DNA from: Comamonadaceae bacterium CD01
GTDB lineage: Bacteria; Pseudomonadota; Gammaproteobacteria; Burkholderiales; Burkholderiaceae_C
Direction of reading: 5' to 3'
NCBI GenBank assembly: GCA_002894305.1
Contig: PGEI01000002.1
Location: forward strand, 1 to 64,000
DNA: 64,000 nt
Shown piece after piece: positions 1 to 64,000 of the stretch; positions within the stretch are counted from its first letter, which is position 1; every line of letters starts with the position of its first letter. A model generated the notes under the pieces. That model ran no database searches, was not told where the DNA came from, and saw only the letters and a program-made list of their open reading frames with translations. A program made the position numbers and the translations under genes.

Positions 1-228
1 TGCGAAGACGCGCTTTCATGTTTCGATACTTCCAGGTTGCTGTACTAGGATTTTTGGGGTTGGTGCTGGTGCCTGCCTCGGCGCCTGGGCCTGCCCGCCT
101 GTGTGCTTGCGCAAGCGCTGCAAGTGCATGCAACGAGCGACGGGTTTGGTTACCGCTCTTGCGTCCTGAGCCCCGGTGTATCGGCTGCGCCTGCCTACGA
201 TGTCCTTTGTGTTTTGAAAGGAGTACCG

Positions 229-786
229 ATGGCTGTGCAAACCCCGTTCTTTGGCAAGCGTGACGGCAATGCTTTTTCTTCTCGCGGCGTGGCCGCGCCC
301 ACGGCGCCAGAGCCCGCATCGGTGCGCCCCGCCGTGACCGGAACGCCGCTGGCAAGTCCCGCGCCTGCAGCGGCTGCGGCCAGGGCCAGCGGGCCGGCCG
401 AAGGGGGCAGCAAGCTCACCGTCGGCCCCAACATCAAGCTCAAGGGCGTGGAGATCACCGACTGCGACACGCTGGTCGTCGAGGGTACGGTCGAGGCGAC
501 GATGGACTCGCGCGTGATCCAGATCGCCGAGCAGGGCGCGTTCAAGGGCAGCGCCGAGATCGATTTCGCCGAGATCCACGGCGCGTTCGACGGCTCGCTG
601 ACCGTGCGCCAGAAGCTGGTCATCCACGGTACGGGCCGCGTCAGCGGCAAGATCCGCTACGGCAAGCTCGTGGTCGAGGAGGGCGGCCAATTGTGCGGAG
701 AGGTGCAGGTGGGCGTGGGCAGCGGCGCGGGCCGGCCGACCAGCGCCGCCGACGCACAGGACAGCGCGGCAGTGGCCGTCGCCTGA
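229..786 (+). CDS. Bactofilin family polymer-forming cytoskeletal protein
   Basis: This 185-residue protein has a Pro/Ala-rich disordered N-terminus (about 1-60) and a bactofilin beta-helix core at about 61-165, with repeating short beta-strand units (for example TLVVEGTVEA at 81-90 and AEIHGAFDGSL at 114-124). Bactofilins polymerise without nucleotide at the inner membrane and scaffold cell-wall or polar functions. The start at 229 was chosen for the AAAGGAG ribosome site 7 bases upstream; an in-frame start at 103 has no such site. There is no M23 peptidase partner within the window, so its client process cannot be deduced. Family call is firm; role is open. Confidence 0.88.
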   Translation: MAVQTPFFGKRDGNAFSSRGVAAPTAPEPASVRPAVTGTPLASPAPAAAAARASGPAEGGSKLTVGPNIKLKGVEITDCDTLVVEGTVEATMDSRVIQIAEQGAFKGSAEIDFAEIHGAFDGSLTVRQKLVIHGTGRVSGKIRYGKLVVEEGGQLCGEVQVGVGSGAGRPTSAADAQDSAAVAVA

Positions 787-842
787 TTGCGGTCACTCGA
801 ACATCTGGAGTGCCAGCCGGCCCGTGGGTCGGCTGTTTCGTT

Positions 843-1271
843 TCAGCTGGAGGCCTGCACCTGCGGCGGCAGCGGGCGCGGCCGGCCCTGGGCGTCGATG
901 GCCACATAGGTCAGGCGCGCCTCGGTCACCTTGATGTATTCGCCCTGCTGGGCCACGCATTCGGCGAACACCTCGACCTCGACGGTCACCGAGGTTCGCC
1001 CGCGCCGCGTGATGGCCGCGTAGAACGACAGGATGTCGCCCACGCGCACCGGGTTCTTGAAGATGAACTCGTTGACCGCCACCGTGGCCATGCGCCCCTG
1101 GCCCACGCGCGCGGGCAGCACCGATCCGGCCAGATCCACCTGCGCCATCACCCAGCCGCCAAAAATGTCGCCGTTGCTGTTGGTGTCGGCCGGCATCGGG
1201 ATGACTTTCAGAACCAGCTCCTTGCCCGAGGGCAGGTTGCAGGTGGGGCGCAGCGCGGGGGTGTTGGTCAT
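843..1271 (-). CDS. Acyl-CoA thioesterase, YciA-like hotdog family
   Basis: A 142-residue single hotdog domain protein expected to hydrolyse acyl-CoA thioesters to free acid and CoA in the cytoplasm. The family signature is at residues 31-46, where NSNGDIFGGWVMAQVD forms the hotdog helix with the conserved Gly-Gly-Trp and acidic residue, followed by VNEFIFKNPVRVGD at 66-79. Length agrees with YciA (about 130-150). The ATG at 1271 begins MTNTPALRP; a longer frame upstream runs into the divergent transporter and is unlikely. It lies head to head with the ABC exporter gene, about 43 bases apart. Substrate chain length is not predictable from the sequence. Confidence 0.85.
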   Translation of the reverse strand: MTNTPALRPTCNLPSGKELVLKVIPMPADTNSNGDIFGGWVMAQVDLAGSVLPARVGQGRMATVAVNEFIFKNPVRVGDILSFYAAITRRGRTSVTVEVEVFAECVAQQGEYIKVTEARLTYVAIDAQGRPRPLPPQVQASS

Positions 1272-1314
1272 GGGCACAATCGGGTGATCTGAAGAACACC
1301 GTTGATTGTCCCCT

Positions 1315-3144
1315 ATGCGCCGCCACGGCGAACCCTCCCCCCCGCTACCCGACGCCCCCGACCGCCCGCGCACCGACGCCCAGACCCTGGCCCGCCTGCT
1401 GCCCTACCTGTGGCAGTACCGCTGGCGCGTGGCCGCGGCGATTGCCTTCATGGTGGTGGCCAAGGTCTCCAACGTAGGCGTGCCGCTGCTGCTCAAGCAG
1501 TTGATCGACGCGATGACCATCCCGCCCGGCAGCACGACGGCGCTGCTCGTCGTTCCCGTCGGCCTGCTGCTGGCCTATGGGCTGCTGCGCTTTGGCAACA
1601 CGCTGTTCAACGAGTTGCGCGAGCTGGTGTTTGCCAAGGCCACGCACGGCGCGGCGCGCGCGATTGCGCTCACCACCTTTGAACACCTGCACCGCCTCAG
1701 CCTGCGCTTTCACCTGGAGCGCCAGACCGGCGGCATGACACGCGACATCGAGCGCGGCGTGCGCGGCATCGAGTCGCTGGTGTCGTTCGCATTGTTCAAC
1801 ATCGCCGCGACCCTGGTCGAGGTGGTACTGGTGCTGTCCATCCTGGGCAGCCGCTTCGACATGGGCTTCGTGTTCATCACGCTGGTGGCGCTGGTGCTGT
1901 ACGTCGGCTGGACGGTGAGCGTGACCGAGTGGCGCATCCAGTACCGCCGCCAGGCAAACCAGTTCGACTCGGCCGCGCACACCAAGGCGGTCGACTCGCT
2001 GCTCAACTACGAGACCGTCAAATACTTCAACAACGAGCACTTCGAGGCCCAGCGCTACGACGTCAGCCTGGAGCAGCTGCGCCGCGCGCAGCTCAAGAGC
2101 CGCAGCACGCTGGGCGTGCTCAACCTGGGCCAGCAACTCATCATCGCGGTGGCGCTGGTGGCCATGCTGTGGCGCGCCACCGAGGGCGTGGCCGCCGGGC
2201 GGCTGACGCTGGGCGACCTGGCCATGGTCAACGCCTTCATGATCCAGATCTACATACCGCTGAACTTCCTGGGCGTGATCTACCGCGAGATCAAGCAGAA
2301 CCTGACCGACCTGGACCGCATGTTTGTGCTGATGGATCGCCCGCAGGAGGTGGCCGACGCGCCCGGCGCGCTGGCGCTGGCGCTGCCGGCGGCGGGCAGC
2401 GCGCCCACGGTGCGTTTGGACGACGTGCACTTTGCCTATGAGGCGAGCCGCCCCATCCTGCGCGGCGTGAGTTTCGAGATTCCGGCGGGCCGAACCGTGG
2501 CCGTCGTCGGCCCGTCCGGCGCGGGCAAGAGCACGCTGGCGCGGCTCTTGTTTCGCTTCTATGACATCCAGGGCGGGGCAATCACCATCGACGGCCAGGA
2601 CATTCGCCAGGTGGTGCAGGAGAGTCTGCGCCGCGCCATCGGCATCGTGCCGCAGGACACGGTGCTGTTCAACGACACCGTGGCCTACAACATTGGCTAC
2701 GGCCGCCCGGGCGCCAGCCAGCGCGAGATCGAGCAGGCGGCGCGCGCCGCGCGCATCCACGACTTCATCGCCGCCACGCCTCAGGGCTACCAGACCATGG
2801 TCGGCGAGCGTGGGCTCAAGCTCTCGGGCGGTGAGAAGCAGCGCGTGGCCATTGCCCGCACGCTCCTCAAGAACCCGCCCATCCTGGTTTTCGACGAGGC
2901 CACCAGCGCGCTGGATTCGGCCAACGAGCGCGCCATCCAGGCCGAGCTGCGCGAAGTGGCGCGCGGCAAGACCACGCTGGTCATCGCCCACCGCCTGTCC
3001 ACCGTGGTCGATGCGCACGAGATCCTGGTGATGGAGCACGGCCGCATCGCCGAGCGCGGCACCCACGCCGCGCTGCTGGCCGCGGGCGGCGCGTATGCGC
3101 GCATGTGGGCGTTGCAACAAAATGTGGGCGAAGACCGCCCCTGA
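1315..3144 (+). CDS. Atm1/HMT1-type ABC exporter, fused permease and ATPase
   Basis: A 609-residue half-transporter that dimerises in the inner membrane. The six-helix exporter domain covers about 30-335 and carries the Atm1-type motif NYETVKYFNNE near residue 231. The nucleotide-binding domain has Walker A GPSGAGKST at about 399, the signature LSGGE at about 503, Walker B ILVFDEATSALD at about 523 and the switch His in AHRLS near 557. Atm1/HMT1 homologues export glutathione-linked or glutathione-persulfide compounds used in Fe-S assembly or metal detoxification; that substrate is known for the family and not shown here. The ATG at 1315 is preferred over a TTG nine bases upstream. Confidence 0.88.
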   Translation: MRRHGEPSPPLPDAPDRPRTDAQTLARLLPYLWQYRWRVAAAIAFMVVAKVSNVGVPLLLKQLIDAMTIPPGSTTALLVVPVGLLLAYGLLRFGNTLFNELRELVFAKATHGAARAIALTTFEHLHRLSLRFHLERQTGGMTRDIERGVRGIESLVSFALFNIAATLVEVVLVLSILGSRFDMGFVFITLVALVLYVGWTVSVTEWRIQYRRQANQFDSAAHTKAVDSLLNYETVKYFNNEHFEAQRYDVSLEQLRRAQLKSRSTLGVLNLGQQLIIAVALVAMLWRATEGVAAGRLTLGDLAMVNAFMIQIYIPLNFLGVIYREIKQNLTDLDRMFVLMDRPQEVADAPGALALALPAAGSAPTVRLDDVHFAYEASRPILRGVSFEIPAGRTVAVVGPSGAGKSTLARLLFRFYDIQGGAITIDGQDIRQVVQESLRRAIGIVPQDTVLFNDTVAYNIGYGRPGASQREIEQAARAARIHDFIAATPQGYQTMVGERGLKLSGGEKQRVAIARTLLKNPPILVFDEATSALDSANERAIQAELREVARGKTTLVIAHRLSTVVDAHEILVMEHGRIAERGTHAALLAAGGAYARMWALQQNVGEDRP

Positions 3145-3579
3145 CAGCTCAAAGAAGACCGCGTATGTGGTGCGGTGCAACCATGCGCAGGCTCGATTTA
3201 TCGAGCACTTTGAGGTCTTCAGCAGATGCAGGCGCAGGTGTCCAGCGCTGGGCTGCCGTTCGCCAGCCCGGCTCTGGAGGGTGGCTCGGCAAGCACGCTG
3301 CCCCAGGCAGGTTTCTGCGCCTCGCTCAAAAAAATTCAAACGCTCCCGTGCGATGGACACCTGACGCTGGCGGCCTTGCGCGTTGGCGTTGGTGCTCAAT
3401 CAACAGGCGATAGGCGCGCCGTCAGTGCGTAGCGCGTCACCTCCGGCTGGCCGCCGCTGGCGCAACCTGGGCGCATCTGGCACCGCATCAGTGCCTTCCG
3501 TCGCAAAGCGCTCGCACGTGACGACCACCCCGCGCACCATGCGCCCATCGCCATTTTTTCCCCTTTTCGGAGAATCCCC
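3145..3579. other. 435-bp gene-free stretch
   Basis: No convincing gene, tRNA or strong terminator was found between the ABC exporter and the DUF6622 gene. The only clear structure is a perfect 16-base hairpin at 3191-3206 (stem GCTCGA, loop TTTA) without a proper T-run, which could be a weak 3' end for the exporter transcript. Short open frames here have no ribosome site and no recognisable protein. It may hold a decayed gene or an unannotated small RNA. Confidence 0.4.
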
Positions 3580-4143
3580 ATGTTGCTTGCCCAACTGCTC
3601 GCCCAGCACCCCGAAGCCATCGTCGACATCGTGCGCCAGACACCTTCCTGGGTTGGCGCACTCCTGGCTTTTCTGCTCGTCCTTGGTCTGTCGGCCACCC
3701 GCACCCGCAAGGTTTCCCTCACCCGCCTCGTGCTGCTGCCGGTGGCCATGGGCGGCCTGGCACTTTGGGGCGTGCAAGCAGCCTTCGGCGCCACTGCGCA
3801 TCTGGCAGCGCTGTTGGCGCTGTGGGCCGTCTGCGCCGCTGCCGTGTTGGCGGCCTGCAGCCGTCTGACGCCACCTGCGGGCGCGCACTGGAACACCTCC
3901 ACGCGCAGCATTCACCTGCCCGGCAGCTGGGTGCCGATGGGACTGATCCTGGCCGTGTTCCTGATGAAATACGGCATCGGCGTGCAGCTGGCAATGGAGC
4001 CGTCACTGGCGCACGACACGGGTTTTGCCGGCACGGTGACGGCGCTGTATGGCCTGCTGTCCGGCTACTTCGCGGCGCGTGCACTGTGCGTGCTGCGGCT
4101 GGCCCGCGGCGCCGTCCCAACCCTGCGCTCTCGCCAGGCCTGA
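3580..4143 (+). CDS. DUF6622-like integral membrane protein
   Basis: A 187-residue protein with about five hydrophobic segments (roughly 22-39, 47-68, 73-93, 117-138 and 146-170). The conserved middle, with PGSWVPM followed by FLMKYGIG, resembles the uncharacterised DUF6622 family. No enzymatic motif is visible. The ATG follows TTTTCGGAGAAT, a plausible ribosome site. It is 12 bases from the 2TM-domain gene and heads in the same direction as the kinase/regulator pair, so it may belong to a membrane signalling unit. The family assignment is from memory of the motif pattern and function is unknown. Confidence 0.7.
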   Translation: MLLAQLLAQHPEAIVDIVRQTPSWVGALLAFLLVLGLSATRTRKVSLTRLVLLPVAMGGLALWGVQAAFGATAHLAALLALWAVCAAAVLAACSRLTPPAGAHWNTSTRSIHLPGSWVPMGLILAVFLMKYGIGVQLAMEPSLAHDTGFAGTVTALYGLLSGYFAARALCVLRLARGAVPTLRSRQA

Positions 4144-4155
4144 AAGGAGCGCCAC

Positions 4156-4449
4156 GTGCCGCGAACACACGCTTTCGACGAGGAGCGCATCGAACGCCTG
4201 GCGCGCCGCCGCGCCGGCGCCAAAATGGGCTGGTTCATTCACGCGCTGGTCTACGTCTGCGTCAACGCCGGCCTGGCGCTGATCACCTGGCAGACCGGCT
4301 GGACGTGGCACCTGTATCCGCTCGCCGGATGGGGCCTGGGGCTGGCAATCCACGGGCTCGCCGTCTGGCTGGGCGGGGGCGGGATAGGCTTGTATGAGCA
4401 CCTGCTGCAGGCCGAGCGCAATAAGCTCTCGCGCACACGCCGGAGTTGA
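4156..4449 (+). CDS. 2TM domain-containing small membrane protein
   Basis: A 97-residue protein with a charged N-terminal helix (DEERIERLARRRAGAK), two transmembrane helices (about 24-46 and 53-76) and a basic tail. This is the layout of the 2TM domain, which is often found near or fused to LytS/LytTR signalling proteins. Translation starts at a GTG, 8 bases after AAAGGAG, which itself overlaps the stop codon of the DUF6622 gene, so the two are probably translationally coupled. It likely acts as a membrane module in the adjoining signalling system; that is inference from context. Confidence 0.78.
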   Translation: MPRTHAFDEERIERLARRRAGAKMGWFIHALVYVCVNAGLALITWQTGWTWHLYPLAGWGLGLAIHGLAVWLGGGGIGLYEHLLQAERNKLSRTRRS

Positions 4450-4585
4450 ACGCATGGTCGTCGTCCACCACCTTTCACCCACGCGCGAGGCGGCGTGAAG
4501 CGGGTAGTGCGGGTTTTCATGCTCAAATCGATCACTGGCACCTGATGGGCGAGCGCAGGCAGCCATTTGCGGCACGACACACTCC

Positions 4586-5650
4586 ATGAAAATCGACGGG
4601 TACGACATCCTGCGCCACGGCCTGCAAGTGCTGGCCTTTTGCTGCGTGGTCGCGGTCTTCACCACGATGATCTGGTCGACTGGAGGGTACTGGCGCCAGC
4701 TGCTGTATTCGGTGTGCATCGGCGGCTTGACCTGGCTGACCATCGAGTTCGGTCGCCTGCTGGTGCCGTCCGAGCACTGCCATCGCGACCCGACGCGTGA
4801 CGGCCACGGCTGGCCCAAGGGCTGGCGTGGGCTGCTGCTGACGGCCATCGGCATCGCCGTGGGCTTTCTCGGCGGTTCGTGGCTCGCGGCACGGCTGCTG
4901 GGCGAGACGACGCGGATGCCGACGCACGACTTGCGGCTGGCGCTGCTGGTCACCATCGCCGCGGGTGTCACGGCGAGCTTCTACTTTCATGCGCGCGGCC
5001 GGCAGGCGGCGCTGCAGGCGCACATCGCTGCCGCTGAGCGCGACGCCGCGCAGGCGCGGCTGATGCTGCTGCAAAGCCAATTGAAGCCGCACATGCTGTT
5101 CAACACGCTGGCCAACCTGCGCGCGCTGATCAGTGTGGATCCGGCTGCGGCGCAGCAGATGCTCGATTGTCTGGTCGACTACCTGCGCGCCACACTTGGC
5201 GGCTCGCGCGCCACGCTGCATCCGCTGGCGGATGAGTTCGCGCGCCTGGCGGACTACCTGGAGCTGATCGCGGTGCGCATGGGGCCGCGCCTGACCTACC
5301 GGCTTGACCTGCCCGACGCGCTGCGTGCCGCGCAGGTGCCGACCCTGCTGCTGCAGCCGCTGGTGGAAAACGCCATCCGCCACGGGCTGGAGCCGCAGGT
5401 GGCCGGCGGCAACGTGCAGGTGAGCGCGCAGGCCACGGCGGACGGCACGCGGCTGGCGCTGCAGGTGCGCAACAGCGGCGCGCCGCTCGCTGCCCTCCTG
5501 CCCCACGCAGATACTGCGCCGGGCCGCTCCTTCGGCCTCACGCAGGTGCGCGAGCGCCTGCGCACGCTGTACGGCGACGAGGCCAGCTTTGAATTGACCT
5601 CCGACGACGCAGGCCACACCTGCGCCAACATCACACTCCCCTTGCAATGA
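4586..5650 (+). CDS. LytS/AlgZ-type membrane sensor histidine kinase
   Basis: A 354-residue kinase with four predicted transmembrane helices in the first 135 residues, a short coiled coil (about 140-160) and a His_kinase (PF06580) plus HATPase core. The phospho-acceptor is His169 in QSQLKPHMLFNTLANLR. The N-box LVENAIRHGLEP lies near 261-272, and a G-box SFGLTQVRERL follows. There is no recognisable periplasmic or cytoplasmic sensory domain, so the signal is probably read in the membrane. The stop codon overlaps the start of the response regulator by four bases (ATGA), which shows that the two work together. Confidence 0.88.
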   Translation: MKIDGYDILRHGLQVLAFCCVVAVFTTMIWSTGGYWRQLLYSVCIGGLTWLTIEFGRLLVPSEHCHRDPTRDGHGWPKGWRGLLLTAIGIAVGFLGGSWLAARLLGETTRMPTHDLRLALLVTIAAGVTASFYFHARGRQAALQAHIAAAERDAAQARLMLLQSQLKPHMLFNTLANLRALISVDPAAAQQMLDCLVDYLRATLGGSRATLHPLADEFARLADYLELIAVRMGPRLTYRLDLPDALRAAQVPTLLLQPLVENAIRHGLEPQVAGGNVQVSAQATADGTRLALQVRNSGAPLAALLPHADTAPGRSFGLTQVRERLRTLYGDEASFELTSDDAGHTCANITLPLQ

Positions 5651-6459
5651 CCGCAACCGCCCCACGCGCCCTGATCGCCGAAGACGAGCCGCTGCTGGCG
5701 CGCGCGCTGCAGCAGGAGCTGGCCCGCGTCTGGCCCGAACTGGTGATAACCGCCACCGTGGGCGACGGCCTGGCCGCCGTGCGTGAGGCGCTGGCGCTGC
5801 GCCCCGAGGTGCTGTTCTTCGACATCCGCATGCCCGGCCAGAACGGGTTGGAGGCGGCGGCAGAAATCTTCGACGACTGGCCTGCCGACCAGCCGCTGCC
5901 GCTACTGGTCTTCACCACCGCGTACGACCAGTACGCGGTGCAGGCCTTCGACGCGCAGGCAGTCGACTACCTGCTCAAACCCATCCAGCATGAGCGGTTG
6001 GAAAAAACCGTGGAAAAACTGGCTCAGACGCTTGCCGGGCAAGAGCGAGCAGCTGTGCGGGATGAAGCAGCGCTGCGCCAGCTGCGCGAGCTGCTGGCTG
6101 CGCCCGGCCTGCACGCAGGCAGCGCCCAGGCTCCACGCCTTACGGTGCTGCAGGCGGGCCTGGGCAGCGCGATCCACCTCGTGCCAGTGGCCGAGGTGTT
6201 GTACTTCGAGGCGGCGGACAAATACGTGCGCGTACTGACGGCGCAGCGCGAATACCTGATCCGTACGCCGCTCAAGGAGCTGACGGCACGGCTCGACCCT
6301 GTCGAGTTCTGGCAGGTGCACCGCGGCACGCTGGTGCGTGCAAGCGCGATTGCCACTGCCGAGCGCGACGAAGCCGGGCGCGTGTGGCTGCGCCTGCGCT
6401 GGCGCGACGAGCGGCTGGCGGTAAGCAGACTTTACGCGCCGCTGTTCAAGGCGATGTAG
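5647..6459 (+). CDS. LytTR-family response regulator (LytR/AlgR type)
   Basis: A 270-residue regulator with a CheY-like receiver domain (about 5-125; phospho-acceptor Asp59 in FFDIRMPGQNG, and Lys in YLLKPI) and a C-terminal LytTR DNA-binding domain (about 160-268, including LVPVAEVLYFEAADKYVRV and WQVHRGTLVRASAI). It is phosphorylated by the kinase encoded just upstream and then binds direct-repeat promoter sites. LytTR regulators often control neighbouring membrane-protein genes, so the DUF6622 and 2TM genes are candidate targets. The ATG overlaps the kinase stop. Confidence 0.9.
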   Translation: MTATAPRALIAEDEPLLARALQQELARVWPELVITATVGDGLAAVREALALRPEVLFFDIRMPGQNGLEAAAEIFDDWPADQPLPLLVFTTAYDQYAVQAFDAQAVDYLLKPIQHERLEKTVEKLAQTLAGQERAAVRDEAALRQLRELLAAPGLHAGSAQAPRLTVLQAGLGSAIHLVPVAEVLYFEAADKYVRVLTAQREYLIRTPLKELTARLDPVEFWQVHRGTLVRASAIATAERDEAGRVWLRLRWRDERLAVSRLYAPLFKAM

Positions 6460-6516
6460 CTCCCGATGCCGGATGCGACAGGCGCGGCGCGCGACACGGC
6501 GAATGGAGTGGGCATG

Positions 6517-6562
6517 AAAAAGCCGCTGGCGCTTGAGAGCCAAGCGTCAGCGGCTGTTTTTG
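6517..6562. terminator. Bidirectional rho-independent terminator
   Basis: Two 14-base arms at 6522-6535 and 6541-6554 pair with one mismatch around a 5-base loop. An A-run (6517-6521) lies on the left and a T-run (6557-6561) on the right, so the hairpin can stop transcription in both directions. It sits between the convergent LytTR regulator and TRAP transporter genes. Confidence 0.85.
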
Positions 6563-6568
6563 CAACGT

Positions 6569-7606
6569 TTACTTGCTGCGTTCAGCGATCGACTTTTCCG
6601 CCGCAGCGATCAGGTCGGCGCCGACCTGGCCCTTCCACTTGGCGACCACGGGGCGGGTGGCGTCGACGAAGGCCTGGCGCTCGGCAGGGGTGAGCTCGGT
6701 GACCGTCACGCCCTCGGCGGCAATCGCCTTGAGCAGGGGCTTGCCCGCTTCGACCATGCCCTTGCGCGCAATCGCGATCTCTTCCTGACCGGCCTCGATG
6801 GCAGCCTGCTTGACGGCCTCGCGGTCGGCGGGCGTCCAGCTGTTCCATACGTCCTTGTTGACCACGAAGATCAGCGGGTCGTTCATGTAGCCCCACATCG
6901 TGATGTATTTCTGCGCCACGGTGTTGAGCTTGGCGGCCTGGTAGACCGACAGCGGGTTCTCCTGGCCGTCCACCGCGCCGCTGGCCATGGCGGGCTGGGC
7001 GTCGGCCCAGCTCATCTGCGTGGGGTTGGCGCCCAGCGCGGTAAAGGTGTCGATGAACAGCGGCGAGCCGACGACGCGGATCTTCAGGCCCTTGAGGTCT
7101 GCCGGGCTCTTGATGGCGTGCTTGGAGTTGCTGATCTCGCGGTAGCCGTTCTCGCCCCAGGCCAGCGGCACCACGCCGGCTTTCTCCAGCGTCTTGAAGA
7201 TCATCTGGCCGGCCGGCCCGTGGGTGACCGCGTCGACGGCGGCGTAGTCGGGCATCAGGAACGGCAGCGAGAACAGGTTGAGCTGCTTGACCTGGGGCGA
7301 CCAGTTGATGGTCGAGCCGATGGCCATGTCGATCACGCCCTGGCGCAGCGCGCTGAACTCGCGCGTCTGGTCGCCCTGGATCAGCGATACGCCCGGGTAG
7401 AGCTTGATGTTGATGCGCCCGTCGGTCTTCTCGCGCACCTTGTTGGCCCAGATCTCTCCGCCCTTGCCCCAGGGGAAGGCGGTGCCCAGCACCAGCGACA
7501 TGCGGTATTCGCTCTTGTAGTTGCTTTGCGCGTGCGCCGCGGGCAGGCCCAGCGTGAGCAAGGCGGCAGCGGCGGCGGTGGCCGTCAAAAAGGTGCGCAG
7601 TTTCAT
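6569..7606 (-). CDS. dctP: TRAP transporter solute-binding protein, DctP family
   Basis: A 345-residue periplasmic binding protein. Residues 1-26 are a Sec signal peptide ending in AHA-Q, and the rest is a DctP fold with the typical FPWGKGGEIWANKVREKT start, LPFLMPDY at about 113-120, and a conserved arginine in LKIRVVGSPLF (about 170-180) that normally clamps the substrate carboxylate. It captures an organic acid and hands it to DctQM. The start at 7606 follows AAGGAG by 6-8 bases. It is the last gene of the dctQ-dctM-dctP operon, 32 bases after dctM. The ligand cannot be named from sequence alone. Confidence 0.9.
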   Translation of the reverse strand: MKLRTFLTATAAAAALLTLGLPAAHAQSNYKSEYRMSLVLGTAFPWGKGGEIWANKVREKTDGRINIKLYPGVSLIQGDQTREFSALRQGVIDMAIGSTINWSPQVKQLNLFSLPFLMPDYAAVDAVTHGPAGQMIFKTLEKAGVVPLAWGENGYREISNSKHAIKSPADLKGLKIRVVGSPLFIDTFTALGANPTQMSWADAQPAMASGAVDGQENPLSVYQAAKLNTVAQKYITMWGYMNDPLIFVVNKDVWNSWTPADREAVKQAAIEAGQEEIAIARKGMVEAGKPLLKAIAAEGVTVTELTPAERQAFVDATRPVVAKWKGQVGADLIAAAEKSIAERSK

Positions 7607-7638
7607 GGCGAAGGTCTCCTTGGGGTGAAAAATCTGAT

Positions 7639-8937
7639 TCAGTAACCGAGTTTGGCCGGCAGCCACAGCGCGATTTGCGGAAAGGCGACGAGCGCCACCA
7701 TGGCGATGCACATGGCGCCGACCAGCCACAGCACCCAGCGCGTCGTCGACTCCATGCGCACATGGGCGATTTTGGCCGCCACCATCAGGTTGACGGCCAT
7801 GGGCGGGGTGAACTGGCCAATCGCCACGGTGAACACCAGCACGGCGCCAAACCACACCACGTTCCACTCATAGTGCGTCATCAGCGGCTGCACCAGCGGC
7901 ACGAAAATCAGCATGATGGAGATGCCGTCGAGGAACATGCCCATGATGAGCAGCAGCACGATGAGCAGCGCCAGCACGCCGGTGCTGCCCAGGCCGGAGT
8001 TCACGATGGCGTTGGTGATCGGGTCGATCACACCCAGCGTGGACAGCGAGAACGCGAAGATGCCTGCCAGCGAGACGACGATGAGGATGACGGCCGACAG
8101 CTCGCCGGCCTCGCGCAGGATGGCGTACAGGTCGCGCAGCCCGATGGTGCGGTGCACCACCATGCCGACGAACAGGCCGTAGAAGACGGCGACGACCGCT
8201 GCCTCGGTGGGCGTGAACCAGCCCAGGCGCATGCCGCCGAGGATGACGACCGGCGCGGCCAGCCCCCACGAGGCCTCGCGCAGCGAGCGCCAGAAGCGCG
8301 GGCGCGGCAACTGCGCCTCCAGGCTGCCCATGCCGTGGCGGCGCGCCAGCCACACGGCCGGGATGATCAGCGCCAGGCCGGCGAGCACGCCCGGAAACAT
8401 GCCGGCGGCAAACAGCGCCGGCACCGACGCGCCGGCCACCAGCACCGAGTAGACGATGAAGGCGACCGACGGCGGGATCAGGATGTCGGTAGCGGCCGCA
8501 GCGGCCACCACGCTGGCCGAGTACGACGCCGGGTAGCCGGCGCGCGCCATCGCGGCAATCATCACGCTGCCCACGGCGGCGGCCGTGGCTGGGCCCGAGC
8601 CCGAGATGCCGCCCATGAACATGGCCACGGCAATCGCGATCAGCGGCAGCATGCCCGGGCCGCGCCCGACGATGGCAGTGGCAAAGTCGACCAGCCGCTG
8701 CGCCACGCCCGAGCGGTCGAAGATCGAGCCCACGAGCACGAACATCGGAATTGCCAGCAGCGGGTATTTGCCCAGGCCGGCGTAGAAGTTCTGCGGCACG
8801 GCCAGCAGGCCGAACCACTGCGTCTCGGCGTTGGCCAGCGCAATCGCCACGGCGCCGGCCAGCCCCAGCGCCGCGCCGATGGGCACGCCGAGGAACATCA
8901 GCACGATGAAGGCGGTGAACAGCAGCGTGGCGATCAT
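7639..8937 (-). CDS. dctM: TRAP transporter large permease subunit, DctM family
   Basis: A 432-residue, highly hydrophobic protein with about 11-12 transmembrane helices, matching the usual DctM length. It carries FLGVPIGAALGLAGAVA near the N-terminus, the glycine-rich GISGSGPATAAAVGSVMI and the ILIPPSVAFIVYSVL segment of the transport domain. It forms the sodium-coupled channel for the acid bound by DctP. The ATG at 8937 overlaps the dctQ stop by four bases, the usual coupling in these operons. A much longer upstream frame is an artefact of reading through dctQ. Confidence 0.92.
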   Translation of the reverse strand: MIATLLFTAFIVLMFLGVPIGAALGLAGAVAIALANAETQWFGLLAVPQNFYAGLGKYPLLAIPMFVLVGSIFDRSGVAQRLVDFATAIVGRGPGMLPLIAIAVAMFMGGISGSGPATAAAVGSVMIAAMARAGYPASYSASVVAAAAATDILIPPSVAFIVYSVLVAGASVPALFAAGMFPGVLAGLALIIPAVWLARRHGMGSLEAQLPRPRFWRSLREASWGLAAPVVILGGMRLGWFTPTEAAVVAVFYGLFVGMVVHRTIGLRDLYAILREAGELSAVILIVVSLAGIFAFSLSTLGVIDPITNAIVNSGLGSTGVLALLIVLLLIMGMFLDGISIMLIFVPLVQPLMTHYEWNVVWFGAVLVFTVAIGQFTPPMAVNLMVAAKIAHVRMESTTRWVLWLVGAMCIAMVALVAFPQIALWLPAKLGY

Positions 8938-9515
8938 GGCATCGGCTCCACGTCGTGCGGATCGCTCAGGTACTGTGCGTCGCTCTGGCGCGTGCGCCGG
9001 CGCAGCAGGCCGAGCGCGCGCACCGCGATGAGCAGCGAGAACAGCGGCAGCCAGATCGAATACCACCACTGCGGCACGCCGATGCCGGGCGAGGTTTCCT
9101 CGTAGCGCCAGTCGTCCCAGACCACGCGCACGCTGAGCACCGCGATCACCGCAAACAGCAGCGCAAAGAGCAGCGCGCCCAGTTGCGCCAGGCGCCGGCG
9201 GCGCGCGGCGCTGCCGCTTTCGGCAAAAAACTCGATGCGGATGTGGTGGTCGCGCGCGATCGCCGACGCGCCGCCCACCATGGCCAGCACGATCATCAGG
9301 AAGATCGAGATCTCCTCGGTCCAGGCGAACGAGGAATTGGTGAAGTAGCGCACGATCACGTTGGCGAAGGTGATCAGCGCGAGCAGGGCCATGGTCAGCA
9401 CCATCAGGGTGTCTTCCAGGCGCAGGCCGCGGGGCTGCTCGGGCGGCGGATTGTCGCGCGCCGCGTCGGCGGCGCGCTGCGTGGGCTGTGCCCCGGGTTC
9501 AGCGGTGGGTGGCAT
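8934..9515 (-). CDS. dctQ: TRAP transporter small permease subunit, DctQ family
   Basis: A 193-residue protein with four predicted helices. It contains the family signature VIVRYFTNSSFAWTEEISIF followed by AIARDHHIRIEFF. The first 30 residues are polar and Pro/Ala-rich, longer than in many DctQ proteins. DctQ tightly packs against DctM and is essential for transport. It is the first gene of the operon and is divergent from a LysR-type regulator; the 274-base gap presumably holds both promoters and the operator, but I could not pick out a clear site. Confidence 0.88.
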   Translation of the reverse strand: MPPTAEPGAQPTQRAADAARDNPPPEQPRGLRLEDTLMVLTMALLALITFANVIVRYFTNSSFAWTEEISIFLMIVLAMVGGASAIARDHHIRIEFFAESGSAARRRRLAQLGALLFALLFAVIAVLSVRVVWDDWRYEETSPGIGVPQWWYSIWLPLFSLLIAVRALGLLRRRTRQSDAQYLSDPHDVEPMP

Positions 9516-9789
9516 GGGTGCGCAAGGCGGGAGAAAAAATCAGGGTGTGGCCCGGGAGCGTAGCGGGATCTGGCAGCGGCAGTCGTGTCGTTTGCCAGCG
9601 AGATCGATCCACAGGAGCCGCAGCCAGCGCGCGGGCCGATCCCGGGTGGCGCAAAGCGCTTTTGATTGTGCCTTCAAAAACGGCGCGCTCCGGGCAAGGG
9701 TGTTCCCGGGGAATGTTGCGCGGCCAATCGCCCTGCCGGCCCATCGGGGCGTCGCACCGGCGGACGGCGGCGCAGGATAATGCATTCCC

Positions 9790-10731
9790 ATGGAAACCAA
9801 ATGGCTTGAAGATTTCGTCAGCCTGGCCGAGACGCGCAGCTTCAGCCGCTCGGCGCAGCTGCGCCATGTCACGCAGCCGGCGTTCTCGCGCCGCATCCAG
9901 GCGCTGGAGGCCTGGGCCGGCACCGACCTGGTCGACCGCAGCTCCTACCCCACGCGGCTGACCGCGGCCGGCCACACGCTGTACGACCAGGCCATGGAGG
10001 TGCTGCAGTCGCTGCACAACACGCGTGCGGTGCTGCGCGCGCACACCGGCGCGGGCGACGACATGCTGGAGTTTGCGGTGCCGCACACGCTGGCGTTCAC
10101 CTTCTTTCCGACCTGGGTGTCCAACCTGCACCAGGGTTTTGGCCCGTTCAAGAGCCGGTTGATTGCGCTCAACGTGCATGACGCGGTGATGCGCCTGGTC
10201 GAGGGCGGCTGCGACCTGCTGGTGGCCTACCACCACGAATCGCAGCCCATTCAGCTCGACGCCTCGCGCTACGACATGGTGAGCCTGGGCGAGGAGTCGC
10301 TGGCGCCGTACTCGGTGCCGGCGGGCGAGGGGCGACCGCGCTTCGTGCTGCCCGGGCGCGCCGACGCGCTGCTGCCCTACCTGGGCTATGCGCCGGGCGC
10401 CTACCTGGGGCGGCTGACCGACCTGATCCTGCAGCAGGCCAGCGCGCCGGTGCACCTGGACCGGGTGTATGAGACCGACATGGCCGAGGGCCTGAAGGCC
10501 ATGGCGCTGCAGGGCCACGGCGTGGCGTTCTTGCCGCACAGCGCTGTGCGCCAGGAACTGGAGCAGGGCCTGCTGGTCAACGCCGTGCCCGCTGGCGCGC
10601 CGCCGCTGCAGCTGGTGATGGATGTGCGCCTGTACCGCGAGAAGCCCTCGCGCAAGGAGATCGAGGACAAGGGGCTGGCGCAGTCGCTGTGGGCGTATTT
10701 GCAGACCCACGAACAGCAAGGCCCGCTTTAG
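9790..10731 (+). CDS. LysR-family transcriptional regulator, HypT-like subgroup
   Basis: A 313-residue regulator with an N-terminal winged helix-turn-helix (about 3-62) and a LysR substrate-binding domain (about 90-300). The opening METKWLEDF and VTQPAFSRRIQALE resemble the HypT/YjiE group, whose E. coli member responds to hypochlorite. Because it is divergent from the TRAP operon, it may instead control that transporter. A GATAAT -10-like hexamer at 9776-9781 ends only 8 bases before the ATG and the nearest AGGA is 12 bases away, so the transcript may have almost no leader. Subgroup assignment is tentative. Confidence 0.85.
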   Translation: METKWLEDFVSLAETRSFSRSAQLRHVTQPAFSRRIQALEAWAGTDLVDRSSYPTRLTAAGHTLYDQAMEVLQSLHNTRAVLRAHTGAGDDMLEFAVPHTLAFTFFPTWVSNLHQGFGPFKSRLIALNVHDAVMRLVEGGCDLLVAYHHESQPIQLDASRYDMVSLGEESLAPYSVPAGEGRPRFVLPGRADALLPYLGYAPGAYLGRLTDLILQQASAPVHLDRVYETDMAEGLKAMALQGHGVAFLPHSAVRQELEQGLLVNAVPAGAPPLQLVMDVRLYREKPSRKEIEDKGLAQSLWAYLQTHEQQGPL

Positions 10732-10822
10732 CGCGCGAAATGCGTTGGGCGCGGCGCCGCAGCAGTTGCGCCTGCGCTCGGCGCATCCCCTGCACTCGAC
10801 TCCACGAATGACTCCAAACGGA

Positions 10823-11665
10823 CTATTTCTGGGGATTGTGGGGGTGGCTTGACGGGGCGCGCGCCGCCAGCAGGTGCTCGGCCAACTCGATGAAGCCGGC
10901 TCCGCGCTCGCTGGGCGTGACGTAGCGCGGCAGGTGGTCCAGTTGCGGTACGAAGCGTGCGATGTTGGCCACGCCGATGCTGTGCGGGAAGTGCTCGAAC
11001 ATCAGCTGGTCGTTGGTCGAGTCGCCAATGTAGGCCCAGCGGCCGCGCTCGGCGTCCACGTCGCGCTGCAAGAGCGTGCGCACGATCCAGCGCGCGCCCT
11101 CCCATTTGTTGTGCTCGCCATACCAGCCGTTGATGTGGATCGAGCTGACGCTGGCGTGCATGCCGGCTTCGCGCATGCGCTGAACGCACTGGTCGATGGC
11201 GGCCTGCGGCAGCTGGGTGAACTCGCTGTGATCGATGGCGATGTCGCATTCGCGCCCGCTCGAATCCTGCGCGCGCCGCGCGCCCGGCACCTGCGCCTCG
11301 ATCTGCGCCAGCACCTGCTGCATGCGTGCGTAATTGGCAGCGCGCGTGGCCGCGTCCTGCTGGTACAGCGTGCGCAGCTGGCCGCCGGCGGCGTCGTGCA
11401 CCAGCGCGGCAGCGCCGTTCTCGGCCACGATGGCGTCGATCGGCCAGTCGGCTGCAAACGGGCGGCTCCAGCCCAGCGGGCGGCCGGTGATGGCGATCAG
11501 GTGCAGGCCCGCCCGGCGCAGCCGCGCCATGGCGCTGACTACGTCGTCGGGCACGGCGCCCTCGGTGGTCAGCGTGTCGTCGATGTCGGTCAGCATGCCC
11601 AGCAGGTCGGCGGGAACGCTCCAGGTGGACAGAGGCGAGAGGGGGCGAAAAAGCGTGGGGGTCAC
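10823..11665 (-). CDS. HAD-superfamily hydrolase, type IIB (sugar-phosphatase-like)
   Basis: A 280-residue Cof-type haloacid dehalogenase phosphatase. Motif I is LTDIDDTLTTEG with the nucleophile Asp27 and acid Asp29. Motif II is IAITGRP at about 59-65, and motif IV is YIGDSTNDQLMFEHF near 211-225. A C2-type cap lies between motifs II and IV, as in sucrose- and mannosyl-3-phosphoglycerate phosphatases. It should dephosphorylate a small phosphorylated metabolite in the cytoplasm. The start is uncertain: GTG at 11665 or TTG six bases upstream, since no ATG exists before the DxD motif at the right distance. It is not obviously linked to the neighbouring cys genes. Confidence 0.8.
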   Translation of the reverse strand: MTPTLFRPLSPLSTWSVPADLLGMLTDIDDTLTTEGAVPDDVVSAMARLRRAGLHLIAITGRPLGWSRPFAADWPIDAIVAENGAAALVHDAAGGQLRTLYQQDAATRAANYARMQQVLAQIEAQVPGARRAQDSSGRECDIAIDHSEFTQLPQAAIDQCVQRMREAGMHASVSSIHINGWYGEHNKWEGARWIVRTLLQRDVDAERGRWAYIGDSTNDQLMFEHFPHSIGVANIARFVPQLDHLPRYVTPSERGAGFIELAEHLLAARAPSSHPHNPQK

Positions 11666-11716
11666 AGGCAATCCAAAAGAAAAGCCGGGCAGTGCCGGCA
11701 GCGGGCAGTTTAGGTC

Positions 11717-12115
11717 TTATGGTCGCGCCAGCGCCTGGCCGGCGAGCCAGTCCAGCAGTCCGGGCCAGCGCGAGAGCACGGGCCAGACCTGCACCTGCAA
11801 CCCTGGATGCTGCTGCTGCGCCTGGGCGACGAGGGCAGGCAGGTCGCGGCGCACATGGCTGCCCTCGGCCCAGAAGACGGGCAGCAGGCCGACGTGGCGG
11901 TGGCCCTGCTGGGCCAGCGCGTGCAGCGCCTGGGGCAGCGGCGGCTGCATCAGCTCCAGAAAGGCCTGGACGACGGCAAGCGGGCGGCCCTGGGCGGCGG
12001 CCTGCTGCTGCAGCGCCGCCTGCAGGTCGTCCAGCGTGCGCGCCCAGAGCGGGTCGCGCGAGCCGTGGGCGAACAGGACGATGGCGGTGGGTTGCTGCGG
12101 CGCGGGTTGTTCCAT
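11717..12115 (-). CDS. cbiX: CbiX/SirB-type sirohydrochlorin chelatase
   Basis: A 132-residue single-domain class II chelatase. The N-terminal metal-binding histidine is in IVLFAHGSRDPLW and the second conserved histidine is in LLPVFWAEGSHVRRDLP. Short CbiX proteins of about 120-140 residues act as homodimers. It would insert ferrous iron (or cobalt) into sirohydrochlorin to make siroheme, the cofactor of the sulfite reductase encoded upstream. It follows cysN by 55 bases on the same strand, so it is probably the last gene of the sulfate reduction cluster, and this context favours iron. Confidence 0.85.
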   Translation of the reverse strand: MEQPAPQQPTAIVLFAHGSRDPLWARTLDDLQAALQQQAAAQGRPLAVVQAFLELMQPPLPQALHALAQQGHRHVGLLPVFWAEGSHVRRDLPALVAQAQQQHPGLQVQVWPVLSRWPGLLDWLAGQALARP

Positions 12116-12170
12116 GGCCGCGAGTGTAGGGCGGCGGCCACCGCCGCCTATGAAAGAACCACCTTCGGGC

Positions 12171-13550
12171 TCAGTCGATCAGCACGGCGCCGGCGGTGGC
12201 GTGGCTGGCGGTGTCGACCAGAATCATCGCGCCGAGCCGGCGCGCCTGCGCGAAGGGCGCGGCCGGGATGGGCTCTTGCAGCAGCAGCTGCACCCGGCCG
12301 ATGGCGCCCGCTGCCAGCGTGTCGGCCTCGCGCTGCTCAAGCGTGTGCACGTCCAGCTGGTGCGCGACAGTCTGCACCTTGGCCTTGACCCAGCGGTGGC
12401 CGTGCAGCGCCCAGTAGGCGCGGCCGACGACCAGCGGCTGGTCGTCCATCCACGCGACGGTGGCGTGCAGTTGGCGCTGGGCGGGCCAGGCACTGGTGGG
12501 CTCTGGCGTGTCCCAGTCGTCAGCCGTGGCGGATGCGGCTTCACCGACGGCCAGCAGCCAGTCGCCGCGCGAGACGTCGACCTCGCGATCCAGCACCACG
12601 CCAGCGCTCAGGCCGGCCGTGGCGTCCTGGCCGTCCTGGCTCTGGCGCGTGGCACTGAGCACGCGCGCGGCGGTGGCGCGCTGGCCGCCGGGAAAGACCT
12701 GCACGGCCGTGCCCGGTGCGATACGGCCGGCAGCCACGCGGCCCCAGAACACGCGCCGGCCCTGCGAGGTGTCGCTGGAGTCGGAGAATTTCTCGACCCA
12801 CTGCACCGGAAACGCCAGCGGCAGATGGGCGTCTGCCGCGGTCGCGGGAAGGCCTTCGAGCAGCTGCAGCAGGCTGGGGCCGGTGTAGCCGCACCATGGG
12901 GCGTGCGGCGCCACCACGTTCCAGCCCTTGAGCGCCGAGATGGGCACGGTGGCCGCGACGGCCAGGCCCGCGTCCTGCGCGAACTGCGTCAGCGCGGCGC
13001 GGATGTGCGCAAACGCCAGCGCCGGGTCGTCCACCGCGTCGAGCTTGTTGACGGCGAACACCAGCGCGGGCACGCGCAGCAGCTGCACCAGCAGGCTGTG
13101 GCGGCGCGTTTGCGCCAGCAGTTGCAGGCCGGGGTTGGCCCAGTCGAGCTTGGTGGCGTCGACCAGCACGATGGCGGCGTCCGCCTGCGAGGCGGCGGTG
13201 ACCATGTTGCGCGTGTACTGCTCGTGGCCGGGCGCGTCGCCGATGATGAATTTGCGCGCCTCGGTGGCGAAGTAGCGCCAGGCGACGTCGATGGTGATGC
13301 CCTGCTCGCGCTCGGCGGCCAGGCCGTCGGTGAGCTGGGCCAGGTCGACCTCGCCGGACTTGCTGGCGCCGGCGATCTGGTCTTGCAGCGCGCTGCGGCT
13401 GTCCACCAGCAGGCGCCCGATCAGCGTGCTCTTGCCGTCGTCGACGCTGCCGCAGGTGATGAAGCGCAGCGCGGGTGCGGCCGCGTCGTCGGCAGCGCCG
13501 AGGCTGGCCTGCGCGGCTGCGGCAGAGGTGGGGGGCAGGATGGTCGTCAT
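12171..13550 (-). CDS. cysN: Sulfate adenylyltransferase large subunit (GTPase), CysN
   Basis: A 459-residue EF-Tu-like GTPase that couples GTP hydrolysis to formation of adenylylsulfate (APS) by CysD. G1 is SVDDGKSTLIGRLL at about 35-48, G3 is DAPGHEQYTRNM and G4 is NKLD. Domains II and III follow. There is no C-terminal APS kinase (CysC) fusion, which fits the APS-reductase-type CysH in the cluster: APS is reduced directly. The gene begins 13 bases after the cysD stop, so the two subunits are co-translated. Confidence 0.95.
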   Translation of the reverse strand: MTTILPPTSAAAAQASLGAADDAAAPALRFITCGSVDDGKSTLIGRLLVDSRSALQDQIAGASKSGEVDLAQLTDGLAAEREQGITIDVAWRYFATEARKFIIGDAPGHEQYTRNMVTAASQADAAIVLVDATKLDWANPGLQLLAQTRRHSLLVQLLRVPALVFAVNKLDAVDDPALAFAHIRAALTQFAQDAGLAVAATVPISALKGWNVVAPHAPWCGYTGPSLLQLLEGLPATAADAHLPLAFPVQWVEKFSDSSDTSQGRRVFWGRVAAGRIAPGTAVQVFPGGQRATAARVLSATRQSQDGQDATAGLSAGVVLDREVDVSRGDWLLAVGEAASATADDWDTPEPTSAWPAQRQLHATVAWMDDQPLVVGRAYWALHGHRWVKAKVQTVAHQLDVHTLEQREADTLAAGAIGRVQLLLQEPIPAAPFAQARRLGAMILVDTASHATAGAVLID

Positions 13551-13563
13551 GGTGTGTGCCGTC

Positions 13564-14496
13564 TCAAAAATAACCGTCGCGCTTGCGTTTTTCCATCGAG
13601 GCTTCGCTCGTCTTGTCGTCCATGCGCGTGGCGCCGCGCTCGCTCACCGCGGTGGCCAGCGTCTCCTGCACGATGGCCGCCGGCGTGTCCGCCAGGCTTG
13701 CGACCGGGCAGGTGCAGGTGATGTCGCCCAGGGTGCGAAAGCGCACGCTCAGTTGCTGCACCTGCTCGCCGTCCCGCGCCGGGGTCAGCGGCGTGACCGG
13801 CACCAGCAGGCCGCGGCGCTCGACGACCTCGCGCTGGTGTGCGTAGTACAGCGAGGGCAGGGCGATGCGCTCGCGCTCGATGTACTGCCACACGTCCAGC
13901 TCGGTCCAGTTGCTGATCGGGAAGACGCGAAAGTGCTCGCCCGGGGCGATGCGGGTGTTGAACAGCGTCCACAGCTCGGGGCGCTGCGCCTTGGGCTGCC
14001 ACTGGCCGAAGCCGTCGCGGTGGCTGAAGATGCGCTCCTTGGCGCGCGCCTTCTCCTCGTCGCGGCGCGCGCCGCCGATCAGCGCGTCAAAGCGCAGCTC
14101 CTCGACGGCTTCGAGCAGCGTGACCGACTGGTGGGCGTTGCGCGGCTCGTCCTCGCGCGCCAGGCGCACCGTGCCGCGCGCCATCGAGTCCTCGACGCTG
14201 CGCACGATCAGCTCGGCGCCCAGCTCGGCGGCGCGCCGGTCGCGAAAGGCCAGCACTTCGGGGAAGTTGTGGCCGGTGTCGATCATCAGCAGCGGAAACG
14301 GCAGGCGGCCGGCGCCAAAGGCCTTTTCGGCGCAGCGCAGCATGACGAGCGAGTCCTTGCCGCCGGAGAACAGCAGTGCCGGGCGCTCGAAGCTGGCGGC
14401 GACCTCGCGCAGGATGAAGATGGTCTCTTCCTCCAGCGCGTCCAGGTGGTGGTTGCTGACGGTGGCCAGCAGATGGGGCTCGGTGCGGGCGTTCAT
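13564..14496 (-). CDS. cysD: Sulfate adenylyltransferase small subunit, CysD
   Basis: A 310-residue ATP pyrophosphatase-fold enzyme that adenylates sulfate with CysN. The PP-loop SGGKDSL is at residues 44-50, and the family's DTGHNFPEVLAFRD, KERIFSHRDGFGQW, WTELDVWQYI and C-terminal EASMEKRKRDGYF are all present; length fits the family (about 300-310). The ATG at 14496 overlaps a TGA belonging to a displaced remnant of the cysH 3' end, which suggests that cysH and cysD were once coupled by an ATGA junction that has since been separated by about 115 bases. Confidence 0.95.
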   Translation of the reverse strand: MNARTEPHLLATVSNHHLDALEEETIFILREVAASFERPALLFSGGKDSLVMLRCAEKAFGAGRLPFPLLMIDTGHNFPEVLAFRDRRAAELGAELIVRSVEDSMARGTVRLAREDEPRNAHQSVTLLEAVEELRFDALIGGARRDEEKARAKERIFSHRDGFGQWQPKAQRPELWTLFNTRIAPGEHFRVFPISNWTELDVWQYIERERIALPSLYYAHQREVVERRGLLVPVTPLTPARDGEQVQQLSVRFRTLGDITCTCPVASLADTPAAIVQETLATAVSERGATRMDDKTSEASMEKRKRDGYF

Positions 14497-14611
14497 AAAG
14501 TGTTGTCCGTGATCGATGGCGAAGGTGTGGCTGCGGCATGTGCCTGCGGCTTGGCTTGCCGCTTGACGTGCAAGCCGCATTCGCGAAGGTTGTTGGTTTG
14601 GCTGCGGCCGG
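14493..14611 (-). pseudogene. Remnant second copy of the cysH 3' end
   Basis: Between the cysH stop and cysD lies a sequence that translates as TNNLRECGLHVKR and then a 21-residue tail ending in TDNTL before a TGA that overlaps the cysD start (ATGA). The catalytic-Cys motif ECGLHVKR is thus present a second time, in a different frame (offset 2) from the working cysH. It has no ribosome site or start of its own. I read it as the ancestral cysH tail pushed out of frame by a duplication or recombination. Confidence 0.65.
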
Positions 14612-14748
14612 TCACTGCGTGCCCTTCACGCCGCCTGCGGCGGCATGAGCCTGCGCCGAAACAATGCCCTCGGTCGCTGCGCTGCGCGCATCGCCTGCGC
14701 CTTGCGGCGCCGAACGCCGCTTGACGTGCAAGCCGCATTCGCGAAGGT
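14558..14748. repeat. 33-bp direct repeat, copies 158 bp apart
   Basis: The same 33 bases occur at 14558-14590 and 14716-14748 in direct orientation (each begins GCCGCTTGACGTGCAAGCCG). The right copy encodes the RECGLHVKR motif inside cysH and the left copy is in the cysH-cysD gap. Flanks diverge at DNA level but keep protein-level similarity (ENND versus TNN before LRECGLHVKR), which suggests an old duplication or recombination between related alleles. Confidence 0.85.
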
Positions 14749-15460
14749 CATTGTTTTCCCACCACCAGCGGCCTGAGCGGGGGTCTTCGCCCAGCGTGAC
14801 CGGGCGGGTGCAGGGGGCGCAGCCGATGCTGGGGTAGAACTGGTCGTGCAGCGGGTTGGTGTCCACCTTGTGCCCGGCCACGTAGTGCCAGACGTCGCCC
14901 TGCGTCCAGTGCGCCAGCGGGTTGAACTTGGTGCGCGCCTCGCTGGTGTCGACCAGGGGCGCGGCGCCGCGTGCGGTGGACTGCTCGCGGCGCAGGCCGG
15001 TGATCCAGCCCTTCTTGCCGTCGAGCGCGCGCGCCAGCGGCTCCATCTTGCGGATGTCGCAGCACAGGTGGCGCAGTTGCACGCTTTCGTAGAACGCGTC
15101 CTGGCCGTGCGTGCGGATGTAGTCGCGCACCGCGTCGGGGCGGGGGTGGTAGACGGTGACCTGCACGCCGTCCTGCGCCTGCAGGCGTTCGAGCAGCGCC
15201 AGCGTCTCGGTGTGCAGCCGCCCGGTATCGAGCACGAAGACGGGGATCTGCAGACCCAGCTGCTGCGCGATGTGGGTGATCACCATGTCTTCCACGCCCA
15301 GGCTGTTGGCCTGCACGACGGTGCCCAGCGCCGCGGCCTGGCGCAGCGTGTCCTGGGCTTGCTGCAGTTTGCGGCCGTAGTCGCTGCTGGCCTTGGCAAA
15401 CAGCGCAACAGCCGAGATCTGCACCAGGCGGTCGAGCGTGCTGGCAAAGGCGGCGTTCAT
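14612..15460 (-). CDS. cysH: Adenylylsulfate (APS) reductase, CysH family
   Basis: A 282-residue reductase making sulfite from APS with thioredoxin or glutathione electrons. Paired cysteines Cys133-Cys134 (HLCCDIRKMEPL) and Cys214/Cys217 (IGCAPCTRP) should bind a 4Fe-4S cluster, the mark of the APS-reducing type, and Cys242 in RECGLH is the catalytic cysteine. The PP-loop-derived segment is ANSLGVEDMV. The start at 15460 overlaps the DUF934 stop (ATGA). After Cys242 the protein has an extra 40-residue Ala/Gly-rich tail, probably produced by a frame change at the duplicated 3' end. Confidence 0.92.
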   Translation of the reverse strand: MNAAFASTLDRLVQISAVALFAKASSDYGRKLQQAQDTLRQAAALGTVVQANSLGVEDMVITHIAQQLGLQIPVFVLDTGRLHTETLALLERLQAQDGVQVTVYHPRPDAVRDYIRTHGQDAFYESVQLRHLCCDIRKMEPLARALDGKKGWITGLRREQSTARGAAPLVDTSEARTKFNPLAHWTQGDVWHYVAGHKVDTNPLHDQFYPSIGCAPCTRPVTLGEDPRSGRWWWENNDLRECGLHVKRRSAPQGAGDARSAATEGIVSAQAHAAAGGVKGTQ

Positions 15461-15876
15461 GCCGCCTCCCACAGCGCGGCCTCGGCTGCCTGGCGGGCGA
15501 ACAGCGGGCGCGGCTCGCTCACGTCGCCCTGGTAGAAGCTGGCGTAGCGCGCAAACTGGCGCTGCGCGGCACTGGCCTGAACGCCCTCGGCGAGCACCGC
15601 GCTGGAGAAGCCGCTGCGCTGCATGTGCACCAGCTGGTCGATCAGCACGTCACCGGTGGCGCGGATGTCGCCGGCGAAGTGGTAGCGCCGGCGCAGCAGC
15701 ACGGCCTGGGTGTAGGCGCGCCCGTCGGTGAACTTGGGGAAGTGCAGCTCGACGCGCTGCACGCCGTCCAGCGCGCCGCTGGCCACCAGCTCGGCGATGT
15801 CCGCGTCGTTGGCGATCGGCAGGGTGTGTGGTGCGTCCGGCTCGGCGCTGACTTCGTCGTTGGCGATGATGTGCAT
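15457..15876 (-). CDS. DUF934 protein of the sulfite reductase cluster
   Basis: A 139-residue cytoplasmic protein with the DUF934 signature (VELHFPKFTDGRAYTQAVLLRRR, then GDIRATGDVLIDQLVHMQRSGF). DUF934 genes nearly always sit right after cysI-like sulfite reductases in proteobacteria. Its biochemical role is unproven; an electron-transfer or assembly role for a CysI without CysJ has been suggested by context. The ATG at 15876 has GAGAGGAA upstream, 11 bases from the cysI stop; the 3' end overlaps cysH by four bases. Confidence 0.88.
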   Translation of the reverse strand: MHIIANDEVSAEPDAPHTLPIANDADIAELVASGALDGVQRVELHFPKFTDGRAYTQAVLLRRRYHFAGDIRATGDVLIDQLVHMQRSGFSSAVLAEGVQASAAQRQFARYASFYQGDVSEPRPLFARQAAEAALWEAA

Positions 15877-15887
15877 GGCGATTCCTC

Positions 15888-17672
15888 TCAGATTTCCAGG
15901 GCTTCTTCCCGGGGATGGCGTGCGGCGTTGGCCGCTTCCTTGAATGGCTGGTGGCCGATGCGGCGCAGCGCGTCGATGAACGACTCGCCGCTCTCGCGCA
16001 GCTGGCGGTAGGTGGCGAGCAGCGCCTCGACGACGTCGGGCACCTCGGCGGCGGTGAACGCCGGGCCGACGACCTTGCCGCCGACGGCGGGGCCGGACTG
16101 CGTGCTGCCGTCGGCGCCGCCGAGCGTGACCTGGTACCACTCCTTGCCGTCCTTGTCGACGCCGAGCACGCCGATGTGGCCGCTGTGGTGGTGGCCGCAG
16201 CTGTTGATGCAGCCGCTCATGTGCAGGTCGATGGGGCCTATGTCCAGCTGCTCGTCCAGGTCCTGGTAGCGCTCGAGCACGGCTGCCGCGATGTGCAGCG
16301 TGCGCGCGTTGGCCAGCGAGCAGAAGTCGCCGCCGGGGCAGGCGATCATGTCGCTGATCAGGCCGATGTTGGGCGTGGCCAGGCCCAGCTTGTACGCCGC
16401 CTGGTACAGCGCCGGCAGGTCGGCCTCGAACACCCAGGGCAGAAGAAGGTTCTGCTCGTGCGTCAGGCGCGCCTCGCCGGCGGAGAACTGCTCGGCCAGG
16501 TCGGCCAGCGCCTCCATCGTCTGCGCGTCGGCGTCGCCCGGCGCAAAGCCGGGGCGCTTGAAGGACAGCATCACGGTCTTCATGCCCGCCAGCTTGTGGC
16601 CGCGCACGTTCTGCGCCAGCCAGCGCAGGAACAGGGAGCCTTTGGGGTCGATGTTGCTGACCACATTGGCCGGCGCCAGCGGCGGCACGACGAAGTGGCG
16701 CGCCACGCGGTCGAGCTCGGCCTGGGTGATGGTGTGCGGCGCGCCGTCCAGCTCGGTGATTGCCTGGAACTCTTTTTCGACCGCATCGATGAAGGCCTGG
16801 CCCTCGGCCTTGACCAGGATCTTGATGCGCGCCTTCCACTTGTTGTCGCGCCGGCCATAGGCGTTGTAGGTGCGCACGATGGCCTCGATGTAGTTGAGCA
16901 GCTGCGGCCAGGGCAGGAAGTCGCGCACCACGGTGCCGGTGATCGGCGTGCGCCCCATGCCGCCGCCGACCAGCACGGTGAAGCCCGTCTCGCCAGCGTC
17001 GTTCAGCCTGCCTTGCAGGCCGATGTCGTACCAGCGCAGCGCGGCGCGGTCTTCCTGCGCGCCGTTGAACGAGATCTTGAACTTGCGCGGCAGGTAGCTG
17101 AACTCGGGGTGCAGCGAGCTCCATTGGCGGGTGATCTCGGCGAATGGGCGGCAGTCGACGATGCTGTCGGCGGCAATGCCCTCCCAGGCGTCGCAGTTGA
17201 TGTTGCGAATGTCGTTGCCGCTGGTCTGGATGCCGTGCATCTGCACGCTGGCCAGCAGCTCCATCACGTCGGCGGCCTTGGACAGCGGGATCCAGTTGAA
17301 CTGGCAGTTGGTGCGCGTGGTGAAGTGGCCGTAGCCGTAGCGCAGCTTGGGCGCGGCAAGCGTGGCGCCCGGCTGCGACGCTTCCAGCGCGTCCTGCGTG
17401 GCCTGGGCGTGGGCCAGCAGCTCGGGATCGGGCCGGTCGTATTCACGGGCGATGCGCGCGAGCATGCGCAATTGCGTGCTGCTGATCTCGCCATAGGGCA
17501 CGGCGATGCGCGCCATCGGCGCGTAACGCTGGATGTACCAGCCGTTTTGCAGGCGCAGCGGCAGCAGCTGGTCTTCACTCAGCTGGCCCTGCTCCCAGCG
17601 CTGTAGCTGGTCGCGGAATTGCTGGGCACGCAGCGTGACGAACTGCTGGTCGAATTCTGTGTATTGGTACAT
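15888..17672 (-). CDS. cysI: Siroheme sulfite reductase hemoprotein, CysI-like
   Basis: A 594-residue nitrite/sulfite reductase with duplicated ferredoxin-like and siroheme/4Fe-4S domains. Cluster ligands are Cys445 and Cys451 (ACPGGDFC) and Cys488 and Cys492 (SGCINSCG), the last bridging to siroheme. Siroheme contacts include RTNCQFNW near 120-127 and NIDPKG near 340-345. It reduces sulfite to sulfide with six electrons. No flavoprotein CysJ is encoded nearby, so ferredoxin or another carrier is expected. It is the first gene of the sulfate assimilation operon on the minus strand, followed by DUF934, cysH, cysD, cysN and cbiX. Confidence 0.92.
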   Translation of the reverse strand: MYQYTEFDQQFVTLRAQQFRDQLQRWEQGQLSEDQLLPLRLQNGWYIQRYAPMARIAVPYGEISSTQLRMLARIAREYDRPDPELLAHAQATQDALEASQPGATLAAPKLRYGYGHFTTRTNCQFNWIPLSKAADVMELLASVQMHGIQTSGNDIRNINCDAWEGIAADSIVDCRPFAEITRQWSSLHPEFSYLPRKFKISFNGAQEDRAALRWYDIGLQGRLNDAGETGFTVLVGGGMGRTPITGTVVRDFLPWPQLLNYIEAIVRTYNAYGRRDNKWKARIKILVKAEGQAFIDAVEKEFQAITELDGAPHTITQAELDRVARHFVVPPLAPANVVSNIDPKGSLFLRWLAQNVRGHKLAGMKTVMLSFKRPGFAPGDADAQTMEALADLAEQFSAGEARLTHEQNLLLPWVFEADLPALYQAAYKLGLATPNIGLISDMIACPGGDFCSLANARTLHIAAAVLERYQDLDEQLDIGPIDLHMSGCINSCGHHHSGHIGVLGVDKDGKEWYQVTLGGADGSTQSGPAVGGKVVGPAFTAAEVPDVVEALLATYRQLRESGESFIDALRRIGHQPFKEAANAARHPREEALEI

Positions 17673-17698
17673 GGCGGAAATCCCTGGGCAAGGCCGCT

Positions 17699-17728
17699 TT
17701 TGTACCTGGGATGCTTTTAAGAATCCAA
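17699..17728 (-). promoter_or_regulatory. Candidate cys operon promoter
   Basis: On the minus strand TTGGAT (17723-17728) and TACAAA (17699-17704) are 18 bases apart, about 27 bases before the cysI start. The region up to about 17765 is unusually AT-rich and contains an imperfect inverted repeat around 17717-17736 (AATC-CAA-GATT core), a reasonable place for the LysR-type activator CysB. The activator assignment is inference. Confidence 0.45.
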
Positions 17729-17795
17729 GATTAAATGCTCATATTGATATAACGATTGCCGAAAATGCCCTCCGGTCATCACTGGTGCGCCCAGC

Positions 17796-17818
17796 AAAAA
17801 ACGGCCCGTGCGGGCCGT
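17796..17818 (-). terminator. Rho-independent terminator of prfC
   Basis: Arms ACGGCCCG (17801-17808) and CGGGCCGT (17811-17818) form an 8-bp GC-rich stem. On the minus strand it is followed by a six-base T-run (the A-run at 17796-17801). It lies 46 bases after the prfC stop. Confidence 0.85.
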
Positions 17819-17863
17819 GGGTTGTGGCGCAAAGCAGACGCGGGTGCCTGCTGCCGTATGCGC

Positions 17864-19492
17864 TCAATGCATGTTGCCCAGCGCCAGCCCCGCATGCTCG
17901 CGCAGCGGATGGAAGTGGATCTTCGGAAAGCGCTCCTGCGCCAGGCGCACGTCATACGGGCTGGTGCACAGATAGGCCAGGGTGCCCGCCGCGTCGTGCG
18001 CCAGGCGCAGCGGGTAGGCGTTCTCGAATTCGCGCAGCTCGGCCGGCGTGTCGGCGGTGATCCAGCGCGCGCCGGTGTACTGGCAGCCTTCCAGGCGGAT
18101 GTCGCAGTCGTATTCGGTCTTCAGGCGGTGCTGCACCACCTCGAACTGCAGCTGGCCCACGGCGCCAAGCAGCATGTTGCCGCCGGCGTCGGGCTTGAAG
18201 ACCTGGATCGCGCCTTCCTCGCCCAGCTCCATCAGGCCTTGCTGCAGCTGCTTGGAGCGCAGCGGGTTCTTCAGCACCACGGTCATGAACATCTCGGGCG
18301 CGAAGAAGGGCAGGCCGGTGAATTGCAGGCTGGGGCCGTCGGTGATCGAGTCGCCCAGCTGCACGCCGCCGTGGATGGTGAAGCCGATGATGTCGCCGGC
18401 GTAGGCCTCGTCGACCGCCTCGCGCCGCTGGCTCATGAAGGTGACGACGGAAGTCGGGCGCAACTCCTTGCCGGTGCGCTGCACGCGCATCTTCATGCCC
18501 GGGGTGTATTTGCCGCTGGCCACGCGCACGAAGGCGATGCGGTCGCGGTGGTTGGCGTCCATGTTGGCCTGCACCTTGAAGACCACGCCGGCAAAGCCTT
18601 TGTCCTCGGGGTGGATCGTGACCTGCTGGCGCTCGCGGTTGACCTCCTGGAAGGCAATGCGCGGGCCGGGCGGCGGCGACATGTCGACCACGGCGTTGAG
18701 CACTTCCTGCACGCCAAAGTTGTTCACGCCCGAGCCGAAGAACACCGGCGTGAGCTTGGCGGCCAGGAATTGCTCATGGCTCCATTCGCTTGATGCGCCG
18801 ACGGCCAGCTCCATGCTCTCCAGCGCCTCGTCGAACGTGCGGCCAAAGCGCGCGCGCAGCGTGTCGGTTTCGCTCAAGGGGATGACCTCGAAGTCCTGCG
18901 GACGCTTTTCGCTGCCGGCCTCGAACACCGTCATGCTCTGCGTGCGCAGGTCGATGATGCCGCCGAACTGCTTGCCCTGGCCCACGGGCCAGGTCATGGG
19001 GCAGCAGGGCATGCCGAGCTCGCGCTCCACCTCGTCCAGGATGTCCAGCGGGTCGCGCACCTCGCGATCCATCTTGTTGACGAAGCTGATGATGGGCGTA
19101 TCGCGCTGGCGGCAGACCTCGATCAGGCGGCGGGTCATTTCCTCCACGCCGTTGGCGGCGTCGATCACCATCAGCGCCGAGTCGACCGCGGTGAGCACGC
19201 GGTAGGTGTCCTCGGAAAAATCCTTGTGGCCGGGCGTGTCCAGCAGGTTGATGACGTGGTCGCGGTAGCTCATCTGCATCACGCTGGACGCGACCGAGAT
19301 GCCGCGCTGCTTCTCGATCTCCATCCAGTCGGAGGTGGCGTGGCGGCTGGCCTTGCGGCCCTTGACGGCGCCGGCGATCTGGATGGCGCCCGAGAACAGC
19401 AGCAGCTTTTCCGTCAGCGTGGTCTTGCCGGCGTCGGGGTGGGAGATGATGGCAAAGGTGCGGCGGCGCCGGGTCTCGGAAGCGTAGGACAC
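17864..19492 (-). CDS. prfC: Peptide chain release factor 3
   Basis: A 542-residue translational GTPase that removes RF1/RF2 from the ribosome after peptide release. G1 is SHPDAGKTTLTEKLL, G3 is LLDTPGHKDFSEDTYR and G4 is FVNKMDRE, followed by RF3-specific domains (GERQ-like VGQLQFEVVQHRLKTEYD near the C-terminus). The start is probably the GTG at 19492 (VSYASETRRRRTFAIISHPDAG), where homologues begin; the frame is open to a TTG at 19540 but neither start has a good ribosome site. It is divergent from the riboswitch-controlled ahcY operon. Confidence 0.93.
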   Translation of the reverse strand: MSYASETRRRRTFAIISHPDAGKTTLTEKLLLFSGAIQIAGAVKGRKASRHATSDWMEIEKQRGISVASSVMQMSYRDHVINLLDTPGHKDFSEDTYRVLTAVDSALMVIDAANGVEEMTRRLIEVCRQRDTPIISFVNKMDREVRDPLDILDEVERELGMPCCPMTWPVGQGKQFGGIIDLRTQSMTVFEAGSEKRPQDFEVIPLSETDTLRARFGRTFDEALESMELAVGASSEWSHEQFLAAKLTPVFFGSGVNNFGVQEVLNAVVDMSPPPGPRIAFQEVNRERQQVTIHPEDKGFAGVVFKVQANMDANHRDRIAFVRVASGKYTPGMKMRVQRTGKELRPTSVVTFMSQRREAVDEAYAGDIIGFTIHGGVQLGDSITDGPSLQFTGLPFFAPEMFMTVVLKNPLRSKQLQQGLMELGEEGAIQVFKPDAGGNMLLGAVGQLQFEVVQHRLKTEYDCDIRLEGCQYTGARWITADTPAELREFENAYPLRLAHDAAGTLAYLCTSPYDVRLAQERFPKIHFHPLREHAGLALGNMH

Positions 19493-19615
19493 GATCGGTT
19501 CAGTGGGGCTGTGCCGGGGTGCGATGGCGACACGCGGCAAAAATGAAAAGCGGGGCGGCGGCCCCGGCGGTGGGGCATGATTTTACGGTGCCGGGCCCGG
19601 CGTGGGGCGCGCCGG

Positions 19616-19621
19616 TATAAT
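19616..19621 (+). promoter_or_regulatory. -10 element (TATAAT) of the ahcY operon
   Basis: A perfect TATAAT lies 11 bases before the riboswitch aptamer, so transcription should begin near 19627-19630 and include the whole aptamer. No convincing -35 hexamer is seen at 16-18 bases spacing (the area is GC-rich); an upstream G before the hexamer is present. Confidence 0.6.
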
Positions 19622-19632
19622 CCACGGCTTTT

Positions 19633-19730
19633 CCGAGGAGCGTTGCAGCGTCCCCAGTTTCGGCGGGGCGTGAGGCTCGGAACCCATTCTTGCAACGACG
19701 CTCACCCACGCCAGTCCTGTGCGGTGAGCG
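19633..19730 (+). promoter_or_regulatory. S-adenosylhomocysteine (SAH) riboswitch with expression platform
   Basis: The aptamer spans about 19633-19704. CCGAG (19633-19637) pairs with CTCGG (19676-19680) as P1. The next strand GAGCGTTGCA (19638-19647) pairs with TGCAACG and ACGCTC (19691-19703), matching the pseudoknotted fold known for SAH riboswitches upstream of ahcY in beta- and gammaproteobacteria. CGCTCACC (19699-19706) can instead pair with GGTGAGCG (19723-19730), a hairpin exclusive with the aptamer's 3' strand. SAH binding should therefore free the downstream region and turn expression on. The recognition is from the conserved sequence and pairing, not a covariance search. Confidence 0.9.
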
Positions 19731-19787
19731 GTATCTTCCATTTCCCCAGGCGCGTGGTTTTTCCATTCTTCGCAGAAGGACGCCACC

Positions 19788-21215
<1,428 letters not shown>

Positions 21216-21224
21216 GGTACTGCT

Positions 21225-21310
21225 CCCTCCCCCGCTGGGGGAGGGTTGGGGTGGGGGCTGGCGGCGTTGACCGGGCTGGCCCATCCCGGCCTTCCCTCAA
21301 AAGGGGAAGG
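21225..21310. repeat. Intergenic hairpin repeat (C-rich/G-rich pair of stems)
   Basis: Two hairpins lie between ahcY and tlyA: a perfect 9-bp stem CCCTCCCCC/GGGGGAGGG (21225-21233 with 21237-21245) and a 7-bp stem CCTTCCC/GGGAAGG (21290-21296 with 21304-21310). Neither has a T-run. The composition (CCCTCCCCC...GGTTGGGGTGGGGG) looks like the dispersed non-coding repeats common between genes in beta- and gammaproteobacteria. It could partly attenuate transcription into tlyA-metF. Confidence 0.6.
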
Positions 21311-21386
21311 GGTGAATGCAAAACCATGGCTGCTTGTGCTTGCTGGACAAGCGCTGCGGCCCATTTGATTCATAAAGGACAGCGCC

Positions 21387-22388
21387 ATGCGCGCCGATGT
21401 TTTCCTGGTCGAAGGCGGCCACGCCGCGACCCGCTCGCAGGCCCAGCGCCTGATTGCCGCCGGCGTGCAGTGGCGCCTGGCCGAGGGCCTGCCCTGGAAC
21501 AAGGTTGCCAAGAACGGCGACGACATTCCCCGGGGCGCCCAGCTGCAGTTGCTCGATGATTCCGAAACCCGCTACCTCTCGCGCGGCGGGCTCAAGCTTG
21601 AAGGTGCGCTGGCCGCCTGCGGCCTGCAAGTGACAGGCCTGCACTGCCTGGATCTGGGCCAGAGCACCGGCGGCTTCACCGACTGCCTGCTGCAGGCGGG
21701 CGCCGCCCAGGTCGTGGGCGTCGATGTCGGCCAGGGCCAGCTGCACGACAGGCTGCGCCAGGACGTGCGCGTGGTTGCTGTCGAAGGGCTGAACGCGCGC
21801 CACCTGACGCTGGACGCGCTGCTCGACGCCTGCGAGGAAGCGCTGGGCGAGCGCGTCGAGCTCGACCCCGACGACAACGACACCCTGCCCGAGGCGCCCT
21901 ATGCATGGATGCGCAACGGCGGCATGGTCGACGACGACTACGACGACAGCCGCGACGCCAAGGAGCACGAGATCGAGGCCTTCAAGGCCGAACGATCCGC
22001 CAAGGCCCAGGCGCGCGCCGAGGGCCAATTGCCCACGCAGCGTCGGCGCCGTGCGGATCGCCGCGAAGTGCAACTGCCTATGGCCTTCGACCTGGTCACC
22101 GGCGACCTGTCCTTCATCTCGCTGACCCTGGTGCTGCCGGCGCTGGTGCCGCTGCTGGCGCCGGGCGGTGACCTGCTGATGCTGGTCAAGCCTCAGTTCG
22201 AGTTGCAGCCGGGCCAGGTCGGCAAGGGCGGCATCGTGCGCGACGCAAGCCTCTACCCGCAGGTCGAGCAGCGCATCCGCAGCGCTTGCGCGCAGTCCGG
22301 CCTGCAGGTCGTCGGCTGGCACGACAGCGCCATTGTTGGCGGCGACGGCAACCGCGAATTCTTCATACACGCCAGGAGGGCCGCATGA
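21387..22388 (+). CDS. tlyA: TlyA-family rRNA 2'-O-methyltransferase with an insertion
   Basis: A 333-residue protein with an N-terminal S4 RNA-binding domain (about 1-60) and an FtsJ-like SAM methyltransferase domain. The SAM site is in LDLGQSTGGFTDCLLQAG (88-105), and FDLVTGDLSFISL (234-246) and MLVKPQFE (265-272) complete the family. TlyA methylates rRNA ribose; many homologues are misnamed hemolysins. About 85 residues (145-230) are inserted between core strands and are highly acidic then basic (VDDDYDDSRDAKEHE), so the protein is longer than the usual 240-275. Its stop overlaps the metF start (ATGA). It makes SAH and is downstream of an SAH riboswitch. Confidence 0.85.
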   Translation: MRADVFLVEGGHAATRSQAQRLIAAGVQWRLAEGLPWNKVAKNGDDIPRGAQLQLLDDSETRYLSRGGLKLEGALAACGLQVTGLHCLDLGQSTGGFTDCLLQAGAAQVVGVDVGQGQLHDRLRQDVRVVAVEGLNARHLTLDALLDACEEALGERVELDPDDNDTLPEAPYAWMRNGGMVDDDYDDSRDAKEHEIEAFKAERSAKAQARAEGQLPTQRRRRADRREVQLPMAFDLVTGDLSFISLTLVLPALVPLLAPGGDLLMLVKPQFELQPGQVGKGGIVRDASLYPQVEQRIRSACAQSGLQVVGWHDSAIVGGDGNREFFIHARRAA

Positions 22389-23218
22389 GCCTGCCGATCA
22401 GTTTCGAGTTCTTTCCCCCCAAGACCCCCGAAGGCGCCGACAAGCTGGGCGTCGTGCGCCAGCAGTTGTATGCGCTTTCGCCGCAGTTCTGCTCGGTCAC
22501 CTATGGCGCCGGCGGCTCCACGCAGGAGGGCACGTTCGCCACGGTGCGCGCCATCCTGGCCGAGGGGCAGGATGGCGCGTCGCACTTCTCGTGCATCGGC
22601 GCCACGCAGGACGGCGTGCGTGCGCAGCTGGCCGAGCTCAAGGCCATGGGCGTCAAGCGCCTGGTGGCGCTGCGCGGCGACCTGCCCAGCGGCTATGGGA
22701 TGGGTGGCCACTTCCAGTACGCCAGCGATCTGGTGGCCTTCATCCGCGCCGAGACCGGCGACGACTTCCACATCGAAGTGGCCGCCTACCCCGAGGTGCA
22801 CCCCCAGGCGCGCTCGGCCGACAGCGACCTGCAGGCCTTTGCCACCAAGGTGCGCGCGGGCGCCAGCTCTGCCATCACCCAGTATTTCTTCAACGCCGAT
22901 GCGTACTTCCGCTTCGTCGACGACGCGCGCCGCCTGGGGCTGGACGTACCGGTCGTGCCCGGCATCATGCCCATCCTGGGCGCCACGCAGCTGCTGCGCT
23001 TCTCAGACGCCTGCGGCGCCGAGGTGCCGCGCTGGATCCGCCTGCGCCTGCAGGGCTTTGGCGATGACGTGGCCAGCATCCGCGCCTTCGGCCTGGACGT
23101 GGTTACCCAGCTGTGCGAGCGCCTGCGCGCGGGCGGTGCGCCGGCGCTGCACTTCTACACGATGAACCAGAGCGGCGCGACGCAGGCGCTGTGCCAGCGC
23201 CTGGGACTGGGCGCGTAG
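22385..23218 (+). CDS. metF: Methylenetetrahydrofolate reductase (NAD(P)H)
   Basis: A 277-residue flavoprotein TIM barrel that reduces 5,10-methylene- to 5-methyltetrahydrofolate, the methyl donor for remaking methionine from homocysteine. It opens with ISFEFFPPKTPEG, with FVTYGAGG-like SVTYGAGGSTQEGT at about 38-51 and LRGDLP at about 97-102; FFNADAYFRFVDDAR and GIMPILG follow. Length is slightly short of E. coli MetF (296). The start overlaps the tlyA stop by four bases. Together with ahcY it forms the SAM-recycling unit. Confidence 0.95.
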   Translation: MSLPISFEFFPPKTPEGADKLGVVRQQLYALSPQFCSVTYGAGGSTQEGTFATVRAILAEGQDGASHFSCIGATQDGVRAQLAELKAMGVKRLVALRGDLPSGYGMGGHFQYASDLVAFIRAETGDDFHIEVAAYPEVHPQARSADSDLQAFATKVRAGASSAITQYFFNADAYFRFVDDARRLGLDVPVVPGIMPILGATQLLRFSDACGAEVPRWIRLRLQGFGDDVASIRAFGLDVVTQLCERLRAGGAPALHFYTMNQSGATQALCQRLGLGA

Positions 23219-23288
23219 CAGCGATCGGGCCCGGCGCTGCGCAGCGGCGATGCACAATGGCCGGCTCATCCTGATGGAGAGCCTTTTC

Positions 23289-24593
23289 ATGACCGCCGCC
23301 GACGCCACACTGCCCATTCAGCCGCTGACCGACCGCCTCAAGGGCTACCCGCTGGGCGCATCGCCTTGCGCGCCGGCGGACATCGGCGCGCGCGGCTGGA
23401 ACGTGCTGGCCGGCGACCTGCCGCTGCCGCTGGCCGTCCTCAGGCGCAGCGCGCTGGAGCACAACCTGGCCTGGATGCAGGACTGGGCCAGCCGGCGCGG
23501 CCTGTGGCTGGCGCCGCACGGCAAGACGACGATGTCGCCCCAGCTGTTTGCGCTGCAGCTGCAGGCCGGCGCGTGGGGCCTCACCTTTGCCACGGTCGCG
23601 CAAGTCGCCATTGGCGTGCAGGCGGGCGCGCGCCGCATCGTGATCGCCAACCAGGTGCTGCAGGCGGCCGACCTGGACGGCCTGGCGCGGCTGCGCGCGG
23701 CGCACGCCGACCTGCGCGTGTGGTTTCTGGTCGATTCGCTGGCGCAGCTGGCGCTGATCGAACAATGGGCCGCGCAGCGCGGCGCGCGCGGCCTGGCTGC
23801 ACCGGTGTGGGACGTGCTGCTGGAGGTGGGCGTTGCCGGCCGGCGCACCGGCTGCCGCAGCCAGGACGAAGCACTGGCGCTGGCGCGCGCGCTGCATGCG
23901 AGTGGTGCGGTGTGGCTGGCCGGCATCGAGTGCTACGAGGGCGTTGCCGCGCACGGCGACAGCGCGCACGACAGCGCGGCGGTCACCGACCTGGTGCGGC
24001 GCTGCCTGGCGCTGGCGCACGCCTGCGACGCCGAAAACCTGTGGGATGGCGACGCGACCGACCCGGTGCTGCTGTCGGCTGGCGGCTCGGCCGTGTTCGA
24101 CCTGGTGCTTCCGCTGCTGCAGGCGCGCGGCCTGTCGCGCACGGTGCAGGGCGTGCTGCGCTCGGGCTGCTATGTCACGCACGACCACGGCAACTACCAC
24201 CGCTACCTGGGTCTGCTGCAGCAGCGCCAGGGCCTGGCCAGCAGCCTGCAGCCGGCGCTGACCGTGTGGGCCATGGTGCAGTCGGTGCCCGAGCCCGGCC
24301 TTGCGCTGCTGGCCTGCGGCAAGCGCGACCTGTCCTACGACCTGGATCTGCCGGTGCCAGTGCGCCGCGCGGCGCCGGGCAGCCTGCAGCCGCAGCCAGC
24401 GCCAGCGCACTGGCGCATCACCGCGCTCAATGACCAGCACGCCTATCTGCACTTTGACGCCGCCGCGCCGCAAGTGGGCGAGCGCGTGGAGCTGGGTATC
24501 TCCCATCCCTGCACCACTTTCGACAAATGGCGCTGGATGCCCATCGTCGAGGACGACGGGCTTGTGAGCGCCGCGGTGCAGACCTGGTTTTGA
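23289..24593 (+). CDS. D-threonine aldolase/D-serine dehydratase-like PLP enzyme
   Basis: A 434-residue fold-type III PLP enzyme. The N-terminal alanine-racemase-like barrel has the PLP lysine Lys79 in LAPHGKTTMSP, and the C-terminal beta domain carries GISHPCTTFDKW, whose His and Cys bind zinc in D-serine dehydratase and D-threonine aldolase relatives. It would degrade a D-3-hydroxy amino acid. The ATG at 23289 is preferred because GGAGA sits 8 bases upstream; an ATG 15 bases earlier is possible. It follows metF by 70 bases and may be read from the same promoter or its own. Confidence 0.8.
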   Translation: MTAADATLPIQPLTDRLKGYPLGASPCAPADIGARGWNVLAGDLPLPLAVLRRSALEHNLAWMQDWASRRGLWLAPHGKTTMSPQLFALQLQAGAWGLTFATVAQVAIGVQAGARRIVIANQVLQAADLDGLARLRAAHADLRVWFLVDSLAQLALIEQWAAQRGARGLAAPVWDVLLEVGVAGRRTGCRSQDEALALARALHASGAVWLAGIECYEGVAAHGDSAHDSAAVTDLVRRCLALAHACDAENLWDGDATDPVLLSAGGSAVFDLVLPLLQARGLSRTVQGVLRSGCYVTHDHGNYHRYLGLLQQRQGLASSLQPALTVWAMVQSVPEPGLALLACGKRDLSYDLDLPVPVRRAAPGSLQPQPAPAHWRITALNDQHAYLHFDAAAPQVGERVELGISHPCTTFDKWRWMPIVEDDGLVSAAVQTWF

Positions 24594-24612
24594 CCCTGAT
24601 GCGCAGTGCGCT

Positions 24613-25941
24613 TCAGTGGGGAGCCAGCAGCTCCCCGCGCAGCGTATAGGTGCGCGCTTCGGTGATCCTTACGTCGGTCATCTGGCCGATCAGCGCCGCG
24701 TCGCCAGGGAAGTTGACCACGCGGTTGCACTCGGTGCGGCCCATCAGCTCGCCCGCGTCGCGCTTGGAGTGGCCCTCGACCAGGATGCGCTGCACCGTGC
24801 CCACGCGCTCCTGGCTGATCTCCAGGATGTTGCGGTTGATGACGGCCTGCACCTCCTGCAGGCGGCGCAGCTTCACCTCCTGCGGCGTTTTGTCGCTGAG
24901 GTTGGCCGCGGGGGTGCCCGGGCGCGGGCTGAAGATGAAGCTGAACGAGTTGTCGAAGCGCACGTCCTCGATCAGCCGCATCAGCTTGGCGAAGTCTTCG
25001 TCGGTCTCGCTCGGAAAGCCGACGATGAAGTCGCTGCTCATCGCCAGATCCGGGCGGATGGCGCGCAGTTGGCGAATCGTGCTCTTGTATTGCAGCGTGG
25101 TGTAGCCGCGCTTCATCAGCGACAGGATGCGGTCGCTGCCGTGCTGCACCGGCAGGTGCAGGTGGTTGGCCAGCTTGGGGATGCGCGCATACGCCTCGAT
25201 CAGGCGCTGTGTGAACTCGTTGGGGTGGCTGGTGGTGTAGCGCAGGCGCTCGATTCCGGGGATTTCGGCGACGTACTCCAGCAGCAGCGCAAAGTCGGCA
25301 ATCTCGCTCGTGCCGCCCATCGGGCCGCGGTAGGCGTTGACGTTCTGGCCCAGCAGGGTCACTTCCTTGACGCCCTGGTCGGCCAGGCCCGCCACCTCGG
25401 TGAGCACGTCCTCGAACGGGCGGCTCACCTCCTCGCCGCGCGTGTAGGGAACGACGCAATAGCTGCAGTACTTGGAGCAGCCTTCCATGATCGAGACGAA
25501 GGCCGTCGCACCCTCCACGCGCGCCGGCGGCAGGTGGTCGAACTTCTCGATCTCGGGAAACGAGATGTCCACCTGCGGGCGGTGGTTGATCGTGCGCTTT
25601 TTCAGCAGGTCGGGCAGGCGGTGCAGCGTCTGCGGGCCAAACACCACGTCGACGAAGGGCGCGCGCTTGATGATCTCCTCGCCCTCCTGGCTGGCCACGC
25701 ACCCGCCCACGCCAATCATCACGCCGCGCTCCTTGAGGTGCTTGACCCGGCCCAGGTCGGAGAACACCTTCTCCTGCGCCTTCTCGCGCACCGAGCAGGT
25801 GTTGAACAGCACCAGGTCGGCGGCCTCGGGGTCGTCGGTGGGCTCATAGCCCTCGGCCATGTGCAGCACGTCGGCCATCTTCTGCGAGTCGTACTCGTTC
25901 ATCTGGCAGCCAAAGGTTTTGATGAAGACTTTCTTGGTCAT
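24613..25941 (-). CDS. miaB: tRNA-2-methylthio-N6-dimethylallyladenosine synthase
   Basis: A 442-residue radical-SAM methylthiotransferase modifying A37 of tRNAs that read UNN codons. The auxiliary cluster cysteines are Cys12, Cys49 and Cys81, the radical SAM triad is Cys155, Cys159 and Cys162 ([10 protein letters not shown]), and a TRAM domain ends the protein ([10 protein letters not shown]...GRTECNRVV). Length fits MiaB (about 440-475). The start [19 protein letters not shown] at 25941 is the family start; the open frame upstream is not coding. It is convergent with the PLP enzyme gene and separated by only 19 bases. Confidence 0.95.
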
Positions 25942-26048
25942 GTGGGGGCTTTCGACAAAAGGGGGAGTGGCCGCCAGCGCGGTCGCAAAGCGCCGGCGCG
26001 CCGCATGGCGGCGCACCTGTGTTCGCGGGTGGCGGGCCGGCCGCGCGT

Positions 26049-26483
26049 TCAGCGCTGCTGCTGCTCGGAGGAGAAGCGGAAGTTGCGCTCGACCATGCCC
26101 GGCGCGCTGCGCGGCTGGCGCGCCTCGGCGCGCGTCAGGATCCAGACGGTCTGCAGCATGCCGGTGGACGGCTCGATCAGGTAGTGCACCAAAAGCTTCT
26201 GGTCGCGCAGCGTGGTGGGTGTGACCAGGTGGTTGCGGGCGTCGAACACGCGCAGGCCGGGCGCGACGCGCACGTCGTTGCCGTTGAGCTGCGCGCTGCG
26301 CAGGCCCGAGAAGCTGACATGGCCGCGCAGCGCCGCAGGCGGGAAGGTGCGCGCCTGCACGCCGTTCTCTGGCGGGGCGACCTGCGCCTGGGCGCCGGCC
26401 AGCGGCAGCAACAGGCCAAGCGCCAGCATGCCGGCACGCAATATTGCGGCAGGGCGGGGTGAGGATGGCAAACAGCGGTGCAT
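26049..26483 (-). CDS. Secreted protein of unknown function
   Basis: I do not recognise this 144-residue protein. It has a Sec signal peptide (hydrophobic stretch about 16-30, AQA cleavage near 34) and a mature part of about 110 residues with no membrane segment and no cysteine after the signal. The mature sequence is beta-like: [19 protein letters not shown], a run ending in [13 protein letters not shown], and then [13 protein letters not shown]. It probably sits in the periplasm. It is divergent from the pirin gene and follows an independent promoter region; miaB is downstream on the same strand in the other direction of distance (107 bases after its stop). Confidence 0.65.
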
Positions 26484-26624
26484 GGTTTTTATCCAGAGGC
26501 TGAAGCAAAGCACGAAGGGGCGTATTGTGCCCAAAGCACACGTAGTGCGGCCAAAACCGGCGCGCTTGCATGCCATTGCCGGCGTGCCGGTTTGGCGCAA
26601 CCTGGTTTGAAAGGAGAGTTCGCA

Positions 26625-27521
26625 ATGAGCACGACTGCCGCCCCCGAGCGCCTGCACAGCCGAGAAGCCGTCATCGGCGAGGACACGCGCATCACCCGCG
26701 CCCTGCCGCATCGCGTGCGGCGCACCGTCGGCGCCTGGTGCTTCATGGATCACCTCGGCCCGGTGCAATTCGCCCCCGGCAAGGGCATGCATGTGGGTGC
26801 CCATCCGCACATCGGCCTGCAGACCTTTACCTGGATGATCGAGGGCGAGGTGGTGCACCGCGACAGCCTGGGCAATGAACAGGTGATACGCCCCGGCCAG
26901 GTCAACCTGATGACCGCCGGACGCGGCATTGCGCACACCGAAGACTCGGCGCTGGACGGCGCGCGCATGCACGCCGCCCAGCTGTGGATCGCCCTGCCGC
27001 ACGAGCAGGCCCAGTGCGAGCCGGCCTTCGACCACTACGGCGTGCTGCCCGTCGTGGAAAGCGGGGGCTTCACCATCACGCTGCTCGCCGGTAGCGCCCT
27101 GGATCAGAACGCACCCACCCGCATCCATACACCACTGGTGGGCATGGATCTGGCGGCCGACGCCGCCGCGCAGACCGCACTGCCACTGCAGGCCGATTTT
27201 GAATACGCCGCCATGGTGCTGCGCGGCGCGGCCCAGGTGGAAGACGAGCCGCTGGCCCCGGGCGAGTGGCTGTACTTTGCGCCTGGGCGCACCGTGCTTG
27301 CGCTGCAGTGCGACGCCCCCATGCAGTTGCTCTTGATCGGCGGCGCGCCGATGGATGAGCCGCCGATCATCTGGTGGAACCTCGTGGCGCGCAGCCAGGC
27401 CGAGATCGAGGCCGCGCTGGCCGATTGGAACGCCGGCCGCTTTGCCCCGGTGCGCCCGGGCAGCGCCGCGCAGCCGCTGGCAGCGCCCAGCCTGGATGGG
27501 GTGCAGCTGCGGGCGCGGTAG
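26625..27521 (+). CDS. Pirin family protein
   Basis: A 298-residue bicupin. The N-terminal cupin holds the metal-binding set [11 protein letters not shown] (His-x-His near 66-68), the His of EVVHRDSLG and the Glu of HTEDS near 105-109, as in quercetinase-type pirins. The C-terminal half has the [15 protein letters not shown] block typical of the family. Bacterial pirins are cytoplasmic iron-binding proteins; some act as quercetin dioxygenases, others regulate metabolism, so the role here is open. The start at 26625 follows AAGGAGA by 8 bases. Confidence 0.88.
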
Positions 27522-27536
27522 CCGCGGCGTGCAAAC

Positions 27537-27566
27537 AAAAACGCCCAGCCGGCGAGGCTGGGCGTT
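27537..27566. terminator. Terminator for tRNA-Met (and pirin)
   Basis: Arms CGCCCAGCC (27542-27550) and GGCTGGGCG (27556-27564) form a 9-bp stem with a 5-base loop. The five-A run on the left serves as the U-run for the minus-strand tRNA transcript that ends 8 bases away; on the plus side the T content is weaker, so it may also end the pirin transcript. Confidence 0.8.
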
Positions 27567-27571
27567 GTGTC

Positions 27572-27648
27572 TGGTGGTGGTACCGGGACTTGAACCTGGG
27601 ACATCAGCATTATGAATGCTGCGCTCTAACCAACTGAGCTATACCACC
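27572..27648 (-). tRNA. tRNA-Met (CAU anticodon)
   Basis: A 77-base tRNA with encoded CCA. The acceptor stem pairs GGTGGTA (5' end at 27648) with TACCACC, the D arm is AGCTCAGTTGGTTAGAGC, the anticodon stem AGCAT/ATGCT encloses TTCATAA (anticodon CAU), and the T arm contains GGTTCAAGTCC. The elongator Met identity is the likeliest, but a CAU anticodon can also mark tRNA-Ile2 (modified to lysidine); the first pair is G-C, which excludes initiator tRNA. Confidence 0.93.
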
Positions 27649-27658
27649 GAAGCCGCGC

Positions 27659-27688
27659 ATTGTAGCTGAAAAATGGCGGCTCGCACAA
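27659..27688 (-). promoter_or_regulatory. Candidate promoter of tRNA-Met
   Basis: On the minus strand a TACAAT -10 hexamer (27659-27664) lies 10 bases before the tRNA 5' end, with TTGTGC as the best -35 about 18 bases upstream (27683-27688). It overlaps the gap after the crotonase stop, so the tRNA is probably transcribed on its own. Confidence 0.5.
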
Positions 27689-27689
27689 A

Positions 27690-28469
27690 TCACTGGTGGG
27701 TGAATTGGGGCGCGCGCTTGTTGACGAAGGCGTCCATGCCTTCCTTCTGATCCTGGGTGGCGAACAGGGCGTGGAACAGGCGGCGCTCGAACATCACGCC
27801 GTCGGTCAAAGAGCCCTCGAACGCGCGGTTGACCGACTCCTTGGCGGCCATGGTGGCGATCTGCGAGAAGCCGCTGATGGTGATGGCGGCGGCCAGGGCT
27901 TCTTCCATCAGCTTGTCCAGCGCGACGACGCGGCTGACCAGGCCGGCGCGCTCGGCTTCCGATGCGTCCATCATGCGGGCGGTGAGCGCCATGTCCATGG
28001 CCTTGGACTTGCCCACGGCGCGCGGCAGGCGCTGTGTGCCGCCGGCGCCGGGGATGACGCCCAGCTTGATCTCGGGCTGGCCGAACCTGGCGTTGTCGGC
28101 AGCGATGATGAAGTCGCACATCATCGCCAGCTCGCAGCCGCCGCCCAGCGCGTAGCCGCTCACGGCGGCAATCACGGGCTTGCGGATCATGCGGATGGTC
28201 TCCCAGTTGCGCGTGATGTAGTCGCCCTTGTAGGCGTCGGCAAAGCTGTACTTGGCCATGGCGCCGATGTCGGCGCCGGCGGCAAAGGCTTTCTCGCTGC
28301 CGGTGACGATCATGCAGCCGATTTTCTCGTCGGCGTCAAACGCCTTGAGCGCCGCGCCCAGCTCGTCCATCAGCTGGTCGTTGAGGGCGTTGAGCTGCTT
28401 GGGGCGGTTGAGCGTGATGATGCCGACCTTGTCGGCTTCGGTGCGCACGGTGATGCATTCGTAGGCCAT
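27690..28469 (-). CDS. Enoyl-CoA hydratase (crotonase family)
   Basis: A 259-residue crotonase that should hydrate 2-enoyl-CoA in fatty-acid or amino-acid breakdown. The oxyanion-hole segments are [11 protein letters not shown] (about 60-70) and [14 protein letters not shown] (about 106-119). Catalytic glutamates are in GGGCELA (about Glu112) and in [16 protein letters not shown] (about Glu132), the arrangement of true hydratases such as EchA/PaaF. No other beta-oxidation genes are next to it. It ends 41 bases upstream of the tRNA gene. Confidence 0.9.
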
Positions 28470-28509
28470 GAATGGGTTCTCCTTGGATGGCGGGTGTGTA
28501 ACCGGTCAA

Positions 28510-30294
28510 CTATAGCGAAGCGCCGGCCAGCCAAGCCTGCGCGCGGGCGCCATCGGCCACTTCCAGCACGATGGTGTCCGCGCCTGCCGTGGCCGGGGGC
28601 AGGGCCAGCGCCAGGTGCAGCAGGCGGGCGTCGCGCGCCACCAGCGCGGTGACTTCGCGCGCACTGCCGGCGACCAGGGCCAGGTCGGCGAGCGTGCGCA
28701 ATCGCCAGCCCTGGCTGTCAAGTTCCACGCCCAGCCATTCGTCGCCAGCCATCAGTCCGGCCTGCTCGGCAGCGCCGCCGGCCAGCACATGGGTGACGTG
28801 GATGCCGCCGTGCTCGCGCACGCGCAGGCCCAGGCGCTGGGCGGGCTGGGGCGTGTCGGCCTTTAGTGCAACGCCTTGCGCGGCCAGCACGGTCGCCAGC
28901 GGCAGCTCGCCGGTGCCGTGCACCCAGTCGGCAATCTCCTGCTGCCAGCCGCGCCCGGTCAGCGCCTGCAGCACGGCCAGCAGGTCGGCCTCGGTCATCG
29001 GGCCGCCGCTGCAGCGCTGCCATAGCGCGCGCATCACGTCGTCCAGCGTCGCCGCGCCTTCGCTGCGCAGGCTCAGATCCAGGCACAGCGCAACCAGCGC
29101 GCCCTTGGTGTAGTAGCTGACCGTGGTGTTGGGCGTGCTGGCGTCGGGGCGGTAGTAGCGTATCCAGGCATCAAAGCTGGCCTGCGCCACGCTTTGCACG
29201 CGCCGCCCGGGTGTTTGCAGCACCTGGTTGGCAGTCTTGGCCAGCAGCTTCAGGTAAGCGGCGTCGCCAATCAGGCGCGCGCGGCGCAGCAGCAGGTCGT
29301 CGTAGTAGCTGGTGAAGCCCTCGAAGAACCACAGCAGCTCGGTGTAGTTCTCGCGCTGCCAGTCGTAGCGCGCAAATTCCTGCGGGCGCAGGCGCTTGAC
29401 GTTCCAGGTGTGGAAGTATTCATGGCTGATCAGGCCCAGCAGCTGGATGTAGCCGTCGCCGGTGCCGGCCTCGCCCAGGCGCGGCAGGTCGCGCCGGTTG
29501 GCAATCAGCGCGGTGCTGTAGCGGTGCTCCAGCCCGCCGTAGCCGTCGTCAGTCGCGTTGAGCAGAAACAGGTAGTGGCCGAACGGCGGGGCCTCGCCGT
29601 CCGGGTGCCACAGGTCGATGGCGGCCTCGCAGATCGCGCGGGTGTCGGCCACCAGGCGCTGCAGATCCAGCGTGGGCGCGGCGCCGCTGATGACCAGGCG
29701 GTGGGGCACGCCGCGGGCCTCGAAGTCGGCGCTGATGAAGGGCGCCATCTCCACCGGGCTGTCGGCCAGCTGGTCGTAGTCGTCGGCGCGGTAGCGGCCA
29801 AAGCCGCGCGTGTCCACCGCCAGCGGCTGCAGCGCCGTGGCGCACTGCCAGGCGGCGGCTGCGGCGGCCTGGGGCGGCGCAATGTCTACGGTGCAGGGCT
29901 GGCCATCCGTGCCCTCGGCCTGCAGGCAGACGCTGGTGGCGTTGAAGAAGCCGCGCTGCGCGTCCAGCCACGCGGTGCGCACCGAGGCGTCCTGCGCGCA
30001 GACCCTGTAGTGCAGCACCAGCGGGCTGCCCGCGCTGCAGTCCGCCTGCCAGTGGTTTTTGTCGAGCTGGCGCATGGGCACGGTGGCGCCGTCCTGCGTG
30101 GCGCCCAGCTGCAGCAGGTGGCGCGAGAACTCGCGCACCAGGTAGCTGCCGGCAATCCACACCGGCAGCGTGACGCGCTGGCTCGCGGTGGGCCGGGCGA
30201 TGGTGAAGCTGACCTGGTAGTAGTGGGCGTGCAGGTCGGCCGCCTCGATGCGGTAGTGCAGGTCGGCCGTGGTGGCGGGGGAGTGTGTGGTCAT
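28510..30294 (-). CDS. M61 family metallopeptidase (glycyl aminopeptidase-like) with PDZ domain
   Basis: A 594-residue peptidase. The zinc site is HEYFH at 291-295 followed by TWNVKR, the M61 mark, and the third ligand is expected in the downstream WFFEGFTSYYDDLLL helix. An N-terminal beta domain (about 10-160) precedes the thermolysin-like catalytic core, and a PDZ domain is at about 490-580 (RVREHGGIHVTHVLAGGAAEQAGL). M61 enzymes remove N-terminal glycine or alanine residues. No signal peptide is visible, so it is probably cytoplasmic. It is 41 bases downstream-convergent with the crotonase start region and has its own unit. Confidence 0.88.
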   Translation of the reverse strand: MTTHSPATTADLHYRIEAADLHAHYYQVSFTIARPTASQRVTLPVWIAGSYLVREFSRHLLQLGATQDGATVPMRQLDKNHWQADCSAGSPLVLHYRVCAQDASVRTAWLDAQRGFFNATSVCLQAEGTDGQPCTVDIAPPQAAAAAAWQCATALQPLAVDTRGFGRYRADDYDQLADSPVEMAPFISADFEARGVPHRLVISGAAPTLDLQRLVADTRAICEAAIDLWHPDGEAPPFGHYLFLLNATDDGYGGLEHRYSTALIANRRDLPRLGEAGTGDGYIQLLGLISHEYFHTWNVKRLRPQEFARYDWQRENYTELLWFFEGFTSYYDDLLLRRARLIGDAAYLKLLAKTANQVLQTPGRRVQSVAQASFDAWIRYYRPDASTPNTTVSYYTKGALVALCLDLSLRSEGAATLDDVMRALWQRCSGGPMTEADLLAVLQALTGRGWQQEIADWVHGTGELPLATVLAAQGVALKADTPQPAQRLGLRVREHGGIHVTHVLAGGAAEQAGLMAGDEWLGVELDSQGWRLRTLADLALVAGSAREVTALVARDARLLHLALALPPATAGADTIVLEVADGARAQAWLAGASL

Positions 30295-30306
30295 GGCAGC
30301 TCTTGC

Positions 30307-30338
30307 AAAAAAGCCAGGCCTGCGGTCGCGGGCCTGGC
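30307..30338 (-). terminator. Rho-independent terminator of dsbC
   Basis: GCCAGGCC (30313-30320) pairs with GGCCTGGC (30331-30338) around a 10-base loop. On the minus strand it is followed by six T (A-run 30307-30312). It lies between the dsbC stop and the M61 peptidase start. Confidence 0.8.
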
Positions 30339-30376
30339 GTGGCGGGTGGTGCGCGGCCGTGCGGGCCGCGAGCGAT

Positions 30377-31099
30377 TCAGGGCCTGGCCGCGGCGGCCGC
30401 CTTGGCCAGGCGCTGCTCGATGTCGCTGGTGCCCAGCGCGCCGGGCACGCGGGTGTTGTCGGCAAAGATCAGCGTGGGCGTGCCGGTGATCTTGTGCTTG
30501 CGCCCCAGCGCCAGGTTGCGCTTGAGCGCGGCAATGTCGCAGCTGGCCGCGGCGGGCACCTTGTCGCGCAGCATCAGGTCGCTCCAGGCGGCGGCGGGAT
30601 CCTTGGCGCACCAGATGTTGCGCGACTTCTCGGCCGAGTCGGGGCTGAGGATGGGGTAGAGGAACAGGTGGACCGTGACGTTGTCCACCTTCTGCATGTC
30701 TTTCTCGAAGCGCTTGCAGTAGCCGCAGTTCGGGTCTTCGAAGACGACGAGCTTGCGCTCGCCCTTGCCGCGCACGATGGTGATTGCGTCGTCCAGCGAC
30801 AGCGTCTTGACGTCGAGTGCGGTCAGCGCGTTGATGCGATCCTCGGTCAGGTTGCGCCGCGCCTCGGTGTCGATCAGCTCGCCCTGGATCAGGAAGTGGC
30901 CGGTCGCGTCGGTGTAGAACAGGTCGGTGCCCACGCGCACCTCGTACAGGCCCTGCATCGGCGTGCTGCGCACCTCGTCGATCTGGGTGAGCTGCGGAAT
31001 GCGCTCGGCCAGCGTCTTGCGGATCGCGCCCTCTTGCGCATGGGCGCTCAGCCCCAGGGTCAATGCTGCTGCGGCCAGCAGCACGGAGATGATTTTCAT
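30377..31099 (-). CDS. dsbC: Thiol:disulfide interchange protein DsbC
   Basis: A 240-residue periplasmic disulfide isomerase. Residues 1-21 are a signal peptide (ending SAHA-Q), 25-85 the DsbC dimerisation domain, and the rest a thioredoxin fold with the CGYC active site at 125-128 and the cis-proline in TGTPTLIF. A second cysteine pair (IWCAKD and AASCDI) matches the structural disulfide of DsbC. It corrects wrong disulfides and is kept reduced by DsbD, which is not encoded here. The UbiH-like gene lies 40 bases upstream on the same strand. Confidence 0.93.
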   Translation of the reverse strand: MKIISVLLAAAALTLGLSAHAQEGAIRKTLAERIPQLTQIDEVRSTPMQGLYEVRVGTDLFYTDATGHFLIQGELIDTEARRNLTEDRINALTALDVKTLSLDDAITIVRGKGERKLVVFEDPNCGYCKRFEKDMQKVDNVTVHLFLYPILSPDSAEKSRNIWCAKDPAAAWSDLMLRDKVPAAASCDIAALKRNLALGRKHKITGTPTLIFADNTRVPGALGTSDIEQRLAKAAAAARP

Positions 31100-31139
31100 G
31101 ACGTTCCTGTGAAACAAACCGATGGAAAAACGACCGTGG

Positions 31140-32264
31140 TCACGCCTGGCCCATGGCCTGGCGGGCCACCCAGGCCTTGAGCAGCGGGCTGCGCTCGAAG
31201 CAGTCCATGCCCCAGTTGCGCAGGTTTTGCAGCGGCTGCTCGCGCCGGGTGAACAGCTGCTGCAGCCCGTCCATGGCCAGCTGCGCGGGCAGCACCGCCG
31301 CCTTGCGTGCGCGCTCGTAGCGGCGCAGCAGGCGCAGGTCGCCCACGCCGCGCCAGGACGCACGGCCGCGCAGCACCTGCGCCAGCGCCTGCACGTCGGC
31401 CAGGCCCAGGTTCAGCCCCTGGCCGGCCAGCGGGTGCACGTTGTGCGCTGCGTCGCCCGCCAGCACCCAGGCGTTTTGCGGCTGGCCGGGCAGGGCGCCG
31501 CACCACTGGCGCGCAAAAGCCTGCTGCAGCGGCCAGCGCGCGCGCGGGCCGCTCAGGCGCAGAGCGCAGAGTGCGCCGCTGCTGATCTCGCTCAGTCGGT
31601 CGGTGAACATGGTCTCGTCGCAGTCCAGCCAATGCTGGGCATCCTCCTGGCCTACAGACCAGACAACGGCGACCGAGTTCCCCCGGGCGCCGTCCAGCGG
31701 CAGAAAGGCGAGGATGGAGCCGTCCTGGTCGAACCACTGGCGCGCGACCTGGCCGTGCGGCTTTTCGCACTGCACGCGCGTGGCGATGGCGTGCTGGGCG
31801 TAGGGCGTGACGTCGAAGGTCACGCCGAATTCCGACCGTGTGCGGCTGGCGCGCCCTTCGCAGACGATGGTGAGCGGTGCGTCGACCGGCGCGTCCACGC
31901 GCTCGACCAGCGGCTGGAATTTGAGCGCGTCGCCCAGCCGCGCCAGCAGCGCCGGCACGTCGACGATCCAGGTCAGCGCGTCGCAGCGCTGCGCAGCAGC
32001 GTCGAACTGCACCTGGTGGCCGGCGCCGGCAAATACCTCCATGCGCTGTACTGCGGTGGCGTGCTCGGCGTCGGGCCAGCCGCGCACCGACAGCAGCAGC
32101 TCGCGCGAGGCGGCGTTGAGCGCGTAGGCGCGCACGTCGGGCGCGGCAGGCGCCGCCTGCGGATCGACCAGTGCGGTGCGCAGGCCGCCTTGGGCCAGCA
32201 ACAGGGCCAGCGTGCGGCCCACCACGCCCGCGCCGCGGATACATATGTCAAAGGATTGCGCCAT
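31140..32264 (-). CDS. UbiH/Coq6-type FAD-dependent hydroxylase
   Basis: A 374-residue flavoprotein monooxygenase of the ubiquinone-biosynthesis group. The FAD Rossmann motif is RGAGVVGRTLALLLA at about 9-23, and the second FAD motif LAGDAAHNVHPLAGQGLNLG near 290-310 is the UbiH/COQ6 signature. It would hydroxylate the ring of a polyprenylated phenol at the membrane. Which carbon it modifies (UbiH, UbiI, UbiF or a broad-range homologue) cannot be decided from sequence. It precedes dsbC on the same strand and is divergent from the MOSC gene. Confidence 0.85.
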   Translation of the reverse strand: MAQSFDICIRGAGVVGRTLALLLAQGGLRTALVDPQAAPAAPDVRAYALNAASRELLLSVRGWPDAEHATAVQRMEVFAGAGHQVQFDAAAQRCDALTWIVDVPALLARLGDALKFQPLVERVDAPVDAPLTIVCEGRASRTRSEFGVTFDVTPYAQHAIATRVQCEKPHGQVARQWFDQDGSILAFLPLDGARGNSVAVVWSVGQEDAQHWLDCDETMFTDRLSEISSGALCALRLSGPRARWPLQQAFARQWCGALPGQPQNAWVLAGDAAHNVHPLAGQGLNLGLADVQALAQVLRGRASWRGVGDLRLLRRYERARKAAVLPAQLAMDGLQQLFTRREQPLQNLRNWGMDCFERSPLLKAWVARQAMGQA

Positions 32265-32361
32265 GGCGGCGATTGTAGGAGGCGGGTATGAGCCCTTGGC
32301 CGTCGGGGGCAGCGCACATGCCGTCGGCGCACAATCGGCCGCTTTGAGCCTGGACTGCACC

Positions 32362-33222
32362 ATGCCCACCGACTTCACGCCCGACATCACCGGCCGCATC
32401 GCCCGCCTGTTCATCCACCCCATCAAGTCCTGCGCCGGCACCGAACTGCGCGAGGCAGAGTTGACGCCGACCGGCCTGGCGTGGGATCGCAGCTGGATGG
32501 TGGTCGACGACCAGGGCATGTTCATGACCCAGCGCGAATGGCCGCGCATGGCGCTGATCCACCCGGTAGTGGGCACTGACACACTCACGCTGCGCGCCAG
32601 CGGCATGGCCGATCTGGAGCTGCCGCTGGCTGCTGCAGGCCGGCCGTGCGAGGTGCAGGTCTGGCGCGACCGCGTGCAGGCGCTTGACGCCAGCCCAGAG
32701 GCGGCGCGCTGGCTCAGCGAATTTCTGCAAACGCCCTGCCGCCTGGTGCGCTTTGACGACACCGGCCAGCGCCTGGCCGACGCTGACTGGACGCAGGGCG
32801 CGGCCGCGTCGGTGCGCTTTCCCGACGGGTTTCCGCTGCTCGTCGTCAGCCAGGCGGCGTTGGACGAACTGAACGAGCGCCTGCGCGCGGCGGGCCACGC
32901 TGGCGTCGGCATGGAGCGCTTTCGCCCCAACATCGTGATCGACGGCTTTGCCGCGCACGACGAAGACCATGCCGAGCTGCTGCACGTCAGCGGCGGTGCC
33001 GTTGCGCTGCGCCCGGTCAAGCCCTGCGCGCGTTGCCCGATTCCCGACGTCGACCCGGCCACCGCCCAGCGCGGTACGGCCGTGACCGAGCAGTTGCGCG
33101 CCTACCGCCAGGACGCGCGCGTCGGCGGCGGGCTGACCTTCGGCATGAACGCCATCATTGCCGCCGGCGCGGGGCAGACGCTGCGCGTGGGCCAGCAGGT
33201 GGCGGCGCAGTTCAGTTTTTAG
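32362..33222 (+). CDS. MOSC and beta-barrel domain protein
   Basis: A 286-residue protein with an N-terminal MOSC_N beta-barrel ([21 protein letters not shown], then [12 protein letters not shown]) and a C-terminal MOSC domain ([24 protein letters not shown]). In this family, related to YcbX and mARC, a conserved cysteine binds the molybdenum cofactor; Cys in KPCARCPI is the candidate. YcbX detoxifies N-hydroxylated bases with an electron partner. This copy lacks the C-terminal 2Fe-2S ferredoxin domain of YcbX, so it needs a separate reductase. Start ATG at 32362 is preferred to longer upstream frames. Confidence 0.85.
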
Positions 33223-33269
33223 CCCGCCTCTTACAATCCCCGGTTTCCCCAAGACCAGAGAACCCTGCC

Positions 33270-34364
33270 ATGAGCCTCAAATGCGGCATCGTGGGCCTGC
33301 CCAACGTCGGCAAGTCCACCCTGTTCAACGCCTTGACCAAGGCCGGCATTGCCGCCGAGAACTACCCTTTCTGCACCATCGAGCCCAACACCGGCGTGGT
33401 CGAGGTGCCCGACCCGCGCCTGAGCCAGCTGGCCGAGATCGTCGTGCCCGAGCGCACCGTGCCCGCCATCGTCGAGTTCGTCGACATCGCCGGCCTGGTG
33501 GCTGGTGCGAGCAAGGGCGAAGGCCTGGGCAACCAGTTCCTGGCGCACATCCGCGAGACCGACGCCATCGTCAACGTGGTGCGCTGCTTTGAAGACCCGA
33601 ACGTCATCCACGTCGCCGGCCGCGTCGACCCGATCTCCGACATCGAAGTCATCCAGACCGAGCTGTGCCTGGCGGATCTCGCCACCGTCGAAAAGGCGCT
33701 GAACCGCTACAGCAAGGCCGCCAAGAGCGGCAACGACAAGGAGGCAGCCAAGCTGGTGCAACTGCTCACGCCCATCCAGGCTGCGCTCGACGAGGGCCGG
33801 CCCGCGCGCACGGTCGAGGTCAGCAAGGAAGACGCGCCGCTGCTCAAGCCCTTCTGCCTGATCACCGCCAAGCCGGCCATGTTCGTCGCCAACGTGGCCG
33901 AGGACGGGTTTGACGACAACCCGCTGCTGGACAAACTCAAGGACTACGCCCGCGTGCAGGGCGCGCCGGTGGTCGCCATCTGCGCCAAGATCGAGGCCGA
34001 GCTGGCCGAGATGGACGACGCCGACCGCCTGGAATTCCTGCACGAGCTGGGCCAGGACGAGCCCGGCCTGAACCGCCTGATCCGCGCCGGCTACGACCTG
34101 CTGGGCCTGCAGACCTATTTCACCGCCGGCGTCAAGGAAGTGCGCGCCTGGACCATCCACAAGGGCGACACCGCGCCCAAGGCCGCCGGCGTGATCCACG
34201 GCGACTTCGAGCGCGGCTTCATCCGTGCCCAGACCATCGCCTTCGATGACTTCCTCCAGTACAAGGGCGAGGCCGGCGCCAAGGAGGCCGGCAAGATGCG
34301 CGCCGAGGGCAAGGAATATGTCGTCAGGGATGGCGATGTGATGAACTTTTTGTTCAACGTCTGA
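33270..34364 (+). CDS. ychF: Redox-regulated ATPase/GTPase YchF (Obg family)
   Basis: A 364-residue Obg-family P-loop protein, universal in bacteria and ribosome-associated. G1 GLPNVGKST lies at 8-16, a coiled-coil insertion at about 130-200, and the TGS domain at the C-terminus ([21 protein letters not shown] onward). YchF binds ATP rather than GTP because its G4 motif is altered. Length is typical (363). A TACAAT -10-like hexamer at 33232-33237 lies 33 bases upstream, so it probably has its own promoter after the MOSC gene. Confidence 0.95.
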
Positions 34365-34393
34365 CCAATCGGGGGCCGGGCGGCCTTCGGCGG

Positions 34394-35122
34394 CTACTGC
34401 GCCGCGTCGGCGTCCCGCGCCGCGTGGCCCATGCCGGCGCCGTGTCCCATACCGCCGCTGCCAGCCCCACCACCACCACCGCTGCCGCTGCCGCTGCCGC
34501 CACCGCTGCTGCCACCGCCACCTTTAGACCGGCCGGCAGCGCCCGCACCGCCACCTCGTCCTCCGGCCGTCGCGCCGCGCAACGGGCCTTGCTTGGGGAT
34601 GGGCAGGTCGGTGGGGATGGCGTCGAGTTCCAGCACTTCGCGGATGAAGCTGCGCAGCGAGACCACCAGCGCCGCGGTCTCGATCCGGCGCCCGGCTGCC
34701 ATGTCGTTGGCGGCCTGCACCGCCAGCCGCACCTGCTCGGCCGTGCCCAGCAGGATCACGTCCGAAAGCGCCGCCTCGACCGCGTCGCGGATGCGGCGCC
34801 GGCGTTCGGAGTTTTCTCCTTCATGTCCTGCGTCGTTCAGTACATCCGACACGTCTTGCGCCGCGGCGGCGCGCATGCGCAGGTCGCGCAGGTGGCTGGG
34901 GTCGACGGCCAGGTTGCCGGTGAACGAGCCGCCCAGCGTCTTGTAGGCGGCGATCAAGGTCTTGAGCCGCTCGTTGATCTGGCGGTTCTAGCGCTCGCGC
35001 TTTTGCTGCAGGCGCTGCATGACCAGCAGCCGCAGGCCTACGGCCACCAGGGTGACCAGTACCAGCCCCAGCAGCGTGGACAGCAGGCCCTGCCAGGAGC
35101 TGAAGTCGATCATGTTGCGCAT
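34394..35122 (-). pseudogene. Conserved membrane-anchored protein interrupted by an in-frame amber codon
   Basis: A 242-codon frame in which codon 45 (34988-34990) is TAG. The first part (44 residues from the ATG at 35122) is a single membrane helix followed by MQRLQQKRER. The second part, read in the same frame, begins NRQINERLKTLIAAYKTLGG and continues to a Gly/Ser-rich tail ending at 34394. The junction KRER*NRQINERLKTL reads as one continuous charged helix, and homologues I recall from related bacteria have this as an unbroken protein with Gln or Glu at the stop. It is therefore a nonsense-mutated gene, a sequencing error, or a readthrough case. A TTG at 34957 could restart the second part. 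Function unknown. Confidence 0.75.
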
Positions 35123-35248
35123 GGGCGCCCAGCGTAGCAGAGGCCGCGTGCGCGGGCCTGGGCGCGCGTGCGGCTTTTCTGGTCTACTTCGGGGTTTCCC
35201 CGGGCGGCGCCGATGGTGCGCGCCGCCGCGGCGCAACCCCCATCGTCT

Positions 35249-36145
35249 ATGCAACCCGGCATCGTCTATGCGGCTCTGGCCTTTGTCGGCTGGGGCCTCT
35301 TCCCCGTGTATTTCCGCCAGCTCGAGCAGGTGCCCGCGCTGGAGATCATCATGCACCGCACGCTGTGGTCCATGCTGTTCGTCGCGCTGCTGCTGCTCGT
35401 GCGCCGGCGCTGGGAGTGGCTGGCGCAGTTGCGCCAGAACCCGCGCACGGTGGGGGTGTTTGCGCTGTCGGCGCTGCTGCTGTCGGGCAATTGGCTGATC
35501 TATGTCTGGGCCGTGAACAACGGCCATGTGGTCGACGCCAGCCTGGGCTATTTCATCCAGCCGCTGCTCAACGTGGCGCTGGGCACGGTCTTTCTGCACG
35601 AGCGTCCGCGCAGCGGCCAGTGGGCCGCGGTGGCGCTGGCGGCGGCGGGCGTGGCCTGGTTGACCTGGCAGGCCGGGCATCTGCCGTGGATCGGCCTGTC
35701 GCTGGCGCTCACCTTCGGCATCTACGGCCTGATGCGCAAGGTGGCGGTGCTGGGCGCGCTGGAGGGGCTGGCGGTGGAGACCGCGCTGCTCACCCCGCTG
35801 GCGCTGGCGGCGCTGGCCTGGTGGGGTTGGCGCGGCGAGGCGGCCTGGGTGCATGCCGACGCGCCGCTGTGGGGCTGGTTGCTGGCGGCCGGGCCATTCA
35901 CCGCCATTCCGCTGCTGCTGTTTGCCGCCGGGGCGCGGCGCATCACGCTGACGACGCTGGGTGTGTTGCAGTACATCGGCCCCACGCTGCAGTTCATGCT
36001 GGGCGTGTGGCTGTACGGCGAATCGCTCACGCCGGCGCGCCTGATTGGCTTCGTGCTGATCTGGGCGGCGCTGGTGCTGTTCACGCTCGAAGGTGCGTGG
36101 CGGCAGCGGCGCGGCGCCTCGCGCGTGGCGCGCACGCCAGCATAG
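35249..36145 (+). CDS. rarD: EamA-family transporter RarD
   Basis: A 298-residue integral membrane protein with ten predicted helices. Family marks are GIVYAALAFVGWGLFPVYFR at the N-terminus, EIIMHRTLWS near 32-41 and GNWLIYVWAVNNGHVVDASLGYFIQPLL. RarD-type proteins belong to the drug/metabolite transporter superfamily; the natural substrate is unknown. The ATG at 35249 gives the usual RarD N-terminus. A weak stem (CCCGC/GCGGG, 36156-36173) after the stop may end the transcript against the convergent DedA-like gene. Confidence 0.88.
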   Translation: MQPGIVYAALAFVGWGLFPVYFRQLEQVPALEIIMHRTLWSMLFVALLLLVRRRWEWLAQLRQNPRTVGVFALSALLLSGNWLIYVWAVNNGHVVDASLGYFIQPLLNVALGTVFLHERPRSGQWAAVALAAAGVAWLTWQAGHLPWIGLSLALTFGIYGLMRKVAVLGALEGLAVETALLTPLALAALAWWGWRGEAAWVHADAPLWGWLLAAGPFTAIPLLLFAAGARRITLTTLGVLQYIGPTLQFMLGVWLYGESLTPARLIGFVLIWAALVLFTLEGAWRQRRGASRVARTPA

Positions 36146-36196
36146 TGTGTCCAGCCCCGCTTTGGATTGCGGGCCTGTTTTGCACCATTGTGTTGG

Positions 36197-36721
36197 TCAG
36201 GCGCTGCTTGCCAGGCGCAGCAGCGCCCAGGTCATCACCAGATAGCGGCCAAGCTTGCCGACTGCCATGTAGGCCAGGCAAGGCCAGAACGGCAGACGTA
36301 GCCAGCCGGCCACGGCGCACAGCGGGTCGCCGACGACGGGCAGCCAGGACAGCAGACAGGCGCGTGCGCCCCAGCGGCGCAGCCAGATGCGCGCGCGCCG
36401 CTGGTGGCGTGACAGTGGCCGCGTGGCAGCCGGCGGGCTTGCGCCCTCGCCGCCGCGGCGCAGGCGGCGTGCTGCGTCCCAGGCGCGGTGGGCGCCGCGG
36501 CCCATCCACCAGCTGATGGCGCCGCCCAGCGTGTTGCCCAGCGTGGCCACGGCAATGGCGGGCCAGAACAGTTCTGGGTTGAGCTTGACCAGGCCGAACA
36601 CCGCCGGCTCCGAGCCCAGCGGCAGCAGCGTGGCCGACACCAGCGCGATGACGAACACCGCGCCCAGGCCGATCTCCGGCAGCGCCAGCCAGTGCAGCAG
36701 TTGATCGATCCATGCTTGCAT
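36197..36721 (-). CDS. YqaA-like (DedA/SNARE-associated) membrane protein
   Basis: A 174-residue membrane protein with about five hydrophobic segments. FVIALVSATLLPLGSEPAVFGLV (23-45) and ATLGNTLGGAISWWMGRG (62-79) match the YqaA subgroup of the VTT/DedA family, and WLPVVGDPLCAVAGWLRLP contains the family's conserved GDP-like turn. DedA relatives help to flip lipids or maintain membrane potential; no role is proven for YqaA. A linker of about 30 residues (RRLRRGGEGASPPAATRPLS) between the two halves is longer than usual. Divergent from dusB. Confidence 0.82.
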   Translation of the reverse strand: MQAWIDQLLHWLALPEIGLGAVFVIALVSATLLPLGSEPAVFGLVKLNPELFWPAIAVATLGNTLGGAISWWMGRGAHRAWDAARRLRRGGEGASPPAATRPLSRHQRRARIWLRRWGARACLLSWLPVVGDPLCAVAGWLRLPFWPCLAYMAVGKLGRYLVMTWALLRLASSA

Positions 36722-36830
36722 GGGTGCGAGTGTAGGCGGGCGGCAGCGCACATTTCGGCTGCTGAAATTTTGGGCAGGTACAATCGCCGCTCTTTCGCGC
36801 CAGCGCCTCGCCTTCTGAATTCCATCCCCC

Positions 36831-37892
36831 ATGTCCGCCTTGCACATCGGCCCGTTCGCCCTGGCCAACCGCCTGTTTGTCGCGCCGATGGCAGGCGTGA
36901 CCGACCGGCCGTTTCGCCGCCTGTGCAAGCAGCTGGGCGCGGGCTACGCGGTCAGCGAGATGGTGACCTCGCGCCGCGACCTGTGGGACAGCCTCAAGAG
37001 CAGCCGCCGCGCCAACCACGACGGCGAGGCGGGGCCGATTGCGGTGCAGATTGCCGGAACCGACGCGGCGATGATGGCCGAGGCCGCGGTCTACAACGTC
37101 GAGCGCGGCGCGCAGATCATCGACATCAACATGGGTTGCCCGGCCAAGAAGGTCTGCAACAAATGGGCCGGCTCGGCGCTGATGCAGAACGAGGCGCTGG
37201 CCGGCGGGATCGCCGCCGCCGTCGTTGCTGCCTGCGCTCCGCTGGGCGTGCCGGTGACGCTGAAGATGCGCACCGGCTGGTGCGATGCACACAAGAACGC
37301 GGTGGCGCTGGCACGGCGCTTTGAAGACGCGGGCGTGCAGATGCTGACGGTGCACGGGCGCACGCGCGAGCAGGGCTACCGCGGCCAGGCCGAGTACGAC
37401 ACGATTGCCGCGGTGAAGGCCGCGGTGGGCGTGCCGGTCGTGGCCAACGGCGACATTGACAGCCCTGAAAAAGCGCGCCAGGTGCTGGCCGCCACTGGCG
37501 CCGACGCGCTGATGATCGGCCGTGCCGCGCAGGGACGGCCCTGGATTTTTCGCGAGATCGCGCACTACCTGGCGACCGGCCAGCACCTGGCGCCGCCGCT
37601 GGTGGCCGAGGTGCGCCGCCTGCTGCTCGACCACCTGCAGGATCACTGCCAGCTGTATGGCGAGTACATCGGCGTGCGCAGCGCGCGCAAGCACATCGCC
37701 TGGTATGTGCACGGCCTGCCTGGCGGCGACGTGCTGCGCCGGCGCATCAACGTGGAGCAGGGCGCCGCCGAGCAGCACCAGGCCGTTGCGGACTATTTCG
37801 ATCAGCTGGCGCAGCGCATGGATCGCCTGCCCGCGCCTGCCGCCGCGGCAGGCGCGGGCACGGCACTACCCGCAGAGGAATTGGGCGCATGA
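36831..37892 (+). CDS. dusB: tRNA-dihydrouridine synthase DusB
   Basis: A 353-residue FMN enzyme that reduces U17 and neighbours of the tRNA D-loop. The TIM-barrel start is FVAPMAGVTDRPFR (16-29), the catalytic Cys103 is in DINMGCPAKKVCNKWAGSAL, and FMN phosphate is bound by NGDI and DALMIGRAAQGRPWIF. A TACAAT -10-like hexamer at 36779-36784 lies about 46 bases upstream. The stop overlaps the fis start by four bases (ATGA), the classic dusB-fis arrangement. Confidence 0.95.
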   Translation: MSALHIGPFALANRLFVAPMAGVTDRPFRRLCKQLGAGYAVSEMVTSRRDLWDSLKSSRRANHDGEAGPIAVQIAGTDAAMMAEAAVYNVERGAQIIDINMGCPAKKVCNKWAGSALMQNEALAGGIAAAVVAACAPLGVPVTLKMRTGWCDAHKNAVALARRFEDAGVQMLTVHGRTREQGYRGQAEYDTIAAVKAAVGVPVVANGDIDSPEKARQVLAATGADALMIGRAAQGRPWIFREIAHYLATGQHLAPPLVAEVRRLLLDHLQDHCQLYGEYIGVRSARKHIAWYVHGLPGGDVLRRRINVEQGAAEQHQAVADYFDQLAQRMDRLPAPAAAAGAGTALPAEELGA

Positions 37893-38128
37893 GCGCAAAA
37901 GAGACCAATATCGAGGAGTGCGTGCGCCATAACCTGCTGCGCTACTTCGAGGATCTGGGCGGCGAAGCCCCCGACGGCATGTACGACATGCTGGTGCGCG
38001 TGGTCGAAAAACCGCTGCTGGAGGTGGTGATGCAGCAGGCCGGCGGCAACCAGTCGCGTGCCGCCGAGTGGCTGGGCCTGAACCGCAACACACTGCGTAA
38101 AAAATTGGTGCAGCACCGTTTGATTTGA
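37889..38128 (+). CDS. fis: DNA-binding protein Fis
   Basis: A 79-residue nucleoid-associated protein, shorter than E. coli Fis (98) because it lacks part of the N-terminal beta-hairpin region. The C-terminal helix-turn-helix (QAGGNQSRAAEWLGLNRNTLRKKL, split here over residues about 50-73) is strongly conserved. Fis bends DNA and activates rRNA, recombination and other promoters. It is translationally coupled to dusB and probably autoregulated through the dusB promoter, as in enterics. Confidence 0.93.
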   Translation: MSAKETNIEECVRHNLLRYFEDLGGEAPDGMYDMLVRVVEKPLLEVVMQQAGGNQSRAAEWLGLNRNTLRKKLVQHRLI

Positions 38129-38162
38129 CCGCCGCCCGCGGGTGCGCCGCGCCGGGTGTCGC

Positions 38163-38180
38163 CCCGCGGCCTGCCGCGGG
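38163..38180 (+). terminator. Possible attenuating hairpin between fis and purH
   Basis: CCCGCGG (38163-38169) and CCGCGGG (38174-38180) make a perfect 7-bp stem with a 4-base loop, 35 bases after the fis stop. Only a short TTTT occurs 9 bases later, so it may be a weak terminator or an mRNA stabiliser instead. Confidence 0.35.
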
Positions 38181-38216
38181 CCGCAATCGTTTTGAAACTT
38201 GAAGGCCGAGATTGCC

Positions 38217-39827
38217 ATGACTGCCATGAATGCATTGATTTCCGTCTCCGACAAGAGCGGCATCGTCGACTTTGCCCGCGCGCTGCACGCGCTGGGCGTG
38301 CGCCTGCTGTCTACCGGCGGCACCGCCCAGCTGCTGGCCAAGGAGGGTCTGCCCGTTACCGAGGTGGCCGAGGTCACACAGTTCCCCGAGATGCTCGACG
38401 GACGCGTCAAGACGCTGCACCCCAAGATCCATGGCGGCCTGCTCGCGCGCCGCGACCTGCCGGCGCACATGGCTGCGTTGGCCGAGCACGGCATCGACAC
38501 CATCGACCTGCTGGTCGTCAACCTCTACCCCTTCGAGGCCACCGTGGCCAAGGCCGGCTGCACGCTGGCCGACGCCATCGAGAACATCGACATCGGCGGC
38601 CCGGCCATGGTGAGGAGCGCCGCCAAGAACTGGAAGGACGTGGGCGTCGTGACGGCTGCCGACCAGTACGACGCGGTGCTGGCCGAGCTGAAGGCGCACG
38701 GCAAGCTGAGTGACAAGCTGCGCTTTGCGCTGTCGGTGGCCGCATTCAACCGCGTTGCACAGTACGACGGCGCGATCAGCGACTACCTCTCTTCCGTGCA
38801 GTTCGAGGCCGAGAAACTCTCCGAGGCCTACGTACCCGAGCGCAGCCTGTTCCCCGGCCAGAGCAACGGCCATTTCATCAAGGTGCAGGATCTGCGCTAC
38901 GGCGAGAACAGCCACCAGAGCGCCGCCTGGTACCGCGACCTGTATCCCGCGCCCGGCTCGATTGCCACCGGTGTGCAGTTGCAGGGCAAGGAACTGTCCT
39001 ACAACAACATCGCCGACGCCGACGCCGCCTGGGAATGCGTCAAGAGCTTCAAGCTGCCCGCCTGCGTCATCGTCAAGCACGCCAATCCCTGCGGCGTGGC
39101 CGTGGGCACGAATGCGCTGGAGGCCTACGGCAAGGCCTTCCAGACCGACCCGACCAGCGCCTTTGGCGGCATCATCGCGCTGAATCGCGCGGTCGACGGC
39201 GCGGCGGCGCAGCAGATTTCCAAACAGTTCGTCGAGGTGCTGATGGCGCCCGACTTCACGCCCGAGGCGCTGGAGGTCTTCAAGGCCAAGGCCAACGTGC
39301 GCCTGATGAAGATCACGCTGCCGGCCACCGGCGGCGAAACGCCGTGGGCGCAGGGCCGCAACGCCATCGACGCCAAGCGCGTGGGCTCGGGCCTGCTCCT
39401 GCAGACGGCCGACAACCATGAGCTGCAACTGCCCGACCTGAAGGTGGTCACCACGTTGCAACCCACGCAGGAGCAGGTGCAGGACCTGATGTTCGCCTGG
39501 AAGGTCGCCAAGTACGTCAAGAGCAACGCCATCGTGTTCTGCAAGGGCGGCATGACCATGGGCGTGGGCGCGGGCCAGATGAGCCGGCTCGATTCGGCGC
39601 GCATCGCCAGCATCAAGGCCCAGGCCGCGGGCCTGAGCCTGCAGGGCACGGTGGTCGCGAGCGACGCCTTCTTCCCCTTCCGCGACGGCCTGGACGTGGT
39701 CGTCGATGCCGGCGCGACCTGCATCGCCCAGCCGGGCGGCTCGATGCGCGACCAGGAGGTCATCGACGCTGCCAACGAGCGCGGCGTGGCCATGGTCTTT
39801 ACCGGCGTGCGCCACTTCCGCCACTGA
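38217..39827 (+). CDS. purH: Bifunctional AICAR formyltransferase/IMP cyclohydrolase
   Basis: A 536-residue enzyme for the last two steps of purine synthesis. The N-terminal cyclohydrolase (MGS-like) domain covers about 1-200 ([48 protein letters not shown]), and the formyltransferase domain covers about 205-536 ([24 protein letters not shown]-like stretch with its catalytic Lys-His, ending [10 protein letters not shown]). Two starts are possible: ATG at 38217 or nine bases later (MNALISVSD). Follows dusB-fis on the same strand with an 88-base gap. Confidence 0.96.
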
Positions 39828-39856
39828 TACATCGCTGGATCGGTGCATGCGCACGT

Positions 39857-39887
39857 GAAAACGCCCGGCCTGCAGCCGGGCGTTTTT
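39857..39887. terminator. Bidirectional rho-independent terminator
   Basis: Arms AACGCCCGGC (39860-39869) and GCCGGGCGTT (39875-39884) form a perfect 10-bp stem with loop CTGCA. A-run (39858-39861) and T-run (39883-39887) flank it, so it serves both purH and the convergent hemL. Confidence 0.9.
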
Positions 39888-39925
39888 GATGGTGACGCGA
39901 ACCCGTCGCCGGGACAGCGCCAGCC

Positions 39926-41222
<1,297 letters not shown>

Positions 41223-41239
<17 letters not shown>

Positions 41240-42137
41240 CGCGGGTCAGGTCCAAAGAGGCAGAAGAAGAGGTGTCGTCGTCCGGGGCGTCGTCGCCTGG
41301 TTCGGCCCAGTACATGCGGTCGGGAATGGCGTGGCCCATGCCCAGGTGCAGCGCGGCGCCCAGGCTGGCGTCCAGGTAGGCCAGCGCTTCGGGCACTGCC
41401 TGCTCCAGCGAGCAGCCGCTGGCCAGCAGCGCGCACAGCGCGGCCGACAGCGTGTCGCCGCAGCCGATGAAGCGCCCCGGCAGCCGCGCCACCTTGTGGC
41501 TGGCGATCACCGTCTCGGCGCTGGCCAGCTGGTTGTCCAGCACCGCGTCGGGCTGGGGCATGCCGGTGACCAGCACATAGGGCGTGCCGTGCTGCTGCGC
41601 GGCGGCGGCCAGGTCGCGCGCGCTGGGGCTGCGCGCGCTGTCGTGCTGCGGCAACAGCCAGCGCCACAGCGTGCTGTGGTTTCCAACCAACACCGAGGCC
41701 AGCGGCAGCACCAGCTCGCTCATCGCGTCGTGGTAGTCGTCGATCTCCTCGGACGTGCACCAGGGCAGGTCGGGCATGTGCACGATCAGCGGCAGGCTGT
41801 CGTAGTCGCTGGCAATGGCTGCCACGGCCGCCAGGTTGTCGGTATTGGCGGCAAAGCCGAGCTTGATCGCGCGCACTGGCAGGTCTTCGAGCACGGCGGC
41901 CGCCTGCTCGGCCACCAGCTCGGCGCTCAGCGCGTGGTGGGCCAGCACGGCGCTGCTGTCGCGCACCAGAATGCCGGTGGCCACCGGCGCCGGGTAGCCG
42001 CCGATGGTGGCAATCGTGGTGATGTCGGCGGCCAGGCCGCCAGCGCCGCAGGGGTCGTTGGCGTTGAAGCTGAGCACGCACGCCGGCTGCAGGCCGCCGG
42101 GGGCCGCAAGAGGGGTCTCGCTGGGGGGAAGATTCAT
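41223..42137 (-). CDS. thiD: Hydroxymethylpyrimidine/phosphomethylpyrimidine kinase
   Basis: A 304-residue ribokinase-fold enzyme for the thiamin pyrimidine branch. [15 protein letters not shown] (25-39) is the ThiD substrate loop, and [14 protein letters not shown] has the catalytic aspartate and anion hole of the family (usual GTGDTFSAA, here GCGDTLSAA). The variant Cys in this motif is not expected to abolish activity but separates it from canonical ThiD. It has a 35-residue acidic C-terminal tail. It overlaps hemL by 17 bases and is divergent from pilG. Confidence 0.85.
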
Positions 42138-42358
42138 CGGGAGCGCCTGCGCAGCAGGGGGCTTGAAAGCCGCATGGGTGCCAAAACCGTTGGCTACAAT
42201 CGTTGCATTCTAAGTGCTTGCCCCTTAAGCTGGGTTGACGTAGCGGCTTTGCAGCGCTACGGCAAACGCGGCCAACCAGGGAGGGCGGCTATAAGGCGAC
42301 GCGAGGCATGCATTCGTGCGTGCAGACGTTGCGTGAAACCGGCAGGAGTGGCAATCAA

Positions 42359-42763
42359 TTGACAGCAACAACGACCGGCTCCACCTACAGGGTGCTCGTG
42401 GTGGACGACAGCAACACCATTCGGCGCAGCGCCGAGATTTTTCTCAAGCAGGGCGGCCACGAGGTGCTGCTGGCCGACGATGGCTTTGACGCGCTGTCCA
42501 AGGTCAACGACTACGCGCCGCAGCTGATCTTCTGCGACATCCTGATGCCCAAGCTCGACGGCTACCAGACGGTGGCCATCATCAAGCGCAACCCCCGTTT
42601 TGCCGATACACCGGTGGTGATGCTGTCCTCCAAGGACGGCGTGTTCGACAAGGCGCGCGGGCGCATGGTGGGCTGCCAGGAATACCTCACCAAACCATTT
42701 ACCAAAGACCAGCTGCTGCAGACGGTGCAGCAGTTTGGCCTGGCGCGACAAGGAGCGATGTGA
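42359..42763 (+). CDS. pilG: Twitching motility response regulator PilG
   Basis: A 134-residue single-domain receiver, phosphorylated by ChpA to promote pilus extension. RVLVVDDSNTIRRSAEIFLK is followed by the acceptor Asp60 in LIFCDILMPKLDGYQT and by Lys in YLTKPFTKDQ; the sequence is close to known PilG proteins. I favour the TTG at 42359 because AGGAG (42343-42347) lies about 11 bases upstream and homologues start with MTAT; an ATG at 42308 would add 17 residues. PilG and PilH are co-translated (one-base overlap TGATG). Confidence 0.9.
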   Translation: MTATTTGSTYRVLVVDDSNTIRRSAEIFLKQGGHEVLLADDGFDALSKVNDYAPQLIFCDILMPKLDGYQTVAIIKRNPRFADTPVVMLSSKDGVFDKARGRMVGCQEYLTKPFTKDQLLQTVQQFGLARQGAM

Positions 42764-43128
42764 TGCCGGTTCGCAAAGTGCTGGTGGTCGATGACTCCAG
42801 AACCGAATTGATGTACCTGACCGACCTGCTGCAGAAAAAAGGCATGCAGGTGCGCACCGCGCAGAATGCGCAGGAGGCGTTTGCGCGCCTGGCCGAGGAA
42901 AAGCCCGACCTGATCTTGATGGACGTGGTGATGCCGGGGCAGAACGGTTTCCAGCTCACCCGCACCATCGCGCGCGACCCGCAGTACGCCGACGTGCCCA
43001 TCATCATGTGCACCAGCAAAAATCAGGAGACCGACCGCGTCTGGGGCTTGCGCCAGGGCGCGCGCGACTACATCACCAAGCCCGTCGACCCGGCGCAGCT
43101 GCAAAGCAAGATCGAGGCGCTGGGCTGA
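42763..43128 (+). CDS. pilH: Twitching motility response regulator PilH
   Basis: A 121-residue receiver domain with acceptor Asp54 (ILMDVVMPGQNG) and Lys in YITKPVDP. In the Chp system PilH acts against PilG, as a phosphate sink or by promoting pilus retraction. The ATG at 42763 shares one base with the pilG stop and is preceded by AAGGAG at a spacing of 7; a GTG just before it is less likely. A 103-base gap before pilI contains no gene. Confidence 0.92.
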   Translation: MPVRKVLVVDDSRTELMYLTDLLQKKGMQVRTAQNAQEAFARLAEEKPDLILMDVVMPGQNGFQLTRTIARDPQYADVPIIMCTSKNQETDRVWGLRQGARDYITKPVDPAQLQSKIEALG

Positions 43129-43231
43129 ATGGCGCTCCAGGCGGCCCGCGGCCGCAACCCTTTCTCCATGCGCAGGCAGACCCGGGCGCCGGCCGCCAAG
43201 GCCTGCGCGGCAACCGCATAAAGCTCATCCC

Positions 43232-43759
43232 ATGGCCAACCGCACCGCATTGAAGGAGTTGCAGACCCGTCTCGCGGCGCGGCTGCAGGCCGCCCGCACC
43301 GAGGCGGTGTCCGTTGCATCCTGGCTGGCGCTGGAATGCGCCGGCCGCCACTGGCTGGTGCCGCTGGAGCAGGCCGGTGAAATCTTCGCCTGGACCGACG
43401 TGGTCGCCGTCCCCTACGCCCAGCCCTGGTTTCTGGGCGTTGCCAACCTGCGCGGTGCGCTGGTGGGCGTGATCGACCTGGCCCGCCTGCTGGATCTGCC
43501 CGCAGCGCGCAGCGAGCAGGCGCTGGCCGAGTCCCGCCTGCTGCAGCTGGGCGGCGCGCTGCAGGTCAACGCCGCGTTGCTGGTCGACCGCCTGGCGGGG
43601 CTGCGCAGCGCGCAGGACTTTGCCGGCGAGCAGCCGCCCCCAGCCGGGCAGGCGGCCTATCTCGGCTCCATTCACACCGACGCGCAGGGCGTGCCCTGGC
43701 AGGTGATCGACATGCAGGCGCTGGCGGGCGATGCCCGCTTTCTGCGCATCGGGCTGTGA
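43232..43759 (+). CDS. pilI: CheW-like adaptor PilI
   Basis: A 175-residue CheW-domain protein that couples the receptor PilJ to the kinase ChpA. The CheW core is at about 30-170 ([42 protein letters not shown]). The N-terminal 25 residues form a charged helix. The spacing and order pilG-pilH-pilI-pilJ-chpA is the Chp cluster layout. It ends 73 bases before pilJ. Confidence 0.9.
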
Positions 43760-43832
43760 GAGTCCTCGCCACGGCCCGGCAGATGCGCAGACCGCGCTCC
43801 CGATAACCCCTTTCACCATTGCAAGGCCCACC

Positions 43833-46100
43833 ATGTCCGTCGTTCCTTTCTTTGGCAGCCTGTTCCAACGCAGAACCCCTCCGTCCAAAGGGATGGAGGC
43901 AGACCCGCTGGTGTTGCGCGCCGACGGGGACGCGTTGTCTCCGACCTACAGCGGCGACGGCCACACCGTCTACACAGAGCTGGGCGCCGCCACGCAGATC
44001 CCGGCCGAGGTCGACGGACTGCCCGCCAGCAGCGACGCGGTGCGCCTGCCGCTGCTGGGCAACGCGCCGGCTGCGCGCCACCAGCGCCGCCTGCTGGTGC
44101 TGCTGGGCGTGGGCCTGGTGGTGCTGGCGCTGCTCACCGCCTGGGTGCTGCAGCAGGCCAACCGCACCGGCCAGCAGCTGAGCGCCGCGGGCCAGGCGCT
44201 GATGCAGTCGCAGCGGCTGGCCAAGTCGGTCACGCAGGCGCTGGTGGGCGCGCCCAACGCGTTTGCCGACGTGCGCGACAGCTCCGGCGTGCTGGCGCGC
44301 AACATGCGTGCGCTGGCCCAGGGCGACGACGTGCTGGGCGTGCAGGCGCTGGACGCGTCGTTTGCCCCCGAGATCGACGACCTCACCCCGCTGGTCGAGC
44401 GCGCCGCGCGCGAGGCGGGCACGGTGCTCAAGCAGGAACAAGCGCTGATCAACGTCGGCCAGGCGCTGCGCGCGGTCAACCGCGGCTCGTCTGGCCTGCT
44501 GGAGCAGGCCGAGACCGTGGCCGCGCTCAAGCTGCAGCAGCGCGCGCCCACGCCCGAGATCGCCGCAGCCAGCCGCCTGGCCATGCTCACGCAGCGCATC
44601 GGCAAATCGGTCAACGAGCTGCAGACCCCCGAGGGCGTGAACCCCGAGGCGGTGTTCCTGCTGGGCAAGGATCTGGGCAGCTTCACCGAGCTGGCGCAGG
44701 GGCTGCTGGACGGCAACGCCGAGTTGCACCTGGGCGCGGCCGGCGACGACAAGACGCGCCAGCAGCTGCAGGCGCTGATCGCCGGCTTTGACGCCACGCG
44801 CACCCAGGCCAGCGCCATCCTGGGCAACCTGCAGGATCTGGTGTCGGCGCGCGAGGCGCAGGACTACATCGTCTCGGACAGCGAGCTGCTGCGCCGCCAC
44901 CTGCAGACGCTGCAGGCAAAGCTGACCGCACGCTCGGGCATGGGCGTGGGGCAGCTTGCGGCGCTGGTGGCCGCGGCGCTGTTCGTCGTGCTGTGCGGCG
45001 TGGGCATTGCCCGCGTGCAACTGCTCGACAGCCGCAACCGCCAGGCCGCGGCCGAGGTGCTGCAGCGCGACGCGCGCCGCCAGGAGAAAGAGGCCAAGCG
45101 CGTCAACGACGCCAACCAGGCCGCCATCCTGCGCCTGATGAACGAGCTGCAGTCGGTCGCCGAGGGCGACCTGACGCAGGAGGCGACGGTGACCGAGGAC
45201 ATCACCGGCGCCATCGCCGACTCGGTGAACTACACGGTCGAGGAGCTGCGCGCGCTGGTGGGCAGCGTGCAGAACACCGCCACGCGCGTGTTGCAGACCT
45301 CGGCACGGGTGGACAACACCTCCACCGAGCTGCTGGCCGCATCGACCGAGCAGCTGCGCGAGATCCGCGAGACCGGCCGCTCGGTGCTGGAGATGGCCGG
45401 GCGCATCAACGAGGTCTCGGGCCAGGCGCAGGAGTCGGCCAGCGTGGCGCGCCAGTCGCTGCAGGCGGCCGACACCGGCCTGCAGTCGGTGCAGAACGCG
45501 ATCGGCGGCATGAACACTCTGCGCGACCAGATCCAGGAGACCTCCAAGCGCATCAAGCGCCTGGGCGAGTCGTCGCAGGAGATTGGCGAGATCACCGAGC
45601 TGATCTCCGACATCACCGAGCAGACCAACGTGCTGGCGCTCAACGCCGCCATCCAGGCCGCGTCCGCCGGCGAGGCTGGGCGCGGCTTCTCGGTCGTGGC
45701 CGAGGAAGTGCAGCGCCTGGCCGAGCGCTCGGCCGACGCCACGCGCCAGATCGCCGCACTGGTCAAGGCGATCCAGGGCGACACCCAGGACGCGGTGGCG
45801 GCGATGGAGCGCTCGACCCAGGGCGTGGTCGAGGGCGCGCGCCTGTCGGACGCGGCGGGCAGCGCGCTGACCGAGATAGACAGCGTCTCGCGCCGCCTGG
45901 CCGAGCTGATCGAGCAAATCTCCAGCGCCTCTCAGCGCGAGGCAGGTCTGGCCAACGAAGTGGCCGAGAACATCCAGCACATCTTTGCCGTGACCGAACA
46001 GACCAGCGAGGGCACGCGCTCGACGGCGCAGCAGGTGCGCGCGCTCTCGCAGGTGGCCGAGGAGCTGCGCCAGTCGGTGGCGCGGTTCAAGATCGCCTGA
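43833..46100 (+). CDS. pilJ: Twitching motility chemoreceptor PilJ
   Basis: A 755-residue methyl-accepting-type receptor. After a 75-residue cytoplasmic tail come transmembrane helix 1 (about 85-110), a periplasmic region built of PilJ-type repeats (about 115-370), transmembrane helix 2 (about 370-392), a HAMP segment and a signalling hairpin with the tip [20 protein letters not shown]. The typical beta/gamma PilJ length is about 680-790. It sits at the poles, senses surface contact or pilin tension, and controls ChpA. It is followed after 30 bases by chpA. Confidence 0.93.
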
Positions 46101-46130
46101 CCCCCGCCCGACCGCAGCAGGAACGCATTC

Positions 46131-49100
46131 ATGGCAGCAGCAACAATGGACAACGCCCTCGCCACCGCGCCCGAGCCGGCCCTGGCGCACCACGACTTGG
46201 CGCCGCTGGCCTGGGTGCTCGACGAACTGCGCAAGGCGCTGGAGTCCTCGGTCAAGCAGTTGCGCCGCTTCGTGCGCGAGAGCGACGCGGCGCGCGAGTC
46301 CGACCTGGCCGCGCTCGACGGGGCGCCGCTGCGCGCGGCGCGCCAGCAGCTGCACCAGGCGGGCGGCGCGCTGCAGATGATCGGCATGCAGCCGCCGGCG
46401 CTGCTGCTCTCCGCGATGGAGGCGGCGGTGCAGCGCTTCGTGCTCAAGCCCGAGCTGTGCACGCGCGAGGCGGCCGCACTGCTCGAACGCGCCAGCTTCG
46501 CGCTGATCGAATACCTGCAAAAAGTGCTGGCGGGCAAGAGCGCGCCGGCCGTCGGCCTGTTTGCCCAGTACCGCGACGTGCTGGCGCTGGCCGGCGACGC
46601 CAGCGCCCACCCGAGCGACTTGTGGGAGCACGACCAGCCGCTGCGCAATGTCGAGCTGCCCGGCGTGCAGCCGCTCGTCTACGGCCCCGAGGCACGCACG
46701 CTGCTCGACCGCGCGGTGCTGCGCCTGGTCAAGAACGCGCAGGACGCACAGGCCGCACGTGACCTGGTGCAGGCCAGCCTGGGCTTTGCCAGCGCGCAGG
46801 CCGAGCCCGGCGCGCGCGCCTTCTGGCAGGCCAGCGCCGGCTTCTTCGATGCGCTGGCGCACGGGCTGCTGGCGCCCGACGTCTACGTCAAGCGCATGGC
46901 CTCGCGCGTGCTGCTGCAGTACGCAGCCTTTGCCAAGGGCGGCGCAGAGGTGGCTGACCGCCTGGTGCAGGATCTGCTGTTCTTCTGCGCCCAGGCAGGC
47001 GACGCCGCTGCTGCGCCCGTGCTGCAGGCGGTGCGCCGCGCCGCCGGCCTGGAGCAGGCGCAGCCGGTCGCCTACGGCCAGCCGCTGTACGGCCTGTTCG
47101 ACCCGGCGGTGCTGGTGCAGGCGCGCAAGCGCATCGCCGTGGCGACCGACACCTGGTCGGCGCTGTCGGGCGGCGACGCGCACAAGCTCAAGGCCGCGGC
47201 CGACCACTTCAGCCTGGTGTGCGACTCGCTGCGCAAGCTGCACCCGGGCAGCGAGCCGCTGGCGCAGGCGTTGACCCAGGCGGTGGAGGCCACGCTGCGC
47301 TCGGGCCAGCCGCCCGACGCGGCGCTGGCGATGGAAGTGGCCACTGCGGTGCTCTACCTGCAGGCCGCGTTCGAGGAGCTGGACGCCGCGCAGCAGCACA
47401 TGGACGCGCGCGCCACCCACCTGGCCCAGCGCTTGCAGGGCGTGATCGCCGGCGGAGAGCCCGAACCGCTGCAGCCCTGGATGGAGGAGCTGTACCGGCG
47501 CGTGAGCGACCACCAGACCATGGGCAGCGTCGTCGGCGAGTTGCGCGCCACGCTGGCCGAGGCTGAAAAGTCCATGGACCAGTATTTCCGCGACCACAGC
47601 GACATGGTCGCGCTGTCCAGCGTGCCTGGCAGCCTGCAGCAGATGCGCGGCGTACTGTCGGTGCTGGGCATGGACGAGGCATCGCGCGCCGTCGTCGGCA
47701 TGCGCGAGACCGTGGAGCGCCTGCTCGGCGCAGAGGTGTCGGAGCAGGAGCAGCCGCGCGTCTTCGAGCAATTGGGCGGCAACCTGGGCGCGCTCGGCTT
47801 TCTGATCGACATGCTCAGCTACCAGCGCGCCATGGCGCGCAAGCTGTTTGCCTACGACGAGGCAAGTGGCGAGCTGCGCAGCCTGATGGGGCGCAGCAGC
47901 GCGCCCGCCGTTGTGCCCGCAGCGCCCGCGGCAATGCCGGAGGCTGCCGCTGCCCTGCCGGGCTTGCCGGCTACCGATGCCGGTGCGCCGGCAACTCCGC
48001 CCGCGTCCGCGCATGAAGAGGAAGACGACGGCGAAGAAGAGCTGCTGGACATCTTCCTGGAGGAGGCGCGCGAGGTGGTTGCCAACGGCCTGGCCGCGGC
48101 CGATGCGCTGCAGCGCGAAGCCGCCGATCTGAGCGAGCAGACCACGCTGCGCCGCGCCTTTCACACGCTCAAGGGCAGCTCGCGCATGGTGGGTCTGGCC
48201 GCGTTTGGCGACGCTGCCTGGGCGATGGAGCAGGTGCTCAACGCCTGGCTGGCCGAGCAGAAACCCATTCACGCGCCGTTGCTCGAACTCTCGCGCCAGG
48301 CGCTGGCCGCGTTTGGCCGCTGGGGCCAGGCCATCGCCGACGGCGACGCCACCGCCTGGCAGGCCCAGCCCTTCATCGACGCGGCGCAGGCCATGCGCAG
48401 CGAAGGCCGGCTGGTGGCGCTGGCCGTGCCGGGGCAGGAGCAGGAGTTGGTGCAACCGGTGCCGTCGGAGCGGGAAGAACCCGCGCCGCCGGCCGTGCAG
48501 GACGAGCCCGCCGAGGCGCTGGATGCCGGCCTGCCGGCGTTGGACGCCGACCTGGACGACGACGCATTCGCGCTGCCCGACTTTGCCGACACGACGATCG
48601 ACGAGGTGCGCCCGATCGACGACGCCGCGCTGCAGGCGTTCGAGCTGGCGCCCGACGCGCCCGAACTGGCGCAGTTCGACTTTGCCGCCTTTGCCGACGC
48701 GGCGGCCAGCCCTGCCGCCGAGCCCGAAGAACCCGCCGAAGACTTGCTGGACGGCCCGTCGGAAGACGTTGTAGATGCAGAGGCCGGTTCGGCCTCTGTG
48801 ATGGACCTGGCACAGGATGAGCCGCCGGCAGAGGAGGGCGCGCCGCCGCCGCATGAAGCCGCCAGTGAAGGCCACCAGCACCCGGACGAGGGCCAGGCGG
48901 GCGGCAGGGACGAGGAGGACGACGCGGCCGAAATAACCGATGCCGCAGCGCAGGCCGAGTCACCGCAGCGGCCGTCGGCGCGCATCATCGAGCTGCACCC
49001 GCCGGTGCTGCCCGAGGAGGAGGCGGTCAAGCTCATCGGGTCGCTGCGCATCCCGCTGCCGCTGTTCAATGTCTATCTGAACGAGGCCGACGAATGGTCG

Positions 49101-51962
49101 CGCCGCCTGGTCACCGCGCTGCAGGAGTGGGCGCTGGAGCTGCATCGGCCGGTGCCCGACGACGCGATCGCCTTTGCCCACGCGCTGGCCGGCAGCTCGG
49201 CCACCGTCGGCTTTGACGTGCTGTCGCGCCTGGCGCGGCTGCTGGAGCACACGCTGCAGCATGTGCAGCCGCAGGTGAGTGGCACGCCCGCGCAGGCGCA
49301 GGTGTTCAGCGCGGCGGCCGACGAGATCCGGCGCCTGCTGCACCAGTTCGCCGCGGGCTTTCTGAAGGATGCCGACGCACGCATCGGCCAGCAGCTGCAA
49401 CAGGTGCTGGACGCCGAGGTGCTCGGCGCGCTGGGCAGCCCGGCGCCGGCCGATGCGCAGGCGCTCGCCGACGCCGATATCGATGCCGATGCCGATGCCG
49501 ACTTTGTCGACGCGGCGCTGGCGCAGGGCGGCCCCGAGCGCAGCACCGCGGATGCCGCACCGGCCGAGGACGCGGCAGCGCTGCAGGCGCGCCTGGCGCG
49601 CGAGCAGGAGGTGGATGCGCGCATTGCCGCTGCCGCTGCCAGCCACCTGGTGCACGAGGACGACATCGACCTGCTAGACGTCATCGACCCCGATCTGTTC
49701 CCCATCTTCGAGGAAGAGGCGCTGGAGCTGCTGCCGGCCACGGCCGCGGCGCTGCGCCAGTGGGCGCGGCGCATTGGCGACACGGCAGCGCGCAGCAGCC
49801 TGCTGCGCGCGCTGCACACGCTCAAGGGAAGCGCGCGCCTGGCCGGCGCGATGCGCCTGGGCGAGATGGCGCACCGGCTGGAGTCGGCCGTGGAGCGCAT
49901 CGACCTGGACAGCGCCAGCGAGCGCGACGTCGAGCCGCTGCTGGTGCACCTGGACGACCTGCAGGCCAACTTCGACGCGCTGCGCACCATCGGCGCGCAG
50001 CCGCTGAGCGAGGCGGTCACCGTCGCGCCGGCGCCGGACGGCGTGCCCGCCGCATCTGCTCCCGTGCCCGTGCCTGCACCCGCTGCCGCACCCTTGCACG
50101 GCGGCGGCCCGATGGTGCGCGTGCGCGCGCAGCTGCTCGACCGCCTGGTGGGCGAGGCCGGCGAGGTGATGATCGCGCGCTCGCGCCTGGACGCCCGCAT
50201 GGGCCAGCTGCGCGGCTCGCTGGCCGACCTGACCGGCAACCTCGACCGCCTGCGCCAGCAGCTGCGCGACATCGAGGTGCAGTCCGAGTCGCAGATGCAG
50301 TCGCGCCTGGCGCTGTCCAAGGACACGGCCGCGGGGTTCGACCCGCTGGAGTTCGACCGTTTCACGCGCGTGCAGGAGCTCACGCGCATGATGGCCGAGT
50401 CGGTCAACGACATCGCCACGGTGCAGCGCAACATGCAGCGCGTCATGGCTGGCGCCGAGGACGACCTGGTCGCCCAGGCGCGCCAGGCGCGCGAACTGCA
50501 GCGCGACCTGCTGCGCACGCGCATGGTCGAGTTCGAGAGCATTGCCGAGCGGCTGTACGCCGTCGTGCGCCAGGTGTCCAAGGAGACGGGCAAGTCGATC
50601 AAGCTGGACATCGAAGGCGGCTCGATCGAAATGGACCGCGGCGTGCTCGAACGCATGGCGCCCGCCTTCGAGCATCTGCTGCGCAACTGCGCCGACCATG
50701 GCATCGAAATGCCCGAGCAGCGCGCAGCCGCGGGCAAGAGCGCCGCCGGCACCATCCACATCGCGCTGCGCCAGGAGGGCAACGACGTTGCGGTGCAATT
50801 CAGCGACGACGGTGCAGGGCTGGATCTTGAGCGCATTCGCGCCAAGGCGGTCGAGCGCGGCCTGCTGGCGCCGGACGCGCAGCTGGATGCGGACCAAGCG
50901 TTCGAGCTGATCTTCTCGCCGGGCTTCTCGACGGCCAGCGCGCTGACCGGGCTGTCCGGTCGCGGCATCGGCATGGACGTGGTGCGCACCGAGGTCAACG
51001 CACTGGGCGGGCGCATCGAGACGCAATCCACACCCGGGCAGGGCACCTCGTTCCGCCTGGTGCTGCCGCTGACCACCGCGGTCACCCAGGTTGTGATGCT
51101 GCGCGCCGGCGAGCGCACCTTTGGCGTGCCCGCCAGCCTGATCGAGATCGTGCGCCGTGTGCCGCTGGCCGCGCTGGAGCAGGCATACGCGCAGCAGCAG
51201 TTCGACGAGGGCGGCACGCCGCTGGCGCTGTACTGGGCCGGCGCGCTCCTGCAGGCCAGCGGCGCCAGCCAGGAGGCGGGCGCCGCGAAGACGCGCCCGG
51301 TCGTCATCGTGCGCAGCGCGCAGCAGCGCCTGGCGCTGCACGTCGACGAGGTGCTGGGCAACCAGGAAGTGGTGGTCAAGAACCTGGGGCCGCAGCTGTC
51401 GCGCCTGCCGGGGCTGGCCGGCATGTCGGTGCTGGCCTCGGGCGCGGTCGTGCTGATCTACAACCCGGTGGCGCTGGCCACCGTCTACGGCGAGCAGGCG
51501 CGCGCGCTGATGCAGCAGGCGGGCGCGGATACCGCGCAGCCCCAGGCGCCGTCGACCGGCGCGGACGGCGCAGCCAGCCAGGTGCCACTGGTGCTGGTGG
51601 TCGACGACTCGATCACCGTGCGCCGCGTCACCCAGCGCATGCTGCGCCGCGAGGGCTACCGCGTCGCGCTGGCCAACGACGGCCTGCAGGCGCTCGAACA
51701 ATTGCAGCACGAGCGCCCGGCGCTGGTGCTGTCGGACATCGAGATGCCGCGCATGGACGGCTTCGACCTGCTGCGCCAGATCCGCGGCCACGCGCAGTGG
51801 GCCGATCTGCCCGTGGTGATGATCACCTCGCGCATCGCGCAAAAGCACCGCGACCTGGCGCTGGAGCTGGGCGCCAACCACTACCTGGGCAAGCCCTATT
51901 CCGACGACGAGCTGCTGGGACTGGCGCAGCTGTACACGCAGGCCAGCGCGGTGCCGGCGTAG
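46131..51962 (+). CDS. chpA: Hybrid chemosensory histidine kinase ChpA/PilL
   Basis: A 1943-residue CheA-like kinase. It begins with an N-terminal FimL-like region (about 1-560), then phosphotransfer domains with His678 (FHTLKGSSRM), His1017 (HALAGSSATV, non-canonical) and His1229 (HTLKGSARLA). A long acidic linker lies at about 790-960. The CheA dimerisation/ATPase core follows (DRLVGEAGEVMIARSRLD, N-box LLRNCADHGIEMPEQR near 1515), a CheW domain, and a C-terminal receiver with Asp1869 (LVLSDIEMPRMDG). It phosphorylates PilG and PilH. Related Pseudomonas ChpA has more Hpt domains; here three were found. Confidence 0.92.
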   Translation: MAAATMDNALATAPEPALAHHDLAPLAWVLDELRKALESSVKQLRRFVRESDAARESDLAALDGAPLRAARQQLHQAGGALQMIGMQPPALLLSAMEAAVQRFVLKPELCTREAAALLERASFALIEYLQKVLAGKSAPAVGLFAQYRDVLALAGDASAHPSDLWEHDQPLRNVELPGVQPLVYGPEARTLLDRAVLRLVKNAQDAQAARDLVQASLGFASAQAEPGARAFWQASAGFFDALAHGLLAPDVYVKRMASRVLLQYAAFAKGGAEVADRLVQDLLFFCAQAGDAAAAPVLQAVRRAAGLEQAQPVAYGQPLYGLFDPAVLVQARKRIAVATDTWSALSGGDAHKLKAAADHFSLVCDSLRKLHPGSEPLAQALTQAVEATLRSGQPPDAALAMEVATAVLYLQAAFEELDAAQQHMDARATHLAQRLQGVIAGGEPEPLQPWMEELYRRVSDHQTMGSVVGELRATLAEAEKSMDQYFRDHSDMVALSSVPGSLQQMRGVLSVLGMDEASRAVVGMRETVERLLGAEVSEQEQPRVFEQLGGNLGALGFLIDMLSYQRAMARKLFAYDEASGELRSLMGRSSAPAVVPAAPAAMPEAAAALPGLPATDAGAPATPPASAHEEEDDGEEELLDIFLEEAREVVANGLAAADALQREAADLSEQTTLRRAFHTLKGSSRMVGLAAFGDAAWAMEQVLNAWLAEQKPIHAPLLELSRQALAAFGRWGQAIADGDATAWQAQPFIDAAQAMRSEGRLVALAVPGQEQELVQPVPSEREEPAPPAVQDEPAEALDAGLPALDADLDDDAFALPDFADTTIDEVRPIDDAALQAFELAPDAPELAQFDFAAFADAAASPAAEPEEPAEDLLDGPSEDVVDAEAGSASVMDLAQDEPPAEEGAPPPHEAASEGHQHPDEGQAGGRDEEDDAAEITDAAAQAESPQRPSARIIELHPPVLPEEEAVKLIGSLRIPLPLFNVYLNEADEWSRRLVTALQEWALELHRPVPDDAIAFAHALAGSSATVGFDVLSRLARLLEHTLQHVQPQVSGTPAQAQVFSAAADEIRRLLHQFAAGFLKDADARIGQQLQQVLDAEVLGALGSPAPADAQALADADIDADADADFVDAALAQGGPERSTADAAPAEDAAALQARLAREQEVDARIAAAAASHLVHEDDIDLLDVIDPDLFPIFEEEALELLPATAAALRQWARRIGDTAARSSLLRALHTLKGSARLAGAMRLGEMAHRLESAVERIDLDSASERDVEPLLVHLDDLQANFDALRTIGAQPLSEAVTVAPAPDGVPAASAPVPVPAPAAAPLHGGGPMVRVRAQLLDRLVGEAGEVMIARSRLDARMGQLRGSLADLTGNLDRLRQQLRDIEVQSESQMQSRLALSKDTAAGFDPLEFDRFTRVQELTRMMAESVNDIATVQRNMQRVMAGAEDDLVAQARQARELQRDLLRTRMVEFESIAERLYAVVRQVSKETGKSIKLDIEGGSIEMDRGVLERMAPAFEHLLRNCADHGIEMPEQRAAAGKSAAGTIHIALRQEGNDVAVQFSDDGAGLDLERIRAKAVERGLLAPDAQLDADQAFELIFSPGFSTASALTGLSGRGIGMDVVRTEVNALGGRIETQSTPGQGTSFRLVLPLTTAVTQVVMLRAGERTFGVPASLIEIVRRVPLAALEQAYAQQQFDEGGTPLALYWAGALLQASGASQEAGAAKTRPVVIVRSAQQRLALHVDEVLGNQEVVVKNLGPQLSRLPGLAGMSVLASGAVVLIYNPVALATVYGEQARALMQQAGADTAQPQAPSTGADGAASQVPLVLVVDDSITVRRVTQRMLRREGYRVALANDGLQALEQLQHERPALVLSDIEMPRMDGFDLLRQIRGHAQWADLPVVMITSRIAQKHRDLALELGANHYLGKPYSDDELLGLAQLYTQASAVPA

Positions 51963-52057
51963 CGCGGGCGCCGGATAGGCGCCGGTGCGCGGCATTCGCC
52001 GCCACCGCGCCGGGCAAGCGGCCCACGGGAGGATTGCCCGGCCGTAAAATCGGCGCC

Positions 52058-52681
52058 ATGCCTGTTGCCACCGCCGACGCCACCAACCTGACGAACCACT
52101 TCCTGATCGCCATGCCGGGCATGGAGGACAGGGCGTTTGCCCGCAGCGTCGTCTACCTGTGTGAACACAACGCACACGGGGCGCTCGGGCTGATCATCAA
52201 CAAGCCGACCGACATCGATCTGCAGGGCCTGTTCGACAAGGTCGACCTGTCGCTGGGGCGCGCCGACCTGACGCACGAGCCGGTCTTCATCGGCGGGCCG
52301 GTGCAGACCGAGCGCGGCTTCGTGCTGCACGACGCGATGAGCCCGCCGCCCACGGCGGGCGGCGACGATGCCGAGGCGCAGGACACCAGCCCCTACGCGT
52401 CGACGCTGGTGATTGCCGGCGGCCTGGAGATGACCACCTCGCGCGACGTGCTGGAGGCGCTGTCGCACGGCGTGGGGCCGCGGCGCGTGCTGATCACGCT
52501 GGGCTATTCGGCCTGGGGCGAGGGCCAGCTCGAATCGGAGCTGGCCGAGAACGCCTGGCTGACCGTGGACGCCGACGCAGCGGTGATCTTCGAGACGCCG
52601 GCGGACGAGCGCTACGACCGTGCGCTGGCGCTGCTGGGCCTGCAGGCCTGGATGCTCTCTCCCGAGGCAGGGCGGGCATGA
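52058..52681 (+). CDS. yqgE: YqgE/AlgH (UPF0301) protein
   Basis: A 207-residue protein of the YqgE/AlgH family. It contains LTNHFLIAMPGMEDRAFARSVVYLCEH, GALGLIINKPT and VFIGGPVQTERGFVLH, which are diagnostic. AlgH was linked to alginate expression in Pseudomonas and the family is often placed next to ruvX; its biochemical action is not settled. An insert of about 10 residues (PTAGGDDAEAQD) occurs after the VLH block. Its stop overlaps the ruvX start by four bases. Confidence 0.93.
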   Translation: MPVATADATNLTNHFLIAMPGMEDRAFARSVVYLCEHNAHGALGLIINKPTDIDLQGLFDKVDLSLGRADLTHEPVFIGGPVQTERGFVLHDAMSPPPTAGGDDAEAQDTSPYASTLVIAGGLEMTTSRDVLEALSHGVGPRRVLITLGYSAWGEGQLESELAENAWLTVDADAAVIFETPADERYDRALALLGLQAWMLSPEAGRA

Positions 52682-53091
52682 CCGCGCCTGCCGCCGAGCC
52701 CGTGCCCGCCCATCTGCAAAGCTTTCTGGCGTTCGACTTCGGCCTCAAGCGCACCGGCGTCGCCGTCGGCACGCGGCTGCTGGGCACGGCCAGCGGGCAG
52801 CCGACGATACGCGCCGAGGGCGACGCGCGCTGGGTGCAGGTCGCCGAGCGCCTGCGCGAGTGGCAGCCCGACGCGCTGGTCGTTGGCGTGCCGTTTCACC
52901 CCGACGGCGCGGCGCACGAGAACACGGCGCGCGCGCTCAAGTTCGCGCGCCAGCTGCGCGGGCGCTACGGCCTGCCGGTCTATGAAGTGGATGAGCGCTA
53001 CAGCACGACCGAGGCGCTGGCCGCGGGCGCGCGCGACGCCGACGCGGCGTCGGCCTGCATCATCCTGGAGCAATTCTTGAGGAGTCTGTGA
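52678..53091 (+). CDS. ruvX: Putative pre-16S rRNA nuclease/Holliday junction resolvase RuvX
   Basis: A 137-residue RNase-H-fold nuclease (YqgF family). The first acidic residue is in FLAFDFGLKRTGVAVG and the others are expected in VVGVPFHPDG (with the following Asp) and VYEVDERYSTTEA; DADAASACIILEQFL closes the fold. E. coli YqgF processes the 5' end of 16S rRNA, and a resolvase role was proposed first. It overlaps yqgE by four bases and pyrR by one base, so all are one operon. Confidence 0.92.
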   Translation: MTAPAAEPVPAHLQSFLAFDFGLKRTGVAVGTRLLGTASGQPTIRAEGDARWVQVAERLREWQPDALVVGVPFHPDGAAHENTARALKFARQLRGRYGLPVYEVDERYSTTEALAAGARDADAASACIILEQFLRSL

Positions 53092-53618
53092 TGAACCCCC
53101 CTGTTTCCGCCACCGGCCACCTGGCGCTGGACGCCGAGTTGCTCTACGGTGAGCTGCTGCGCGGCGTGCGCACGCTGGTGCAGCCGGGCACACGGCTGGC
53201 GGGCATTGCCTCGGGCGGCATGTGGCTGGCCGAGCGCCTGCAGCGCGACCTGGGCCTGGAGGGCGAGCACGGCGTGCTGTCCTCGGCCATGCACCGCGAC
53301 GACTTTGCCCGCCGGGGCCTGGCCGCCAGCGTGCAGACGCAGCTGCCGTTCGAGGTGAACGGCGCCGACATCCTGGTGCTGGACGACGTGCTCTACACCG
53401 GGCGCACCATCCGCGCGGTGCTCAACGAGCTGTTCGACTTTGGCCGCCCGCAGCGCGTTCGTCTGGCGGTGCTGGTCGACCGCGGCGGGCGCCAGCTGCC
53501 GATCGCGCCCGACTTTGCCGCCGCGCGCGTGGTGCTGGCTCCCACGCAGTCGCTGTCGCTGGCGCGGGCCGAGGGCGGCCACCTGCAGTTCGACATCAAA
53601 GAGATCCAGGAGGTGTGA
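53091..53618 (+). CDS. pyrR: Bifunctional PyrR (pyr regulator/uracil phosphoribosyltransferase)
   Basis: A 175-residue type I phosphoribosyltransferase. The PRPP-binding motif [20 protein letters not shown] is near 97-116, and [14 protein letters not shown] holds the pyrimidine/Mg site. In Gram-positive bacteria PyrR attenuates pyr operons by binding RNA; in pseudomonads PyrR acts with pyrB. Here it precedes pyrB by two bases. The ATG at 53091 has GAGGAG 6 bases upstream. Confidence 0.93.
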
Positions 53619-53620
53619 CG

Positions 53621-54583
53621 GTGCTCTCCCAGCGCAACCCCCAACTCAACGCCAACGGCGAGCTGATCCACCTGCTGTCCATCGAAGGGCTGCCGCGCGC
53701 CATCCTCACGCACATCCTGGACACGGCGGCCAGCTTCGTGAGCGTCAGCGACCGCGAGGTCAAGAAAGTGCCGCTGCTGCGCGGCAAGAGCGTGTTCAAC
53801 CTGTTCTTCGAGAACAGCACGCGCACGCGCACCACCTTCGACATCGCCGCCAAGCGGCTGTCGGCCGACGTGTTCACGCTCGATATCGGGCGCAGCTCGA
53901 CGGCCAAGGGCGAGTCGCTGCTCGATACGGTGGACAACCTGTCGGCCATGGCGGCCGACCTGTTCGTCGTGCGCCACAGCCAGTCGGGCGCGCCCTACCT
54001 GATCGCGCAGCACGTGGCGCCGCACGTGCACGTGGTCAACGCCGGCGACGGGCGCCACGCCCACCCGACGCAGGCCATGCTCGACATGTACACCATCCGC
54101 CACTACAAGCAGGATTTCTCCAACCTGACGGTGGCCATCGTCGGCGACGTGCTGCACTCGCGCGTGGCGCGCTCTGACATCCACGCGCTGACCACGCTGG
54201 GCGCGGCCGAGGTGCGCGTAGTCGGCCCGCGCACACTGGTGCCCGGCGACATGGCAGACATGGGCGTGCGGGTGTTCCACGACCTGGAGGAGGGCATCCG
54301 CGGCTGCGACGTGATCATCATGCTGCGGCTGCAGAACGAGCGCATGACCGGCGCGCTGCTGCCGTCGAGCCAGGAGTATTTCAAGAGCTTCGGCCTGACC
54401 GAGGACAAGCTGCGCCTGGCAAAGCCCGACGCCATCGTCATGCACCCCGGGCCGATCAACCGCGGAGTGGAGATCGACTCGGCCGTCGTCGACGGGCCGC
54501 AGGCGGTCATCCTCTCGCAGGTCACGTTCGGCATTGCGGTGCGCATGGCCGTCATGTCCATCGTCGCAGGCAACGTCGCCTGA
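53621..54583 (+). CDS. pyrB: Aspartate carbamoyltransferase catalytic subunit
   Basis: A 320-residue enzyme for the first committed step of pyrimidine synthesis, joining carbamoyl phosphate and aspartate. The carbamoyl-phosphate loop STRTR is at 66-70 and HPTQ near 142-145, with the 240s-loop MLRLQNER. The GTG at 53621 is the start, 7 bases after AGGAGG; an upstream GTG is too close to that site. No pyrI is present; the next gene encodes the dihydroorotase-like PyrC', which forms the class A holoenzyme with PyrB in pseudomonads. Confidence 0.94.
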
Positions 54584-54614
54584 GCCGGCAGCAGGCGCAG
54601 AGCAGGACACAAGC

Positions 54615-55913
54615 ATGAAGATATTGATTGAAAACGGCCGCGTGATCGACCCGGCCAGCGGGCTGGACAAGGTCTGCAGCCTGGCGATTGCCGCCGGGCG
54701 CGTCATCGGCGTCGACGCCATCCCGCAGGACTTCGCGCCCAGCCGCGTGATCGACGCGCGCGGCTGCCTGGTGCTGCCCGGCCTGGTCGATCTGGCCGCG
54801 CGCCTGCGCGAGCCGGGTCACGAGCACGAGGGCATGCTCGAATCCGAGATGGCCGCGGCCGTGGCCGGCGGCGTGACCAGCCTGGTCTGCCCGCCCGACA
54901 CCGACCCGGTGCTCGACGAGCCTGGCCTGGTCGAGATGCTGAAGTTCCGCGCAGAAAAACTGCACCAGGCGCGCCTGTTCCCGCTGGGTGCGCTCACCCG
55001 CGGCCTGGCCGGCGAGGTGCTCACCGAGATGGCCGAGCTGACCGACTCGGGCTGCGTCGGCTTCTCGCAGGCCGACGTGGCACTGGCCAGCACCCAGGTG
55101 ACGCAGCGCGCGCTGCAGTACGCGGCCACGTTTGGCTACACCGTCTGGCTGCGCCCGCAGGAGCTGCACCTGGGCCGCGGCGTGGCCGCCAGCGGCCCGC
55201 TGGCCACGCGCCTGGGCCTGGCCGGCGTGCCGGTGGCGGCCGAGACGATTGCGCTGCACACCATCTTCGAGCTGATGAAGACCACCGGCGTGCGCGTGCA
55301 CCTGTGCCGGCTGTCCAGCGGTGCGGGCGTGGCGCTGGTGCGCGCCGCCAAGGCGCAGGGGCTGCCGGTGACCTGCGACGTGAGCATCAACTCGCTGCTG
55401 CTGACCGACATGGACATCGGCTACTTCGACAGCCGCGCGCGGCTGATCCCGCCGCTGCGCCAGGAGCGCGACCGCGCGGCGCTGGCTGCGGGCCTGGCCG
55501 ACGGCACCATCGACGCGCTGGTCTCGGACCACACGCCGGTCGACGAGGACGCCAAGCACCTGCCGTTCGCCGAGGCCGAGCCCGGCGCGACGGGGCTGGA
55601 GCTGCTGCTGTCGATTGCGCTGAAATGGTCGCGCGACGCGCGCGTGCCGCTGCCCCGCGCGCTGGCCACGGTCACCAGCGCGCCGGCCGGCGTACTCGGC
55701 GGCGCGCTGGGCACGTTTGCCGCCAGCTGCGGGCGCATCACCGCCGGCGGCGTGGCCGACCTGGCCATCGTCGACCCCGAGGCCTGGTGGATCGTCGAGC
55801 CGAAGGCGCTGGCCAGCCAGGGCAAGCACACGCCGTTTGGCGGGCTGGAGCTGCCCGGGCGCGTGCGCATGACGCTGGTGGGCGGGCAGATCGCGTTCGA
55901 GGCACAGGGTTGA
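54615..55913 (+). CDS. Dihydroorotase-like PyrC' (probably non-catalytic)
   Basis: A 432-residue amidohydrolase-fold protein of the class I dihydroorotase family. Several metal ligands are missing: the HxH of DxHxHLREPG is replaced (DLAARLREPG; Ala61 and Arg63), VHLCHxS has become VHLCRLS, and the histidine pair after the barrel strand is NS (SINSLLL). The final loop reads SDHTP, so its His and the preceding Asp survive only partly. This matches the inactive PyrC' of Pseudomonas, which is needed to assemble the PyrB dodecamer. A working pyrC must be encoded elsewhere. It follows pyrB by 31 bases. Confidence 0.85.
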   Translation: MKILIENGRVIDPASGLDKVCSLAIAAGRVIGVDAIPQDFAPSRVIDARGCLVLPGLVDLAARLREPGHEHEGMLESEMAAAVAGGVTSLVCPPDTDPVLDEPGLVEMLKFRAEKLHQARLFPLGALTRGLAGEVLTEMAELTDSGCVGFSQADVALASTQVTQRALQYAATFGYTVWLRPQELHLGRGVAASGPLATRLGLAGVPVAAETIALHTIFELMKTTGVRVHLCRLSSGAGVALVRAAKAQGLPVTCDVSINSLLLTDMDIGYFDSRARLIPPLRQERDRAALAAGLADGTIDALVSDHTPVDEDAKHLPFAEAEPGATGLELLLSIALKWSRDARVPLPRALATVTSAPAGVLGGALGTFAASCGRITAGGVADLAIVDPEAWWIVEPKALASQGKHTPFGGLELPGRVRMTLVGGQIAFEAQG

Positions 55914-55961
55914 CGCGCCGGCCCGAGGCAGGGCGCCAACGGTGGTGCTAGTCTTGCGCCC

Positions 55962-56321
55962 ATGACCGAACGCAACGACATCACCATCTACCACAACCCC
56001 CATTGCAGCAACTCGCGCGGCGCGCTGGCACTGCTGCGCGAGCGCGGCATCGAGCCGCGCATCGTTGAATACGTGAAAGACCCGTTGACCGCGGCGCAGC
56101 TGCGCGCGCTGGTCGCGCAGGTGGGCACTCCGGTGCGCGAGCTGATGCGCAGCAAGGAAGACGCCTACCAGCAGCTGGGCCTGGGCGACGCGTCGGTGGG
56201 CGACGAGGCGCTGATTGCGGCGATTGCCGAGCACCCCAAGCTGCTCAACCGTCCCATCGTCGTCACCCCCAAGGGCGCGGCGCTGTGCCGCCCGCCCGAG
56301 CGCGTGCTTGATCTGCTGTAA
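55962..56321 (+). CDS. ArsC-family (Spx/YfgD-like) reductase
   Basis: A 119-residue thioredoxin-fold protein. The catalytic-type cysteine is Cys15 in YHNPHCSNSRGAL, and RPIVVTPKGAALCRPPE carries the arginine that binds arsenate or its analogue; ELMRSKEDAYQQLGL is typical. Glutaredoxin-linked ArsC relatives such as YfgD are widespread in proteobacteria and often are not arsenic-specific; there is no arsB or arsR here. It is five bases from the GST gene. Confidence 0.85.
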   Translation: MTERNDITIYHNPHCSNSRGALALLRERGIEPRIVEYVKDPLTAAQLRALVAQVGTPVRELMRSKEDAYQQLGLGDASVGDEALIAAIAEHPKLLNRPIVVTPKGAALCRPPERVLDLL

Positions 56322-56326
56322 CCGCC

Positions 56327-56959
56327 ATGCTGCTCTACGACGCACACAGCCCGGCACCGCGCTGCCTGCGCATGTTCTTGCTGGAAAAAGACCTGCAGCT
56401 GCCCGCCACCCTGGTCGATGTGTTTGCCGGCGACAACCGCGCTCCCGCCTACCTGGCGCGCAACCCGGCCGGGCAGACGCCGGCGCTGCAGCTGGACGAC
56501 GGCACCGTGCTGGCCGAGGCGGTGGCGATAGCCGAATACCTCGAAGAGCTGCACCCCGAGCCCGCGCTGATCGGCCGCACCGCGGCAGAGCGCGCGTTCA
56601 CCCGCCAGTGGTGGCGCCGCGTCGAGCTCAACATTACCGAATTCATCCACAACGCCTACCACTACGCCGAGGGTCTGGAGCGCTTTGCGCCGCGCATCCC
56701 CGTCGTGCCCGAGGGCGCGGCCGGGCTCAAGCGCGTGGTGCAAGATCGGCTGAAGTGGCTCGACGCGATGATGGGAGACAACCCCTGGCTGTGCGGCCAG
56801 CGTTTCACCTGCGCCGACATCTGGCTCTACGTCTGGCTCGATTTTGCCGACGGCGTGGGCCAGCCCTGGGATCGCAGTCTGCCGCGCATCGCCCCCTGGT
56901 TCGAGCGCGTCGCTGCGCGGCCTAGCGCCGCGGCCAGCAAGGCCTTGATGGCGGGTTGA
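56327..56959 (+). CDS. Glutathione S-transferase family protein
   Basis: A 210-residue protein with an N-terminal thioredoxin-like domain (1-78: LLYDAHSPAPRCLRMFLLEKDL, NPAGQTPALQLDDGTVLAEAVAIAEYLEE split by the expected beta strands) and a C-terminal all-alpha domain (ending FTCADIWLYVWLDF with the conserved N-capping box). The Ser/Cys position after DAHSPAP is the likely glutathione-activating residue. The substrate is unknown. Its stop is directly followed by the convergent amino-acid gene cluster. Confidence 0.87.
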   Translation: MLLYDAHSPAPRCLRMFLLEKDLQLPATLVDVFAGDNRAPAYLARNPAGQTPALQLDDGTVLAEAVAIAEYLEELHPEPALIGRTAAERAFTRQWWRRVELNITEFIHNAYHYAEGLERFAPRIPVVPEGAAGLKRVVQDRLKWLDAMMGDNPWLCGQRFTCADIWLYVWLDFADGVGQPWDRSLPRIAPWFERVAARPSAAASKALMAG

Positions 56960-57901
56960 TCAGTCTGTCGGCAGGTGGGCGCGCCACACCAGCGTCGCCG
57001 CCGTCAAATCTTCCAGCGCGCTGCCCACGGCCTTGAACACGGTGACGGCGTCCTCACTCGTGCGCCCGGGGCGCTCGCCGCGCGTGAGCTGCTGCAAATT
57101 GGCGCGGATGTCGCTTGCCGCAAAGCGCCCGCTGGCAAAGGCGTCGAGCAGCTCACCGGCCTTGAGCGGCGCCTCGTCGGTGTCCACATACACCTCGCGG
57201 CCGGCAAAGCAGTCCACGTCGGCCTCTTTCATCTGCGGGGCAAAGCTGCCGATCAAGTCCAGGTGCACGCCGGGCTGCAGCCAGGCGCCGCGGATCAGCG
57301 GCGTGTGCGCCAGCGTGGCGCAGCTGATGATGTCGGCGCTGCGCGCCGCCTGTTCCAGGTCGGTGGTGTAGCGGGCATCAAACCCTTCGGTGCGCAGCGC
57401 GTCGGCCAGCGCCTGGCCGCGCTCGGCGTTGGGGTTCCAGACGTCGACCTCGCGTATGCCCCGCACGGCGCGCAGCGCGCGCGGCACCAGCGCGCCGACG
57501 CGGCCTGCGCCCAGCAGCAGCAGGCGCCGCGCGTCTTGGCGCGCCAGATAGTCGGCGCCCAGCGCGGCGGCTGCTGCGGTGCGCCGCGAGGTGATCTCGT
57601 TGCCGTCGATCAGCGCCAGCGGCACGCCCGTCGTCGCGTCGTGCAGCAGGTAGGTGGAATGCAGCCCGGGCAGGCCGCGCGCGCCGTTGCCCGGAAAGAT
57701 GTTGACCGTCTTGAGACCGTAGAAGCCCGCCTCGCTCCACGCCGGCATGATGAGGGTGGTGCCCTTTGCGCCCTGGCATTCGATGGCGTGGTTGTGGCGC
57801 AGCGGCACGCTGGCGCCCTGCGCAAAGGCGGCGCGCAGCGCGGCGATCAGGCGGTCAAAAGGCAGGGCGTCGCGGGTCTGCTGGGCGGTGAAGTGGTGCA
57901 T
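56960..57901 (-). CDS. Ornithine cyclodeaminase/mu-crystallin family reductase
   Basis: A 313-residue NAD(P)H Rossmann protein of the OCD family. A conserved Lys lies in GFYGLKTVNIFPGN and a Rossmann GAGRVG in LLLLGAGRVGAL (about 118-129); SGNE-like IDGNEITSRRTAAAAA precedes it. Family members are ornithine cyclodeaminases or Delta1-pyrroline/piperideine-2-carboxylate (ketimine) reductases. Because it is in an operon with a FAD D-amino acid dehydrogenase and a polar amino acid ABC transporter, a ketimine reductase is more likely. It is the last gene of that operon. Confidence 0.85.
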   Translation of the reverse strand: MHHFTAQQTRDALPFDRLIAALRAAFAQGASVPLRHNHAIECQGAKGTTLIMPAWSEAGFYGLKTVNIFPGNGARGLPGLHSTYLLHDATTGVPLALIDGNEITSRRTAAAAALGADYLARQDARRLLLLGAGRVGALVPRALRAVRGIREVDVWNPNAERGQALADALRTEGFDARYTTDLEQAARSADIISCATLAHTPLIRGAWLQPGVHLDLIGSFAPQMKEADVDCFAGREVYVDTDEAPLKAGELLDAFASGRFAASDIRANLQQLTRGERPGRTSEDAVTVFKAVGSALEDLTAATLVWRAHLPTD

Positions 57902-57925
57902 GGGGGCGCTTTCTTCGCGTGCGGG

Positions 57926-58726
57926 TCAAAGAATTTGCTTGAGGAAGGCCCGGGCGCGCTCGGTGCGCGGCGCGGCAAAAAAATCCTGCGGCGGCGTGTC
58001 TTCCAAAATCACGCCCTGGTCGAGAAACAGCACGCGCTCGGCCATTTGCCTGGCAAAACCCATTTCATGCGTGACGCACAGCATGGTGATGCCGGTGTTG
58101 GCCAGCCGCACCATGACATCGAGCACTTCCTTGACCATCTCGGGGTCGAGCGCCGCCGTGGGCTCGTCAAACAAAATGATTTTTGGATCCATGCACAGCG
58201 TGCGGGCGATGGCCACGCGCTGCTGCTGTCCGCCCGACAGCTGTGTGGGAAATTGGCCGGTGAGGTGGGCCATACCCACTTTTTCCAGTCGCTCGCGCGC
58301 GCTTTCCTCGGCCTGGCGGCGGCTCATGCCCTTGACGCTCATGGGCGCGAGCGTGCAGTTGTCGAGCACCGTCATGTGCGGAAACAGGTTGAAATGCTGG
58401 AACACCATGCCCACGTCGCGCAGCGCCACCTGGGCGGGTTTGTCCTGGCGCGTTACGTCGGCGCCGTGAATGTGGATGCTGCCTTGCTCGATCTGCTCGA
58501 GTTGGTTGATGCAGCGGATCAGCGTGGATTTGCCCGAGCCCGAGGGGCCGCACAGGATGATGCGTTCGCCCTGGCGCACGTCCAGATCGATGTCGTGCAG
58601 CGCGTGGTAGCTGCCATACCACTTGTTCATGCCGCGGATCTGGATGACGACGGGCCGGTCGTCGCCGTGGGCGTCGGCACGGGGGCCGTGGTTCTGCTCG
58701 GTTGCAAGGGCGTCGGTAACGGACAT
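57926..58726 (-). CDS. Polar amino acid ABC transporter ATP-binding protein
   Basis: A 266-residue ATPase of the GlnQ/HisP group. The 25-residue leader is polar and longer than in most GlnQ proteins. Walker A is GPSGSGKST, the Q-loop is FQHFNLFPHMTV, the signature is LSGGQQQRVAIAR and Walker B is IILFDEPTAALDPEM; the H-loop is VTHEMGFA. It drives uptake with the two permeases encoded upstream. The gene order is substrate-binding protein, two permeases, oxidoreductase, ATPase, reductase, so the catabolic genes are interleaved with the transporter. Confidence 0.93.
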   Translation of the reverse strand: MSVTDALATEQNHGPRADAHGDDRPVVIQIRGMNKWYGSYHALHDIDLDVRQGERIILCGPSGSGKSTLIRCINQLEQIEQGSIHIHGADVTRQDKPAQVALRDVGMVFQHFNLFPHMTVLDNCTLAPMSVKGMSRRQAEESARERLEKVGMAHLTGQFPTQLSGGQQQRVAIARTLCMDPKIILFDEPTAALDPEMVKEVLDVMVRLANTGITMLCVTHEMGFARQMAERVLFLDQGVILEDTPPQDFFAAPRTERARAFLKQIL

Positions 58727-58732
58727 GGTGGC

Positions 58733-60010
58733 TCACAGAAAACGCTGTGCCGCATACGGCACGGGGTTGCAGAAAGTTGGCTCGCCGCAGATGAGCTCGG
58801 CCAGCAGCCGTGCGCAGGCCGGGCCGAGCGTCAGGCCGTGGTGTGCGTGGCCAAAGTTGAACCACAGCCCCTGGTGGCGCGGAGCGGCGCCCACGATGGG
58901 GCGCATGTCGGGCGTGCAGGGGCGCCGGCCCATCCAGGGCTCGGCCTCGACGCGCTCGCCCAGCGGCCAGTAGCGGCGGGCGATGCGCTCGGCACGGTCG
59001 ATCTGCACGTGGTTAGGCGGCGCATCGGGCAGCGCCAGCTCGACACCGGTCGTCAGGCGCAAGCCCTGCTCCATTGCGGCGAGGACAAAGCCCGCGCGCG
59101 AGTCGCACAGCGGATGCTCTGGCGCGGGTGTTTCGGGCGTGATGCGGTAGTGCAGGTGGTAGCCGCGTTTGTGCGCAAGCGGTAGGCGGTAGCCCAAGCG
59201 CCGGCACAGTGCACCGGCGTCGGGGCCCAACGCGATCACCACGTGCCGGGCGCGTAGTGTGGCGGCAGGCGTGTTCAGGCACCAAGCGCCGTCCTCGCTC
59301 TGGCGCAGGCCGCTGGCGTCGGCGCGCAGCACCGTGCCGCCGCGCCGTGCAAAGAGCTCGGCGTAGCCCTGCACCAGGCGAGCGGGGGCGCTTACCGTCC
59401 AGGGGTCGCGCCAGTGCAGTCCGCCAGCCATGGCCGCGCCGGGCGCAAAGCCGCTTTCGCGCGCCTTGAGCGCCGTGCCGTCGAGCACGTCGAGCTGCAG
59501 CTGGTGGCGCGCGGCCAGCGCCCGGCCTTCGGCCGCGGCTTGGGCAAACGCGCGCGGGGCGCGGTAGATGTCGATCCAGCCCTGCGTGCGCACCAGGTGC
59601 GCCAGGTGTGCCGCCTCGATCAGGGGCTGGTGCTCGCTCACGCAGCGCTCGATGAGCGGCAGCATGTCGTGCGCCGCGCGCTCGAGCGGTGCGGGTGCCG
59701 ATTCGCGCCAATAGCGCCACAGCCAGGGTGTAAGCGCGGGCAGTGCGCGCCACTGGAAGTGCACGTCAGCGCGCAGATTGCTGGCATAGCGCAACAGCGC
59801 CAGCGGCGATTGTGGAAACGCATAGGGCACGACCGAAGCGCGCTCGATCAGCCCGGCGTTGCCGCTGCTGGTGCCGGTACCGGGATCCTGGCGATCGACC
59901 AGGCAGACCGACAGACCGCGCTGCTGCAGATGCAGCGCCGTACAGGTGCCGACGATGCCGGCGCCCAGCACCAGAGCGTCGTGCGAAGAGAAAGAGGTGA
60001 TGGGGGGCAT
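58733..60010 (-). CDS. FAD-dependent D-amino acid dehydrogenase (DadA-like)
   Basis: A 425-residue DAO-family flavoprotein. The FAD motif is LVLGAGIVGTCTALHL at about 14-29, followed by GTSSGNAGLI. The C-terminus has GRRPCTPDMRPIVGAAPRHQGLWFNFGHAHHGLTLGPACA, which is DadA-like (given here as its two parts, PCTPDMRPI and GHAHHGLTLGPA). It would oxidise a D-amino acid to an imino acid, passing electrons to the respiratory chain. The ATG at 60010 is favoured over a TTG six bases before. It lies inside an amino acid uptake operon. Confidence 0.85.
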   Translation of the reverse strand: MPPITSFSSHDALVLGAGIVGTCTALHLQQRGLSVCLVDRQDPGTGTSSGNAGLIERASVVPYAFPQSPLALLRYASNLRADVHFQWRALPALTPWLWRYWRESAPAPLERAAHDMLPLIERCVSEHQPLIEAAHLAHLVRTQGWIDIYRAPRAFAQAAAEGRALAARHQLQLDVLDGTALKARESGFAPGAAMAGGLHWRDPWTVSAPARLVQGYAELFARRGGTVLRADASGLRQSEDGAWCLNTPAATLRARHVVIALGPDAGALCRRLGYRLPLAHKRGYHLHYRITPETPAPEHPLCDSRAGFVLAAMEQGLRLTTGVELALPDAPPNHVQIDRAERIARRYWPLGERVEAEPWMGRRPCTPDMRPIVGAAPRHQGLWFNFGHAHHGLTLGPACARLLAELICGEPTFCNPVPYAAQRFL

Positions 60011-60031
60011 GGTCAATCGCCTCTTACCCGC

Positions 60032-60751
60032 TCAAGGCACTACGTGGCGCGACAGCCGCGCTTCGATGCGCTTGAGCGCGCGCCGGATGATCTCGACGAT
60101 GATCAAATAAAGCACGGCAGCCCACAGATAGACCTCGAAGTCGAAGCTGCGCGAAAACGCCAGACGCGCCACGCCCATCACGTCGTACACGGTCACCAGC
60201 GAGGCAATCGCGCTGGCCTTGATCATCAAAATCAACTCGTTGCCCAGGGGGCCGAGTGCGACCAGCATGGACTGCGGCAGCACTACGCGCACCATCGTCG
60301 TGAAGCGGCTCAGGCCGAGCGCGCGGCAGGCCTCGTACTGCCCCTTGGGTATGGCCAGCAGGCTGCCGCGGAAAATTTCCGCCTGGTAGGCAGCGGTGTT
60401 GAGCGTGAAGGCGAGCACCGAGCAATACCAGGCATCGCGAAAAAACCACCACAGGCCCACGTCCTGCCAAAACCCGCGCAGCGACCCCAGGCCGTAATAG
60501 AGCAAAAACAGCTGGGCGAGCAGGGGTGAGCCACGAAAGAAGTAGATGTAGGCGCGGCAGGGAAGCTGCACGGCCTTGTTGCCGCTCATACGGCCCAGCG
60601 CCAGCATCCAGCCGAGCAGCAGGCCGAGAAAATAGGACAGCGCGACCAGCTTGATGGTGATGCCCAGGCCTTCGAGCATGCGTGCGCCGTAGCGCTCGAG
60701 CAGCTCAGGGTCGATGACATATCCGAGCAGGCTCATGACCAGTTCGCTCAT
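60032..60751 (-). CDS. Amino acid ABC transporter permease (HisM/ArtM type)
   Basis: A 239-residue inner-membrane protein with about five helices. The hallmark FFRGSPLLAQLFLLYYGLG is near 70-90, and the EAA loop that contacts the ATPase is EACRALGLSRFTTMVRVVLPQ. It pairs with the preceding HisQ-type permease to form the translocation channel. Its ATG shares one base with the stop of that permease (TGATG), so the two subunits are co-translated. Confidence 0.92.
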   Translation of the reverse strand: MSELVMSLLGYVIDPELLERYGARMLEGLGITIKLVALSYFLGLLLGWMLALGRMSGNKAVQLPCRAYIYFFRGSPLLAQLFLLYYGLGSLRGFWQDVGLWWFFRDAWYCSVLAFTLNTAAYQAEIFRGSLLAIPKGQYEACRALGLSRFTTMVRVVLPQSMLVALGPLGNELILMIKASAIASLVTVYDVMGVARLAFSRSFDFEVYLWAAVLYLIIVEIIRRALKRIEARLSRHVVP

Positions 60752-61467
60752 CAGCGCGCTCCCTGTACGTGGCGCCCGAAGCGGCGCTCGGCGCGGTTGA
60801 AAACGACACCCGACAGCGCCGACAGCAGCAGGTACAGCAGGCAGCAGACGAAGTAAAAAAGCATGGGCTGTTTGGTGGCCGAGACGGCCAGGTTGGTCTG
60901 GCGCATCAGGTCGACGAGCGAGATCGTCGACACCAGCGACGAGTCCTTGAGCAGCGTCAGCCAGTTGTTGGACAGACCGGGCAGGGCGACGCGCATGAGC
61001 TGGGGCAGGATGATGCGCACAAACGTCGTGCGCCGTGACAGGCCCAGCGAGCGCGCCGCCTCGTACTGGCCCTTGGGGATGGTCTTGAATGCGCCCAGCC
61101 ACACCTCGCTGGAGAAGGCCGCCAGCACCAGGCTGAAGGCGACGACGGCGGCAAAAAAGGCGTTGATGTGGAATTCGCCGGCGTAGCCCATGCGTTCGAG
61201 CAGGTGCTGGATGGCGATTTGCGCGCCGTAGTACACCAGCAGCAGCGTCAAAAGCTCGGGCAGACCGCGAAAGACGGTGGAAAACACAGTGGCGGCGGCG
61301 CGCGGCAGACGGCGCTTGGAGCGAGCGCCGACTGCCACTAGCAGGCCGAGCGGCAGGCCGATGGGCACGCAGGTGAGCGCCAGCGCTATGGTGACCAGCG
61401 TGCCCAGCAGCAGCGCGTTGCCCCATCCGCCTTGGCCAAAGGAAAGCAGGCTTAGCAGGTCAAGCAT
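60751..61467 (-). CDS. Amino acid ABC transporter permease (HisQ/ArtQ type)
   Basis: A 238-residue membrane protein with about five helices. FRGLPELLTLLLVYYGAQ marks the family, and the EAA loop is EAARSLGLSRRTTFVRIILPQ. It precedes and overlaps the second permease by one base, and follows the substrate-binding protein by 35 bases. Together with the ATPase two genes downstream they form one importer of the polar amino acid type. Confidence 0.92.
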   Translation of the reverse strand: MLDLLSLLSFGQGGWGNALLLGTLVTIALALTCVPIGLPLGLLVAVGARSKRRLPRAAATVFSTVFRGLPELLTLLLVYYGAQIAIQHLLERMGYAGEFHINAFFAAVVAFSLVLAAFSSEVWLGAFKTIPKGQYEAARSLGLSRRTTFVRIILPQLMRVALPGLSNNWLTLLKDSSLVSTISLVDLMRQTNLAVSATKQPMLFYFVCCLLYLLLSALSGVVFNRAERRFGRHVQGAR

Positions 61468-61502
61468 GTCGTCGTCCGGTCAATCGCGCGCGCTGGCGCT
61501 AT

Positions 61503-62258
61503 TCAGTAGATATCGGCGCCGAAGTACTTGAGGGAAATTTTCTGGTAAGTGCCGTCGGCACGGATGTCCTTGATCGCCTGGTTGAAGCGCTGCTTGAGCG
61601 CGTCATCGCCCTTGCGCAGCGCAATGCTGGTGTCGCCCTCGGTGCCGGGGATTTCTCCCAGCAGCTTGCAGCAGCCCTCACTGTTTTTTTGCAGCCACTC
61701 AAGCAGCGGGAATTTGTCGTGCACCATGGCGTCAAGGCGCCCGGCAATCAGGTCAGCGCCGGCCTCGTCGGGCGTGGGGTACAGGCGCACGTCGGCGCCG
61801 GCCTTGCCGTAGACGTCCTCGGCGTACATGCCCTGCGTGGACGAAGACTGCGCGCCCACCGTCTTGCCTTTCATGTATTTGGCGTCTACGCCGGGGATTT
61901 TGGAGTCTTTGGGCACGGCGACGGCCAGGCGTGTGCGGTAGTAGGGGTCGGTGAAGTCGACGCGGCGCGAGCGCTCCTCGGTGTTCACCATCGACGAGAC
62001 GACGGCGTCGAATTTGCGCGCCACCAGCGCCGGGATCATGCCATCCCAGTCTTGCGCGACCAGTGTGCACTTGGCCTTCATCGCGGCGCACAGGGCGTTG
62101 GCGATGTCAACGTCAAAGCCGTAGAGCTGACCCTTGGCATCGACGGCGTTGAACGGAGGGTAGGCACCTTCGATGCCGATGCGAATGGCGTCCTGGGCCT
62201 GCGCCGACAGCGCGCACAGCGCGGCAGCGGCGAACATGGTTTTGAGCGAAGTCTTCAT
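61503..62258 (-). CDS. Amino acid ABC transporter substrate-binding protein
   Basis: A 251-residue periplasmic protein of the HisJ/ArgT family. Residues 1-21 are a signal peptide, and IRIGIEGAYPPFNAVDAKGQLYGFDVDI is followed by VARKFDAVVSSMVNTEERSRRVDFTDPYY, where Arg and Asp usually bind the alpha-amino acid. Such proteins bind basic or polar amino acids; the residues that set side-chain selectivity cannot be read reliably here. It is the first structural gene of the operon and lies 92 bases after the RpiR gene. Confidence 0.9.
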   Translation of the reverse strand: MKTSLKTMFAAAALCALSAQAQDAIRIGIEGAYPPFNAVDAKGQLYGFDVDIANALCAAMKAKCTLVAQDWDGMIPALVARKFDAVVSSMVNTEERSRRVDFTDPYYRTRLAVAVPKDSKIPGVDAKYMKGKTVGAQSSSTQGMYAEDVYGKAGADVRLYPTPDEAGADLIAGRLDAMVHDKFPLLEWLQKNSEGCCKLLGEIPGTEGDTSIALRKGDDALKQRFNQAIKDIRADGTYQKISLKYFGADIY

Positions 62259-62350
62259 GGTCTGGGTTCTCTTAGAGCGTTGAGGAGGTGGAGATGTCGG
62301 GCCAGCAGCGCTCGTGGCGCGCTGGCGGGTAAAAAGTTGGTCAAAGGCCG

Positions 62351-63265
62351 TCAGGTCAAAGCGTCGCGCGCCGAGGTGTAGCCGATGAAGGCGTGGTTCA
62401 GGCCGGCAATCTGCTCCAGGCGCTGTTCGGCGCTTTGGCCCAGGCGCACAAAGACTTCGTTGACCATCAGGTGCGCCAGCACCTGCATGGGCGCCGTGCA
62501 TTCCCAGAATAGATCCAGCCCTGTGGGTACGCGAAACACCTCGGTGGCGCTGCTGTCGGCCCAGTCGCAATACATGTCGGTGACCAGCGTCACCGGCAGC
62601 CCCTCGTCGCGCGCCTTGCGGCACAGCAGCAGTGCGTGGCGCGAATAGCGCCGGGCATCAAAGACGATGAGCGCCGTCTCTTCGGGATCGGCCAGCAGCG
62701 CGTCGCTGTAGTGGCCCGCCCCGTTGTCTATCAGGTGCACGCCGGCGCGGATGTATTGCAGCAAATGCGCCATGCAGGCCGCCACGCCACGTTCGGTCTG
62801 AAAGCCTGCTACCAAGATGGTCTTGTAGAGCGCTAGGCGCTCGACCACGGGCTGCCACTGCGGCGAGCGTGTGAGCTCGTAGACGGCCACCTGAGCGGCA
62901 ATGCTCAGTTCCAGGCTACGGCTATAGTCGCGCCCCTCCTGGCTGCGTCTTTGCAGGAAATCCTGCAGACGATCGCCCATCAACCAAGGGCTATCGCCCA
63001 GGTCGTCGCGCAGGTTGTGCTTGAGATCCTTGAAATGGCGAAAGCCCAAATGGCGGCAAAAACGCCCTACAGTGGTCTCGCTCAGCCCCAGCTTGGCCGC
63101 CAAGCTGGCCGATGTCTCGAAAGGCAGGCTGGCGAGATTGCCCAGCATGTAGCTGGCCACGTTGCGTTGCGACGCCGTGCCTTGTGCACGAAAGCGCTCC
63201 AGCCGCTGCATCACGCTGGTGGTGCCTGCTGGTTTTTCTACGCTGCCATGCAAGTTTTGTGTCAT
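62351..63265 (-). CDS. RpiR-family transcriptional regulator
   Basis: A 304-residue regulator with an N-terminal helix-turn-helix of the HTH_6 type (FETSASLAAKLGLSETTVGRFCRHLGFRHF at about 53-82, here named by its ends) and a C-terminal SIS domain (about 130-290) that binds phosphosugars in other members. It is the first gene upstream of the amino acid uptake operon, in the same direction. A role in regulating that operon is likely. The ligand need not be a sugar, since RpiR members also control amino-acid operons. Confidence 0.85.
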   Translation of the reverse strand: MTQNLHGSVEKPAGTTSVMQRLERFRAQGTASQRNVASYMLGNLASLPFETSASLAAKLGLSETTVGRFCRHLGFRHFKDLKHNLRDDLGDSPWLMGDRLQDFLQRRSQEGRDYSRSLELSIAAQVAVYELTRSPQWQPVVERLALYKTILVAGFQTERGVAACMAHLLQYIRAGVHLIDNGAGHYSDALLADPEETALIVFDARRYSRHALLLCRKARDEGLPVTLVTDMYCDWADSSATEVFRVPTGLDLFWECTAPMQVLAHLMVNEVFVRLGQSAEQRLEQIAGLNHAFIGYTSARDALT

Positions 63266-63408
63266 TTTTTTAATTTACGACGCAAAACTGGCATTGCGCA
63301 CCCGGGGAATTCCCTAGATTTTTCTGCGACCAGGGGTAAGAACTTCTGGCAGGCCAAGAGTCGGTCGCGCCAGCGCCATGTTTCTGTGCAGCAAAGCTGG
63401 ACAGCGGC

Positions 63409-63846
63409 TCAAAACTTCAGGCTCTTGAGGTGAATGCTGGTTTCGGTCGCTGCAATGCCTTTGATCAGGCGGATGCGCTCAAGCGCCTCGGCGAGCTCGG
63501 CCATGGTGAGCACGCGCAGCTGCGCGAGCATGTCCCAGCGGCCGTTGGTGTCGTGCAGCTCCGAGACGGCGGGCTCTCCCGACAGGGCGGCAATGATGCG
63601 CTGCGTCTCGTGTCCTTCGATGGCGATGCTGGTCCAGGCGACGATTTCCTCGGGCCGCGAGTCGGGCCGCACGCGGATGCTGTAGCCCAGGATGACGCCG
63701 CTTTGCTCCATGCGGGCGATGCGGTTGTTGACGGTGCCGCGCGAGACACCGAGCTTTTTCGCCAGTGTCGCCACCGAGGCGCGAGCGTCGCCGCGCAGCA
63801 GCGCCAGGATCTGGTGATCCAGGCTATCCATTGACAGTTTGTTCAT
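63409..63846 (-). CDS. Lrp/AsnC-family transcriptional regulator
   Basis: A 145-residue regulator with an N-terminal winged helix (DSLDHQILALLRGDARASVATLAKKLGVSRGTVNNRIARME, about 4-45, given by its two ends) and a C-terminal RAM ligand-binding domain with conserved Gly-Asp-like contact segment near 90-100 (GRWDMLAQL). Lrp/AsnC proteins sense amino acids and typically control divergent catabolic genes. The ATG at 63846 is favoured over the TTG before it. It is divergent from a gene that begins at the right window edge. Confidence 0.9.
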   Translation of the reverse strand: MNKLSMDSLDHQILALLRGDARASVATLAKKLGVSRGTVNNRIARMEQSGVILGYSIRVRPDSRPEEIVAWTSIAIEGHETQRIIAALSGEPAVSELHDTNGRWDMLAQLRVLTMAELAEALERIRLIKGIAATETSIHLKSLKF

Positions 63847-63986
63847 CAAATAATGTCATTTAGTCAATAAATTGAGATTTTATAGATAATTTTGCCGCTA
63901 TGAATTGATCTGCTCCGAGGGAACAATGGAGTTGTGACGCCGCATGCGAATTTTTTGCAGCGCGTCCGTAATCAAAAGCCATGAAA

Positions 63987-64000
63987 AAGGAGCGAAAAAT
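63987..64000 (+). promoter_or_regulatory. Ribosome binding site of a gene that starts at the window edge
   Basis: AAGGAG (63987-63992) is followed by CGAAAA and then AT at 63999-64000. If the next base is G, an ATG starts 6 bases after the site. The AT-rich gap 63850-63986 would hold the divergent promoters of this gene and the Lrp/AsnC gene. The protein itself is outside the window. Confidence 0.55.

Follow-up and report, generated by a model that had tools for sequence, protein, structure and literature searches.

Our analysis of the leader of ahcY in the window, i.e. the whole stretch of 64,000 nucleotides analysed here (contig PGEI01000002.1 of Comamonadaceae bacterium CD01, positions 1 to 64,000), makes it rather likely that an SAH riboswitch turns this gene on as SAH rises, probably at translation, and that the signal is transmitted by a relay of competing helices formed by strands a to e. 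In the absence of SAH, strands b and c would pair with strand d to form hairpin B, and the free strand e would fold onto the Shine-Dalgarno and start-codon region (helix D), so that the gene would be off. In the presence of SAH, strand b would be held in the pseudoknot P4 and hairpin B would be blocked; strand c would then pair with strand e (helix C), the ribosome site would be less covered and the gene would be on. We infer that the RNA of the window binds SAH, that the events follow this order and that control acts at translation. The direction of the switch is the one expected, because AhcY removes SAH, a by-product of methylation that acts as an inhibitor.

The aptamer is located at positions 19629-19710 (like all features of the leader and of the genes behind it, on the plus strand) and was delimited by cmscan with alignment. 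The Rfam scan of the whole window gave a match to RF01057 (SAH) over model positions 1-78 of 78 with 60.6 bits against a gathering cut-off of 37 (E 1.1e-8). The original prediction, which was made from the letters alone, had named such a covariance search as a check, and the full-length match bears out its claim that all strands of an SAH riboswitch are present; they sit at the positions it gave. P1 is formed by 19630-19636 with 19677-19683 and an inner stem by 19649-19654 with 19665-19670. Strand a (GAGCGT, 19638-19643), the 5' side of P4, and strand b (ACGCTC, 19698-19703), its 3' side, are exact complements, and sequence and fold assign strand b to hairpin B as well. From the family literature we take P4 to be the family-defining pairing of RF01057; the Rfam model keeps those bases unpaired. 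Just 5' of the aptamer the sequence reads TATAAT (19616-19621), a possible -10 element; a promoter scan of 19500-21500 that required both hexamers found no site. Aptamers of this family were found in 116 of the 120 genomes of the family search, most of them with two copies, and a search of the class gave a match in 41 of 114 genomes. The covariance match, the ahcY gene downstream and the conservation support the identification of the element as an SAH riboswitch and thus as a predicted SAH binder.

The end of the aptamer is separated by 77 bases from ahcY (19788-21215), which encodes adenosylhomocysteinase (TIGR00936, 603.1 bits, cut-off 497.6). Downstream are a TlyA-like (COG1189-type) gene (21387-22388), which is likely part of the same operon, and metF (22382-23218) for methylenetetrahydrofolate reductase (TIGR00676, 307 bits, cut-off 293.7). 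The genes of SAM-cycle recycling under SAH aptamers are ahcY and metF here and metH at the second copy in this genome. The TlyA-like protein of 333 aa stays under both TlyA cut-offs (159.7 bits versus 185.8 for TIGR00478, and 153.8 versus 250); it exceeds the models of 228 and 236 residues by about 100 residues, and a charged insertion is visible by eye. The gap between ahcY and the TlyA-like gene (21216-21386) is GC-rich, contains CTCCCCC...GGGGGAG and resembles a dispersed repeat. Near the SAH-controlled genes, on the minus strand (13564-17672), lie open frames which by eye resemble sulfate-assimilation genes (CysD-like, CysH-like and sulfite-reductase-like). The aptamer and the genes of the regulon are not new, because both have already been reported for Comamonadaceae: in the excerpts of PMC4239095 consulted, SAH riboswitches precede ahcY, metF is found in the ahcY operons of most riboswitch-bearing lineages, and the SAH regulon of Comamonadaceae also includes metH and a COG1189 methyltransferase, for which a common operon with ahcY is reported.

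For the comparison of leaders we used 127 loci from searches of the own genome, the family and the genus, which were assigned by best match to ahcY (83) or metH (44). The family search comprised 120 genomes, nearly one per genus, and its leaders were taken from the better-scoring aptamer matches among the matches listed, a few of which were left out. Leaders were cut from the 3' strand of P4 to the start codon, which resulted in 82 distinct ahcY leaders; L034, a duplicate leader, and L121, in which the aptamer was not found by pattern, were left out, as were the class-search loci L157-L184. A control was provided by exchanging leader strands between species; relatedness may inflate these swap tests for helices C and D alike. 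An additional replication set was drawn from 80 loci of titled records. Two of these loci were skipped because their match begins at the end of the locus or close to it, and 13 because the pattern detected no strand. Removal of four exact repeats of earlier leaders left 61, and the test used the 45 of them with 60-125 bases between P4 and the start codon. These 45 come from Acidovorax, Paracidovorax, Comamonas, Curvibacter, Rhodoferax and others, some of them from other families, and may still include leaders nearly identical to earlier ones.

Hairpin B consists of 19699-19706 paired with 19723-19730 and of 19707-19710 paired with 19718-19721. The segment CGCTCACC (19699-19706) and the anti-P4 strand d, GGTGAGCG (19723-19730), are exact reverse complements of each other, and the inner pairs are contributed by strand c, ACCCACGCC (19704-19712), which folds, swap test and covariation identify as common to hairpin B and helix C. 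Folding of 19690-19740 yielded 12 pairs with -18.9 kcal/mol, including four inner pairs beyond the strands of the original prediction. In 80 of the 82 distinct ahcY leaders strand d is kept and the helix score of B is at least 13, and the mean score is 18.58 compared with 12.42 for shuffled downstream sequence. Hairpin B is thus conserved beyond chance. It shows no covariation of its own in the 82 ahcY leaders (18.58 for own strands, 18.84 for strands swapped between species), because its strands are nearly fixed. The pairing of the last aptamer strand with 19723-19730, as originally proposed, is confirmed by the exact complement, the fold and this conservation. That P4 should exclude the hairpin, the second part of that proposal, is likewise favored by the covariance match, by ahcY downstream and by the conservation, with binding of SAH as a prediction.

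Hairpin B could by itself terminate transcription, as an intrinsic terminator in those relatives that have a T-run and as a weak or Rho-assisted one here; SAH would prevent this through P4, and helices C and D would be secondary. In L024, L029, L081, L108 and L110 a T-run of at least 6 lies within nine bases 3' of d, and long T-runs after d are also present in L190, L193 and L211 of the replication set. One of these leaders, L029, is from a close relative whose AhcY is 94.9% identical. At the five positions next to the 3' end of d the frequency of T is about 0.35-0.41, compared with about 0.2-0.3 further on, and in other Burkholderiales families terminator-like hairpins on the P4 strand can be seen by eye (L146, L147 and L155). 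In the window, however, strand d is followed by GTATCTTCC, which holds no T-run, as had been pointed out in the original prediction; the arrangement of an intrinsic terminator, a GC-rich hairpin B with a U-run immediately behind it, is thus found in some relatives and not in the window. A strict terminator scan of 19500-21500 (loop limit 8, T rule) lists no site there, and of the 80 leaders that have hairpin B only 10 show a T-run of at least 4 within nine bases after d. Moreover, a terminator at B leaves the covariation of helix C unexplained, because strand e is downstream of B. We therefore regard termination at B as the main mode of control as unlikely. Since a T-run follows B in some relatives, the family probably includes an intrinsic-terminator form, and in the relatives with T-runs listed above termination may be added to the relay.

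Helix C consists in the window of six contiguous pairs, 19706-19711 with 19752-19757, with mismatches beyond them (19712:19751 is C-C and 19713:19750 is unpaired). Its 3' strand e, GGCGCGTGG (19749-19757), was defined by the top covarying columns of the 82 leaders and by the swap test, and its end is mostly located 20-33 bases 5' of the ATG. A c:e helix with a score of at least 13 was found between -50 and -16 in 70 of the 82 ahcY leaders, 68 of which also have a B score of at least 13; by this measure about one in seven leaders lacks helix C. The c:e score of the leaders' own strands was 17.43 compared with 13.10 for swapped strands (sd 0.31), a difference reached in 0 of 5000 exchanges. An alignment of the 82 leaders built from sequence only revealed the largest excess of pairing at 19710:19753, 19711:19752 and 19712:19751, with 19708:19755 at rank five and 19713:19750 at rank seven. 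The maximum excess was 0.365 and did not exceed 0.193 in 100 permutations, and at 19710:19753 GC, AU, UA and CG are all seen. When one leader was kept per 75% cluster (68 clusters) the excess was retained, for example with 50 of 68 paired versus 25.9 expected. The 45 further leaders of the replication set showed the same effect (13.72 versus 11.16 swapped, 0/5000); helix C looks weak in some leaders of other families. Pairing of c with e, with covariation, is a family feature of the ahcY leaders.

Strand e and its flank are also complementary to the ribosome site, and this effect is smaller than that of c:e. In the minimum-energy fold of the window, helix D (19750-19795) pairs 19750-19753 with 19792-19795 and 19754-19758 with 19782-19786, in agreement with a peak of complementarity. 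It encloses a local Shine-Dalgarno hairpin (19762-19764 with 19778-19780 and 19766-19769 with 19774-19777, from the same fold), which contains the Shine-Dalgarno region AGAAGGA (19774-19780), read from the sequence 7 bases 5' of the ATG. The complementarity to -15..+3 stays at about 9.4-10.3 along most of the leader and reaches 13.5 at the 3' end of e, where the best complement of the ribosome site is located in 27.7 of 70 leaders compared with 6.1 expected. The D score of the ahcY leaders was 14.15 for own and 12.43 for swapped strands (sd 0.31, 0/5000), and the 45 further leaders gave 12.42 versus 10.78 (0/5000). Helix D covaries far less than helix C does, and its signal may be inflated by relatedness. 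Examples of helix D are CGGGTTCC with GGAGCCCG (L007), GGTTTCC with GGAGACC (L004) and CGTGGTTTTC with GAAAACCATG (L054).

The proposed relay is based on the way in which the strands are used: hairpin B takes b and c for pairing with d, P4 takes b, helix C takes c and e, and helix D takes e. Because b is shared, B excludes P4, and because e is shared, C competes with D. P4 alone does not exclude D, and the relay requires that C wins over D; by favoring P4, SAH would favor C and thereby a freer ribosome site. As strand e is transcribed after d, helix C cannot control termination at B, which argues for a later step, namely translation; for the same reason a role of helix C as antiterminator of B was rejected. 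Control of translation would not be achieved through hairpin B alone, since B ends 57 bases 5' of the ATG, and direct occlusion of the Shine-Dalgarno sequence by strand d is therefore not found in the window. The original prediction had left the choice between translational control and Rho as opposed to intrinsic termination; translation is now the favored part of it, but the hairpin alone would not suffice, and the second strand pair with its link to the ribosome site had been missed. The pairing it described is thus right and its interpretation partly right.

To compare the two states energetically, constrained folds, accessibilities and swaps of the ribosome site were calculated for the 68 leaders with c:e and B scores of at least 13. 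When C was forced and b blocked instead of B being forced, the cost of opening -16..+14 decreased from 12.60 to 6.75 kcal/mol (lower in 67/68; in the window from 12.7 to 8.0), that of -16..+4 from 9.87 to 5.82 kcal/mol (64/68) and that of -14..-3 from 7.36 to 4.36 kcal/mol (62/68). The gain of 4.06 kcal/mol for -16..+4 was 2.58 with ribosome sites swapped between leaders, so that over half of it is not leader-specific; the own site gained more than the swapped one in 49 of 68. Replacement of B by C raised the unpaired fraction of the Shine-Dalgarno sequence in 54 of 68 leaders. In L029 this fraction changed from 0.79 to 0.70, and in the window, where the Shine-Dalgarno sequence lies under the local hairpin in both states, from 0.19 to 0.08. 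With b blocked and no helix forced, the accessibility of the ribosome site changed little, from 0.431 to 0.476, and went up in 49 of 82 leaders. For the window itself these calculated folds support the relay only partly. Taken together, support for the relay is good where ahcY leaders of the family are considered as a whole and only moderate for the copy in the window.

Helix C or the hairpin at the ribosome site might instead be a standing structure which acts on mRNA stability or initiation rate and is not switched by SAH. Strong covariation of C together with weak covariation of D would fit such a structure, as would the small change of the unconstrained ensembles. However, in 54 of the 68 leaders the scored helices B and C overlap in strand c and so cannot both be standing, yet B is present in nearly every leader, and the junction at e is the best partner of the ribosome site far above expectation; we consider a standing structure quite improbable. 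Helix C followed by the TTTTT at 19758-19762 as an intrinsic terminator of the SAH-bound state, with SAH turning the gene off, is very improbable: the T-run does lie directly 3' of e in the window, and 17 of 82 leaders have at least 5 T among the eight bases that follow e, but the other 65 lack this T-rich flank, the six pairs of the stem in the window enclose a loop of 40 bases, and off with SAH is the wrong direction for an SAH hydrolase, the SAH riboswitch family being an on-switch.

The preferred reading, a relay that acts on translation, can be set beside the second SAH aptamer of the same genome (G000:C118:3424-3514, L002), which is located 5' of metH. There the tail of the aptamer, CGCTCACCTGT, pairs with the segment ACAGGTGAGT, which lies a few bases 5' of the ATG, a direct occlusion without a relay. 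Of 42 distinct metH loci, 24 have strand d 1-10 bases 5' of a start codon (25 of 43 before L046 and L101 were recognized as one locus); with d directly at the start codon no relay is needed, and the on-logic is the same as for ahcY. With about even confidence we propose that Comamonadaceae use one aptamer class with two platforms in one genome: at metH the Shine-Dalgarno sequence would be occluded directly, and at ahcY a relay with an additional pair of covarying strands would transmit the SAH signal across about 60 bases to the ribosome site, to which some species would add a terminator. Among 29 loci from a search of the order, most of them outside the family, many leaders look different by eye, and in short leaders (e.g. 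L133) the strand after P4 appears able to pair with the start region. In 5 of 100 order-search genomes (G136, G165, G172, G174 and G215; the loci include G165:C45, G172:C1 and G174:C32) two SAH matches lie no more than about 150 bases apart. By eye, L146 and L147 show a first aptamer whose terminator-like hairpin on the P4 strand is followed by a T-run, and a second aptamer close to ahcY. If the relay is true, one riboswitch class changes its output among relatives between terminator, direct occlusion and relay while the aptamer stays fixed, and the model names base pairs on which a simple reporter test could decide.

The riboswitch itself is ordinary, and the platform of ahcY appears to be a variant of this lineage. 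The novelty of the c:e relay is uncertain; it may have been described earlier, for example in the founding paper on the SAH riboswitch (Wang et al. 2008). The consulted parts of PMC4239095, PMC10907184, PMC4603805, PMC9495176, PMC9495366, PMC2864571 and PMC3766115 do not describe the c:e pair. The Comamonadaceae SAH regulon in PMC4239095 contains the same ahcY, metF and COG1189 gene as well as metH, but the excerpts of that paper describe no switching helices 3' of the SAH aptamer, which are predicted for the leader in the window. Compared with RF01057 the full-length aptamer does not differ, and ahcY and the on-switch logic by P4 are the same. The metH leaders with direct Shine-Dalgarno occlusion share the anti-P4 strand d that pairs with b and c; there d lies directly 5' of the start codon, whereas in the ahcY leader it is far upstream and a further strand pair lies between. 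In the trp and ermC leaders the strands form a chain of pairs 1:2, 2:3 and 3:4, of which only alternating ones can coexist, and the last pair of ermC covers the Shine-Dalgarno sequence. The ahcY leader has a similar strand chain, but here a metabolite aptamer, and not a ribosome on a leader peptide, determines the first pair.
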